Assembly (NCBI GenBank): GCA_012840225.1
Contig: DULU01000040.1
Location: 1-43,824, forward strand
Origin: Bacillota bacterium
GTDB taxonomy: Bacteria > Bacillota > Limnochordia > DTU080
Length of the DNA: 43,824 bases
Direction of reading: 5' to 3'
Under the pieces are notes generated by a model. The model searched no databases. It saw only the letters and a list, made by a program, of their open reading frames with translations, and was not told the DNA's origin. Within the stretch, counting starts at the first letter, position 1, and each line of letters starts with the position of its first letter. A program made the position numbers and the translations under genes. This document shows positions 1 to 43,824 of the stretch, piece after piece.

Positions 1-1349
1 CCCCCCCCCCCGCCGTTTCCGGCCATTTTGCCCTGCCACAGATACAAGCTAAAAAGAAGGGGCGCCACCCCCGACCGGCGCCACGCTTTGAGTAAGCCGG
101 CCCGGTTGAATGTAGCCCGACCCGGGCGCATATTCACCTCGATCACCCAGAGGTTGCCCTTGCCGTCGAGGCCGAGATCGACGCCCAACTCTCCCAAAAG
201 GGCATGATTATCCAGGATGGTGGCCACTTTCACGGCCAGCTCCTCAATGCGGCGGTTTAGCTCCTTGATATCCATCCTTTTGCCGGCTGCCTTCAGGAAG
301 GCGCCCACCTTCAGAGCCCGGCCGCCGGCATGCAGGTTCGACACGATGCCGGCTCTGGGTCCCATCCTGACGCCCACCCCGGTCAGAGCCCATTTCCCGG
401 CGGCCCCTTTTTGCACCAAAGCCCTCAGGTCGGCGGTGCGTCCCCCCACTTTCAGGAGCCTAATCCCCTCCTGCATCAGAAACGGGCACTTTTCTCCCGT
501 AGCCCGGAGCAGCCTGGGCAACTCCCGGACACTTCCCAGCACCACGGTGCGGAAATGACCTCTCCTGGTGTGAACCTTCACCAAGAGCTTCTTGCCCAGG
601 CGGGTCACCTGGTGTATATGGCGCCCCTGGTTGCCGTTCACCGGCTTGATATAAACCATTTTGTATTTATCCAGCATCTCTTCAATATGGCCGTCCGCCA
701 CCAGTTCCGTATGGGGCAGATGGGCATGAAGGTCGGGTTCGCCCATAAGGAAGTTATACATCTGCCACTTATTCCCCAGAGCCCCGTTGAAGAGGAGCGT
801 CCCGAAACTCTCATTCAACCGCTCCCTGAGCCTCGTGATGCGCGGCAGCTCGCCCTTCTTGAAAAAGCCGCGATCGAAGACCACATCCGGTACAGGATAA
901 AACGCTTCCGCCCAATCGCTCTCCTTCCCCGGAGTGCGCCCTCGCACCAGGCCGCGGGTCAGGCTCACGTCGTCCGGCTCAAAGACGAAAGCGCAGATAT
1001 GCCGCTTGTGAGCTTCCCTGATCAGGCGCTTAAAGAAGCCGTTTTGCTCGCCATAGCGCCGGAGCGGCTGACGGCGGGCCAGGATGCCGAGGAAGGGGCC
1101 GAGATATACCGTCTCTCCCACCGCCGCAATCCAGAGCGGCAACGCCCGGCCCGGCAGGCGCAGCTTAGCCCTGAGCCCGCCGGTCGCGGCAGGGGCGGCA
1201 CCACTTTTCACCACCGCCTGGGCGCTGCTGCCGCCCGCTTTGATCATATATACCGCCCCCGGACTAATGTTGAGACGCCGCAACAGCCCGCCGGGCAAAA
1301 GCAACTCACTCGGGCGGCGCGCCACAGGGCGCAAGACGATTCTCTCCAC
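1..1349 (-). CDS. YheC/YheD-family ATP-grasp protein (3' end cut off by window edge)
   Basis: Translating the minus strand from GTG at 1349 gives about 449 open residues that continue past the left edge, so the C-terminus is missing. The start MERIVLRPVARRPSELL is preceded by AAGGAAGG and lies 4 bp after the stop of the upstream gene, suggesting translational coupling. Recognisable family parts are FNGALGNKWQMYNFL near the middle, the ATP-grasp lysine segment VYIKPVNGNQGRHIH, the FLMQEGIRLL strand, and the metal-binding end ELGVDLGLDGKGNLWVIEVN followed by RPGR. YheC/YheD proteins are ATP-grasp enzymes linked to the endospore coat in Bacillus; the substrate is not known. Family members are about 360-450 aa, so most of the protein is present. 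The last visible codons are a run of glycines encoded by C11 on the plus strand at 1-11. Function as an amide- or peptide-forming ligase is inferred from fold and neighbour. Confidence 0.88.
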   Translation of the reverse strand, partial: MERIVLRPVARRPSELLLPGGLLRRLNISPGAVYMIKAGGSSAQAVVKSGAAPAATGGLRAKLRLPGRALPLWIAAVGETVYLGPFLGILARRQPLRRYGEQNGFFKRLIREAHKRHICAFVFEPDDVSLTRGLVRGRTPGKESDWAEAFYPVPDVVFDRGFFKKGELPRITRLRERLNESFGTLLFNGALGNKWQMYNFLMGEPDLHAHLPHTELVADGHIEEMLDKYKMVYIKPVNGNQGRHIHQVTRLGKKLLVKVHTRRGHFRTVVLGSVRELPRLLRATGEKCPFLMQEGIRLLKVGGRTADLRALVQKGAAGKWALTGVGVRMGPRAGIVSNLHAGGRALKVGAFLKAAGKRMDIKELNRRIEELAVKVATILDNHALLGELGVDLGLDGKGNLWVIEVNMRPGRATFNRAGLLKAWRRSGVAPLLFSLYLWQGKMAGNGGGG

Positions 1350-1353
1350 GGCA

Positions 1354-2796
1354 TCAGGCCCCTTCCTTTTTCCGCCATTCCCGGCGAAAGTCGGCGTGCT
1401 CGTCGACCATCCAGCCTGAGGCGATCATGTCGTGCAACAGGCCCAGAGAACGGCTGTAAACCTCATATGAAGGCGTGCGGCGCAGCTCCTCCCAGATTTT
1501 GGGAAAGACCAGGCGGAATGGCCCCTTTTCGGCAGAGTAAAAAGCTTCCAGATAGGATAGTTCGGAAAAGTAATCTGCTTTCAGGGAGGCATGCTCTCTA
1601 GCCACCACATAGGCCAGGCAGAGGACCCCCCTGGCCAGCATGGGGCGGCTCAACCAGGAGAAGGGAGTGCGGTATTCAAACCCGCCATGGGGCTTGATGC
1701 GGGCATCACCCAGGTAGCCATAGCGGGATCTCCTGATCAGTGCCCGTGACGGCTCTTCCAACAGCGACAGCGGAATAGTGAGATAATTGTCCAGAGCCCT
1801 GAGCAGGCGGGAAGTGAAAGGCACCCGGCTGAAGTGGATGTGACCGCCGATGGGGAAAGTCCCGTCCGGCATGCTCCCGGCCAACCACAGGATATCCTTG
1901 GGGATCATCTGATCAGCCTGCATGATGGTGGCCCGCAGATTGTGGAATAGCCGCACGGGAGTGGTGGCATATTTTGGCCGCAGCTCCGCCAGGGGTCGGT
2001 AGGAATGGCCGTTGGAGTGCACCGGCTGCAGCTCGCAGCCCACCGGTCCGGCCAGAGGCAGGTAGTCGGAGGCATAGACGCCCAGAATATGACCTGTGCC
2101 GTCGCTTTTGGCCAAAACAAATTCAGGGTCGGCACCGATGGCTACGGGCATACTCCTTTTGCCGGAGTAAAAACGATTGGTATAATTAACATAACGGCGT
2201 ACGGCCCCGGCGAAGCGCAAAGCGGTGGAGCTGGTGAGCGGAGGAGCCGGGTCGACACCGATGATCACCGGCTGTCGGGTTCTCTGCATCAGCCCGGCGT
2301 GCACCACGCCGAAGTCGAGCCCGAGAGTGTAGACGGCGCGCATGGCCAGCTCTTTCAGCTGCTTCAGCTCACCCGTGCGCAGGCTGCCGCCGCCGCCACT
2401 GCCGCCGCCAATGCCGCCTCCCTCGCCGCCGGCGCGGCTCCAGTCGTCCTGCACGAAGATGACGGAAAAATCGAAAACGCCGATTTTATACCGGCGACTC
2501 AGCCCGGGAACAGGCGTCTTCCAGGGCGGCTCACCGGCGGGCATCAACTCCTGCGGCGGGCAGGGAGTGGAAGATATCGACATGATGCGGTGAAACAAGA
2601 CCGGGTTCCTGGCGGTCTCAATGGCCTTTCTGGTGTTGAGCACCACCGTGTCGGGATCCTTACCCTCGGTGTTGCCCCACCTCAGCACGATCTGCCAATC
2701 ACCCGGCTTCGGGTGAGGGGAGAAGCTCCATCCGTCCAGATGCTGAGCCAAACCGGCAATGGCGGATTCGTTTTCATATAGGAACAGGTAAGCCAT
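1354..2796 (-). CDS. Putative amidoligase, phage-type COOH-NH2 ligase type 2 family
   Basis: 480 aa. The C-terminal half has the hallmarks of the glutamine synthetase/glutamate-cysteine-ligase-like COOH-NH2 ligase family: GADPEFVL (221-228), IGGHIHFS (316-323) and GFEYRTPFSWL (372-382), which would supply metal and ATP ligands. The N-terminal part (1-200), with IVLRWGNTEG (37-46), VVLNTRKAI and DFSVIFVQDDW, resembles the ATP-grasp-like region found in Firmicute homologs. A glycine/serine run at 123-138 (GGEGGGIGGGSGGGGS) forms an unusual flexible insert between strands. The gene is first in a two-gene unit with the YheC/YheD-like gene 4 bp downstream. In known Firmicute operons this pair is predicted to make amide bonds on a peptide or spore/cell-surface polymer; no substrate has been shown. 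It has no signal peptide, so it should act in the cytosol. Family assignment is fairly sure, function inferred. Confidence 0.82.
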   Translation of the reverse strand: MAYLFLYENESAIAGLAQHLDGWSFSPHPKPGDWQIVLRWGNTEGKDPDTVVLNTRKAIETARNPVLFHRIMSISSTPCPPQELMPAGEPPWKTPVPGLSRRYKIGVFDFSVIFVQDDWSRAGGEGGGIGGGSGGGGSLRTGELKQLKELAMRAVYTLGLDFGVVHAGLMQRTRQPVIIGVDPAPPLTSSTALRFAGAVRRYVNYTNRFYSGKRSMPVAIGADPEFVLAKSDGTGHILGVYASDYLPLAGPVGCELQPVHSNGHSYRPLAELRPKYATTPVRLFHNLRATIMQADQMIPKDILWLAGSMPDGTFPIGGHIHFSRVPFTSRLLRALDNYLTIPLSLLEEPSRALIRRSRYGYLGDARIKPHGGFEYRTPFSWLSRPMLARGVLCLAYVVAREHASLKADYFSELSYLEAFYSAEKGPFRLVFPKIWEELRRTPSYEVYSRSLGLLHDMIASGWMVDEHADFRREWRKKEGA

Positions 2797-2876
2797 ATGA
2801 TACTCCCTGTCGGATGAAATGAAAGCTCACGACATAATATGGCGCAACAGTCACAAGTGCTTCAGTCCTAATCAAT

Positions 2877-2904
2877 CGACTACCGGCCGGCAATGCGATA
2901 TAAT
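2877..2904 (+). promoter_or_regulatory. Putative sigma-A promoter of the oad-type operon
   Basis: TCGACT (2877-2882) and a perfect TATAAT (2899-2904) separated by 16 bp, 58 bp upstream of the first gene. The -10 is consensus; the -35 matches 4 of 6 positions. Confidence 0.5.
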
Positions 2905-2962
2905 GTGTGGGGTTGATTGTGTGGGATTGATGGTCGATAGTCACCGTGGAGGTTAAATATAT

Positions 2963-3289
2963 ATGGAAAATCTGCTCACAGGTCTCAAAATTGCCCTAAT
3001 CGGCATGACGGCAACGTTTCTTGTCCTGTTCCTGCTGCAGATGTGCATCGCCCTCCTCGGGCGGATTTATATCCCCGACTTTATCCGCCGGATTATCCTG
3101 CCGCAGCCTGGCAACCAGGCCGAACGGGCAGCGCGGGCGGAGCGGGCTGAGCAACAAACGGCCGCAAAAGCCAAAGCAAAAGCACCGCAAACCGGAGATG
3201 AGGAGCTGGCAGCCATCATAGGCGTATTGGCAGCAATGGAAGGGCATCAATCAGAAAGGCGGATACGCGTTGAAAAGATACCGGGTTAA
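2963..3289 (+). CDS. OadG-family sodium-pump decarboxylase gamma subunit
   Basis: 108 aa with one N-terminal membrane helix (about 9-31, IALIGMTATFLVLFLLQMCIA), then a charged Ala/Lys/Glu-rich linker (50-80) and DEELAAIIGVLAAM near the C-terminus. That layout (helix, linker, short EELAAAI-like helix) is typical of the OadG/MmdD gamma subunit, which holds the peripheral carboxyltransferase and biotin carrier to a membrane beta subunit that couples decarboxylation to sodium export. GGAGG at 2948-2952 sets the ATG start. Its 3' end overlaps the biotin carrier gene by 20 bp. No beta subunit (OadB/MmdB/GcdB) gene is in the window, so the substrate cannot be told from here. Confidence 0.85.
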   Translation: MENLLTGLKIALIGMTATFLVLFLLQMCIALLGRIYIPDFIRRIILPQPGNQAERAARAERAEQQTAAKAKAKAPQTGDEELAAIIGVLAAMEGHQSERRIRVEKIPG

Positions 3290-3728
3290 CGTCAACGGCC
3301 AAAATTACCTAGTGGAAGTGGAAGAGCTGGAGGAGACCTCTGCCAAGGCTGCCGCCGGCGCTACGGGAGCGGCAGCACAGCCGGCAGCCCAATCGGTAGC
3401 GTCTCCAGCAGCGACGACATCAGCAGCATCACCGGCAGCTGCATCACCAGGGGCAGCACCCAGCCCGGCCCCGCCGATAGGCGGCAGCCTAAAGGCGGAG
3501 GGGCTGGAGGTCAAAGCGCCTCTGCGCGGCCAGATCGTCCGGGTGGCGGTGAATGTGGGCGATATGGTGCAGAAAGGGCAGGTGTTGCTCTCCATAGAAG
3601 CCCTGAAGCTGGAAAACGAAATTGTCTCTCCCACCGCAGGCACGGTGACGGCCGTCTTTGTCTCCCCCGGCAAGACGGTCGAAAACGGCGAGGTATTATT
3701 GACGATAAAGGAAGACGAATCATCATGA
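3270..3728 (+). CDS. Biotin carboxyl carrier protein of a decarboxylase/transcarboxylase, with ALKL biotin motif
   Basis: 152 aa from a TTG start with AAAGGCGG upstream. The N-terminal strand KRYRVNVNGQNYLVEVEE is followed by an Ala/Pro-rich linker (about 24-80) and a biotinyl/lipoyl domain (82-150: KAPLRGQIVRVAVNVGDMV through KTVENGEVLLTI). The acceptor is Lys113 in EALKLEN, where almost all biotin carriers read AMKM; both flanking methionines are leucine (GCC CTG AAG CTG). In transcarboxylase and ACC the methionines affect carboxyl transfer more than biotinylation, so it can still be biotinylated. It overlaps OadG upstream and shares an ATGA overlap with the carboxyltransferase downstream, so the three proteins are very likely made together as a complex. 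Confidence 0.9.
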   Translation: MKRYRVNVNGQNYLVEVEELEETSAKAAAGATGAAAQPAAQSVASPAATTSAASPAAASPGAAPSPAPPIGGSLKAEGLEVKAPLRGQIVRVAVNVGDMVQKGQVLLSIEALKLENEIVSPTAGTVTAVFVSPGKTVENGEVLLTIKEDESS

Positions 3729-5086
3729 GCACCAACACACCAAAAGTCGGCATAACGGAAACTGTTCTCAGAGATGCACATCAATCGCTACTGGCCACCC
3801 GCATGCAAACCGAAGATATGTTGGCTGTAGCCGGCGAGCTTGATCAGGTGGGTTACAGATCGCTGGAGGCGTGGGGCGGAGCCACATTTGATGCCTCCCT
3901 GCGCTTTCTCAACGAATGCCCCTGGGAAAGATTGCGCCGTCTGCGGCTGAACATCAGGAACACCCCTCTGCAGATGCTTCTGCGTGGGCAAAACCTCTTG
4001 GGTTACAGGCACTACCCGGACGACGTGGTGGAAGCCTTCGTCAAGGCGGCCATCAAAAACGGCATATCCATCATCCGCATCTTCGACGCCCTGAACGATG
4101 TGCGCAACATGAAGACGGCCATCGAAGCCACAATTAAATATAAAGGGCATGCTCAGGGTGCCATCTGCTACACCGTCAGCCCCGTGCACAACACCGAGCA
4201 CTATCTCAAGATCGCCAAAGAACTGTGCGAGCTGGGGGTGCATTCCATCTGCGTCAAAGATATGGCGGGCCTTCTGCCGCCCTATGAAGCTGCCGAGCTG
4301 GTGAAGACCCTCAAAGCCGCCGTCGACGTGCCGGTGATATTGCACACCCACTATACCAGCGGCATGGGATCCATGACCTATCTCAAGGCTATCGAAGCAG
4401 GCGTCGACGGCGTGGATACCGCCCTCTCGGCTCTGGCGCTGGGCAGTTCCCAGCCGCCCACGGAACCTCTGGTGGCCGCCTTGCGCCACACACCATGGGA
4501 CACCGGGCTCGATCTGGATCTATTGTCCAAGCTCAACGACTATTTTGAGGAAATCAAAAGCAAATACGGCGGGCACCAGGCGCCGGTCAAAGTGCAGACC
4601 GAAATCCTGGTCTACCAGATTCCCGGCGGTATGCTCTCCAATTTGCGCTCCCAGCTGAAACAACAAGGTCTCTCTTCCCGCCTGGACGAGGTGTTCCAGG
4701 AAGTGCCCAGGGTGCGGGCGGAAATGGGTTATCCGCCGCTTGTCACGCCGATGAGCCAGATCGTGGGCACCCAGGCGGTGCTGAATGTGGCAGCCGGCGA
4801 GCGCTATGCCATCTGTTCCAAAGAGATCAAGGACTATGTGCGCGGCCTCTATGGCCGGCCTCCGGCACCCATCGATCCGGAGATCAAGAAAAAGATCATC
4901 GGCGACGAAGAAGAGTTCACCGGGCGCCCGGCCGACCTCCTCGAGCCCATGATGGAAAAAGCCTGGGAAAAGGTGAAGGCCCTGGCCCGTCAGGAAGAAG
5001 ACGTTCTTTCCTATGTGCTTTTCCCCAAGGTGGCCATGAACTTCTTTGAAAAGCGGGAGGCCGCCCGCCGCCAAGGTGGCGACTAA
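3725..5086 (+). CDS. Pyruvate/oxaloacetate carboxyltransferase (5S/OadA/PycB type, no fused biotin domain)
   Basis: 453 aa. The TIM-barrel carboxyltransferase domain has TVLRDAHQSLLATR (13-26), GATFDASLRFL, the carbamylated-lysine segment CVKDMAGLL and the metal-binding HTHYTSGMG, all intact. The C-terminal conserved carboxylase domain (about 290-450) includes QIPGGMLSNLRSQL and VTPMSQIVGTQAV. It lacks the biotin domain fused at the end of OadA in many Proteobacteria; the partner is encoded immediately upstream with an ATGA overlap. It moves CO2 between a 2-oxo acid (oxaloacetate, pyruvate or methylmalonyl-CoA side) and biotin. With OadG upstream, a sodium-pumping decarboxylase is likely, but a soluble transcarboxylase or split pyruvate carboxylase cannot be excluded without a beta subunit. 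Confidence 0.92.
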   Translation: MSTNTPKVGITETVLRDAHQSLLATRMQTEDMLAVAGELDQVGYRSLEAWGGATFDASLRFLNECPWERLRRLRLNIRNTPLQMLLRGQNLLGYRHYPDDVVEAFVKAAIKNGISIIRIFDALNDVRNMKTAIEATIKYKGHAQGAICYTVSPVHNTEHYLKIAKELCELGVHSICVKDMAGLLPPYEAAELVKTLKAAVDVPVILHTHYTSGMGSMTYLKAIEAGVDGVDTALSALALGSSQPPTEPLVAALRHTPWDTGLDLDLLSKLNDYFEEIKSKYGGHQAPVKVQTEILVYQIPGGMLSNLRSQLKQQGLSSRLDEVFQEVPRVRAEMGYPPLVTPMSQIVGTQAVLNVAAGERYAICSKEIKDYVRGLYGRPPAPIDPEIKKKIIGDEEEFTGRPADLLEPMMEKAWEKVKALARQEEDVLSYVLFPKVAMNFFEKREAARRQGGD

Positions 5087-5128
5087 AAACCGCCACCAAA
5101 ACCACAACCAACCGGGCAGGTGTTGTCC

Positions 5129-5836
5129 ATGAGCAAAAGCAAAGGCAAGGGTAAGGGTAAGGATCAGGGCCAGGACAAGAGTAAAGGCCCAGGCCAAGAT
5201 AAAGGCAAGGTCAAAAACCGGAAGAGCCCTCTGGCCTGGGCCATAGCCGCGGCGGCCCTGGTGGTGCTAGCGGTGGTCGGCGGTCTCTACTTTTTCCGGG
5301 AAAAACCCCTGCCGCCACCCAAACCTTCGGACCGTCCCTCTTCACCGAGGTCGCTAGGCCGGTTCAGCCCACCCGATGAAAACGACTTGGCTCTGGCTCA
5401 GAGCACCGGTAAATACACCGTGGTGCTGGACACCAGCGCCGGGACAATCCAGCTCGAGCTTTATGGCGACCTGATGCCGCTCACCGTGGCCAACTTCGTC
5501 AAGCTGGCCAAAGCCGGCTTCTATGACGGGCTCACCTTTCACCGGGTGGAGGACTGGGTGATCCAGGGCGGTGATCCGGCCGGCAACGGCACTGGCGGTC
5601 CGGGCTATCAGATCCCACTGGAAATACGCCCCGACCTGAAGAATGTGCGGGGAGCGGTGGCCATGGCCCGCCGGGCTGACCCCAACTCTGCTGGCTCGCA
5701 GTTTTACATCCTGCGCACCGATGCCGCTTGGCTTGACGGCCAGTATGCCGTCTTCGGCCGGGTCGTCTCCGGCATGGATGTGGTGGATAAAATCAAAGCC
5801 GGTACGGTGATCAGAAAGGTGACCGTCACCCCGTGA
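5129..5836 (+). CDS. Membrane-anchored cyclophilin-type peptidyl-prolyl isomerase
   Basis: 235 aa from the ATG at 5129 (a GTG at 5120 in frame is possible; GCAGG fits the ATG better). Residues 2-30 are a Lys/Gly/Gln low-complexity tail made of degenerate repeats (KGKGKGKDQGQDK), expected in the cytosol. One membrane helix follows (about 34-56, SPLAWAIAAAALVVLAVV), then a Pro/Ser-rich spacer. The cyclophilin domain starts near residue 92 with TVVLDTSAGTIQLELYG; FHRVEDWVIQGGDP and AVAMARRADPNSAGSQFYI hold the catalytic Arg and Gln/Phe residues. It would fold exported proteins outside the membrane. It follows the carboxyltransferase by 42 bp and may be cotranscribed, though no functional link is evident. 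Confidence 0.9.
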   Translation: MSKSKGKGKGKDQGQDKSKGPGQDKGKVKNRKSPLAWAIAAAALVVLAVVGGLYFFREKPLPPPKPSDRPSSPRSLGRFSPPDENDLALAQSTGKYTVVLDTSAGTIQLELYGDLMPLTVANFVKLAKAGFYDGLTFHRVEDWVIQGGDPAGNGTGGPGYQIPLEIRPDLKNVRGAVAMARRADPNSAGSQFYILRTDAAWLDGQYAVFGRVVSGMDVVDKIKAGTVIRKVTVTP

Positions 5837-5898
5837 CCAGCACCGCCATGACCGTCACCATATAATTAGCGGCGGCCCACCAAGTCAGTTTAGGTTGC

Positions 5899-6705
5899 TC
5901 AGGCCGGCCGGTGCAGGGCGGCGTTCATCACCGCCATAGCTTCCCGGCGATCGGCCGGCCAGCTCATACCATATACACAACCATTGATCACCAGGATGAA
6001 GTCGCTGTGCACCTGCCAGTCGCCGGTGTTCACATAGACGGCTTCGTCCCTCACCTTGCCGGGCACTCCCAATCCCTGCACCGTACGGGTGTGGGTGTGG
6101 CCCATGACCATGAAGTCGTGCGTATGGGCGCAGGCCGTCATGGCCCCTTTTTTATAGGCATCCATCTCCTGCTGTTTCCCACCGCTCCCTTTCTGCCCGG
6201 TGGTCTCTTTCCGGCCTTTGAGCAGCCTCTCCTTGAACCGGCCCAGCACATCCTCAAAGCCGGGACCCACTTTGTCCAGCGCTCTCCCCGCCCACCTGGT
6301 GAAGAACGCCGCCGCTTCCGGCCAGGTGTTCACCGTTGGGTCAAAGAAATGGCCATGTTCAATATGAAAAGAATAACCGTCGATATCCAGATGCAGCCTG
6401 GGGTAGACAAACCTGACCGGCCAGGTCAATTCGATCTGGCACAAATCGATGTCGTGATTGCCGATCACATAATCGACCGCCACTCCGGAACCGGCCAACG
6501 TGAATATGCGCTGTAGCTGTCTGAAAGACCTGGCCACCGCCGTCACATCCCACTGGATCCATTCGACCAGATCGCCGACGATGACCAGCCGCGAGACATA
6601 TTTGGCCACAAAGGAATCCAGAAAGTCGTCCAGCAGTTCATAACGTTCCGCCGTCCACCTGGTATCGCCCAGGTGCAAGTCGGAGATGAAGACTACGCCC
6701 GGCAT
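5899..6705 (-). CDS. Calcineurin-like metallophosphoesterase (LpxH-like)
   Basis: 268 aa. The dinuclear metal motifs are all present: FISDLHLGD (6-14), VGDLVEW (43-49), GNHDIDL (82-88), EHGHFFD and MGHTHTR. The GD..EW form and overall length recall UDP-2,3-diacylglucosamine hydrolases and their Firmicute relatives, whose substrates are mostly unknown. A Lys/Gln-rich insert (about 163-185) lies between the two halves. No signal peptide. GGGAGG precedes the ATG. A 14-bp palindrome just upstream (6718-6731) could be an operator. Assignment to the phosphoesterase superfamily is firm; lipid A function is speculative. Confidence 0.88.
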   Translation of the reverse strand: MPGVVFISDLHLGDTRWTAERYELLDDFLDSFVAKYVSRLVIVGDLVEWIQWDVTAVARSFRQLQRIFTLAGSGVAVDYVIGNHDIDLCQIELTWPVRFVYPRLHLDIDGYSFHIEHGHFFDPTVNTWPEAAAFFTRWAGRALDKVGPGFEDVLGRFKERLLKGRKETTGQKGSGGKQQEMDAYKKGAMTACAHTHDFMVMGHTHTRTVQGLGVPGKVRDEAVYVNTGDWQVHSDFILVINGCVYGMSWPADRREAMAVMNAALHRPA

Positions 6706-6717
6706 AACCTACCTCCC

Positions 6718-6731
6718 TATAGTGCACTATA
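6718..6731. promoter_or_regulatory. Perfect 14-bp palindrome, possible operator
   Basis: TATAGTGCACTATA reads the same on both strands and lies 13 bp before the metallophosphoesterase start, between its ribosome site and an A+T-rich tract (6732-6760) that could hold the promoter. Symmetry and position suggest a dimeric repressor site; no known regulator is matched. Confidence 0.4.
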
Positions 6732-6909
6732 ACTGAAATATATAGTAATAATAAATATATGACCATATGCCGCCCGGCATATTGATAGTTAGTATTTATA
6801 TCTTTAACTGAAGAGTTCTAATGGGTTTTAACATAAGAATCAAAGCTCCTGTCCAAAGAGCTCCTGTGATGGGGAGGAGAGGGAGAGGAGAGAGGGAGGA
6901 GAGAGGACG

Positions 6910-6969
6910 GGTGCGAAATTTTTACCAAAGTAGCACCTAAAAAGGGGGAGGTGCGAAATTTTTACCAAA
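6910..6969. repeat. Two perfect 20-bp direct repeats, 40 bp apart
   Basis: GGTGCGAAATTTTTACCAAA occurs at 6910-6929 and 6950-6969, start to start exactly 40 bp. Between them GCACCT (6933-6938) can pair with AGGTGC of the second copy (6949-6954). The spacing is close to four helical turns. Role unknown; regulator sites or remnants of a repeated element are both possible. Confidence 0.7.
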
Positions 6970-7219
6970 CCTGGTTTCAGCATGCGGCTACAGATCGGGT
7001 TGCCTGCAGGAAAACCCCAGCTATTGGCCGCGGATGGTAGTGCTGCCTCTCCGCCTCCACCGGCCATGGCCGAGCCGCCCGCAGCTTTGGGAAAAAATTC
7101 GCGCCACCCATCGCTTTGTCCACCGCGCCGCTCTCTGCCGCTAAAGGAGCCGCCCGGCCGGCGGCGAAAACTAAGTAAGCGTTTTTAATTTTGCACCATT
7201 ACCATTACACATTATCGAG

Positions 7220-8488
7220 GTGTTCGCTCTGGACGCTCCAACCGCAGCCGCAAAAACTCCTGCACCGTCCCCGCAGGCTTCCCCGCCCACCGCCCGGCGC
7301 AACCTGGTTTTGCTCCTCCTCGCCGGAGCCTGCCTGGGCGTGATGACCGGCATCTATGAAACCTCCTTCAATAATTATCTTAGCGAAGAATTTCAGCTGA
7401 GCGCCAACGCTCGTGGGCTATTGGAATTGCCCAGGGAGATGCCCGGTTTCCTCGTCGCCCTGTCGGCCGGCTTGCTCTCCGGCTGGCGCAACAGCCGCGC
7501 CGGGGCGGCTGCCTTAGCCGCCGTCGCCGTAGGACTTTTCGGTTTGGGCCGCCTCTCTCCCGAATTCTGGAGCATGGTAGTCTGGCTCACCATCTGGAGC
7601 ATCGGCGTCCATTTATATATCCCCCTGGAGAGCTCGCTGGCTTTGGCTACCGCCGGCAAAGGGCATGGCGGGGAACGCTTGGGGCAGCTTGAGGGGCTGA
7701 AGACCGCAGCCGTCATAGTCGGCGCCGCCCTGGTCTGGATCGGCACCGATTATATCAGCTCCGGCTTCACCGGGCTATATACCACCGGCGCCATCGTCAT
7801 CGGCCTGGGAGCCCTTTTCCTCTGGGGCATGAAAACCCCGCCGGCGGTAAAAAATAAGCAACCTCTCTCCCGCCGCCTGATTTTCCGGCGCAGCTATGGC
7901 CTCTACTACCTCTTATGCGTCCTCTACGGCGCCAGGAAGCAGGTGTTCCTGACCTTCGGCCCTTGGCTCTTAATCAGGGTGCTGGGCGAGCCGGCCTCCA
8001 CCATCGCCAAGCTGTGGATTGTAGCCTCGGTGCTGGGCGTGCTCTTCCGCCCCGCCCTCGGCCGGCTGATCGATCTGGCCGGGGAACGCCTGGTGCTGAT
8101 GGCCGATGCCGTGTTGGTGTTCTTTATCTGCCTGGGATATGGCCTGGCGCCGACCTTGGGCTGGGGCGTGTGGGGCACCCGCCTGGCCTATGCCTGTTAT
8201 GTCGCCGACCTGATGCTGGCCGCCACCACCATGGCCCGCACCATGTATCTATATCACATCATCGAGCGCCCGGATGACCTGACACCTTCTCTGTCCATGG
8301 GTGTGAGCATCGATCATGCCGTGGCCATGACCATACCCATGTTCGCCGGCCTGCTCTGGGTGAGTTTTGGCTACACAGCAGTGTTTTTAGCCGCCGCCGG
8401 CATCACTATATTGAACCTTGTAGCCGCCGCATTTATAAAGGTGGGAAAACCGGCTGACCTGCCCGGCCCGGCCGCTGCCGGCGGCTGA
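7220..8488 (+). CDS. Major facilitator superfamily transporter
   Basis: About 422 aa, strongly hydrophobic with roughly twelve predicted membrane helices after a short Ala/Pro-rich cytosolic N-terminus (1-27). The loop between helices 6 and 7 (about 195-215) is short and basic. Substrate motifs are not recognisable; a sugar-phosphate or drug exporter cannot be told apart. The start is uncertain: GTG at 7220 overlaps the only GAGG, and an in-frame stop lies at 7172, so the true start is 7220 or slightly downstream. Two 20-bp repeats lie 250 bp upstream. It converges with the ParA gene, with only a small GC hairpin (8480-8495) between them. Confidence 0.85.
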   Translation: MFALDAPTAAAKTPAPSPQASPPTARRNLVLLLLAGACLGVMTGIYETSFNNYLSEEFQLSANARGLLELPREMPGFLVALSAGLLSGWRNSRAGAAALAAVAVGLFGLGRLSPEFWSMVVWLTIWSIGVHLYIPLESSLALATAGKGHGGERLGQLEGLKTAAVIVGAALVWIGTDYISSGFTGLYTTGAIVIGLGALFLWGMKTPPAVKNKQPLSRRLIFRRSYGLYYLLCVLYGARKQVFLTFGPWLLIRVLGEPASTIAKLWIVASVLGVLFRPALGRLIDLAGERLVLMADAVLVFFICLGYGLAPTLGWGVWGTRLAYACYVADLMLAATTMARTMYLYHIIERPDDLTPSLSMGVSIDHAVAMTIPMFAGLLWVSFGYTAVFLAAAGITILNLVAAAFIKVGKPADLPGPAAAGG

Positions 8489-8511
8489 TGCCGCCGCATC
8501 TTGTCTCCAGG

Positions 8512-9291
8512 CTATTCTTTCTCCGGACAATAGCGTTCTATCATAAATTTGGCTAAATCCCGGTAGGCGTCGGCCCCCGGGGCCGCCTTGGCATAGGTCA
8601 GGATGGATTCCGCCGCCTCGGCCGCCTCGGCAAAGCGGATGCTGCGGTAGACGATATACGGCAGGACCGGGATCTGGGGATGGAAGGCGTTCATAAGTTC
8701 TTTATAGGTCTCCTGGGCATGGCGGGTGCGTTTGTCGAACATGGTGGGCAGGATGCCGATCACTTCCAGCTTGCTGTTGGCGCTGCCTTGCACTTTCCGC
8801 ACAAACTTAACAAACCCCCGCACCGCCCGCATGGCCAGGTATTCGCAGGCCACCGGAATAATCACCCCATCGGCCACCGTCATGGCATTAAGGGTCAAAA
8901 GCCCCAGTGAGGGCGAGCAGTCGATCAGGATGAAGTCGTAGTTGTCCCGCAACGGGTTGAGCACCGCAGCCAGGCGGCGCTCCCTGGCGATAGCGTTGAC
9001 CAGCTCAATCTCGATCAGCGCCAGATCCACATTGGCCGGCAAAAGATCGGCACCGAATTTGGTGGCGAGCATGATGCTCTCCCCGCCCTTTTGCCGTTTC
9101 AGGGCATCATAGATGGTCTTCTCCAGGGAGTCGGGGTGAATACCCGTGCACACCGTGAGCCCGCCTTGCGGATCCAGATCCACTGCCAGGATCTTCCGCC
9201 CCATGGCCGACAAAGCCGCCGCCAGATTGACAGTGGTGGTGGTCTTGCCCACTCCTCCTTTATGGCTGGCTATGGCGATCACATATGCCAC
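8512..9291 (-). CDS. ParA/Soj-family ATPase without a ParB partner
   Basis: 259 aa from GTG at 9291 with GGAGG 10 bp upstream. The deviant Walker A is SHKGGVGKTTTTVNLA (8-23), giving both the signature and P-loop lysines; Walker A' is LAVDLDPQGGLT and Walker B FILIDCSPSLGLLTLNA. The C-terminal part, GILPTMFDKRTRHAQETY, is typical of chromosomal Soj. ParA proteins dimerise on ATP and bind DNA to move chromosomes, plasmids or protein cargo. The usual parB/spo0J gene is absent; the preceding gene on the same strand is a UlaG-like hydrolase 38 bp away. A stand-alone ParA of this kind could position something other than DNA. Confidence 0.92.
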   Translation of the reverse strand: MAYVIAIASHKGGVGKTTTTVNLAAALSAMGRKILAVDLDPQGGLTVCTGIHPDSLEKTIYDALKRQKGGESIMLATKFGADLLPANVDLALIEIELVNAIARERRLAAVLNPLRDNYDFILIDCSPSLGLLTLNAMTVADGVIIPVACEYLAMRAVRGFVKFVRKVQGSANSKLEVIGILPTMFDKRTRHAQETYKELMNAFHPQIPVLPYIVYRSIRFAEAAEAAESILTYAKAAPGADAYRDLAKFMIERYCPEKE

Positions 9292-9329
9292 CTGGCTAGT
9301 GCCTCCTTCCTTTCCCTTCCGCAGAGCTG

Positions 9330-10184
9330 CTACGGCGTGTATACCAGTCTCTCGCCGGGCACCATGATCTTAAACGGCTGATCAGGATAAGTGCGATATA
9401 AATAGTCGGCAAAAAAGGCCGGGTTTTCGCTGTTCGTCGGGAAAAGATCGTAATGGCCGGGGATGAGAAGGCGCGCCCCGGCAGCCCGGCCCGCATCTGC
9501 TGCTTCGCGGAAATTCATATTGCCTATGATCCCCTGCTCCCGGCGCCGCAAATCCCGGCCGTTGATGGGCAGAAAGCAGATATCCACAGCATACTCCCGC
9601 AAAGAGGTCACCAGACCAGGATATTCCACCGTATCCCCGCCGTGAAACAAGGTGACGCCGTTCAGCCTGATGAGGTAACAGAGGGATACAAACCGCCCTT
9701 CCTCGTCCTGTTCCAGCTCTTCATGGGCGGCCGGGAGCGGGATCACCTGCAGTTCCCGGTAAGCGAGCGTCTCCCCGGCCACGGCTTCCATGACGGAGGC
9801 GGCGGGAATACCGGCAGAGACGAGGAGCTCTTTATGCGGCGCCGGCACCACAAACCTGGCTTCCGGCGAGCCAGCGAATATGCCTTTCAATGTGGGTATA
9901 TTGATATGATCGCTATGGTTGTGGGTGCCGAGCACCACCATGGCATGATGCACCTCTTCGGCAGCAAATGGAGGAGGGAACTTGAGCGGGGAAACCCGCC
10001 CCAGAGGATCTTGGGCGCGGGGGTGCACCAGGTAGGGATCTATGTAGACGATGAGGCCCGCCCCTTTGATCACGAGGCTCATCTGTCCGAGATACCAGAG
10101 GTAAAGGAAGCCCGGGGGAACAGCAGCCTGGTCAATATCCTGCAAGAGTTCCCGGCCGGAGCGCACCCAATAGGTTTCAGGCAC
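9330..10184 (-). CDS. UlaG-like metallo-beta-lactamase-fold hydrolase
   Basis: 284 aa, GTG start. The metal motif GTHNHSDHINI (86-96) is the UlaG form of HxHxDH; further ligands are in LPAAHEE, FHGGDTVEY and IPGHYDLF. N-terminal FLYLWYLGQMSLVIKGAGLIVYIDPYL is the family's first strand pair. UlaG is L-ascorbate-6-phosphate lactonase, but no other ascorbate genes are here and most homologs have unknown lactone or phosphoester substrates. It is cytosolic and probably cotranscribed with the ParA gene 38 bp downstream. Confidence 0.85.
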   Translation of the reverse strand: MPETYWVRSGRELLQDIDQAAVPPGFLYLWYLGQMSLVIKGAGLIVYIDPYLVHPRAQDPLGRVSPLKFPPPFAAEEVHHAMVVLGTHNHSDHINIPTLKGIFAGSPEARFVVPAPHKELLVSAGIPAASVMEAVAGETLAYRELQVIPLPAAHEELEQDEEGRFVSLCYLIRLNGVTLFHGGDTVEYPGLVTSLREYAVDICFLPINGRDLRRREQGIIGNMNFREAADAGRAAGARLLIPGHYDLFPTNSENPAFFADYLYRTYPDQPFKIMVPGERLVYTP

Positions 10185-10313
10185 TTCTATCGCCCGCTTT
10201 CTTTACATATAAAACAATAAAAACCGGCGGCCTACCCGGGCAAGCCATCCTCGCCTGAGTACGCCGCTCTTTTGGAATTCCCTGCCGTTAATTTGGTAAA
10301 AGGAGATAAAAAA

Positions 10314-10390
10314 TGGTAGCGGTGGCTGGATTCGAACCAGCGACACTGCGGGTATGAACCGCATGCTCTGACCAACTGAGCTACACCGCC
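10314..10390 (-). tRNA. tRNA-Met (CAU), elongator
   Basis: Complete cloverleaf on the minus strand: acceptor GGCGGTG/CACCGCT (first pair G-U), D-arm TAGCTCAGTTGGTCAGAGC, anticodon stem TGCGG/CCGCA around TTCATAC, T-arm GCTGG TTCGAATC CAGC, discriminator A and encoded CCA (10314-10316). A T6 run follows directly and may end transcription. It lacks the initiator C1-A72 mismatch, so it is the elongator (or in principle tRNA-Ile2). Confidence 0.97.
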
Positions 10391-10416
10391 ACACAGGGCG
10401 GACACCACACCGCCCT

Positions 10417-10493
10417 TGGTTGCGGGGGCCGGATTTGAACCGACAACCTTCGGGTTATGAGCCCGACGAGCTACCTGACTGCTCCACCCCGCG
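10417..10493 (-). tRNA. Initiator tRNA-fMet (CAU)
   Basis: Minus strand, 77 nt with encoded CCA. The acceptor CGCGGGG/CCCCGCA has the C1-A72 mismatch, and the anticodon stem ends in three G-C pairs (TCGGG CTCATAA CCCGA), both hallmarks of bacterial initiator tRNA. It lies 26 bp upstream of the elongator tRNA-Met, in one transcription unit. Confidence 0.97.
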
Positions 10494-10515
10494 ACGCATG
10501 AACGCTGCATCACTT

Positions 10516-10543
10516 ATTATAACACACTGCAGGTAGCTGTCAA
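10516..10543 (-). promoter_or_regulatory. Consensus sigma-A promoter of the tRNA-fMet/Met unit
   Basis: On the minus strand TTGACA (10543-10538) and TATAAT (10521-10516) are perfect consensus hexamers with a 16-bp spacer, 22 bp before tRNA-fMet. Confidence 0.9.
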
Positions 10544-10587
10544 CCCGGTTTTCCGCCTGATCCGCCTGATCCATCCCCAGTCTTATC

Positions 10588-11679
10588 CTAGAGATGGACG
10601 CTAAACATATATACAGTGCCAGGTTTATCGCAGCCATCCGGAAAGACTTCTGCCGTCCAATATTTTTGCGGGTAGGGAATAAGCACCCCTTGACCTAAAA
10701 TAATGTTCCTGGTGACATCGTACATGGCATCGCAGTCAAAACCTTCGCTTCTATGCATTGCTTCTATATCGCCGGCAAAGGTGGCATAGGCAAATTGGGA
10801 AATGTACGGCGGGCCCTCGCAGCCGTCGTCTTCCGGTATGAAGTCGAAATAAATAAATCCCTCCGGCACAGGGGTATCCGCTCTCATAAACCGGCCCCAA
10901 ACACCATGCCATGGTCCGACATCGGCACATAATCCATAATGATGCATAAATAAAGCATCATAGGGCCAATCCGATTTAAAATCGTTCAAGCTATCCAGAA
11001 CACGGAAAAGATTCCTGCGCACTTCTATGTTGTCCAAATCAGCGCCTTCGCGCCCGATAAAACGCATGGCAGGCATCTTTTTATATTCAAAGCTGTTCAC
11101 TTTGAAACCTTTTTGTTGCCGTTCCACCAAATCGGGCATAAAAAGCGCCCACTGTACCCCGGCATCGAAGTCCTTTAAGTAGTTGATATATCCAAACTGA
11201 TTTACGCTATCGGTACCTGTAGGGCCTGTTTTATTCCCTGCAATTAGTTCCCGCACACTTCGCTCCCGCATTGCCGAAAAGTCGGCAAACACCCGGGCTA
11301 CCGCTTCTTGTAACCGTTTGTCATGAACCGAACCCGACAGCTCTTCATCAAATCGATCCAATGCTGTAAACACCGCTTTGTTAACTACGCCGGCAGGCTC
11401 CAGTTTCAACAAATATGACCGCAGTTTGGCGTTTTGCTCTTTGAAACGCGTCACCACACCTAATAAAAAAATACGCCCATTTTCCGCCAGGTTTTCCTCA
11501 CTCCATTGAGAATCGTCCTGCACCCATTCAGTTAGCTCATCAAAAACGCGGGGATTTCGCCCTCTTGCTTTAGCCGCCCAGCTAACCAGCCTTTTGTATT
11601 TTTCGGCATCCGTCAATTTGTCGGCATTTAACTCTTCGAAGTTGCACCAACAAAACTTGTCAATCAATTCATGTGGCAT
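10588..11679 (-). CDS. GyrI-like (effector-binding-domain) hypothetical protein
   Basis: 363 aa, ATG start with GGGAGG. The C-terminal half (about 200-350) looks like a GyrI-like/AraC effector-binding domain: KKMPAMRFIGREG opens the first strand, later YGLCADVGPWHG, FIYFDFIPED, YATFAGDIEAM and YWTAEVFPDG fit the two-fold repeat. Residues 30-180 are helical and unrecognised; there is no helix-turn-helix that I can see, so it may bind a small molecule without being a transcription factor. The gene is clearly richer in A+T than its neighbours (many stretches near 45% G+C against about 60%), and lies beside two tRNA genes, suggesting recent acquisition. Confidence 0.7.
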   Translation of the reverse strand: MPHELIDKFCWCNFEELNADKLTDAEKYKRLVSWAAKARGRNPRVFDELTEWVQDDSQWSEENLAENGRIFLLGVVTRFKEQNAKLRSYLLKLEPAGVVNKAVFTALDRFDEELSGSVHDKRLQEAVARVFADFSAMRERSVRELIAGNKTGPTGTDSVNQFGYINYLKDFDAGVQWALFMPDLVERQQKGFKVNSFEYKKMPAMRFIGREGADLDNIEVRRNLFRVLDSLNDFKSDWPYDALFMHHYGLCADVGPWHGVWGRFMRADTPVPEGFIYFDFIPEDDGCEGPPYISQFAYATFAGDIEAMHRSEGFDCDAMYDVTRNIILGQGVLIPYPQKYWTAEVFPDGCDKPGTVYMFSVHL

Positions 11680-11705
11680 TTGGAACCTCCCTGTACAATA
11701 ACTTT

Positions 11706-12545
11706 TTATAAGCCCATCTCCTCCAAAATGGCGGCGACAAAGGCGCGATCCTGGGAGATCAACTTGGTGGTAAGCTCGGTGTTCTCCTCATAACGGTAAT
11801 ATGGCGACCTGTATTCCGGATGAATGCTGAGAGGATCTTTGTAGCCGACGTCGGCAATAGTCCTGAATATGGAGCGCCAGTTCACCGTGCCGTCGGGCAG
11901 GGGAACCACGATGTTTTGCCACACCATCTGTCCGGTTTTGGGATCGATGGACCATGCTTTGCGGATCGCCTTCAGGTTGATGCTGTGCAGATAGGGGCCG
12001 GCCATGTAAATAGCCTGTTCAGGGAGCTCACCAGCCACCTGCAGATGCCCGGTGTCGATCTGGATTCCGATGGCTTTGGGATCACGGTCCCGCACGCAAT
12101 ACATGCACAAGCCCATGGTGGCATGGGCAGTAGCGCCGCTGTGAATCTGGATAGCGCCGCTGATGCCGTGTTTTAACAAATAAGGCTCCAAAGCCTCAAG
12201 CTCCCGCCGGTGCTCGTCGATGATCTCCCGGGCTTTCTGCAGTGGGCGCAGGCCTTTCCCACCCAGTCTGATCTTCCTGATACCTAACTCCTGAAAGAGG
12301 GCCAGCAATTCATCGAGCCCGGGGCGGGGGGCGATGATATCCGTCACCAGCCGCTCAATGGTCATACCGTGATCCGCAAAGAGCTTCTTCACTTCCGGGA
12401 GGGTTCTCAAGGCCTCCTCCACCGGCATACCTGCTTTCTCCCTCACCGGCAGATCAGCCCCATCAAATCCTCCCTTGACCAGCGTAGCCGCGACTTCGGT
12501 CATTGGTTTGCCAACCAACCATTTGGTGAATGCAATCAGCTTCAC
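11706..12545 (-). CDS. Sugar phosphate isomerase/epimerase (xylose-isomerase-like TIM barrel)
   Basis: 279 aa, GTG start with GAAGGAG. The AP-endonuclease-2/xylose-isomerase-like fold shows in IAFTKWLVGKPM (4-15), the GGFDGADLPV strand, IRKIRLGGKGLRPL, IQIHSGATAH, IGIQIDTGHLQV and SIHPEYRSPYY, which supply the usual Glu/Asp/His metal ligands of a sugar or inosose epimerase/dehydratase. No signal peptide. The substrate is unknown; neighbours give little context, and the upstream gene is a secreted beta-rich protein on the same strand 125 bp away. Confidence 0.82.
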   Translation of the reverse strand: MKLIAFTKWLVGKPMTEVAATLVKGGFDGADLPVREKAGMPVEEALRTLPEVKKLFADHGMTIERLVTDIIAPRPGLDELLALFQELGIRKIRLGGKGLRPLQKAREIIDEHRRELEALEPYLLKHGISGAIQIHSGATAHATMGLCMYCVRDRDPKAIGIQIDTGHLQVAGELPEQAIYMAGPYLHSINLKAIRKAWSIDPKTGQMVWQNIVVPLPDGTVNWRSIFRTIADVGYKDPLSIHPEYRSPYYRYEENTELTTKLISQDRAFVAAILEEMGL

Positions 12546-12669
12546 TTGCTACACTCCTTCTCCCGTTTTTCGGCCTCCAAAAAGAAAGTCGAACACCGGA
12601 CGACTATAACCGCCATTACTTCCCGATTACTTCCCGGTTATCTTTCCATCAGGCGCCGTTATCCTCCTG

Positions 12670-13605
12670 CTAGTATTTGAACCTCACATTCAGCACATGC
12701 CCCAGGGCGAGCTGCTGCGGGTGCTCATCACTCCCCTGTCCAATGGAGTGGCCGCTATAGGCATACTCAATGGTGACGCACATCCCGCTCACCGCCAAAC
12801 CACCTGCCGGAACCACCTGGCCGCCCACCTCGAGCGCACCGAACCGCAGGGCTATATGCGGCAGAAGCCGCCATTCCACCCCCAGGCTGCTCTCGCCATC
12901 CGTGATGCCGAAATACCAGGAGAAAGGCTCTTTATGCCAGACCAGACCGCCCGTGGCCATCGCTTTGGAAAAAATAGCGCCGTCATGGCGCACCCATTTC
13001 ATGGCCAAACCCAGCCGGCAATAGGGAGAAACAGGCCATTGGGCACCGGCTATGAGTTTCATCCCCCGCTTGGCTTCGGCGCCGGCTCTCTGCCAGATGG
13101 TGGCTGCCGTCACTCCCAGATCCAGCTGCGCCTGCCTTTTGGCTGCCGCCAGGGAGAGCGAGCCTTCGCTGTAGGTGAAAAAGCCTGTGGGACGGCCCTC
13201 TTCATCACGCCGGATGATGCCTGGCGAGGTGAGCTGCTGTAGGGCGAACGCCCAGGAGAGGTGCGGCCCCGGAATGCCGACGGCCACGCTTTCGAGGACC
13301 ATTTCGGAGGCCGGGTTCAACCTGCCCACCTGCCACTCTCCCCGGCGCATCCCGGCCAGGCCCGCCGGATTGGTCGTCACCGCAGGGAGCCCGCCGACTG
13401 TCCCGGCATTGGCCCTGCCAAGCGCCAGGACATGAGCCTGAAAAGAGAGCTGCCCTCCCGGTGCCCAGTATGGATCGGTATCTTCCAGCGTCTCCTCGCC
13501 GGGAACACCCGCCGCCGCCGCTGCTGCCGGCGCTACCGGAAGCACTGCGGCTGCGGCCCATAAAAAAAGCACGAGGGCCCGACCTAACTTGGATACCTGA
13601 TGCAA
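12670..13605 (-). CDS. Secreted beta-rich protein, candidate outer-membrane beta-barrel (PorV/UPF0164-like)
   Basis: 311 aa from TTG at 13605 with GGAGG 8 bp upstream. A signal peptide (1-33, hydrophobic ALVLFLWAAAAVLPVAPA, then AAAAA) precedes LGRANAGTVGGLPAVTTNPAGLAGM (about 62-86; its NPAGLA core is the signature start of PorV/PorQ/UPF0164-type barrels). The rest alternates short beta strands and turns and ends LNVRFKY, with a terminal aromatic as in outer-membrane barrels. This suggests a diderm cell. It could instead be a surface beta protein of another kind; no cysteine lipobox is present. It is separated from clpP by a divergent intergenic region. Confidence 0.65.
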   Translation of the reverse strand: MHQVSKLGRALVLFLWAAAAVLPVAPAAAAAAGVPGEETLEDTDPYWAPGGQLSFQAHVLALGRANAGTVGGLPAVTTNPAGLAGMRRGEWQVGRLNPASEMVLESVAVGIPGPHLSWAFALQQLTSPGIIRRDEEGRPTGFFTYSEGSLSLAAAKRQAQLDLGVTAATIWQRAGAEAKRGMKLIAGAQWPVSPYCRLGLAMKWVRHDGAIFSKAMATGGLVWHKEPFSWYFGITDGESSLGVEWRLLPHIALRFGALEVGGQVVPAGGLAVSGMCVTIEYAYSGHSIGQGSDEHPQQLALGHVLNVRFKY

Positions 13606-13981
13606 TGATCTGCCTCCTCAAGGTACCCCTGCCCCCGCGTTGCGTCCGTTTCTTTTTCCATAACTTGTGGTGCTGTAAGCTTATTCCATAGAGGTCACTT
13701 TTTTCCTCCAGCGCCCGTCTTCCAATCGCGATGACCACCGCTCCGCTCCCCCATTCCCCTCCCCCACTCCCCCAAAAAACCCTGGCCCCGCATTTTTTTC
13801 TTTTTTTCTCCAGTCGTGCTTTACAAGCCAGGCGGCATTGCGTATAATGTGATTACCAAACGTCAGGAAAGGTCAGAGACATTGATGCGACATTGAAGCG
13901 CAAAATTCTTCTCCAACCGGCACAATAGAATAGATGGCAGGACCACAAAAACAGCAGCAATTCTGGGAGGATGAGCAAATT
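13606..13981. other. Divergent intergenic region with clpP promoter
   Basis: No gene seen. It contains C- and T-rich homopolymer stretches (13745-13812) and the clpP promoter at 13820-13848. A 16-codon extension of clpP to an ATG at 13934 has no ribosome site. Confidence 0.6.
13820..13848 (+). promoter_or_regulatory. Sigma-A promoter of clpP
   Basis: TTTACA (13820-13825) and perfect TATAAT (13843-13848) with a 17-bp spacer. No CtsR-like heptad repeat was seen next to it. Confidence 0.75.
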
Positions 13982-14563
13982 ATGGTGCTGATACCCACCG
14001 TCATCGAGCAAAGCAACAGAGGCGAGCGGGCATATGACATTTATTCCCGCCTGCTGAAGGACCGCATCGTCTTCCTGGGCGGCGTGATCGACGATCACAT
14101 CGCCAATCTGGTCGTCGCCCAGCTCCTCTTTCTCAACGCGCAGAAGTCGGACAAGGACATCTCCTTATATATCAACAGTCCCGGCGGCAGCGTCACGGCC
14201 GGACTCGCCATTCACGACACCATGCGCTACATCAAAGCCGATGTGGCCACGATCTGCGTAGGTATGGCCGCCAGCATGGGAGCCTTTCTTTTGGCCTCGG
14301 GAACCAAGGGCAAGCGTTTCGCCCTGCCCAACTCCAAGATCCTGATTCATCAGCCTTCCTACGGCACGCAAGGGCAGGCCTCGGACATCGAGATCCACGC
14401 CAAAGAACTCCTGCGCACCAAGGAACGCCTGAACGAGCTGTTGGCCGGCTATACGGGTAAGGATCTGGAAACCATCGCCCGCGACACCGATCGGGACTTC
14501 TTCATGAATGCCGAGGAAGCCAAAGCCTACGGCATAGTGGACCATGTCCTCAACGCCCAATGA
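13982..14563 (+). CDS. clpP: ATP-dependent Clp protease proteolytic subunit ClpP
   Basis: 193 aa from ATG 13982, preceded by GGGAGG (13965-13970). The first residues [28 protein letters not shown] match the ClpP N-terminus, so the upstream ATG at 13934 is unlikely. The catalytic triad is complete: Ser98 in GMAASMGAF, His123 in LIHQP and Asp172 in DTDRDFF; the oligomer handle is intact. It forms a double heptamer working with ClpX/ClpC to degrade proteins. No clpX is adjacent. It converges with the M55 peptidase gene, stops only 10 bp apart. Confidence 0.97.
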
Positions 14564-14573
14564 GTAACCCCGG

Positions 14574-15362
14574 CTAGACCGGCAGCCGGTGAAAATCGCT
14601 GGTCCGGTATTGCACCGTCCGCTCGTCGATCACGTGCAAACCGGGTTTCAGCACTCTTTCCCGGTTCACTGGGTTGATATACCGCACTTCCAGCACAAAA
14701 GGTTCCTTAACCACTTGCACCGGCGTGAAGGCGGCGGCAGCAAAGCGGCGGGCCGCTTCAGCCGCCCCTTCACGCACCCGCCGGCAAGCCTCCTCGCTGG
14801 TGAGGTGCTCCGCCGCTTCCCAGCCCAGTCCCCGCTTCACGGCGGTGGTGACGATCTCCGGCACCATCATCTGCGCTTCCAGGGCCGCCTTGTCGTCGCC
14901 GGCGAGGTAGATGACCGGCACCCCCTGCAGCCCGGCCACGATGGTTCTGGCCCCGAATTCACCGACAAAAATACCGTTCCAGCGGTAGTAGGCTATCGTA
15001 AGCGAACTGTATGTATGACAGAGGGGCGCATTGACGGTGCCTGCCATGGCATGCTGACCGACGAAGAGCATGGCATCATAGCCGGCCATTTCCATATACG
15101 GCCGCACCCCCGGCCGGATATAATTGCCGTATTTCAGATCGGCCGCAATCATACCCCCGCTGCCGTGGCCGTCCCACACATCGACGGCGGCACCGGGAAA
15201 GACGGAGAGCAAGCCCTCAACGCAGGCATTAACCTCCTTGGTGAGCTGTATCATGCCCGGAAGTTTGGCCGCCTCTGCGGCGGAGCGGGTCTGGGAAAAG
15301 GAATCCACGCCCGCCACCCCTTCCAGATCAGTGATAATCATAAAACGCTTGTCGGCACGCAT
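14574..15362 (-). CDS. M55 family D-aminopeptidase (DppA-like)
   Basis: 262 aa, ATG with AAGGAG. Zinc-binding motifs of peptidase family M55 are complete: ITDLEGVAGV (9-18), DVWDGHGSGG (61-70), FVGQHAMAGT (100-109), LCHTYSS and VGEFGARTI. B. subtilis DppA is a decameric D-Ala-D-Ala aminopeptidase that recycles cell-wall dipeptides and is encoded with a dipeptide transporter; here the transporter operon is 20 kb away, so the link is only possible. The protein is cytosolic. Confidence 0.9.
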   Translation of the reverse strand: MRADKRFMIITDLEGVAGVDSFSQTRSAAEAAKLPGMIQLTKEVNACVEGLLSVFPGAAVDVWDGHGSGGMIAADLKYGNYIRPGVRPYMEMAGYDAMLFVGQHAMAGTVNAPLCHTYSSLTIAYYRWNGIFVGEFGARTIVAGLQGVPVIYLAGDDKAALEAQMMVPEIVTTAVKRGLGWEAAEHLTSEEACRRVREGAAEAARRFAAAAFTPVQVVKEPFVLEVRYINPVNRERVLKPGLHVIDERTVQYRTSDFHRLPV

Positions 15363-15580
15363 GTCGGTTCTCCTTCCATTACCTCACTCACCCAGCTTAG
15401 GTAGGTTGCCGGTTACCGGTATATCAGTCAAAAATTTCATTCCCCGCCCGGCAGACTCTTTCCTCCGCAGGAGAGGGAAAAGATACGGCGCAGGTGAAAT
15501 CTAGTGTATATAATAGGGGCGGATATGACTGGCGAACACGACAGAGGCTGTTATAATCTGCACCAAAGGGAGAGCGCCGC

Positions 15581-16840
15581 ATGACGGTCTACCTCTTTAA
15601 GCTGGCGGTGAAAAATCTGCTGCGCCACAAGCGCCGCACTTTCCTGACCTTTTTAGCCATCTCGGCCGGGCTGTCGGTGTTCATCATCGAAGATTCCTTA
15701 ATCGCCGGCTTCGACCGGGAAGCGATACAAAACCTGATCAACCTGGAATCCGGTCACCTGCGCATCCACATAAAGAACGAAGATAACGACTTCTTCCCGG
15801 ACTCCTCCCCGCCTTCCCTCGATAAAGCTTTCCCGCCGGAGGAAGCTTCTTCCATCGCCCGCACCACCCCCGGCATGATCGGCGTCGCCCCCAGGGTGCG
15901 TTTCTCCGCCTTCCTCAACAATGGCTGGGAAGAATACCCGGTCACCGGGATCGGCATCCATCCTGAACTGGACGGCGAGGTTTTCACCATCGCCGCCTAT
16001 CTCACCGCCGGCCGCCTGCCGGAGGCGGCCAAATCCGAAGCCGTACTCGGCGCCGCGCTGGCCGCCCTGATGGGCCTGGAAGTCGGGGATTACTTCACCC
16101 TGGTCACCAAAACCGCAGAGCAAAGTTTCCAGGCTCTGGACCTGGAGGTGACCGGACTTCTCGACAGTCCTCACCCCGAGGTAAATAAAGCTACCGTTTT
16201 CCTACCTCTTGATGTGGCTCAGGAAGCCCTGCTTTTGGGTACGAAGGTGACGGAGATCGCCGTCCGCCTCCCTCCCGGGGCCCCCATCAAGGGCGGCTTG
16301 GCCAGGCTGCAAGGCGAGCTCACCAGGCGAGGGGCGCCCGCCGAGCTCAAAGTAAGCTCCTGGGAAGAGTTGAGCCGGGAATTTCTGGAGCTCGGGGATA
16401 TCGACCAGAAGTTTGCCATCGTCTTCATGGGTCTGGTCATGCTGATAGCCGTGGTCGGGGTGGTCAACTCCATCCTGCTCGGGGCCATGGAAAGAACCAG
16501 GGAAATTGGCATCATGAAAGCCATGGGCTTAAGCGAGCGGGAGATTGTGCAGGAATTTCTCTTCGAAGGCTTGCTTTTGGGCCTCCTGGGCGGGTTGGCC
16601 GGGGTGGCCGTCTCCCTCCTGGCCGAACTATACCTGGTAAACTGGGGCCTGGACATCACTCCTTTTGTGGGTGATCTGGATTTCGGCTATCCTGTCGCTG
16701 CCAAGGCATATGCCGTCTGGAATCCAAGAACAGCCCTTATCGCGTTGCTGATCAGCATTGTGGCCGGCGCGGCGGCGGCATATATCCCTGCCCGCCGGGC
16801 CGCCCGGCTTGATCCGGCCGTGGCCTTGCGCCATGGATAG
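15581..16840 (+). CDS. FtsX/LolC-type ABC transporter permease
   Basis: 419 aa, ATG with AGGGAG. Topology is one N-terminal membrane helix (about 20-40 after LLRHKRRTFLTF), a large extracytoplasmic MacB-PCD-like domain (45-265) and three C-terminal helices (about 275-300, 325-350, 385-405). MERTREIGIMKAMGLSEREI and YIPARRAARLDPAVALRHG are typical FtsX-domain ends. With the next gene it forms a heterodimer resembling LolC/LolE, which extracts lipoproteins from the membrane, or a MacB-like exporter. No ATPase gene is adjacent. Confidence 0.88.
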   Translation: MTVYLFKLAVKNLLRHKRRTFLTFLAISAGLSVFIIEDSLIAGFDREAIQNLINLESGHLRIHIKNEDNDFFPDSSPPSLDKAFPPEEASSIARTTPGMIGVAPRVRFSAFLNNGWEEYPVTGIGIHPELDGEVFTIAAYLTAGRLPEAAKSEAVLGAALAALMGLEVGDYFTLVTKTAEQSFQALDLEVTGLLDSPHPEVNKATVFLPLDVAQEALLLGTKVTEIAVRLPPGAPIKGGLARLQGELTRRGAPAELKVSSWEELSREFLELGDIDQKFAIVFMGLVMLIAVVGVVNSILLGAMERTREIGIMKAMGLSEREIVQEFLFEGLLLGLLGGLAGVAVSLLAELYLVNWGLDITPFVGDLDFGYPVAAKAYAVWNPRTALIALLISIVAGAAAAYIPARRAARLDPAVALRHG

Positions 16841-16879
16841 TGCTCTGCACCATGGATAGTTGCCTGGCGCCATGAATAG
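16831..16879 (+). repeat. Threefold short repeat at the junction of the two permease genes
   Basis: CCATGGATAG at 16831-16840, again at 16850-16859, and CCATGAATAG at 16870-16879, spaced 19 and 20 bp. The first copy supplies the stop codon of the upstream permease; the third sits just before the start of the next. Probably local slippage duplication. Confidence 0.6.
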
Positions 16880-16882
16880 GGG

Positions 16883-18175
16883 ATGATGCTTTCCGTGCGT
16901 ACGTCACATCCGGCCGGCCCGAACCGGCATCTCTTCAAGCTGGCGCTCAAAAACCTGAGCCGCAGCCGCTTCCGCACCGCCGTGAGCATAATAGCCATCG
17001 CCGTCGGCGTCATTGTGGTCCTGATCAGCAAGTCGGTAGTGGACGGCATGATCGACGACATCGTCAACAGTTCGGTGCGCCTGGTCTCCGGGCACATCCG
17101 CATCTTGCATGAAGAATATCTGGCCAAGGAACGCCTGCTCTCCCTCTACTACCCGGTCTCCGGCAACGAGCCGGGTGAGACGGTAGCCGATCTGGTGAGA
17201 GAGCTGGAAGAGCTGCCGCTGGTCCAGACGGCCACTGCCAGGCTGCGTTTTTCGGCCATGGTGAGCCATGACGAAGAGCTGACCGGCCTGATGGTGGTGG
17301 GTGTGGATCCGCCGAAGGAGGAAGAAGCCACCCGTCTGTCCCGCTATCTGGGTCAAGGCCGTCTGCCGCGCTCCGGCGAACGCAGCGCCGCCCTCGGCCG
17401 GGAACTCCTCTCCAAGCTAGGCCTCTCCCTTGGCGATCACCTCACATTAGTGTTCACCACTTCCCTGGGCGGCTTGCGGGCGGCCACTTTTCAAGTGGTG
17501 GGCGAATTCGCCTCCGGGCTCTCCTTCCTGGACGGGGCGCTGGCCTATATCCCCCTCGACACGGCCCAGGAGCTGCTCCATATGGAAGGCGCGGCCACGG
17601 AAGTGATCGTCATGGCCACTTCCATGAAGCACACCCGTGCCGCCCTCGCCCCCATCCAGAGCCTGCTCTCGGCCAGCAGCGGCGGTTACCAGGCTTATCC
17701 CTACTATGACCAGAGCGAATATATGAGAATGCTCATGCTCTCCAAGGGAGCGTTCAACCTGTTTTATATTCTCCTCATTATCCTCGCTGCTTTTGTGGTC
17801 TCCAACACCATGGTGATGATCGTTAACGAAAGAAAAAGAGAGATAGGCATGATGGCCGCCCTTGGCCTCGCCCCCGGCGACATCCTCCGTCTATTCCTCT
17901 ACGAGGGCTTTATAAAAGGCGCCGCCGGGGCTGCTTTGGGCACGGCCGCCGGCGGCGTACTGGTATGGATTCTTTCCAAATACGGGATTTTGATGGGTGA
18001 TGTGGGGGTCATGGATGCCAGGTTATTTGTCTCTCCCCGGATCTATCCCGTCTTTCACGGGCCGCTGCTCTTCTTCGCGTTTCTCTCCGGCATAGTCGTC
18101 ACCACCATCATGACCTACCTGCCTGCCCGCCGGGCGGCCCGCATGGATCCGGCAGCGGCCATCAGGAACCTATGA
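16883..18175 (+). CDS. FtsX/LolE-type ABC transporter permease
   Basis: Up to 430 aa. Same plan as the preceding gene: N-terminal helix (about 35-55) after LKNLSRSRFRTAVS, extracytoplasmic domain (60-280), then three helices near 295-320, 345-370 and 390-415, with NERKREIGMMAALGLAPGDI and YLPARRAARMDPAAAIRNL. The start is uncertain: ATG 16883, ATG 16886 or GTG 16895; AGGGG at 16878-16882 is too close to the first two and best spaced for GTG. It probably pairs with the upstream permease. The missing ATPase must be encoded elsewhere. Confidence 0.87.
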   Translation: MMLSVRTSHPAGPNRHLFKLALKNLSRSRFRTAVSIIAIAVGVIVVLISKSVVDGMIDDIVNSSVRLVSGHIRILHEEYLAKERLLSLYYPVSGNEPGETVADLVRELEELPLVQTATARLRFSAMVSHDEELTGLMVVGVDPPKEEEATRLSRYLGQGRLPRSGERSAALGRELLSKLGLSLGDHLTLVFTTSLGGLRAATFQVVGEFASGLSFLDGALAYIPLDTAQELLHMEGAATEVIVMATSMKHTRAALAPIQSLLSASSGGYQAYPYYDQSEYMRMLMLSKGAFNLFYILLIILAAFVVSNTMVMIVNERKREIGMMAALGLAPGDILRLFLYEGFIKGAAGAALGTAAGGVLVWILSKYGILMGDVGVMDARLFVSPRIYPVFHGPLLFFAFLSGIVVTTIMTYLPARRAARMDPAAAIRNL

Positions 18176-18190
18176 CCGGAAAAACAGATC

Positions 18191-19204
18191 TCAGGTGATC
18201 AGATCATACTGCGCCGCGGTCACCTGCGCCACCAACGGCTCACCGGCCAGATAGCGGCGGATATTGTCCAGGGCGTGCCTGGTGGCATCCACATAGCGAT
18301 CCATGGTGGGACCGGCTACATGAGGGAAGAGCAGCACCCGCGGTGAGCCCCGCAGCGGCGAGTCCACCGGCAGCGGCTCCTTATCATAGACATCCAGAGC
18401 CACCCAGAGCCGCCCTTTCTGCACCTCGGCAATCAGAGCGGCTTCGTTTATCACCGCCCCGCGGGAGGTGTTCACCAGGATGCCGTCGTCGGGCAAAAGC
18501 TGCAGCAAATCGGCATTGACCGCCCCCATATTGGCCGGGGTGCGGGCGGCATGCACGGAGATGATGTCGCAGGTGGTGAAGAGCTCACGCAAGCTCGTCA
18601 CCCGCTTGACGCCCAGACTGTCCATAATCTCCTGAGGTACGTGGGGCGAATAGGCATATATCTCCACATTAAACGGTTTCAGCAAGGCCACCAGATCCCT
18701 GGCGATGGCGCCGAGACCGAAAAGCCCCACCTTGCGCTCGAAGAGGCTCTGCACTTTCAGCCCCGTAGGACGATAACCGCCCTGCAGGTGGATAATATCC
18801 TGAATCGGTTTCACCTTGCGCAGACAGCCTAAGATCATCATCAGCGAGGCTTCGGCAATGGTGCGGCTGATGCTGCTCCCCCAGTTGGTGACCTTAATGC
18901 CCGCCTCCAGGAGTTCTTTCGGCACCATCCCCCGCAGGGCGCCGGTGACATGGCAGATATATTTCACCTTGCCCTTTTCCGCCAGATCCACCGGCAAGAG
19001 GGGCGTCCCCCAGCCCGTCAGCAATATTTCCGCATTATAGAGCTCTTCCTGATATTCCGGCGTGTCGACGAACGCTCTTTTGGGGTGGGGCACGGTGCGG
19101 TAATCTACCAAGGACTTGAGTTCAGCCAAAAGCGGTTCCGGGAAAAACGCCGCATAGCGCTCCAGCGACGGATCGAAAACATCAAAAAGTCTGACTTTGC
19201 TCAT
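18191..19204 (-). CDS. D-isomer-specific 2-hydroxyacid dehydrogenase family protein
   Basis: 337 aa. The Rossmann dinucleotide motif is GLFGLGAIARDLVALL (about 159-174). The catalytic triad of the family is present: Arg in VNTSRGAVI, Glu in VYDKEPLP and His in LFPHVAGP. It reduces a 2-oxo acid or oxidises a D-2-hydroxyacid with NAD(P). It follows the uronate-isomerase-like gene by 10 bp with its ribosome site inside that gene's end, so the two are an operon; a role in sugar-acid metabolism is inferred. Confidence 0.9.
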   Translation of the reverse strand: MSKVRLFDVFDPSLERYAAFFPEPLLAELKSLVDYRTVPHPKRAFVDTPEYQEELYNAEILLTGWGTPLLPVDLAEKGKVKYICHVTGALRGMVPKELLEAGIKVTNWGSSISRTIAEASLMMILGCLRKVKPIQDIIHLQGGYRPTGLKVQSLFERKVGLFGLGAIARDLVALLKPFNVEIYAYSPHVPQEIMDSLGVKRVTSLRELFTTCDIISVHAARTPANMGAVNADLLQLLPDDGILVNTSRGAVINEAALIAEVQKGRLWVALDVYDKEPLPVDSPLRGSPRVLLFPHVAGPTMDRYVDATRHALDNIRRYLAGEPLVAQVTAAQYDLIT

Positions 19205-19214
19205 CTACCAACAC

Positions 19215-20456
19215 TCACCTCTCTATAAATGCCCAGAAGTTGCCGCCGAAGAGATTGGCCACATCCCTCTTGATCTCTTCCGGGGTGACCATCCAGCCGG
19301 TGCGGGCGATATCGGCATATTTATCGAAGAGCACGGCGGCGATGATCTTCCGGGAATGCTCCCATTTATATATCACCTGATCGAGAATGCGGGCGTCGGA
19401 ATGCTGCGGGGTGAAGCCCAGGCCCAAAAGCTCACAGCGCATCCTGGTGATCTCCTCGATCAGGCTGGGGTTGTTCAAAAACCACCAGCAACCGAAGACA
19501 TGCAGGTTGCGGAACTTGCGGGCGGCCACGGCTAGCTCATGCTGATTCTCCCTGGAGAGCATGGTGACGAGGAACTTATTCTCCGGATAGTCCGCGCAGA
19601 GCCTCTCCACCACTTCGATAGCCGCCTTGCCCGTGCTGTCCCCGGCATCGCCCAGCCCGGGGTTGACCCGCTTCTTCACACCGATCATCATGGCAAAGGG
19701 CTTGTTCATCTCCCGGCTCACCGGGAGCACCGCCTCCCGGATCAGCTTGCCCCGGGCGCTCTCCTCCGGAAACTGGAAGGTGGGCGGCAGCGATACGGCC
19801 ATATACACCGGATCCATCCTCCTGATCCAGTCGACCAGGAAGCGGCGCACCTCGGCCAGCGCTTTTCCCGAAAGCCCCTCGTCCACCTCGTAGCCGTCGG
19901 CCTGCAACACCTTATAGTTATCCGCCCAGCTCATCAAAAGCCCGTCCAGGCGCAAGGCGGCCAGGAAGCGCGGATCCTTATCCACTCCCCCAAGCCACAC
20001 GGCCCGCTCCTTTTCATGGAAGGGATCGTTGGTCATGATGACACAATCCAGGTTGGCCAGGGCAAAAGCTTTATCCACAAACTCCCCGACGGAGAGCCCG
20101 GCGTAGTAGTCCCTATAGGCCGCCACGTCGCGTGCCCCGACATCAAGGCCCAGCTTCTGCAGCACGGTCAGCACCCCGCGGCAGGCTTCGCTGATCGGGC
20201 TGTTCTCCACAAACAGAGTGCGCCAGATCAGATCGCACTTCTCTTTTTTGTCCAGCGCCCAGAACCGCTCATACGGCATATCCTGCCGCCGCATGGTCTC
20301 GGCGATCAGATAGTGATAATTGACCAGCTCATCAAAGCCCCACAAGAGAAGTTCGCCGAAAGCCGGCGAGAAAAGGTGTGTGTGCACATCGGTAATTTTC
20401 ACCTCTTCTACCGCTTTCTCCACCTCTCTTTTCAACATGGCTAGATCCTGCATCAT
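19215..20456 (-). CDS. Uronate isomerase-like amidohydrolase
   Basis: 413 aa from ATG 20456 (GTG 20462 is an alternative; GGAG fits the ATG). The N-terminus TDVHTHLFSP holds the HxH metal pair; WGFDELVNYHYLIAE follows the UxaC pattern. Late motifs also fit UxaC: VFGCWWFLNNP, and QHSDARILDQVIYKWEH, matching the SDSRS...RHEYFRR region. It is shorter than E. coli UxaC (470 aa), so it may act on another uronate or related sugar acid. Cytosolic. It leads an operon with a 2-hydroxyacid dehydrogenase. Confidence 0.8.
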   Translation of the reverse strand: MMQDLAMLKREVEKAVEEVKITDVHTHLFSPAFGELLLWGFDELVNYHYLIAETMRRQDMPYERFWALDKKEKCDLIWRTLFVENSPISEACRGVLTVLQKLGLDVGARDVAAYRDYYAGLSVGEFVDKAFALANLDCVIMTNDPFHEKERAVWLGGVDKDPRFLAALRLDGLLMSWADNYKVLQADGYEVDEGLSGKALAEVRRFLVDWIRRMDPVYMAVSLPPTFQFPEESARGKLIREAVLPVSREMNKPFAMMIGVKKRVNPGLGDAGDSTGKAAIEVVERLCADYPENKFLVTMLSRENQHELAVAARKFRNLHVFGCWWFLNNPSLIEEITRMRCELLGLGFTPQHSDARILDQVIYKWEHSRKIIAAVLFDKYADIARTGWMVTPEEIKRDVANLFGGNFWAFIER

Positions 20457-20652
20457 ATCCACTCCACTCCCTTTATTAAGGCACTCTTGCTGCGCGTGTG
20501 CGGCGCCATAAACACCATCAATAACACTGCGTTTCGCCGGACTTCCGCCATATCCTGCATGCTGTGGCCCCCGGCAGGCTTGTTTGGCGGATTTGGTGGG
20601 TTTGGCGGGTTCGGTGGGTTTTGCCTATCGTATCACCGCCGGCATTTAATGC

Positions 20653-20658
20653 TATAAT
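20653..20658 (+). promoter_or_regulatory. Putative -10 element before the THUMP methyltransferase
   Basis: Perfect TATAAT at 20653-20658, 71 bp before the start codon. No good -35 is seen at the right distance, so this is tentative. Confidence 0.35.
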
Positions 20659-20728
20659 TATAAACATCGCATCGGATATTCCAAAGCTGGCGGCTTTGGA
20701 GCGGCGAATAGATAAGGTAGGTCAATTG

Positions 20729-21895
20729 TTGAAACTAATAGCAACTTGTGCTGCCGGCCTGGAAGCGGTTTTAGCCCGGGAACTGGAAAGCTTGGGCTAT
20801 AAGGATTTGCAGGTAGAAAACGGCCGGGTAGTCTTCACCGCCGGTCTGAGGGACATCGCCAAAGCCAACATCTGGCTGCGCACAGCCGGCCGGGTGCTGG
20901 TGCTCATGGGGGCCTTTCCCGCCCTCACCTTCGACGAGCTTTTCGAGGGCACCAAGGCGCTCGCCTGGGCCGACTGGCTCCCTCCCGACGCCGAGTTCCC
21001 CGTGAGCGGGCGGGCGAGGAACTCTAAGCTGATGAGCGTGCCGGACTGTCAGGCCATTGTCAAGAAGGCCATCGTGGAATCCCTGAAAGGCCGCTACCGC
21101 CGCCGCTGGTTTGAGGAGACGGGAGCGCGCTTCCCCATCGATGTCTCCCTCAACGGCGACATCGCCACGCTGACCATCGACACCAGCGGCACGGGGCTGC
21201 ACAAGCGAGGATACCGCCCCGAAGCGGGAACGGCACCTCTCCGGGAGACCTTGGCCGCCGGCCTGGTGTTGCTCAGCTATTGGCAGCCCGACCGGGTGTT
21301 GCTCGACCCCTGCTGCGGTGCGGGTACGATCCCGATCGAAGCCGCTTTGATCGGCCTGAACAAAGCGCCCGGTCTGGAGCGGGATTTCGCCCCTGCTGCC
21401 TGGCCTGTCGTGCCTAAAAAGGTCTGGGAGGAGGAAAGAGAAGAAGCCAAGGCGTGTATCAGGCATGAAGAGCTGCGGATATACGGCTCCGACATCGACG
21501 GGGAGGCCGTGCGCCTCGCCCGCCGCAATGCGGAGAAAGCCGGGGTGGGAGGAGCAGTGCACTGGCAGACCCTCCCCCTCTCGCAAGTGCGGTCGCGCTA
21601 TCAATATGGCTGCCTGATCTGCAACCCGCCCTACGGCGAGCGCATCGGGGACCGTGAGGCCAGCGAAAGCCTTTACATTGAGCTCGGCAAGGTGGCGAGG
21701 CAACTGGAGAACTGGTCCATATATGTCCTCACCAATCATCCCGGCTTCGAGCGGTTCTTCGGACGGCGGGCCGACCGGCGCCGCAAGCTATATAACGGGC
21801 GCCTGGAGACCACCTATTATCAGTTCTTCGGCCCCCGCCCCGGCGCCGCCCACACTTTAGCCCAAGCCCACGCCCACGCCCACAAAAAGGAATAA
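20729..21895 (+). CDS. THUMP-domain class I rRNA methyltransferase (RlmL N-terminal/YpsC-like)
   Basis: 388 aa from TTG 20729 (or TTG 20726), chosen because KLIATCAAGLEAVLARELESLG is the conserved start and AAGGTAGG lies upstream; the open frame extends further upstream without coding character. The THUMP domain (about 45-150) is followed by a methyltransferase domain with RPEAGTAPLRETLAAGLV, the SAM motif LLDPCCGAGTIPIEAAL and the catalytic CNPPYGERIGD. Relatives make N2-methylguanosine in 23S rRNA (G2445 in E. coli). The tail AQAHAHAHAHKKE is a His/Ala repeat not seen in the family core. Confidence 0.92.
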   Translation: MKLIATCAAGLEAVLARELESLGYKDLQVENGRVVFTAGLRDIAKANIWLRTAGRVLVLMGAFPALTFDELFEGTKALAWADWLPPDAEFPVSGRARNSKLMSVPDCQAIVKKAIVESLKGRYRRRWFEETGARFPIDVSLNGDIATLTIDTSGTGLHKRGYRPEAGTAPLRETLAAGLVLLSYWQPDRVLLDPCCGAGTIPIEAALIGLNKAPGLERDFAPAAWPVVPKKVWEEEREEAKACIRHEELRIYGSDIDGEAVRLARRNAEKAGVGGAVHWQTLPLSQVRSRYQYGCLICNPPYGERIGDREASESLYIELGKVARQLENWSIYVLTNHPGFERFFGRRADRRRKLYNGRLETTYYQFFGPRPGAAHTLAQAHAHAHKKE

Positions 21896-22044
21896 TAAAG
21901 CACATTCTACGCTTCTTCAAATATTATCAGTATTGTTCTGGTATCGTTCAGTCTCGTATGAAGCAAATTTAAACTTATTTTAACATATCCCATACCTATG
22001 ACATGTTATGATGGATATGATGAATTATACCGGAGGGACTTCAA

Positions 22045-22200
22045 GTGTTTAAGCGTGAACGTCAAACAATCAAACGTGGTTCTAACTCAGGAGCAGGCAG
22101 GGATCGTCGCCAGGCTAGCGTGGAGAGCCGCTATGACGATCTTCTGTCCAAGGCGATCCGCCGCAGGGAGTATGAAAAGAAGTTCGGTCGAGCCGACTAA
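22045..22200 (+). CDS. 51-residue basic small protein, unknown
   Basis: GTG at 22045 preceded by GGAGGGA (22032-22038) opens a 51-codon frame ending TAA 22198-22200. The product begins MFKRERQTIKRG, has QASVESRYDDLLSKAIRRRE in the middle and ends KKFGRAD. It is very basic, without a membrane segment, and likely a helix after a disordered Arg-rich head, which would suit nucleic-acid or ribosome binding. I do not recognise a family. The excellent ribosome site and codon use like the neighbours favour a real gene, although a 75-codon frame overlaps it in another phase. Strong inverted repeats follow it. Confidence 0.6.
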   Translation: MFKRERQTIKRGSNSGAGRDRRQASVESRYDDLLSKAIRRREYEKKFGRAD

Positions 22201-22229
22201 GTCCTGGGATTGTATATTCACATAGCTGT

Positions 22230-22270
22230 GAACAGTGTTCGCCGAGAATAGTGTTGATCGGGAACACTGT
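22230..22270. repeat. Inverted repeat ACAGTGTTC/GAACACTGT
   Basis: ACAGTGTTC (22232-22240) and GAACACTGT (22262-22270) are exact complements. The left arm also lies in the 11-bp palindrome GAACAGTGTTC (22230-22240). Could be an RNA stem or an operator pair. Confidence 0.55.
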
Positions 22271-22288
22271 AGCCAAGAGCACTGCGGC

Positions 22289-22325
22289 AATAATAATACC
22301 TGCATGACCTGCAGGTATTATTATT
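22289..22325. terminator. Perfect 16-bp hairpin between the small protein and the URO-D gene
   Basis: Left arm AATAATAATACCTGCA (22289-22304), loop TGACC, right arm 22310-22325 fully complementary. No T-run follows, but the base of the stem is itself A/T-rich on both sides, so it may terminate in either direction or shield the mRNA end. Confidence 0.5.
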
Positions 22326-22382
22326 CTGCAGGAAAGAGCGGCCGGGAACTCGAACCGTCCTTTTTATTGGAGGTGGCTTCGC

Positions 22383-23507
22383 ATGACCTTTCGTGAGCGC
22401 TACCTGGAAACACTGCTTTTCGGCCGGCCCGACCGTATCCCGCTGATGCCCGGAGCACCGAGGGAATCCACCCTCGCCGCCTGGCACGGGCAAGGTCTAC
22501 CTCCCGACCTGCCATATACCAAAGCGCTCTGCCGGGAGCTGGGTCTGGAAGAGATGCCGGGCGGGGTGAGAAGCCCCGGGATCTCTTTTATCATGATCCC
22601 CACCTTCGAGGAAAAAGTGCTGGAGCACAAGGACGGTCACTATATCGTCCAGGACTGGATGGGGGCCATCACGGAGATCTCGGACCGCTATGACTATACC
22701 TATATCAGAAGCGCCAAAGATTTCGTCACCCGCAAGTGGCACCGTTTTCCGGTACAAAATCATGCCGACTGGGAAAAGATGAAAGAGCGCTATATAATAG
22801 ATGCCCCCGGGCGCTTTCCGGAAGGTTGGGCGGAGAAAAGCCGCCGCATCAAGGAGGAAGGCTCCATCCTCTCCATCCACTTCAACGGGCCCTTCTGGCA
22901 GATGAGGGAATGGTGCGGCCTGGAGAACCTATGCCTCTTTTTTGCCGACGATCCGGCCTTCGTCATGGAGATGGCCACCTTCTGGAGCGATTTCATCACC
23001 CGGATGCTGGAGCGCATCTTTGAGCAGGTGGTTCCCGACCGCATCGGCATCTCGGAAGACATGGCCTACAAAGCCCATAGCATGATCTCGCCGGCCATGA
23101 CCCGCACTTTTCTCTCCCCCAGCTATAAACGCTGGGTGACGCTCGCCAAAGCGGCCGGCTGCCCGCTCATCGACATGGATTCCGACGGCTGCATCGATGA
23201 GCTCTTGCCCATCTGGATCGAGGCCGGCATTAATGTATGCCACCCTGTTGAAGTGGCCGCCCATAACGATATAATAGCCTTCAGAAGAGCATATGGCCGC
23301 AAGATGGCGTTCACCGGCGGGATCGACAAGCGGGCCATCGCCCGGGGCGGCGCCGTCATGCGGGCGGAAGTGGAGCGGGTGGTGCCGCCCCTCTTAGAGG
23401 AAGGCGGGTATATCCCCGGTTGCGACCACGGCGTGCCGCCCGATATCTCCTGGCCCGACTATGTAGCCTACAGCCGCCTTTTGGCCCAATATTGCGGCTG
23501 GTTATAA
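22383..23507 (+). CDS. Uroporphyrinogen decarboxylase (URO-D/MtaA-like) family protein
   Basis: 374 aa, ATG with TTGGAGGTGG. The URO-D fold is shown by the start MTFRERYLETLLFGRPDRIPL, GISEDMAYKAHSMISPAM, IDMDSDGCIDELLPIWIEAG, VCHPVEVAAHNDI and FTGGIDKRAIARGG. True heme-pathway UroD carries different N-terminal Arg motifs, so this belongs to the broad group of methylcorrinoid methyltransferase-like or unassigned members found in anaerobes. No corrinoid protein gene is adjacent. Located 9 bp before the tyrS region; probably cotranscribed. Confidence 0.85.
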   Translation: MTFRERYLETLLFGRPDRIPLMPGAPRESTLAAWHGQGLPPDLPYTKALCRELGLEEMPGGVRSPGISFIMIPTFEEKVLEHKDGHYIVQDWMGAITEISDRYDYTYIRSAKDFVTRKWHRFPVQNHADWEKMKERYIIDAPGRFPEGWAEKSRRIKEEGSILSIHFNGPFWQMREWCGLENLCLFFADDPAFVMEMATFWSDFITRMLERIFEQVVPDRIGISEDMAYKAHSMISPAMTRTFLSPSYKRWVTLAKAAGCPLIDMDSDGCIDELLPIWIEAGINVCHPVEVAAHNDIIAFRRAYGRKMAFTGGIDKRAIARGGAVMRAEVERVVPPLLEEGGYIPGCDHGVPPDISWPDYVAYSRLLAQYCGWL

Positions 23508-23528
23508 TAACAAGAGGTGCACCCAACC

Positions 23529-24767
23529 ATGACAAATGCTTTTGATGTGCTGGCGGAAAGAGGAGCTGTGGCTCAGGTATCTCACCCGGAAGAGCTGGTG
23601 GAACTGTTGGAGCGGGAAAAAGTCACTTTCTACGTAGGCTTCGACGCCACCGCTCCCAGCCTGCATGTCGGCCACTTCACCGCTTTGATGGCCATGGCGC
23701 GGCTGCAAAGATTCGGTCATCGCCCCATCGCCTTAATCGGCGGCGGCACCACTATGGTCGGTGATCCCACCGGCCGCACCGAAATGCGCCCCATGCTCAC
23801 CAGGGAGCAAATCATCGCCAACACCATTCCCATCCGGAAGCAGCTGGAACGCTTCCTGGACTTCAGCGACGGGCGGGCCATCATGGTGGACAACGCCGAG
23901 TGGCTCTTGGAACTCAAATATGTGGAGCTCCTGCGGGAGATCGGCGTCCACTTCTCCGTGAACCGCATGCTCACGGCGGAATGCTTCCGCAACCGCATGG
24001 AGAAAGGCCTCTCCTTCCTGGAGTTCAACTACATGCTCATGCAGGCCTATGACTTCCTCGAACTCTATCGGCGTTATGGCTGCCGCCTGCAGATAGGCGG
24101 CGACGACCAGTGGTCGAACATTTTGGCCGGCGTCGACCTGATCCGCCGCAAGGAGAAGACCCCCGCTTTTGCCCTGACTCTCACCCTGCTCACCACGGCC
24201 TCCGGGAAGAAGATGGGCAAAACCGAAGCCGGGGCCATCTGGCTCGATCCGGAGATGACTTCGCCCTATGAATTCTATCAGTATTTCCGCAATATCGACG
24301 ACGCCGATGTGCCGCAGCGGCTGGCCCTGTTGACCGACCTGCCGATGAGCGAAGTGCATGCCCTGAGCCGCCTCAAAGACAAAGAGGTCAATGAGGCCAA
24401 GAAAGTCCTGGCCTATGAGGTGACCCGCCTGGTGCACGGGCCGGAGGAAGCGGAAAAAGCCCGGCGCACGGCGGAGAGTCTCTTTGCCGGCAAGGACAAG
24501 GAAAACGGCGACACGGCGGCCATGCCCACCACTTATGTCCAAAAAGAGGAAGTGGCCGGCGGCCTGCGCCTCCTCGATCTCCTGGTGAAGACTAAGCTTG
24601 CCGCCTCGACCAGCGAAGGTCGCCGGCTGATAGATCAGGGCGGCATCACCGTCAACGGCGCGAAAGTCGACAATATCCAATATAATATAGATATCTCCTC
24701 GTTTCGCGAGGGCCGGCTGGAGATCCGCAAAGGGAAGAAAGTCTACCACCAAGTAATCTGCGTATAA
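23529..24767 (+). CDS. tyrS: Tyrosyl-tRNA synthetase
   Basis: 412 aa from ATG 23529 (AGAGGTG 23512-23518 upstream). Class I motifs: [13 protein letters not shown] with HVGH at 46-49 (HIGH) and KKMGKTEAG with KMGKT at 228-232 (KMSKS variant); [14 protein letters not shown] is the tyrosine-binding region. An S4 RNA-binding domain closes the protein ([21 protein letters not shown]). It charges tRNA-Tyr in the cytosol. No T-box leader is present because the gap to the upstream gene is only 21 bp. Confidence 0.97.
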
Positions 24768-24786
24768 AAGTCCTGGAGGGGTGATT

Positions 24787-24969
24787 ATGGGGCGATTGGT
24801 GACGGCGCATGAATTTGTCGATAAATGCAACAAGGAATGCTTAAGCCGCAAGTATCGCTGCGCCCGTTACAAGACGGTGAGAGAATATCTGACTCATCTG
24901 GAAACCCGCTTCGAACGCCGCAAAGATGTCCAGGCCTGCGAGGAGCCCGTGGTGCGCCGCACTGAATAG
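24787..24969 (+). CDS. 60-residue hypothetical protein after tyrS
   Basis: ATG 24787 with GGAGGG six bases upstream; 60 aa beginning MGRLVTAHEFVDKC. It carries Cys at 14, 18, 25 and 50 (KCNKECLSRKYRC) and a basic, probably helical middle (YKTVREYLTHLETRFERRK). No membrane segment or signal. I do not know the family. It lies 19 bp after tyrS, so it is likely in the same transcript, which ends at the hairpin 25045-25074. Confidence 0.65.
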   Translation: MGRLVTAHEFVDKCNKECLSRKYRCARYKTVREYLTHLETRFERRKDVQACEEPVVRRTE

Positions 24970-24990
24970 CGGCGGCCGGCAGGCGCTCTG

Positions 24991-25026
24991 CCGGTAGAGC
25001 TTTTGCCGGTAGAGCTTTTGCCGGTA
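24991..25026 (+). repeat. 15-bp tandem repeat, 2.4 copies
   Basis: CCGGTAGAGCTTTTG at 24991-25005 and 25006-25020, then CCGGTA at 25021-25026. Noncoding, between the 60-aa gene and the terminator-like hairpin. Confidence 0.8.
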
Positions 25027-25044
25027 TATGTATATATAAACCAA

Positions 25045-25074
25045 GAGCCGCAAACTCAATTGGGTCTGCGGCTC
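25045..25074 (+). terminator. Hairpin, likely terminator of the tyrS unit
   Basis: GAGCCGCA (25045-25052) pairs with TGCGGCTC (25067-25074) around a 14-nt loop. The following CGAGTTCGTTCTT is only weakly T-rich. It lies between convergent genes. Confidence 0.5.
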
Positions 25075-25132
25075 CGAGTTCGTTCTTCCCGTGGCCCGGT
25101 CGGCCTTTGCTTAATCCCCTGTCGACCGGCCG

Positions 25133-25288
25133 TCATTGGGCGCTTACCAGATGATCGAGCACGAACCGACTGCTGTTGTCCCTGGTCAGATGGTAGGGCC
25201 GATGGCTCTTTGTCAGTTTGCATGCGCACCGTATGCAGTATTCACGGTGCGACATGTTCTTTGTTCCGCAATCCGGGCATTTCTTCAT
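25133..25288 (-). CDS. 51-residue zinc-ribbon protein (paralog 1)
   Basis: Starts at ATG 25288 with AAAGGAGG upstream. The start KKCPDCGTKN and EYCIRCACKL give two CxxC pairs (Cys4/Cys7, Cys18/Cys21), a compact zinc ribbon; then KSHRPYHLT and the tail SSRFVLDHLVSAQ. A paralog with the same ribbon and the same SSRFVLDH tail lies at 26567-26722. No family name known to me. The start is fixed by the ribosome site and by alignment with the paralog; a longer frame to 25360 crosses the promoter. Promoter: extended -10 TGCTATATT (-10 hexamer 25319-25314), no clear -35, and three operator-like boxes upstream. It is divergent from the glycosyltransferase. Confidence 0.8.
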   Translation of the reverse strand: MKKCPDCGTKNMSHREYCIRCACKLTKSHRPYHLTRDNSSRFVLDHLVSAQ

Positions 25289-25340
25289 CGTGGTATTTCC
25301 TCCTTTCGCACCCAATATAGCATAATGGCGCCCATCAATG

Positions 25341-25399
25341 GTTAACGATGGGTTAGACATTAGTTAACGTTGCGTTAGACATAAGTAAACGATGGGTTA
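25341..25399. promoter_or_regulatory. Three operator-like boxes with exact 22-bp period
   Basis: GTTAACGATGGGTTA (25341-25355), GTTAACGTTGCGTTA (25363-25377) and GTAAACGATGGGTTA (25385-25399), start to start 22 bp, joined by GACATTA and GACATAA. Each holds the symmetric core TAAC-N5-GTTA (last copy AAAC-N5-GTTA). The nearest is centred about 42 bp before the predicted start of transcription of zinc-ribbon gene 1; the others are two helical turns further up each. The same box occurs before zinc-ribbon gene 2. Confidence 0.7.
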
Positions 25400-25533
25400 A
25401 CGCCTCCCCTCCCCCACCGCCCGGCTGACACGAACCGGACCGCACGAGCGTAAAATGCTGCCGTAGCCGGTACAGAGGGCCGTGCAGGGTCCGGTGCATA
25501 ATGCAGAGTGCAGATAGCCGTCGGGGGTGCTCC

Positions 25534-26574
25534 ATGCATATTGTCATGCTGCTAGCCACCTTTTTCACTTCAGGGCAAACCACCCATGTGGTCGACTTAT
25601 GCCGCGCCATGCGCGCCGCCGGGCACACGGTCGATCTGGTCGTCTCCCAAGCGCGCCACTTCCCGCAGACGAGCGAGCAATATATGAAAAAGCTGAGGGA
25701 AGCCGGGGTGAATGTCTATGAAGCCGAGGAGCCAAGAGCCTTGCTGGATCTCATAGCCGCCCGGGCACCGGACATCATTCATGCCCACTCCTCCCGCGAC
25801 TTCCACTCCGCCTACCTGATCAAAAAGACCCTCGGCCTGCCCTATGTGCTCACCTGCCACGGCCTGGGGCTGGATGGCGGGAGATATGCCAAGGCGCTGA
25901 ACCAAGCCTCCTGCCTGATCTGCGTGGGAAAGCGCATAGAGAACAGCATGAAGTTTTTCCACCCGCCGAAAGTGCTGATGCCCAATGCCGTCGATCTGGA
26001 CCAGTTCAGGCCGGGAAAGAAGGATGAAGTGTTCACCATTCTATATGCCGGGCGGCATGATCATTACAAAGAGCCGGGCCTCATTGCTTTAGGCAAGGCG
26101 GTGGAGCGACTTTCCGGCTCCTTCCGCTTCCTCGTGGCCGCCAACCGGACCGCCGAGGCGCATATCGGCCGGCGCGGCCAGTTCCTGGGCTGGGTGATCG
26201 ACATCGCCAGGCTGATGCGCCGCTCCCATGTGGTCGTGGGCACGGGCCGGGCGATACGCGAAGGTATGGCGGCCGGCAATGCCTGCCTGGTGCTGGGATG
26301 GAGTTATGATGGGCTGGTGGATGAGGAGTGGCTGGCCAAAAGTGATTACGTGGATTTCAGCGGCCGATGCAACTACCCGAAGCCTCCGGCGCCGGCAGAT
26401 ATATACCGGGATCTGATGCGGCTGCAGAAGGACAAAAACTTATTGGCCAATTTGCAACGTCGAGGGCGAGCCTATGCCGAAGAGCATTTTTGTCTGAAGA
26501 AGTGTGTGGAGCAGACTTTGGAGATCTACGGGAAATATATAAAAAGCGGGGACACCCGCCCCCGCTTTAGTTGA
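25534..26574 (+). CDS. Glycosyltransferase family 4-like protein
   Basis: 346 aa from ATG 25534 (GGGGGTG upstream; an in-frame ATG at 25501 is less likely). GT-B fold: MHIVMLLATFFTSGQTTHVV and DLCRAMRAAGHTVDLVVSQ form the N-terminal domain, with DIIHAHSSRDF and YVLTCHGLGLDGG; MPNAVDLDQFRPGK marks the hinge, and VVGTGRAIREGMAAGNACLVLG supplies the nucleotide-sugar Glu site of GT4. It would transfer a sugar to a lipid or surface polymer. It is alone, flanked by two zinc-ribbon paralogs, and its 5' region shares the box array at 25341-25399. Its end overlaps the convergent zinc-ribbon gene 2 by 8 bp. Confidence 0.88.
   Translation: MHIVMLLATFFTSGQTTHVVDLCRAMRAAGHTVDLVVSQARHFPQTSEQYMKKLREAGVNVYEAEEPRALLDLIAARAPDIIHAHSSRDFHSAYLIKKTLGLPYVLTCHGLGLDGGRYAKALNQASCLICVGKRIENSMKFFHPPKVLMPNAVDLDQFRPGKKDEVFTILYAGRHDHYKEPGLIALGKAVERLSGSFRFLVAANRTAEAHIGRRGQFLGWVIDIARLMRRSHVVVGTGRAIREGMAAGNACLVLGWSYDGLVDEEWLAKSDYVDFSGRCNYPKPPAPADIYRDLMRLQKDKNLLANLQRRGRAYAEEHFCLKKCVEQTLEIYGKYIKSGDTRPRFS
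26543..26568. terminator. Bidirectional hairpin inside the convergent gene ends
   Basis: AAAGCGGGG (26543-26551) pairs with CCCCGCTTT (26560-26568), 8-nt loop, ending in A/T on both sides. It lies within the last codons of the glycosyltransferase and at the stop of zinc-ribbon gene 2. Confidence 0.55.
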
Positions 26575-26722
26575 ACTTGTGATCCAAGACGAAACGGGAA
26601 CTTCTGGCGTTGTGTGTGAGATGAAGCATTCTATGACTTCTGGTCAGCTTGCCGCCGCACTTGACGCAATACTCACGGAACGACTGGTTCCGGGCTCCAC
26701 AATCCGTGCATTTGTTCAGCAT
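26567..26722 (-). CDS. 51-residue zinc-ribbon protein (paralog 2)
   Basis: Found by translating the minus strand: ATG 26722, with GGAGGGAGG upstream, to TAA 26569-26567. The start LNKCTDCGARN and EYCVKCGGKL give CxxC pairs (Cys5/Cys8, Cys19/Cys22); then RSHRMLHLT and the end SSRFVLDHKFN. It aligns over its whole length with paralog 1, sharing KC.DCG, REYC..C..KLT.SHR, HLT and SSRFVLDH. Too short for usual gene cutoffs. Its promoter also has an extended -10 (TGTTATATT, hexamer 26752-26747) and one TAAC-N5-GTTA box about 43 bp before the predicted transcription start. Function unknown; a nucleic-acid or protein-binding adaptor is conceivable. Confidence 0.78.
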   Translation of the reverse strand: MLNKCTDCGARNQSFREYCVKCGGKLTRSHRMLHLTHNARSSRFVLDHKFN

Positions 26723-26774
26723 TGGTTAATTCCTCCCTCCGATGCCAATATAACACATTTTAGCTCTGGTGGAG

Positions 26775-26789
26775 GTTAACATTGGGTTA
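26775..26789. promoter_or_regulatory. Operator-like box before zinc-ribbon gene 2
   Basis: GTTAACATTGGGTTA, the same pattern as the three boxes at 25341-25399, at nearly the same distance from the -10 hexamer (22 bp here against 21 bp there). Confidence 0.65.
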
Positions 26790-26861
26790 CATTCCATCCA
26801 TGCGGGACCTGTCATGTCCCCCCCGTTCCAACCCGCTCACTCCCTCCCACTCCCACGCTCC

Positions 26862-27725
26862 TCATCCCTGCACCGCTTCCGGCCTTGAACCGGCCGCTTT
26901 ATGGCCTTTCCGCCGCCAGCCGGCCACCACCACTTCCTGCCAGAGCCACATCAGGAGCACCAACACCGCCGTCCAGGCAAACACCTCGTCGGTGGCGAGG
27001 TTATAATACGACTTATTCAGCTGATACCCCAACCCGGAATTGCTGCCGACGAATTCGGCGAACACCACGGAGCGCCAGGCGAAGGAGAAGCCCAAAGTGG
27101 CGGAAGAAAGGAGTGAGGGACGCAAGGCCGGCAAGAGCACATGGCGGGCATAGCCAAAGAAACCCAACGGCTCGAGGGCGGCCAGATCGAGCAATTCGCC
27201 GGGCACGGCCTGCAGGCCCTCCCGCACCTGGGCTTGCACCACCGGCAGGCATACGATGAACACCACAAAGATGGGGGTCTTTTCCCTGGCGATGCCGAAC
27301 CAAAGCACGGCGAATATCAGCCAGACCACGGCCGGCACCATCTGCACGGCATCAAACCACGGCTGCAGAAGATAATAGCAAAGGCGGCTCCGGTGCATCA
27401 AAATGCCGAGGAACAAAGCCAGCCCATAGGCTAAAGACAAGCCGACGACCGCCCGGCGGAGAGAGATCCCCAGCTGACGGAGGATCTCCCCTTCCTGCCA
27501 AAGGCGGAGGAAGCTCCGCCAGACCGTCAGCGGCCCCGGCAGCACCAACGGCGACAAGCTGGACGAAAGCCGCTGCCAGAGCCAGATGAGCAAAAGAAGG
27601 CCGACTAAAAGGGCAAGAAAGCGGTAAAGCGCTTCCCTCCCGGTCGCATCCCGTCTGGCCATTTCCCTCCCGGACGCCTCACGCCCGGTCGGATCACCAG
27701 TAGAAGGCCGCATCGGGAAGGGCAC
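26862..27725 (-). CDS. ABC transporter permease, nitrate/sulfonate (SsuC/TauC) type
   Basis: Up to 287 aa. Six membrane helices from about residue 34; the binding-protein-dependent transport domain includes VQMVPAVVWLIFAVLWFGIAREKT and the EAA loop LAALEPLGFFGYARHVLLPALRPS. Residues 10-32 are an odd charged repeat (GREASGREMARRDATGRE) coded by a duplicated GGGAGGGAA-containing segment, so the true start may be ATG 27663 rather than GTG 27725 (which overlaps the upstream gene by 32 bp). With the binding protein it would import an organic sulfur compound or similar; the ATPase gene is absent. Confidence 0.85.
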   Translation of the reverse strand: MPFPMRPSTGDPTGREASGREMARRDATGREALYRFLALLVGLLLLIWLWQRLSSSLSPLVLPGPLTVWRSFLRLWQEGEILRQLGISLRRAVVGLSLAYGLALFLGILMHRSRLCYYLLQPWFDAVQMVPAVVWLIFAVLWFGIAREKTPIFVVFIVCLPVVQAQVREGLQAVPGELLDLAALEPLGFFGYARHVLLPALRPSLLSSATLGFSFAWRSVVFAEFVGSNSGLGYQLNKSYYNLATDEVFAWTAVLVLLMWLWQEVVVAGWRRKGHKAAGSRPEAVQG

Positions 27726-28647
27726 CGCCTGTCAGCTCGGCATTAAACTCCTGCATCTCCTGCAGATGCTCGTGCACCACCGCCTGGGTATAGTCCTTAT
27801 CAAACACCTCAAGTTTGGCCCGGGCCAGAGCGGTAGCGGCCACCGCCGGCGGCAGATCCAGCACCCTGGCGGTGAGGGCTATGGCCTCTTCCGGATGAGC
27901 GGCCATCCAGGCGACCCCTTCGGCATAGGCCTTAGCCACCGCCAACGCCGTCTCCCGATGGTTCTCGGCCCACTTGCCGTGCACGAAGAGGCCGACATAG
28001 GGGATGTGGCGATTCCCCGCATGCCATTTAGCCCATTCTTCCTGTATATCGATGGCCAGGTGCGCTTTGGGGGAAGCAGCCAAAAGCTGCGAGACCGCCG
28101 GCTCGGGTAACACGGCCGCATCGATCTGCCCGAGATTCAGAAACTGTACGGCTTGCGGCGTCGGCGCATAGACGAACTGGAAGCGCTCCAGGGGCAGGTT
28201 TTCCTTCTCGATCATATAGCGCACCAGAAAATCGAGCGGCCCTCCCTGCAGCGGCAGGGCAATGCGCTTATCGAGGAGCTGGCGCCAGGTGGAGACCCCG
28301 GAGAAGTTCGTGACCACATAATCCAGGCACCAGGCGTTGACATTGACCAGCCTCACGTCCACGCCTTTGACATAACCTTTGGCGCCGACATTCAGGCCGG
28401 TGAGCCAGAACTCACCCTGCCCGGTGTTCATGAGCGCCAATGACCTCTGGTGGTCCGGAGAGAGCTGGATATCCAGCTGCACCTCCGGCAGGATGTTGTT
28501 CTCTTTGATCCAGTAAAACGGTACCACGGAAAAAATGGACGGAGAAAGCACCCGCACGGCAGTAGCAGCAGCCGCCGCTTCCGGCAAGATCAGGCCGATG
28601 AGCAAGATGCCGACAACCAAAATGACCCGTATATGCTTAAGTGACAT
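27694..28647 (-). CDS. ABC transporter substrate-binding protein, SsuA/NMT1-like
   Basis: 317 aa from ATG 28647 (GGGGGTG upstream). Signal peptide 1-30 (VILVVGILLIGLILPEAAAAA) without a lipobox. The NMT1/THI5-like fold shows in SPSIFSVVPFYWIKENNILPEV, GQGEFWLTGLNVGAKGYVKG, KRIALPLQGGPLDFLVRYMI and LNLGQIDAAVLPEPAVSQLL. It binds a small anion or pyrimidine/sulfonate-like ligand outside the cell. It heads a two-gene unit with the overlapping permease gene; a terminator upstream (28670-28692) separates it from the oxidoreductase. Confidence 0.87.
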   Translation of the reverse strand: MSLKHIRVILVVGILLIGLILPEAAAAATAVRVLSPSIFSVVPFYWIKENNILPEVQLDIQLSPDHQRSLALMNTGQGEFWLTGLNVGAKGYVKGVDVRLVNVNAWCLDYVVTNFSGVSTWRQLLDKRIALPLQGGPLDFLVRYMIEKENLPLERFQFVYAPTPQAVQFLNLGQIDAAVLPEPAVSQLLAASPKAHLAIDIQEEWAKWHAGNRHIPYVGLFVHGKWAENHRETALAVAKAYAEGVAWMAAHPEEAIALTARVLDLPPAVAATALARAKLEVFDKDYTQAVVHEHLQEMQEFNAELTGGALPDAAFYW

Positions 28648-28669
28648 AAGGCTCACCCCCTAAAAAAGA

Positions 28670-28692
28670 GGCGCCGGGGGGCTCCCGGCGCC
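28670..28692 (-). terminator. Rho-independent terminator of the oxidoreductase gene
   Basis: On the minus strand a 9-bp stem GGCGCCGGG/CCCGGCGCC with a 5-nt loop is followed by TCTTTTTT, 57 bp after the stop at 28750. Confidence 0.88.
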
Positions 28693-28749
28693 CTGGTGCC
28701 AGTATATCATTTTGTGAAAGGATGCACAATCTCCATCCATTCAGCTTTT

Positions 28750-29835
28750 TTATCCCTTGTAGACCGGCTTATTTGTAGCAGCCGACTTATAGATGGCCTC
28801 GAGGATCTCGGTCACCACGGCAGCCTGCTCGGGCAACACTACCGGATCGGTATCGTTGAGGATGGCATCGATCCAGCGCCTGGCTTCGATGTAGCCGGGC
28901 GATTCGGACTTGCCGGCATAGAAATCGACGCCGCCGGCCTTGAGGTCGGGCTTGGTGATGTAGAGGCGGGAGAACTTCTCGCCGTTGATGCGCAGTCCGT
29001 CCTCGAAGTCGGCGCCGGCTTCGGTGCCGCAGAGGATGCACTTGGCCTCGCCGGACTGGATGATATTCAAAGCCCAGCTGCTCTCCAGGATCACCGTGGC
29101 GCCGTTCTTGAACTTGATGAAGCCGAAAGCGGAGTCCTCAACGGTATATTTTTTCGGATCCCAGGGACCCCACGGGTTGGCGGCATTCTCCCGGCTGCGC
29201 AGCTTCTTGAACACCGAGCCGGTGACGGATTCCCATTCATAATTGTTCATCAGCCACAAGGTCAGGTCCAGGGCATGGGTACCGATATCGATCAGCGGTC
29301 CGCCGCCTTGCTTCTCCTCATCCAGAAAGACGCCCCAGGTGGGAACGCCGCGCCGCCGCACCGCCAGCGCTTTGGCAAAATAGATCTCACCCAGCTCGCC
29401 GGCATCGCAGACCTGCTTCAGATAGTAGGAATCGGCCCGGTGGCGGTTCTGGTAACCGATGGTCAATTTCTTGCCGCTCTTTTTGGCCGCTGCCACCATG
29501 GCCCAAGCCTCGGCGGACGTCTTGGCCATCGGCTTCTCGCACATCACATGCTTCCCGGCTTCCAGGGCGGCGATGGCCTGCTCGGCATGGACCCAGTTCG
29601 GGGTGCAGATGTGCACCACGTCCAAGGACTCATCCTTCAGCAGTTCCTTGTAATCGGTATACACCTTGGAGCCCGGAGCACCGTATTTCTGCGCCGCCTC
29701 CTGAGCGCGCTCCTCCACTAAGTCGCAAAACGCCGTCATTTCCACTTCCGGACACTTGGCCAGATTCGGCATGTGTTTGCCGTTGGCGATGCCGCCGGTA
29801 CCGATGATGCCGACTTTCAGTTTTTTCGTGCTCAT
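28750..29835 (-). CDS. Gfo/Idh/MocA family oxidoreductase
   Basis: 361 aa. The Rossmann start KVGIIGTGGIANGKHMPNL, the HICTPNWVHAEQAIAALEAGKHV segment and the catalytic lysine motif CEKPMAKT are typical; GGGPLIDIGTHALDLTLWL carries the second-domain Asp/His. It oxidises or reduces a sugar, inositol or sugar-acid hydroxyl with NAD(P). It is followed by a strong terminator and seems monocistronic. The substrate is unknown. Confidence 0.93.
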   Translation of the reverse strand: MSTKKLKVGIIGTGGIANGKHMPNLAKCPEVEMTAFCDLVEERAQEAAQKYGAPGSKVYTDYKELLKDESLDVVHICTPNWVHAEQAIAALEAGKHVMCEKPMAKTSAEAWAMVAAAKKSGKKLTIGYQNRHRADSYYLKQVCDAGELGEIYFAKALAVRRRGVPTWGVFLDEEKQGGGPLIDIGTHALDLTLWLMNNYEWESVTGSVFKKLRSRENAANPWGPWDPKKYTVEDSAFGFIKFKNGATVILESSWALNIIQSGEAKCILCGTEAGADFEDGLRINGEKFSRLYITKPDLKAGGVDFYAGKSESPGYIEARRWIDAILNDTDPVVLPEQAAVVTEILEAIYKSAATNKPVYKG

Positions 29836-30020
29836 CCTATCACAGCTCCTATCCTACCTTAATAGGGCTGGGTTTTCTTTTCCAGCCGTTTGCTTTAATC
29901 TTCGTTTCGACATCCGGAGGTTATGTCCTTTTCAATTTAGTTGGGTATAACCAATGGTTTCTATGCAAGGCGGCCTTTCGCCGATAGACTGAATCAAATG
30001 GCGGTTGCCTCTCTTTTTTC

Positions 30021-30049
30021 TTGTTTCCGCTGTCATCTGCCTCCATAAT
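30021..30049 (+). promoter_or_regulatory. Possible purC promoter
   Basis: TTGTTT (30021-30026) and CATAAT (30044-30049), 17-bp spacer, 35 bp before the GTG start. No purine riboswitch sequence was seen. Confidence 0.4.
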
Positions 30050-30083
30050 AATAAGAAGTATGTGAGGCGAAAGGAGTCCGCGC

Positions 30084-30974
30084 GTGTCGCAGAAGGTATT
30101 GTTGACCTGCCCCCCTCTGGGTTTACCGGTCTGGCACAAGGGCAAAGTGAGAGAAGCTTTTGATTTGGGCGACAGGCTGTTGCTTGTGGCCACCGACCGG
30201 TTGAGCGCTTTCGACGTGGTGTTTCCCGACGGCATTCCGGGCAAAGGCCGGGTGCTGAATCAGTTGTCCGCCCTCTGGTTTGAGGCCACCCGCCACCTGG
30301 TGGTAAATCACTTCATCACCCTGGACCTTTCCGATCTGGGCTTACCTCCCGAAATCGAAAGGGAGCTCTTCGGGCGGGCGATGATCGTCACCAAATGCCG
30401 CCGCATCGACGTGGAATGCATCGTCCGGGGCTACCTGGCCGGCTCAGGGTGGAAGGAATACTGTCAAAGCGGCACCGTCGCCGGCATACCTTTACCTCCT
30501 GGATTGAGCTTGAACAGCCAATTGCCGGAGCCCATCTTCACCCCGGCTCTGAAGAACGACACCGGTCACGATGTCAATGTCACGCAGCAGGAGATGGCTG
30601 ATCGTTTCGGCCGCGATCTCACCGAGAGGCTGGTTTCCGCTTCCCTGGATTTATATCGGTTTGCTTCAGCCAAAGCCGCCCAGGTCGGCATCATCCTGGC
30701 CGATACCAAATTCGAATTCGGCCTTCTTGGAGAGGAGCTGCTCCTCATCGATGAGATTTTCACCCCGGATTCCAGCCGTTATTGGCCGCTGGAGGCCTAT
30801 ACCACCGGCAAACCAATCGACAGCCTGGATAAGCAGCCTATCCGTGACTATGTCGAATCCATCGGCTGGGACAAAAAGCCGCCGGCACCCAAGCTGCCGC
30901 CGGAAATCATCAGTGCCGCCTCGCACCGTTATGAAACCGTTTTAAAAAAGCTCTCCGCCGTGTTAGCGGTGTAA
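30084..30974 (+). CDS. purC: Phosphoribosylaminoimidazole-succinocarboxamide synthase
   Basis: 296 aa from GTG 30084 with AAAGGAG. SAICAR synthetase motifs are complete: WHKGKVREAFDLGDRLLLVATDRLSAFD (ATP site), CRRIDVECIVRGYLAGSGWKEY, and LIDEIFTPDSSRYWPLEAY. It joins CAIR and aspartate in purine synthesis. No other pur gene is in the window. The long form (near 300 aa) is like yeast and many Bacteroidota or Clostridia, not the 237-aa B. subtilis/E. coli type. Its end overlaps the convergent lipoprotein gene by 12 bp. Confidence 0.96.
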   Translation: MSQKVLLTCPPLGLPVWHKGKVREAFDLGDRLLLVATDRLSAFDVVFPDGIPGKGRVLNQLSALWFEATRHLVVNHFITLDLSDLGLPPEIERELFGRAMIVTKCRRIDVECIVRGYLAGSGWKEYCQSGTVAGIPLPPGLSLNSQLPEPIFTPALKNDTGHDVNVTQQEMADRFGRDLTERLVSASLDLYRFASAKAAQVGIILADTKFEFGLLGEELLLIDEIFTPDSSRYWPLEAYTTGKPIDSLDKQPIRDYVESIGWDKKPPAPKLPPEIISAASHRYETVLKKLSAVLAV

Positions 30975-32105
30975 AGCTTTGCGCAATAACGTCCGGAATA
31001 TGATGAAGCCGGCCACGATCAATAAAGCCGTGAACCAGGGCGGGAGCCTTTTGATCTCTTCGTTTATGTTAAGCGGTGGAGCCACCAGAGGGTGAGCGGC
31101 GAAGAATTCCCAGATCATCTCCCCTGCCTTTAGCACAGGCGCTCCCGCCTCTGCAGCTTCCTGGCTTTCAGGCCAGGCATGGCCGCCTTTTTTGATGGTG
31201 ACCAGCACCACTTCCGTGCCGCCGGTGCCGCCGCTATAGGTCTCCTCAATGACTAACCCGTCATGGCTGGTTTCGCGCTTCGGCACCTCCCGGCAGCGAT
31301 TGGCCGCCACCCACAACTGGATCGATTCGGCTGCCGACAGATAGCCCTCGCCGCTGCCGAAGATGGGCGGACGCCCGTCGTAGGGTATCACCTTGTCGGC
31401 TTCACCGTGAAAGGCCAGCACCGATACGGGATGCTTTGGCGGGGGCACTGTCAATATGTAGTTCTCTCCTGGAGAACCGGATTGGTGCCGCACTCCCATC
31501 GAGGCTCCTGCAGTGGCGATGGCGGCAAAAAGACGGGGGTATTCCACCACCAGTCTGTATCCCATCATGCCGCCGGCGGCATGGCCGATGAGATATATGC
31601 GCTTCTCGTCTATGCGATAAGCCCGGCGCACCTCGTCGACCAGCCTCTTTAGAAAGCCGAGATCGTCCGGCAGATCATCCTTTATGCCCAAAGCGTTCCA
31701 TTCGGCTTTTTCCCCGGCGGCATCAGCATAGAGGGCGATAAAACCTGCTTGGCGGGCTAAGGTGTTCATGCCGCTCACCTCGGCATATTCCCGCCCGTTG
31801 CTGCCGTCGGCATGCAAGAGCAGCACGAGCGGCCAGGCCGGAGCCGGAAGATCTTCAGGCTTACCTTCGGTCCCGGATGAACCGCCATCTGTATATTCCG
31901 GCGGGATGTAAAGGTGATAGGTACGCTGCCGGCCGTCGTGCCTTAGGCTTAACGAGATCCAGTTTTCGACGCCGGTCGTGGCGGTGGCCGCCCGAGCTGC
32001 ACAACCTGACACAACAAAATACGCCAACATTATGAAAACGCAGGTTAAGGAGCCTGCTCTTCTCACTCCTGCCGCCATTTGCTTCCAGCCTGCCGTCATC
32101 TTCAT
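30963..32105 (-). CDS. PHB-depolymerase/LpqC-like alpha/beta hydrolase lipoprotein lacking its nucleophile
   Basis: 380 aa from ATG 32105 (GGGGAGG upstream); the open frame runs on to 32771 but that part overlaps the MFS gene and has no coding character. Signal peptide with lipobox VVSGC (about Cys34). The hydrolase core follows: WPLVLLLHADGSNGREYA (oxyanion region), IYLIGHAAGGMMGYRL (nucleophile elbow), VLAFHGEADKVIPY (acid Asp) and KKGGHAWP (His). The nucleophile of GxSxG is Ala176 (GCC at 31580-31578). A C-terminal helix (LPPWFTALLIVAGFIIFRTLL) gives a second anchor. The protein may be a binding or scaffolding pseudo-enzyme. Same strand as the MFS gene upstream. Confidence 0.85.
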   Translation of the reverse strand: MKMTAGWKQMAAGVRRAGSLTCVFIMLAYFVVSGCAARAATATTGVENWISLSLRHDGRQRTYHLYIPPEYTDGGSSGTEGKPEDLPAPAWPLVLLLHADGSNGREYAEVSGMNTLARQAGFIALYADAAGEKAEWNALGIKDDLPDDLGFLKRLVDEVRRAYRIDEKRIYLIGHAAGGMMGYRLVVEYPRLFAAIATAGASMGVRHQSGSPGENYILTVPPPKHPVSVLAFHGEADKVIPYDGRPPIFGSGEGYLSAAESIQLWVAANRCREVPKRETSHDGLVIEETYSGGTGGTEVVLVTIKKGGHAWPESQEAAEAGAPVLKAGEMIWEFFAAHPLVAPPLNINEEIKRLPPWFTALLIVAGFIIFRTLLRKALHR

Positions 32106-32242
32106 CCATGCCTCCCCTGCCGCAGCTTTTTCCTCCCCTTCCCTGACTTTCCTTTTCTTGGCCGGGAATTTTGTTCCTTTATTATTAGTTCTGCATTGGG
32201 TATAAGCAACTCGGGATCTCCTGGACCTTGGCAGGCGAACCG

Positions 32243-33475
32243 TTAAGCTCCCCGATGGGTGGCGGCAGTGACGACGGAGGTGCGGGCCAGAGCGGTGCCG
32301 GCCTTGCTGATGCCGACAGCCACACCCAGGAGGCAGACGACAAAGATATAAATAAAGATCATGCCGCTTTGAAAGCCGGTGCGGCCGGCGATGATGCCGG
32401 TGAGCCAAGGCACCGACATGCTGCCCAGCGTCATAGCCATGGACAAGGTTCCGGTAATGGTTCCGGCCAATTCGGGACGGCGATCGGCGGCATAAGCCAG
32501 GGCGGTGGGATATAGTCCGGAGAAAAAGAGGCCCGAGGCCATCACCCCTAAAGCCACCAGCAAGGAATTCCCACCCCAGATCACCAAGGGGAAGGCGGCC
32601 ACCGGACCGGCGGCACAGATGAGAATCACCCGGGCGTAACCCCAGTCCTGCACCACGCCGCTCCAGAGGAAACGGCCGATGGTCAAGGCCAGGTAGAAGA
32701 GGGAGACCATGTTGGCCGCCAAAATGGAAGGCATGACATCCGCTTTTTCCAGCAGATAGGAATTGATCCAACCGATCAACCCATTGGCGGTGCCGTTATA
32801 GAGAAAAGCCACCATAAACAATCCGGCAAAGAGGATGGCGCCATAGATGGACTTACCCTGGGACAGCGGCTGCTTTTCCCCGGAGGCGGGGTGGACCTTC
32901 CGGGGGCCGGGAGCAGGAATATGTAAAAACAAGGTAACCAATAAACACATCAGCCACAACAGGCTGCTGATCAAGAAGGCCGGGCGCCAGCCTTGATTGG
33001 TGAGGAGTAAACCGCCCGCCACCAGCGGACCGATGAACGCACCCAGCCCATAAATGCCGTGCAGCCTGTTTAGGGCTGCGCCGCGGCTTGTGGGATGCGC
33101 ATCGGCAATCAAACCGTTGATGCTGGAGTTGGCAAAACCTTGGCCGACGCTGCTCACCAAAAAGCCGGCCAATACCAGCGGCCAGCTTGAACCCACCGCC
33201 ACCCCCAACGAGCCAAGAGCAAAAAGCGCCGCTCCGGTGACGATTGTGGGTTTGCGCCCCACCCGGTCCGACCAGGCGCCGCCAATCATCACGGCAGCCA
33301 ACTGTCCCAGCGATCTGGCAGGAAAGATGAGCCCGGCCTGAGCAAGGCTCAGACCGAAATCCTTGATCATGGCCGGCAGAGCGGGGGCAAACAGGACTAC
33401 AAAGAAGCCGATCAGAAAATACGCCGCATAGCCGTTGATGATTACCAGTCTTTTATGTGGCCAAGTGGAATCCAT
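32243..33475 (-). CDS. Major facilitator superfamily transporter
   Basis: 410 aa with twelve predicted helices. The A-motif GGAWSDRVGRKP (about 65-76) lies between helices 2 and 3; the central loop (about 190-210) is cytosolic. The pattern resembles sugar or FucP-like carriers, but the substrate cannot be set. No ribosome site precedes ATG 33475; an extended -10 TGCTATATT ends 7 bp before the ATG, so the mRNA may be leaderless. Divergent from the radical SAM gene; 137 bp upstream of the depolymerase-like lipoprotein on the same strand. Confidence 0.88.
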   Translation of the reverse strand: MDSTWPHKRLVIINGYAAYFLIGFFVVLFAPALPAMIKDFGLSLAQAGLIFPARSLGQLAAVMIGGAWSDRVGRKPTIVTGAALFALGSLGVAVGSSWPLVLAGFLVSSVGQGFANSSINGLIADAHPTSRGAALNRLHGIYGLGAFIGPLVAGGLLLTNQGWRPAFLISSLLWLMCLLVTLFLHIPAPGPRKVHPASGEKQPLSQGKSIYGAILFAGLFMVAFLYNGTANGLIGWINSYLLEKADVMPSILAANMVSLFYLALTIGRFLWSGVVQDWGYARVILICAAGPVAAFPLVIWGGNSLLVALGVMASGLFFSGLYPTALAYAADRRPELAGTITGTLSMAMTLGSMSVPWLTGIIAGRTGFQSGMIFIYIFVVCLLGVAVGISKAGTALARTSVVTAATHRGA

Positions 33476-33604
33476 GTATAGAAATATAGCACGATTACGG
33501 CAAATTTACCAGCTTAATTGCGGCAGGCATCGGTGGGCGAAGAGCGAATTTCAACCCACAACCGTAATATACCCGATGTCCCGGCGAAAGGGGTTAGTCG
33601 TCCC

Positions 33605-34900
33605 GTGACCAGTGCCACCCGGAATGATCAGGGCATAAAAGAGACACTACCGCCATATTTCAGCGTGATGGTGAAGCCGGTAGGTCCGGTGTGCAATTTA
33701 AACTGCGCCTACTGCTACTATATTCATAAAGATGAGCTTTATCCCGAAGGCGAAAACTTCCGCATGTCTCCGGAGCTCTTGGAGAGATATGTGCGCGATT
33801 ACATCGCCGCCCAACCGGGTCCTCAGATCAACTTTGCCTGGCAGGGCGGGGAGCCCACCCTCATGGGCCTCTCTTTTTTCCGCCAGTTTCTCCACTTTGT
33901 CGACAAGTATCTGCCGCCCGGCTGGCAAGCCGGTCACACCCTGCAGACCAACGGCACCATGCTGGACGATGAATGGTGCCGCCTGCTCAAAGAGCGCCAT
34001 TTCCTGGTGGGTATCAGCATAGACGGTCCGGCCTGGATGCATGACTACTATCGCCGCGACAAGGGCGGGCGGCCGACGCACGAGAAGGTAATAGCCGGCC
34101 TGAGGTTGCTGCAGAAATATGAAATAGACTATAACATCCTCTGCGTGGTCAACAACCTCAACGCCCAGCATCCCCTGGAAGTGTATAACTACTTCAAGGA
34201 ACTGGGCGCCACCTGGATACAGTTCATCCCCATCGTGGAGCGGGTGGGAGAACGAGGGGTGACCGACAGATCCGTCCCCGCTCCGGCCTTCGGCCGTTTT
34301 CTTGCCGCCATCTTCGATGAATGGATCCGCCGCGATGTCGGCAAGATGTTTATCCAGATATTTGAGGAGTGTGTGGCGGCCTGGATGGGCTTGCCGGCGA
34401 GCCTCTGCATATTTACCGAAACCTGCGGCCGGGGCCTGATCATCGAGCACAACGGCGATGTCTATGCTTGCGACCATTTCGTCGTCCCCGAGTGTAAGCT
34501 GGGCAATATGATGGAAACCCCGCTTAAAGAGCTGGCCAACGGCCCGCAACAGGTGCGCTTCGGCCTGGACAAGCGAGATAAGCTCCCCCGCTATTGTAGG
34601 GATTGTCCTTATCTCTTCATCTGCCACGGCGCCTGCCCGAAAGATCGCTTCATCCGCACGCCCGACGGGGAGGAGGGCCTTTCCTACCTCTGCGAGGGGT
34701 ATAAGATCTTCTTCAGTCACGCCGATCCTTATCTGCGGCAGCTGGCCGGCCTGCTGAGACAGCGGCGCCCGGCCGGCGCCATCATGGACCTGGTAAAAAA
34801 AGCGGACCAGGAAAAATGGAAAAACGTCAAGCGGAACGACCCGTGCCCTTGCGGGAGCGGGCTGAAATATAAACACTGTTGCCTGACGAAGCCGCACTGA
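33605..34900 (+). CDS. Anaerobic sulfatase-maturase-type radical SAM/SPASM protein with C-terminal SEC-C motif
   Basis: 431 aa from GTG 33605 (AAAGGGG 33588-33594); a frame to TTG 33518 adds 29 unlikely residues. Radical SAM cluster CNLNCAYC (Cys30, Cys34, Cys37) after FSVMVKPVGPV, the GGEPTL motif, and SPASM cysteines in ETCGRG, YACDHF and CRDCPYLFICHGACPKDR for two auxiliary 4Fe-4S clusters. Such enzymes turn Cys or Ser of a sulfatase into formylglycine or modify peptides. The C-terminus NDPCPCGSGLKYKHCC is a SEC-C zinc motif, usually in SecA or stand-alone proteins. No sulfatase is nearby, so the target is unknown. Confidence 0.92.
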   Translation: MTSATRNDQGIKETLPPYFSVMVKPVGPVCNLNCAYCYYIHKDELYPEGENFRMSPELLERYVRDYIAAQPGPQINFAWQGGEPTLMGLSFFRQFLHFVDKYLPPGWQAGHTLQTNGTMLDDEWCRLLKERHFLVGISIDGPAWMHDYYRRDKGGRPTHEKVIAGLRLLQKYEIDYNILCVVNNLNAQHPLEVYNYFKELGATWIQFIPIVERVGERGVTDRSVPAPAFGRFLAAIFDEWIRRDVGKMFIQIFEECVAAWMGLPASLCIFTETCGRGLIIEHNGDVYACDHFVVPECKLGNMMETPLKELANGPQQVRFGLDKRDKLPRYCRDCPYLFICHGACPKDRFIRTPDGEEGLSYLCEGYKIFFSHADPYLRQLAGLLRQRRPAGAIMDLVKKADQEKWKNVKRNDPCPCGSGLKYKHCCLTKPH

Positions 34901-34903
34901 AGT

Positions 34904-35092
34904 TTATTCCCCGGGGGGCGGGCCGCCCGGCCGGTGGCGCTGGATGATGCCGATCAAGCCGATGATGAAACCGGTCAAAGACAAGGCATGAGACAGGAAG
35001 AGCAGGTATAGCTTATCCGGGATGACATGCACCACCGTGAGGAAAATGATGAGCCAACCCAGGGCCATCAACCCTAAGCCCGCCGCTATCAA
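34904..35092 (-). CDS. 62-residue two-helix membrane protein, unknown
   Basis: TTG 35092, with AGGGGGT upstream. Two hydrophobic helices (about 3-22 and 27-50) flank a short VIPDKLY loop, then a Pro/Gly tail (RPGGPPPGE). Convergent with the radical SAM gene (stops 3 bp apart) and 62 bp from the transporter operon's last gene. No family recognised; the membrane pattern supports a real gene. Confidence 0.5.
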   Translation of the reverse strand: MIAAGLGLMALGWLIIFLTVVHVIPDKLYLLFLSHALSLTGFIIGLIGIIQRHRPGGPPPGE

Positions 35093-35154
35093 AGAGAAAA
35101 CCCCCTATTTTTTGCCGCCGCCGCCTTGGCCGCCGATATGTCGGGTGCCGGCCA

Positions 35155-36183
35155 TCAACCGGCTTTCTCTTTTTCTTCCTCCTTCTCCTTCACCGCCGCC
35201 TGGCGATATAGCCAGCAGGAGACGCGGTGGCCCGGCGCAAGCTCAAAGGCCGGCGGCATCTCCTTTTCGCACAATCCGGCAATGGCCTGCCCACAGCGGG
35301 GACAAAAGCGACAGCCCGGCGGGGGATTGAGCAAGCTGGGCGGCTCTCCCGGTGGCACCTCTTTGATATGGTCGGCGTTTTTGGCATCCGGATCGGAAAT
35401 GGCCGTCAGCAGAGCCTGGGTATAGGGATGCGACGGGTTTTCCAGCAAGGTGGCCGTGGGGGCCTCTTCGATGATCTTGGCGCCGTACATGACGAAAATG
35501 CGCTCGGAGAAATAGCGTACGGTCGACAGGTCGTGCGTGATATAAATCACGGCCAGGTTATAAGAGCGCTGCAGCCTCTGCAAAAGCTGTAATATCTCCA
35601 CCCGCACGGAGGCATCGAGCATGGAGACCGGCTCATCGGCCACGATCAGCTTAGGCTCGAGAATCTTGGCCCTGGCCAGCACCACCCGCTGCTGCTGGCC
35701 GCCGCTCAGCATGTGGGGATATTTATACAGAAAATCTTCCACCGGAGTCAGTTTGACCTCGCTCAAGGCTTCCTTGATGCGCTTTTCCCTCTCCGCCCGC
35801 TTTCTCACCCCGTTGATGCGCAGCGGCTCGTCCAAGATGCGGTAGATGGTCATAAACGGCGGCAGGGCACCATAAGGATCCTGCTGCACATATCCCACCT
35901 GAGAGTGATATTTCTTTAAATTCCCGGTCTCGCCGTCAATGCGCTGGCCGTCGAAAACCACGGTGCCCTGTGTCGGCCGGTATAATCCCAGGACAGTCTT
36001 GGCCAAAGTGCTTTTGCCGCAGCCACTTTCCCCGACCACGGCCACCGCTTCTCCATGCTTCAGGGAGAAGGAGACCCCATCCACCGCCCGCACGAAACCG
36101 ACGCGCAGAAAACCAAAGCGGCGCAGCTCAAACCAGGTATGCACATTTTCCACCGTCAGAAGGGCATCTGCTTTTTCAGGCAT
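35155..36183 (-). CDS. Oligopeptide/dipeptide ABC transporter ATPase (OppF/DppF type)
   Basis: 342 aa. Walker A GESGCGKST (52-60), Q-loop in GYVQQDPYG, signature LSGGQQQR, Walker B LIVADEPVSMLD (Met in the D-loop region) and switch H in ITHDLS. The C-terminal oligopeptide-family extension has PPPGCRFCPRCGQAIAGLC, a Cys-rich iron-sulfur or zinc element. It heads nothing further downstream; its start overlaps the upstream ATPase gene by 8 bp (ATGCCTGA). It powers uptake of the solute bound by the 820-aa binding protein. Confidence 0.95.
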   Translation of the reverse strand: MPEKADALLTVENVHTWFELRRFGFLRVGFVRAVDGVSFSLKHGEAVAVVGESGCGKSTLAKTVLGLYRPTQGTVVFDGQRIDGETGNLKKYHSQVGYVQQDPYGALPPFMTIYRILDEPLRINGVRKRAEREKRIKEALSEVKLTPVEDFLYKYPHMLSGGQQQRVVLARAKILEPKLIVADEPVSMLDASVRVEILQLLQRLQRSYNLAVIYITHDLSTVRYFSERIFVMYGAKIIEEAPTATLLENPSHPYTQALLTAISDPDAKNADHIKEVPPGEPPSLLNPPPGCRFCPRCGQAIAGLCEKEMPPAFELAPGHRVSCWLYRQAAVKEKEEEKEKAG

Positions 36184-37219
36184 GCTGTTCCCTCGCTTTT
36201 TGCTCCACCAGCCAGCATTTGGCCTGCCGACCGTCGGGCAGGGTCACCATGGGCGGTTCTGCCGCACAGCGCTCATGCCGCAGCTCGCAGCGATCGGCGA
36301 ACCGGCACCCCTTTGGCGGGTTGATCAGACTGGGCGGCTGGCCGGGAATAAACTCCAGCTTTTTATCCTTGCGCAATGTCGGCACGCTGGCCATCAATTT
36401 GCGGGAATAGGGATGCAAAGGATCGTCGTAAAACAGGCGGGCATCGGCCTTCTCCACCAGCTGTCCGGCATACATGACGGCCACATCGTCGGCGAGCTCG
36501 CTCGCCGTGGCGATATCGTGGGTGATCAGGATGAAGGTGGATTTAAATTCCCACTTCACCTTTTTGAGCACATTCATGATATTCGACTGGGTCAAGAGGT
36601 CCAGGGCGGAGGTCGGCTCGTCCAACACGATCAGTTCCGGATGCATGACCAGGGCCATAGCGATGGCTGCCCGCTGCCGCATGCCGCCGCTCAGCTCGAA
36701 AGCATAACGGTTGAGGAAGTCCTGCGGCAAACCTAACACCTTGAAGATTTCATAGGCTCTGCTGTAGGCTTCGGCCTTGTTCTTCACCCGCTGGTGCACG
36801 AGGAGCGGCTCGGCCACCTGGTCTTCCACTTTGACCACCGGATTCAGGGCATTCATGGCCGCCTGCGGTACGAGCGCCATGCGCACCCATCTCACCTGGC
36901 GGCGGAAACGCTCGTTGCTATAGGTCATCACGTCGGTGCCGTTGAGAAAGATGCTGCCTTTATAGGTATGCACATTGCGCGGCAGGAGCCGCAATATGGC
37001 CCGGCCCAGAGAGCTTTTGCCGCAGCCAGATTCACCCACCAAAGCCAAAGTGCGGCCGGAGGCCAGGGAGAAGGAGACGCCGTCTACCGCCTGTACCGGC
37101 CCGATCCTGGTGTTGAAATATAGCTGCAGGTTTTCCAGGCGAAAAATGGCGTAGGCATCAGTGCCGGCGCCGGCGTTGGTTTTTGCGTTTGCATTGGAAT
37201 TAGCATTAACCGCCATCAT
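36176..37219 (-). CDS. Oligopeptide/dipeptide ABC transporter ATPase (OppD/DppD type)
   Basis: 347 aa. Walker A LVGESGCGKSSLG, signature LSGGMRQR, Walker B LIVLDEPTSALD, switch ITHDIA; the C-terminal element NPPKGCRFADRC, then CELRHERC. A low-complexity head (NANSNANAKTNAGAG, about 4-19) is unusual. Starts by TAATG overlap with the permease gene upstream. Partner of OppF in the heterodimeric motor. Confidence 0.95.
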   Translation of the reverse strand: MMAVNANSNANAKTNAGAGTDAYAIFRLENLQLYFNTRIGPVQAVDGVSFSLASGRTLALVGESGCGKSSLGRAILRLLPRNVHTYKGSIFLNGTDVMTYSNERFRRQVRWVRMALVPQAAMNALNPVVKVEDQVAEPLLVHQRVKNKAEAYSRAYEIFKVLGLPQDFLNRYAFELSGGMRQRAAIAMALVMHPELIVLDEPTSALDLLTQSNIMNVLKKVKWEFKSTFILITHDIATASELADDVAVMYAGQLVEKADARLFYDDPLHPYSRKLMASVPTLRKDKKLEFIPGQPPSLINPPKGCRFADRCELRHERCAAEPPMVTLPDGRQAKCWLVEQKAREQHA

Positions 37220-38559
37220 TACCGCCCCCTCAATCTCGGGTTATAGATACGGTCCAGGGCAAAGCCCAGCATGGCAAAGCCCAACCCGGTCAGCATCAAC
37301 AGAGCGGACGGTTGCAGCACCCAATAATAATACCCTTTGAACAGAGCTCCGTTTTCCTGCGCATCCTGCAGCAGTTTGCCCCAGGTCGGGAGGATCGGAT
37401 CGCCCAGTCCGAGCACCGCCAGGGAGGCTTCCAGGAAGACATAGCTGGGTATCAAGGTGACGAAGGTGGGAATGAGAACCGGGATCATGCGCGGGATCAT
37501 ATAGCGGAATATCAGGCGCAGGTTGCCGGCGCCATAGGCGCGCCCCGCTTCGATGTAGGGGGCATCCTTGATCTGCAAAAACATGGCCCGGTAGGTTTTT
37601 ATGCCGCCGCCGAAGATGCTCAGGGCGATCACCACACCGAGAATCATCCAGATACTGCGGGAATAGAAGGTACCGACCATGATCAGGATCGGCAAAGTGG
37701 GCAATATCATGTTCACCTCGGTGATGCGTTGGATGAGGGCATCCACCCACTTACCGTACCAGACGCCGATGGCCGCAATGATGAAGGTGGCGATGGTGGT
37801 GCCCAAGGCCGCCAGGAGGCCGAAGCAAAGGGCGATAGGCGTGCCCCAGAGCAAGGCGATCATCAGATCGCGGCGCCGGTGGTCGGTGCCGGCCATCCCG
37901 TGCACCTTGCCATAGAGCAAAAGCTTGACGTCGAAGTCTCCGCCCGGCTCAAAGAGGTAACCTTCGACGATCAATTTATATTGCCCCTTGGCCGGTTTGC
38001 CCTCGGCCGCCGCCGGGTCCAGGAATAAGCCCTCCTCTGGAGCCCGGTTGCCCAGGGAGCGGATCAGACGGTTATCGAGCGATACAAAATAGCGCTTCTG
38101 CCGGCTGATGCTTTGCGCCTCCAGTTCGATGCGCCGGCCGTCGGGCATCTCCCAATAGGGCATGACAAAAGGCGGCTCTCCCTCGCCTTTAGCAGTGAAA
38201 AAGACGGCCACCTCGGAGGGGAAATCGTCAAATTGGTAGTCAAAGGTCAGCGTGGCGGTGACCATCTCCAGCCCCTCCATCTCCAGCCGCTCCTTGGACT
38301 GGGGTGAGGTGGCGGTATCCAGCACCATGGTGGTGGGGAGCTTCTTCTGAGTAAAATAGTTCATCCAGGACGGCAAGGCATTCCTGGGGTATTCCGCCCA
38401 CATGGTTTCATCGCCACGCCAGCGATTGATGGCCTCCTGATAGGACATGGTGGCCAAGGTATAGATGGCGATCACGACTAAGAGAAAAATTATCAGCAAT
38501 CCGAAAATAGCAGAAGGATACTTGATGATCTCTTGTAGATTTCTGCTTACCCTGCTCAT
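37219..38559 (-). CDS. Opp/Dpp ABC transporter permease 2 (DppC type) with large extracytoplasmic insert
   Basis: 446 aa, against about 300 for DppC. Helix 1 (15-37) is followed by a soluble insert of about 170 residues (45-215), beta-rich (MVTATLTFDYQFDDFPSEVAVF, QYKLIVEGYLFEPGGDFDVKLLLYG); the normal domain resumes at GTDHRRRDLMIALLWGTPIAL (224-244), with the EAA loop EAGRAYGAGNLRLIFRYMIP (337-356) and EASLAVLGLGDP. The insert probably touches the unusual binding protein. Coupled to the upstream permease by ATGA. Confidence 0.93.
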   Translation of the reverse strand: MSRVSRNLQEIIKYPSAIFGLLIIFLLVVIAIYTLATMSYQEAINRWRGDETMWAEYPRNALPSWMNYFTQKKLPTTMVLDTATSPQSKERLEMEGLEMVTATLTFDYQFDDFPSEVAVFFTAKGEGEPPFVMPYWEMPDGRRIELEAQSISRQKRYFVSLDNRLIRSLGNRAPEEGLFLDPAAAEGKPAKGQYKLIVEGYLFEPGGDFDVKLLLYGKVHGMAGTDHRRRDLMIALLWGTPIALCFGLLAALGTTIATFIIAAIGVWYGKWVDALIQRITEVNMILPTLPILIMVGTFYSRSIWMILGVVIALSIFGGGIKTYRAMFLQIKDAPYIEAGRAYGAGNLRLIFRYMIPRMIPVLIPTFVTLIPSYVFLEASLAVLGLGDPILPTWGKLLQDAQENGALFKGYYYWVLQPSALLMLTGLGFAMLGFALDRIYNPRLRGR

Positions 38560-39692
38560 GCCTTACCACCTTCTGCACCGATTCTGACCCGCGGATCGAC
38601 AATGGCGTAGATTATATCCAGGAGAAACACCGTAATAGCCAGCAAATAGGCGTAAAGGACCACCGAACCCACGATGACGGATGTGTCGGAGAGCCGAATG
38701 GCCGAATAAAGCAGGCGGCCTAAGCCCGGCCAGTTGAAGACGGTCTCCAGAATGATACCGCCCATCCACACCTGAATGAGCATCAGCATAAAGTTGGTGA
38801 TGATATAAGGCAGCGTCGGCCGCAGCACATAGCGGCGCTCGATCAGCCCGCCCGGCAATCCTTTGGCTTTGGCCATCTCCACATAATCTTCGCTGGAATA
38901 TATTAGGAAGAAGGTGCGCCAGCTATAGATGAGCAGAAAGAGGCCGCTCATAAACTGGGCCGCCACCGGCAGCACCAGGTGCTTGAGGACGCTTAAGGAA
39001 TAAGGCCAGAAACCTTGGGGCGGCGGGGCGTCCACCAGGCCGCCGAACGGCAATAATTTCAGCACGGCGGCGAAAATAAGTATTAAGAATAGTCCATAGA
39101 ACCAGCCGGGGGCGGCGGAGGTTGGTGCCAACATGATGACCAATTTGTCAAAAAAACTGCCATAGCGGCTGGAGAGAATCAGGGCAAAAAAGAGGGCGAT
39201 GAAAAAGATCATAATCTGAGCGGTAGCCCAGAGCAAAAGTGTGGGCGACAATCTCTCCAGTAAAATAAGCCGCACCTGGCGAGAGCCGCTGTCGCTGCTG
39301 ATATAGGACGCCCGGCCCAGATCGAGCGTGAGAGCGGTCCACAGGTACTCAAAACTGCGCACGATGAAAGGACGATTCAAGCCCTGCCGCTCCACCTCCA
39401 GTTGCTCCATCTCCAGGAGGACGGCTTGCCTCTCCTCCGCCGGCATCTTGCGCAATTCTTCATTGGCCAGCACCATCATGGCGATGGACTCTTTTATCAT
39501 GCCGCGGCGGATGTCGTCTACCTTGCCCCCCATGTTGGCGATGACCACGGTCAGGTAGACGGCGATGATCACCGTGACCGCCAGGGCTAAGCCGCGCAGC
39601 AGGGTATACCTGGCCACTCGCCCGAGAGTTTCCCTCACCCGGCGACTTCTGATGGTTTTCATATCGATTCCCGACAGGGCAGCTTGTGCCAT
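38556..39692 (-). CDS. Opp/Dpp ABC transporter permease 1 (DppB type)
   Basis: 378 aa. Helix 1 (28-50, TLLRGLALAVTVIIAVYL), an outside insert (52-125; IANMGGKVDDIRRGMI, later a Glu/Met-rich helix), then five helices with the EAA loop VEMAKAKGLPGGLIERRYVL and NWPGLGRLLYSAI. The insert resembles that in archaeal DppB relatives as I remember them. It pairs with the DppC-type gene (ATGA overlap). It lies 177 bp after the binding-protein gene, across two inverted repeats. Confidence 0.93.
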   Translation of the reverse strand: MAQAALSGIDMKTIRSRRVRETLGRVARYTLLRGLALAVTVIIAVYLTVVIANMGGKVDDIRRGMIKESIAMMVLANEELRKMPAEERQAVLLEMEQLEVERQGLNRPFIVRSFEYLWTALTLDLGRASYISSDSGSRQVRLILLERLSPTLLLWATAQIMIFFIALFFALILSSRYGSFFDKLVIMLAPTSAAPGWFYGLFLILIFAAVLKLLPFGGLVDAPPPQGFWPYSLSVLKHLVLPVAAQFMSGLFLLIYSWRTFFLIYSSEDYVEMAKAKGLPGGLIERRYVLRPTLPYIITNFMLMLIQVWMGGIILETVFNWPGLGRLLYSAIRLSDTSVIVGSVVLYAYLLAITVFLLDIIYAIVDPRVRIGAEGGKA

Positions 39693-39735
39693 AACCTCAC
39701 CCCGGTAACAGTCTTTTGTGCGCCTGCTTACAAGT

Positions 39736-39768
39736 GGAGGCCCGTTCCCTTCATTTCAACGGGCCTCC
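39736..39768. repeat. 11-bp inverted repeat between binding-protein and permease genes
   Basis: GGAGGCCCGTT (39736-39746) and AACGGGCCTCC (39758-39768), 11-nt loop. No T-run. It may stabilise the binding-protein mRNA end or dampen transcription into the permease genes. Confidence 0.7.
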
Positions 39769-39777
39769 AAATAACCA

Positions 39778-39830
39778 GGTCGCCGGACAGCCGGCCGGGT
39801 GACCGATCACAGACAGCCGGCCCGGCGACC
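39778..39830. repeat. Second, larger inverted repeat after the binding-protein gene
   Basis: GGTCGCCGG (39778-39786) and CCGGCGACC (39822-39830) close a 35-nt interior that holds a repeated ACAGCCGGCC. On the minus strand it comes first after the stop at 39870. Confidence 0.65.
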
Positions 39831-39869
39831 TTCTTTTCCTTCCTGATTTGGGGCCTCTAGACTAGTGGA

Positions 39870-42332
39870 TTATGGCAGCATCACAAATTGCACGGAGTCC
39901 TTGGCCGGTATGCACACCGGGATCGGCACCGCTACAATCTCCAGGCGGCCAGAGCCCATCGGGATTTTGGCGGTGTCCTCCGCAGTGAGCGCCACTTCCC
40001 ACACACCGTCTTTCACGGCTTTCGCTTCGCCGGAAGCTACCATGTTGTCTTTGGAATCGAAGACCATGTACTTGACGAAGTCGATATCATTAACCGGATA
40101 GGGATTGCCGTTGGTTTCCTCTTTCACGCTGATGGTGAACTGAGCGGGCCGATTCCTTCTCAGCACGGACGGGGCAGCCACGTCGGCCACGGCCATTCTC
40201 GGCTCACCGAAGCTGGCCCACCTGTCGGCCGGATCCGGATACTGCTCAAACCGCTTGAGCACCACGATCTTCTCCACCGGATGCACGGATTCGAGATAGA
40301 ACGGACCGGTGCCCACCCAGAAGTGTTTCTTCGACTGGTACCAGGACTTCAGATTGGCATAGCGAGCTTTGGCTTCCTCGGGAGTGATGAACTGGCTGAG
40401 CGTGGGCGCATAGGGGATATAGAGTTCGCTTGCCGACTGATCCAGATACTTGCTCAGGATGGAAAGGCTCGGACCGGCGATGAAGCTCATCCATTCCACT
40501 TTCAGCTTATCCGCTTTACCCTGGGAGAAAGCGAGCTCCCCGGCGGCGTCGGCTTTGATGCCCACGGCCAGGTTGTGCCAGGCGCCCTCACCCTGCGCAT
40601 AGTTGGGATAGAGGGTGGCGCCGATATACTCCGCATCCTGATACCAGGCATCGTCATAATACTCGATGATGACGGGATCCTTGCTGACTATGCGGCAGCC
40701 TTTGAAGTGGGCGACGAAGGTCTTCAGAGCCGGAACGGCCGCTTCATCATAGATCGGGCTGTCCGGATTGCCGCGGTCGAAGGAGAGAATGAGGCTCAGC
40801 ACCATGTCCGCCAGCGAGAAGGAGCTGCCGTCATGCCACTTCACCGTCTTCAGGAAGTCTTTCGGATAATACACCACCATCTTGGTGACGGCCTTCAGCC
40901 CTTGCGGGTACTTCTCAGCCGCCGTGATGAACCGCTGTGCCTTGGCATCCCAGTCGACCCAGGCATCACCCGGCACCACGATCTCCTTGGCAAACTTGAG
41001 GTCAACCCAGTCGAGGGTCTTGCCGACCGGCAAGCCTTCCTGCACGGTGATTTCAGCCCGCTCGATGCGCCAGGCATGGTTCAGACCGGTATAGGGGTCG
41101 GCCACCACACCGGCGGCAGCCAGGGCGCGGATGGGCATCATGTCGTAAATCCAGTTGGTGCCGGCGATGGGGTTCCAGGGTTCGGTCAGCATGCTGGGCT
41201 GGCCGATGGTCACCTTGCCGCCCACCTGGCCCTCACGGCGCAGGGTCAGCGACCAGAGTCTGGTGCCGGAATAACCGCTGGCCATGTCGGAAGCGATCTT
41301 GATGTCCTTGGCTCTCGGCCACACGGCGATGCGGTCGGTCAACCACACCCTGACCGAGTCTTTCATCTGCAGCTCCAGGGCTTCCTTAAACAGGGCGGCC
41401 CGCTCCTCCAGCGTCTTGAAGTCGTTGCGCTCGAGACGATCGGCTACCTCGGCGAAACGGGGATCGGGATTATAGGCCTGCCAGAGCGGCACCGGCATGC
41501 CCACGGGGGTATGGAAATAGTTGAAGTTGTTGGCCAGATCGCGGTCAATGGCCGTGGTCACCCAACCACCGGTGTAGAAATGCCACTTGCCGTCGGCCGG
41601 GTTGCTCTGCATCCAGATGGGCGAGGCTTCGCTCGAGGTCTTATACTGCCTGTCGACGGTAAAGCCGATGCTCTCCAGGAGGTTGGAGAAATAGTCGCCG
41701 ATGCCCAGGCGCTCGTCCTCGACACGGATGATGCCGATGATGACCACCGGTTCCCCGTTATAGGTCCATTTACCGTTGACCAGCTTGGCGCCGAGCTTCT
41801 CCATTTCGGCCGTCACGATCTGCTTGGCTTTTTCCGGATTGTGGGCATATTGGATTTCGAGCTTGCGCACCGTGTCGGCATAGCGGGCGCTGTCGGGGAA
41901 CGTGGTGTTCATGGCAAAGAAACGAGGCACCATCATTCCGGCAGAGATCTCGTTGCAGATATAGTCGCGGTCGATCAAAATGTTCATGGCCTCACGGATG
42001 GCCGGCACAGCAAAGGGATTCAACTTACCCGTACCGCTGAAAACCGGGCCGGAGGGGTTGAAGGACATCTCGTTATATGAACCATAGGAGACGCTGTAGT
42101 CCAGAAGGGGTGATGTTCTGATTTTTCTCGCCAGATCGGCGTTGCTGATGCTGTAGGCATAGACATCGAATTCGCCGGATTCGATACGGGCGACACCTTT
42201 GGTGGAATCCGCCTCTTCCACGAGCACGATCTCGTCCACCCAGGCACCCATGCGCGGCGTGGTGGCCGCGGCAGCGGGCAGGGACAGCACCAATAAGCTT
42301 ATCATCAATAATCCTATGAATCTGTTGGTCAT
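39870..42332 (-). CDS. Family-5 solute-binding protein with apparently permuted domains and C-terminal Ig-like domain
   Basis: 820 aa; usual family-5 proteins have 500-600. Signal peptide 1-23 (LLMISLLVLSLPAAAA), no lipobox. Canonical order of landmarks is WHDG, GTGPY, lDEIv, SGeiD, vReAl..aIDR. Here the order is WVDEIVL (31-37), ESGEFDVY (51-58), IREAMNILIDRDYI (112-125), NPEKAKQIV, GGW (255-257), then GGKVTIGQPSMLTEPWNP (371-388), VKWHDGSSFSLADMV (497-511), VGTGPFYLESV (673-683) and LKRFEQYPD. So the C-half precedes the N-half. Residues about 712-820 form a beta-rich Ig-like domain. First gene of the opp-like operon; ATG with GGGGAGGTG. Ligand unknown: peptide or oligosaccharide. Confidence 0.9.
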   Translation of the reverse strand: MTNRFIGLLMISLLVLSLPAAAATTPRMGAWVDEIVLVEEADSTKGVARIESGEFDVYAYSISNADLARKIRTSPLLDYSVSYGSYNEMSFNPSGPVFSGTGKLNPFAVPAIREAMNILIDRDYICNEISAGMMVPRFFAMNTTFPDSARYADTVRKLEIQYAHNPEKAKQIVTAEMEKLGAKLVNGKWTYNGEPVVIIGIIRVEDERLGIGDYFSNLLESIGFTVDRQYKTSSEASPIWMQSNPADGKWHFYTGGWVTTAIDRDLANNFNYFHTPVGMPVPLWQAYNPDPRFAEVADRLERNDFKTLEERAALFKEALELQMKDSVRVWLTDRIAVWPRAKDIKIASDMASGYSGTRLWSLTLRREGQVGGKVTIGQPSMLTEPWNPIAGTNWIYDMMPIRALAAAGVVADPYTGLNHAWRIERAEITVQEGLPVGKTLDWVDLKFAKEIVVPGDAWVDWDAKAQRFITAAEKYPQGLKAVTKMVVYYPKDFLKTVKWHDGSSFSLADMVLSLILSFDRGNPDSPIYDEAAVPALKTFVAHFKGCRIVSKDPVIIEYYDDAWYQDAEYIGATLYPNYAQGEGAWHNLAVGIKADAAGELAFSQGKADKLKVEWMSFIAGPSLSILSKYLDQSASELYIPYAPTLSQFITPEEAKARYANLKSWYQSKKHFWVGTGPFYLESVHPVEKIVVLKRFEQYPDPADRWASFGEPRMAVADVAAPSVLRRNRPAQFTISVKEETNGNPYPVNDIDFVKYMVFDSKDNMVASGEAKAVKDGVWEVALTAEDTAKIPMGSGRLEIVAVPIPVCIPAKDSVQFVMLP

Positions 42333-42572
42333 GACAAAAATACACCTCCCCGGTATTCTCCACTATGGAAAAATAGCATTCACAGCGAGCGACATCAGAT
42401 TGGATCAGACCAGCCAAACCCACCCTATGTAAACCTGAAACTGAGGAATGCGGCACCTCCTTAACCTGAATTTTCCGCTTTCTTGCTTGTCTGTTGGGTT
42501 GTTCCCCTCTGATGGAGACTATTTCTGCCAACCTCTCGCCCTTTATGTCATGTAATCTTCGCAATTATTTAA

Positions 42573-42584
42573 GGTAAATCCTGC
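42573..42584 (+). repeat. GGTAAATCCTGC motif, copy 1
   Basis: Twelve-base motif found again twice at 43754-43765 and 43771-43782, on the other side of the aldo/keto reductase gene. Confidence 0.6.
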
Positions 42585-42600
42585 TTAGCTATGCGATAAA

Positions 42601-43656
42601 TTACTGCAGAATTGAGAGAACTGCTGTTTTCTGTGCTGTGTCAAGTTTTATGCGACCTGCGGCAGCATTGCTCTCCAATTGTGAGATTTTCGTGGCAGAA
42701 GGTATGACCGGTCCCATGCCGGGCAAATCCAGCATATAGGCGAGGGCCAGCTGGCTGAGGGAGAGGCCCCAGCCGGCGGCAAGCTGTGTGAGCTTTTCCA
42801 GCTTGGTGCGCACGGCTTCGTTCCTATATTGATCATGCATGCCCTGATCATAAAGGCGATCACCCGGTCCCACCTTGGCGGGATCCAGATAGCGTTCCGT
42901 CAACAAACCCATCGCCAGGGGGCTATAGGCGACGAAAGAGATGCCGTGGGCAGCGGCATAAGCCAGCACTCCCTGGTGTTCGGCACTTTCGCCGTTGAGG
43001 ATATCATATTTGTTCTGCACGGCGACGATCCGGCTCCTGACGCTGATCTCCGCCGCCCGGTAGATCTTGAGCTGATCGACGGTGAAGTTGGAAACGGCGA
43101 AATAACGCACCAGATCCCTTTGCACCAGGTCTTCAATGGCCGCGAGGCTCTCCTCCACCGGGGTGATGGGATCGAAGCGGTGGAAATAGAGGAGGTCGAT
43201 ATAATCCAGTTGCAGGCGTTTGAGAGAGGCATAGACGGCGTCCAGGATGGCCCCGCGGGAAAGGCGGGAATGATTGGGCGTCCTCCCGTCCATGCCGCCG
43301 AAGATCTTGGTGGCCAGCACCACATTCCGGCGCTGGTCGGGGTGGGTGCGGAACCATTCGCCTATCACCCGCTCGGAGTTGCCCGAGGCTTCATTGTAGC
43401 GATTGGCTGTATCCCAGAAAGTGACTCCCAGCTCCACGGCACGATCCAAAAGCTTCAGGGCTTCCACCCGGCCGATCCGGGAGTCGTCGCCTGTCTCGGG
43501 ATAGCCGATTTTCCATGTGCCCAAGCCCACGTTGGACACCTTGAATCCGGAGGACCCCAGTTGCCTGTAGGGCATGCCGTTGAAATCATCCGTCGTAAAC
43601 GGCACCCGATATAGAGCAGGATTGGGGGTGAGAGGATTGGGGGCAGAGCCGTTCAT
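42601..43656 (-). CDS. Aldo/keto reductase
   Basis: 351 aa. Start VPFTTDDFNGMPYRQLGSSGFKVSNVGLGTW; catalytic tetrad in FWDTANRYNEASGNSE (Asp, Tyr), LATKIFGG (Lys) and LLYFHRFDP (His). AVQNKYDILNG and PVIPSATKISQLESN fit the potassium-channel-beta-like/YghZ group using NADPH. It reduces an aldehyde or sugar. No partner gene; flanked on both sides by GGTAAATCCTGC motifs. ATG with AAGGAGTG. Confidence 0.93.
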   Translation of the reverse strand: MNGSAPNPLTPNPALYRVPFTTDDFNGMPYRQLGSSGFKVSNVGLGTWKIGYPETGDDSRIGRVEALKLLDRAVELGVTFWDTANRYNEASGNSERVIGEWFRTHPDQRRNVVLATKIFGGMDGRTPNHSRLSRGAILDAVYASLKRLQLDYIDLLYFHRFDPITPVEESLAAIEDLVQRDLVRYFAVSNFTVDQLKIYRAAEISVRSRIVAVQNKYDILNGESAEHQGVLAYAAAHGISFVAYSPLAMGLLTERYLDPAKVGPGDRLYDQGMHDQYRNEAVRTKLEKLTQLAAGWGLSLSQLALAYMLDLPGMGPVIPSATKISQLESNAAAGRIKLDTAQKTAVLSILQ

Positions 43657-43750
43657 TATCGTTCACTCCTTCGTCGCATTTTTTTATTGTGGTCTTATCG
43701 TTGTCGTGGAAGGCCGCCAATGGCCTTGTTTATCTACTATTCCCCTATAT

Positions 43751-43782
43751 GATGGTAAATCCTGCCCGATGGTAAATCCTGC
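43751..43782 (+). repeat. Tandem GATGGTAAATCCTGC, two copies
   Basis: Identical 15-base units at 43751-43765 and 43768-43782, 17 bp apart, upstream of the aldo/keto reductase. The rest of the right end (43783-43824) is G-rich without a gene. Confidence 0.75.
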
Positions 43783-43824
43783 GCCGGGGGCGGGGTGGGT
43801 GCGGAGGAGGGGGTGCGGGAGGGG

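Follow-up and report, generated by a model that had tools for sequence, protein, structure and literature searches.

Candidate Pho-type direct repeats at the promoters of two small zinc-ribbon genes in a Limnochordia bacterium

Introduction

What controls two tiny zinc-ribbon genes that share an unusual promoter, and what might their products do for the cell? The question is raised by a stretch of 43,824 nucleotides from a bacterium of the class Limnochordia (contig DULU01000040.1, hereafter the window), in which an initial annotation made from the letters had placed both genes behind a palindromic box and had proposed a small regulon with an activator of its own. The observation of two genes, their extended -10 elements and their boxes is confirmed and is stronger than first stated. 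Judged by its geometry, however, the box is better read as a TTAAC direct repeat recurring every 11 bp than as an inverted repeat, in the manner of PhoB, PhoP and WalR sites, and it is a known kind of regulatory repeat, that of the phosphate-starvation or cell-wall response regulators. Our preferred reading, to which we give a probability of roughly 0.55, is that both genes are monocistronic members of the regulon of PhoP, a PhoB/OmpR-family regulator of phosphate starvation, and have no private activator.

The two genes and their products

The features of the locus, which lie on the minus strand except for the last, are as follows.

25044..25075, minus strand: intrinsic terminator 3' of gene A
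25133..25288 (stop codon included), minus strand: gene A, encoding a 51-aa zinc-ribbon protein, MKKCPDCG...SSRFVLDHLVSAQ
25314..25322, minus strand: extended -10 of gene A, TGCTATATT
25341..25400, minus strand: box array of A, six TTAAC-like units, one per 11 bp, making three 22-bp boxes (TTAACCCATCGTTTAC, CTAACGCAACGTTAAC, CTAACCCATCGTTAAC)
26543..26568, minus strand: intrinsic terminator 3' of gene B, overlapping the end of the convergent glycosyltransferase gene
26567..26722 (stop codon included), minus strand: gene B, encoding a 51-aa paralog of A, MLNKCTDCG...SSRFVLDHKFN
26747..26755, minus strand: extended -10 of gene B, TGTTATATT
26775..26790, minus strand: box of B, GTAACCCAATGTTAAC, two units 11 bp apart, with a core common to the G001 and G002 orthologs
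26804..26820, no strand assigned: GGGAC-N7-GTCCC inverted repeat upstream of the B box, a weak match to a CggR-operator model

Genes A and B lie 1.4 kb apart with a glycosyltransferase gene (PF13439) between them. Each is a single 51-codon ORF behind a strong ribosome-binding site (for A, AAAGGAGG upstream of the ATG at 25288), and each has its own terminator and is read as monocistronic. That they are paralogs, as first proposed, is borne out by 62% identity over 47 residues and by the CxxC-x10-CxxC pattern in both products, whose two CxxC knuckles are invariant among homologs. Across 35 aligned codons, 12 are identical, 9 differ synonymously and 14 non-synonymously, and a protein search finds A and B as the sole copies in their own genome. 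B is the syntenic copy: G001 and G002, which represent two further genera of the family, likewise have an ortholog downstream of an ABC permease.

The Pfam search gave no family above its cut-off for A or B; Zn_Ribbon_1 (PF13240, cut-off 25) reaches 21.0 bits for B and 13.5 for A, and a homolog in the f6 group passes at 27.4 bits. The suspected family of small proteins is real and conserved: profile searches recover it in 37 of 73 genomes from the class and, once the cut-off is tightened, in 19 of 299 from the phylum. The SSRFVLDH tail noted earlier is indeed common to A and B, but it belongs to this pair alone, the family version being F[VI]LD. The AlphaFold model of A has a mean pLDDT of 60.5, with residues 29-51 below 50. 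Small CPxCG-related zinc-finger proteins (PDB 8q5b) are of similar size, about 50 aa, and also have a zinc-binding CxxC knuckle, but the match to them does not rise above noise (E 0.1). Nearby, at 24781-24969, a 62-aa cysteine-containing ORF with no Pfam or NCBIfam match lies 3' of a gene resembling tyrosyl-tRNA synthetase.

Promoters and box geometry

Both promoters have the extended -10 element TGnTATATT, which occurs three times in the window against 0.49 expected, and no sigma-70 -35/-10 promoter was found in the A/B region, in keeping with the original description of extended -10 elements lacking a good -35. The repeat unit is (T/C/G)T(A/T)AC per 11 bp, which gives a coding-strand box of (T/C/G)TAAC-N6-TT(A/T)AC. 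One box per gene had been reported; this holds for B, while A has three in tandem with start-to-start distances of 22 and 22 bp, the third matching TAAC-N5-GTTA with one change. On an assumed start site, the units begin at -93, -82, -71, -60, -49 and -38 in A and at -50 and -39 in B, so that at least two 11-bp direct-repeat units lie near -35 to -60 at each gene, where a PhoP/PhoB-type site is expected. The same assumption puts the box centre at -41.5/-42.5 for A and B, in agreement with the class II activator position 42-43 bp before the start that had been claimed.

This geometry is not confined to one genome. The distance from the end of the last unit to TGn is 18-19 bp in A, B, G001 and G002, and TAACCCAATGTTAACC is kept in the orthologs of the two other genera at an equal distance from a TGnTAT -10. 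The core 15-mer TAACNCANNGTTWAC has exact matches in the 3.55 Mb genome only at the four places in the A and B promoters.

An Rfam scan of the window returned two tRNAs alone, with no leader RNA and no c-di-AMP riboswitch. A GTCCCGC motif recurs in B, G001 and G002, some 12 bp before the TAACCC box (26804-26820; L016/L017). Against the CggR-operator model, 26804-26820 scores 14.3 bits (E 0.08 in 66 kb), a weak match of doubtful significance, and no match was reported at A.

The repeat at zinc-ribbon genes of relatives

The repeat is present in 18 of the 18 zinc-ribbon promoters examined in families f1, f2, f3, f6, f10 and f12 (a few weaker paralogs being left out of this count), against 10 of 178 other genes. 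It is absent from all nine riboswitch-controlled homologs; in f8 and f13 a c-di-AMP (ydaO/yuaA) riboswitch precedes the zinc-ribbon gene in place of the repeat (L018, L019, L021, L023, L216, L217, L219-L224, L226). Outside the class, two of the homologous promoters inspected carry it (L239, L244). The units run in the coding orientation in f1, to which the window belongs, and in f6, and in the opposite orientation in f2, f3, f10 and f12.

A second element, GGGAC-N15-GGGAC-N7-GTCCC, stands at the promoters of f2, f3, f6, f10 and f12, and a CggR-operator-like element lies near the start site at L033, L042, L093, L101, L025-L028, L212, L214, L215 and L218. A covariance model was built for the GGGAC leader as a candidate new RNA, and this candidate was set aside as its stem is nearly invariant. 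The element is instead taken as the CggR operator, a DNA site, because the model matches at cggR. In the own genome its match leads to cggR (CggR_N, E 1.9e-24), with gapA and pgk downstream as read by eye, and in many relatives to cggR-like genes, assigned by protein resemblance. The published CggR operator of the B. subtilis gapA operon also matches the model (PMC11229326). An operator of this type is not significantly present at A or B.

The repeat at phosphate genes

A scan of the 3.55 Mb own genome with the pattern BTWAC-N6-TTWAC gave 34 sites. Four belong to the A and B promoters, and a further one falls in the gap that separates phoR from the phoU operon (C88), the only location of the repeat among the phosphate operons of this genome. 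Outside both promoters the density is one site per ~118 kb, which puts the probability of finding one by chance within 200 bp at about 0.002. In the own genome, G001 and G002 alike, the cluster runs phoP, phoR, membrane protein, ABC ATPase, phoU, and the box, with an extended -10 after it, lies between phoR and the membrane-protein gene. The gaps of G001 and G002 hold TTTACATATTGTTAAC and TTTACATATTATTAAC, with the extended -10 conserved, and an alignment of the three gaps shows little conserved beyond box and extended -10. The names PhoP and PhoR rest on linkage to phoU, which in C88 adjoins a response-regulator frame and a histidine kinase.

In relatives, the phosphate genes preceded by the repeat are phoP, pit, nptA or pstS. 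It stands in coding orientation upstream of phoP (G002), a PHO4-family phosphate transporter (G001), a PhoU-domain transporter-like gene (G003) and pstS (G016, G034 and G025). In a hand tally, 5 of 14 phosphate units carry it against 2 of 165 other genes (Fisher test, p = 2.7e-5), a value that is indicative only, since the counting was done by eye with the motif already in hand. The motif itself was partly derived from loci later used to test it. In G004 and G005, the zinc-ribbon gene itself lies upstream of rpsD (identified by eye) and pstS, with further pst genes after them.

Several other repeat sites of the own genome do not adjoin phosphate genes and are functionally mixed, and 1-mismatch matches elsewhere fall mostly within genes or beside unrelated genes. 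PstS and PstB had no match in the own genome at the cut-offs used. The phoR-linked phoU cluster is itself unusual (L173:4760-9275, L174:537-5482, L176:5331-10584): conserved in three genera, it comprises a membrane protein with no Pfam match and a weak ABC ATPase, and lacks PstS. A match upstream of pheS (G000 and G002) was not counted because it overlaps a sigma-A-like -35/-10 pair before a small ORF and a T-box. At this locus, the pheS T-box leader follows a small conserved ORF of ~32 aa (L182:4239-4698, L183:3156-3611), and the promoter, with its TTAAC-like repeats, is conserved between two genera.

Which regulator reads the repeat

The Pho box of PhoP and PhoB consists of 11-bp direct repeats, in which 22 bp make a dimer unit and dimers may stand in tandem, and it covers the -35 of genes in which that element is weak; the consensus unit of B. 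subtilis is TTAACA. The A and B repeats share this 11-bp/22-bp tandem architecture and occur also at phoP, pst-, pit-, nptA- and phoU-type genes. They differ in their unit, TT(A/T)AC(C) as against TTAACA, and in a set of targets that includes a small zinc-ribbon gene. We know of no described Pho regulon with such a gene, and a literature search for one as a Pho target found none.

PhoP is the most economical candidate in this genome, given that the repeat is also found in the operon region of its own kinase, and a private activator would not be needed, as the same 11-bp repeat also marks phosphate-signalling operons. Of the regulon first proposed, the shared box stands and belongs to a wider regulon, the box being kept in two further genera; the dedicated activator finds no support. 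On this model, head-to-tail dimers of phosphorylated PhoP would occupy the TTAAC units 11 bp apart, around -50 to -35, where they would stand in for the absent -35 contact and switch on the extended -10 promoter, activation being suggested by the position of the box together with the missing -35. With its three dimer sites, gene A would be under stronger or more sensitive control than B. The protein made would be a small, soluble zinc ribbon that probably serves as an adaptor, its tail binding a partner.

The box could instead be a site for WalR (YycF), which reads TGTWAH-N5-TGTWAH (PMC9210968), so that the genes would belong to a cell-envelope and growth regulon and the boxes at phosphate operons would reflect overlap between PhoP and WalR sites. 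We consider this unlikely, though it is the chief rival and deserves to be taken seriously. The PhoP and WalR motifs are near mirror images, and the box shares core and spacing with the WalR site on the other strand; the zinc-ribbon promoters of G004 and G005 (f3) hold TGTAAA-N5-TGTTAA, an exact WalR consensus, and the repeats of f2, f3, f10 and f12 have the WalR orientation. Moreover, c-di-AMP riboswitches control homologs in other families, in the own genome a repeat in the WalR orientation stands before the gene of an M48 (HtpX-type) protease, and a further repeat, of unstated orientation, precedes an MscS-like membrane protein identified by eye. The units of f1 and f6, however, run the opposite way, as at phosphate genes; the window boxes have GGTTAA-type units and do not show TGTWAH-N5-TGTWAH in coding orientation; and the box of the phoR-phoU gap is conserved in three genera.

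Quite a bit less probable is another OmpR-family regulator, neither PhoP nor WalR, that reads 11-bp repeats in response to its own signal. The architecture alone would suit many PhoB/OmpR-type regulators and the genome-wide sites are functionally mixed, but the repeat turns up again and again with phoPR/phoU, pst, pit and nptA-type genes, which speaks against this reading.

Direct or inverted repeat

An activator specific to a small regulon and reading TAAC-N5-GTTA as an inverted repeat, as the initial annotation had it, is very improbable. The core 15-mer is near-palindromic and, in its own genome, confined to the A and B promoters, and the window holds three exact TAAC-N5-GTTA sites against 0.14 expected, a count reached in 0 of 100 shuffles. 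Genome-wide, there are 13 such sites against 37 for the reversed control, and no enrichment. The tandem spacing is exactly 22 bp with six units in 11-bp phase, and the f2 promoter has three units in that phase. Against the palindrome stand the third A box, which keeps only the direct repeat, and the orthologous promoters of f6 and f12, where TTTAC-N6-TTTAC is a direct repeat without an inverted arm. LytTR-type 22-bp repeats were also considered and set aside, since they would leave single-box promoters with one monomer site and agree less well with the 11-bp phase.

That chance or simple duplication left the two paralogs, 1.4 kb apart, with a common promoter as a by-product is barely credible, given that box and spacing are kept in two other genera despite differing flanks and that the repeat marks every zinc-ribbon promoter in the count above.

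Implications and further observations

The regulation of homologs by phosphate or envelope, sugar-metabolism or c-di-AMP signals suggests that the zinc-ribbon protein is a putative small effector of nutrient or growth state. It is possible, if on the whole doubtful, that the ~50-aa family forms a shared output of PhoP/WalR-type boxes, CggR and c-di-AMP riboswitches, exchanged between lineages, and that its members link phosphate and sugar status to envelope homeostasis by a logic like that of SR1P. SR1P is a 39-aa GapA-binding protein of B. subtilis reported only from Bacillales (PMC8152036); the likeness, that of a small protein tied to central glycolysis, is one of analogy only, and the zinc-ribbon proteins have no Pfam match to it. 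The coupling of nutrient state and growth in Gram-positive bacteria could well be approached through a family of this kind, made up of uncharacterised small proteins whose conserved regulation has been repeatedly rewired among phosphate/envelope boxes, CggR and c-di-AMP. A usable Pho-type box is also offered for a poorly studied class.

Finally, the own-genome region upstream of the M48 (HtpX-type) protease (C129, L186:3762-3990) combines an 11-bp repeat, an extended -10, a CggR-operator-like element and a possible terminator with no obvious ORF, and may possibly encode a small RNA.
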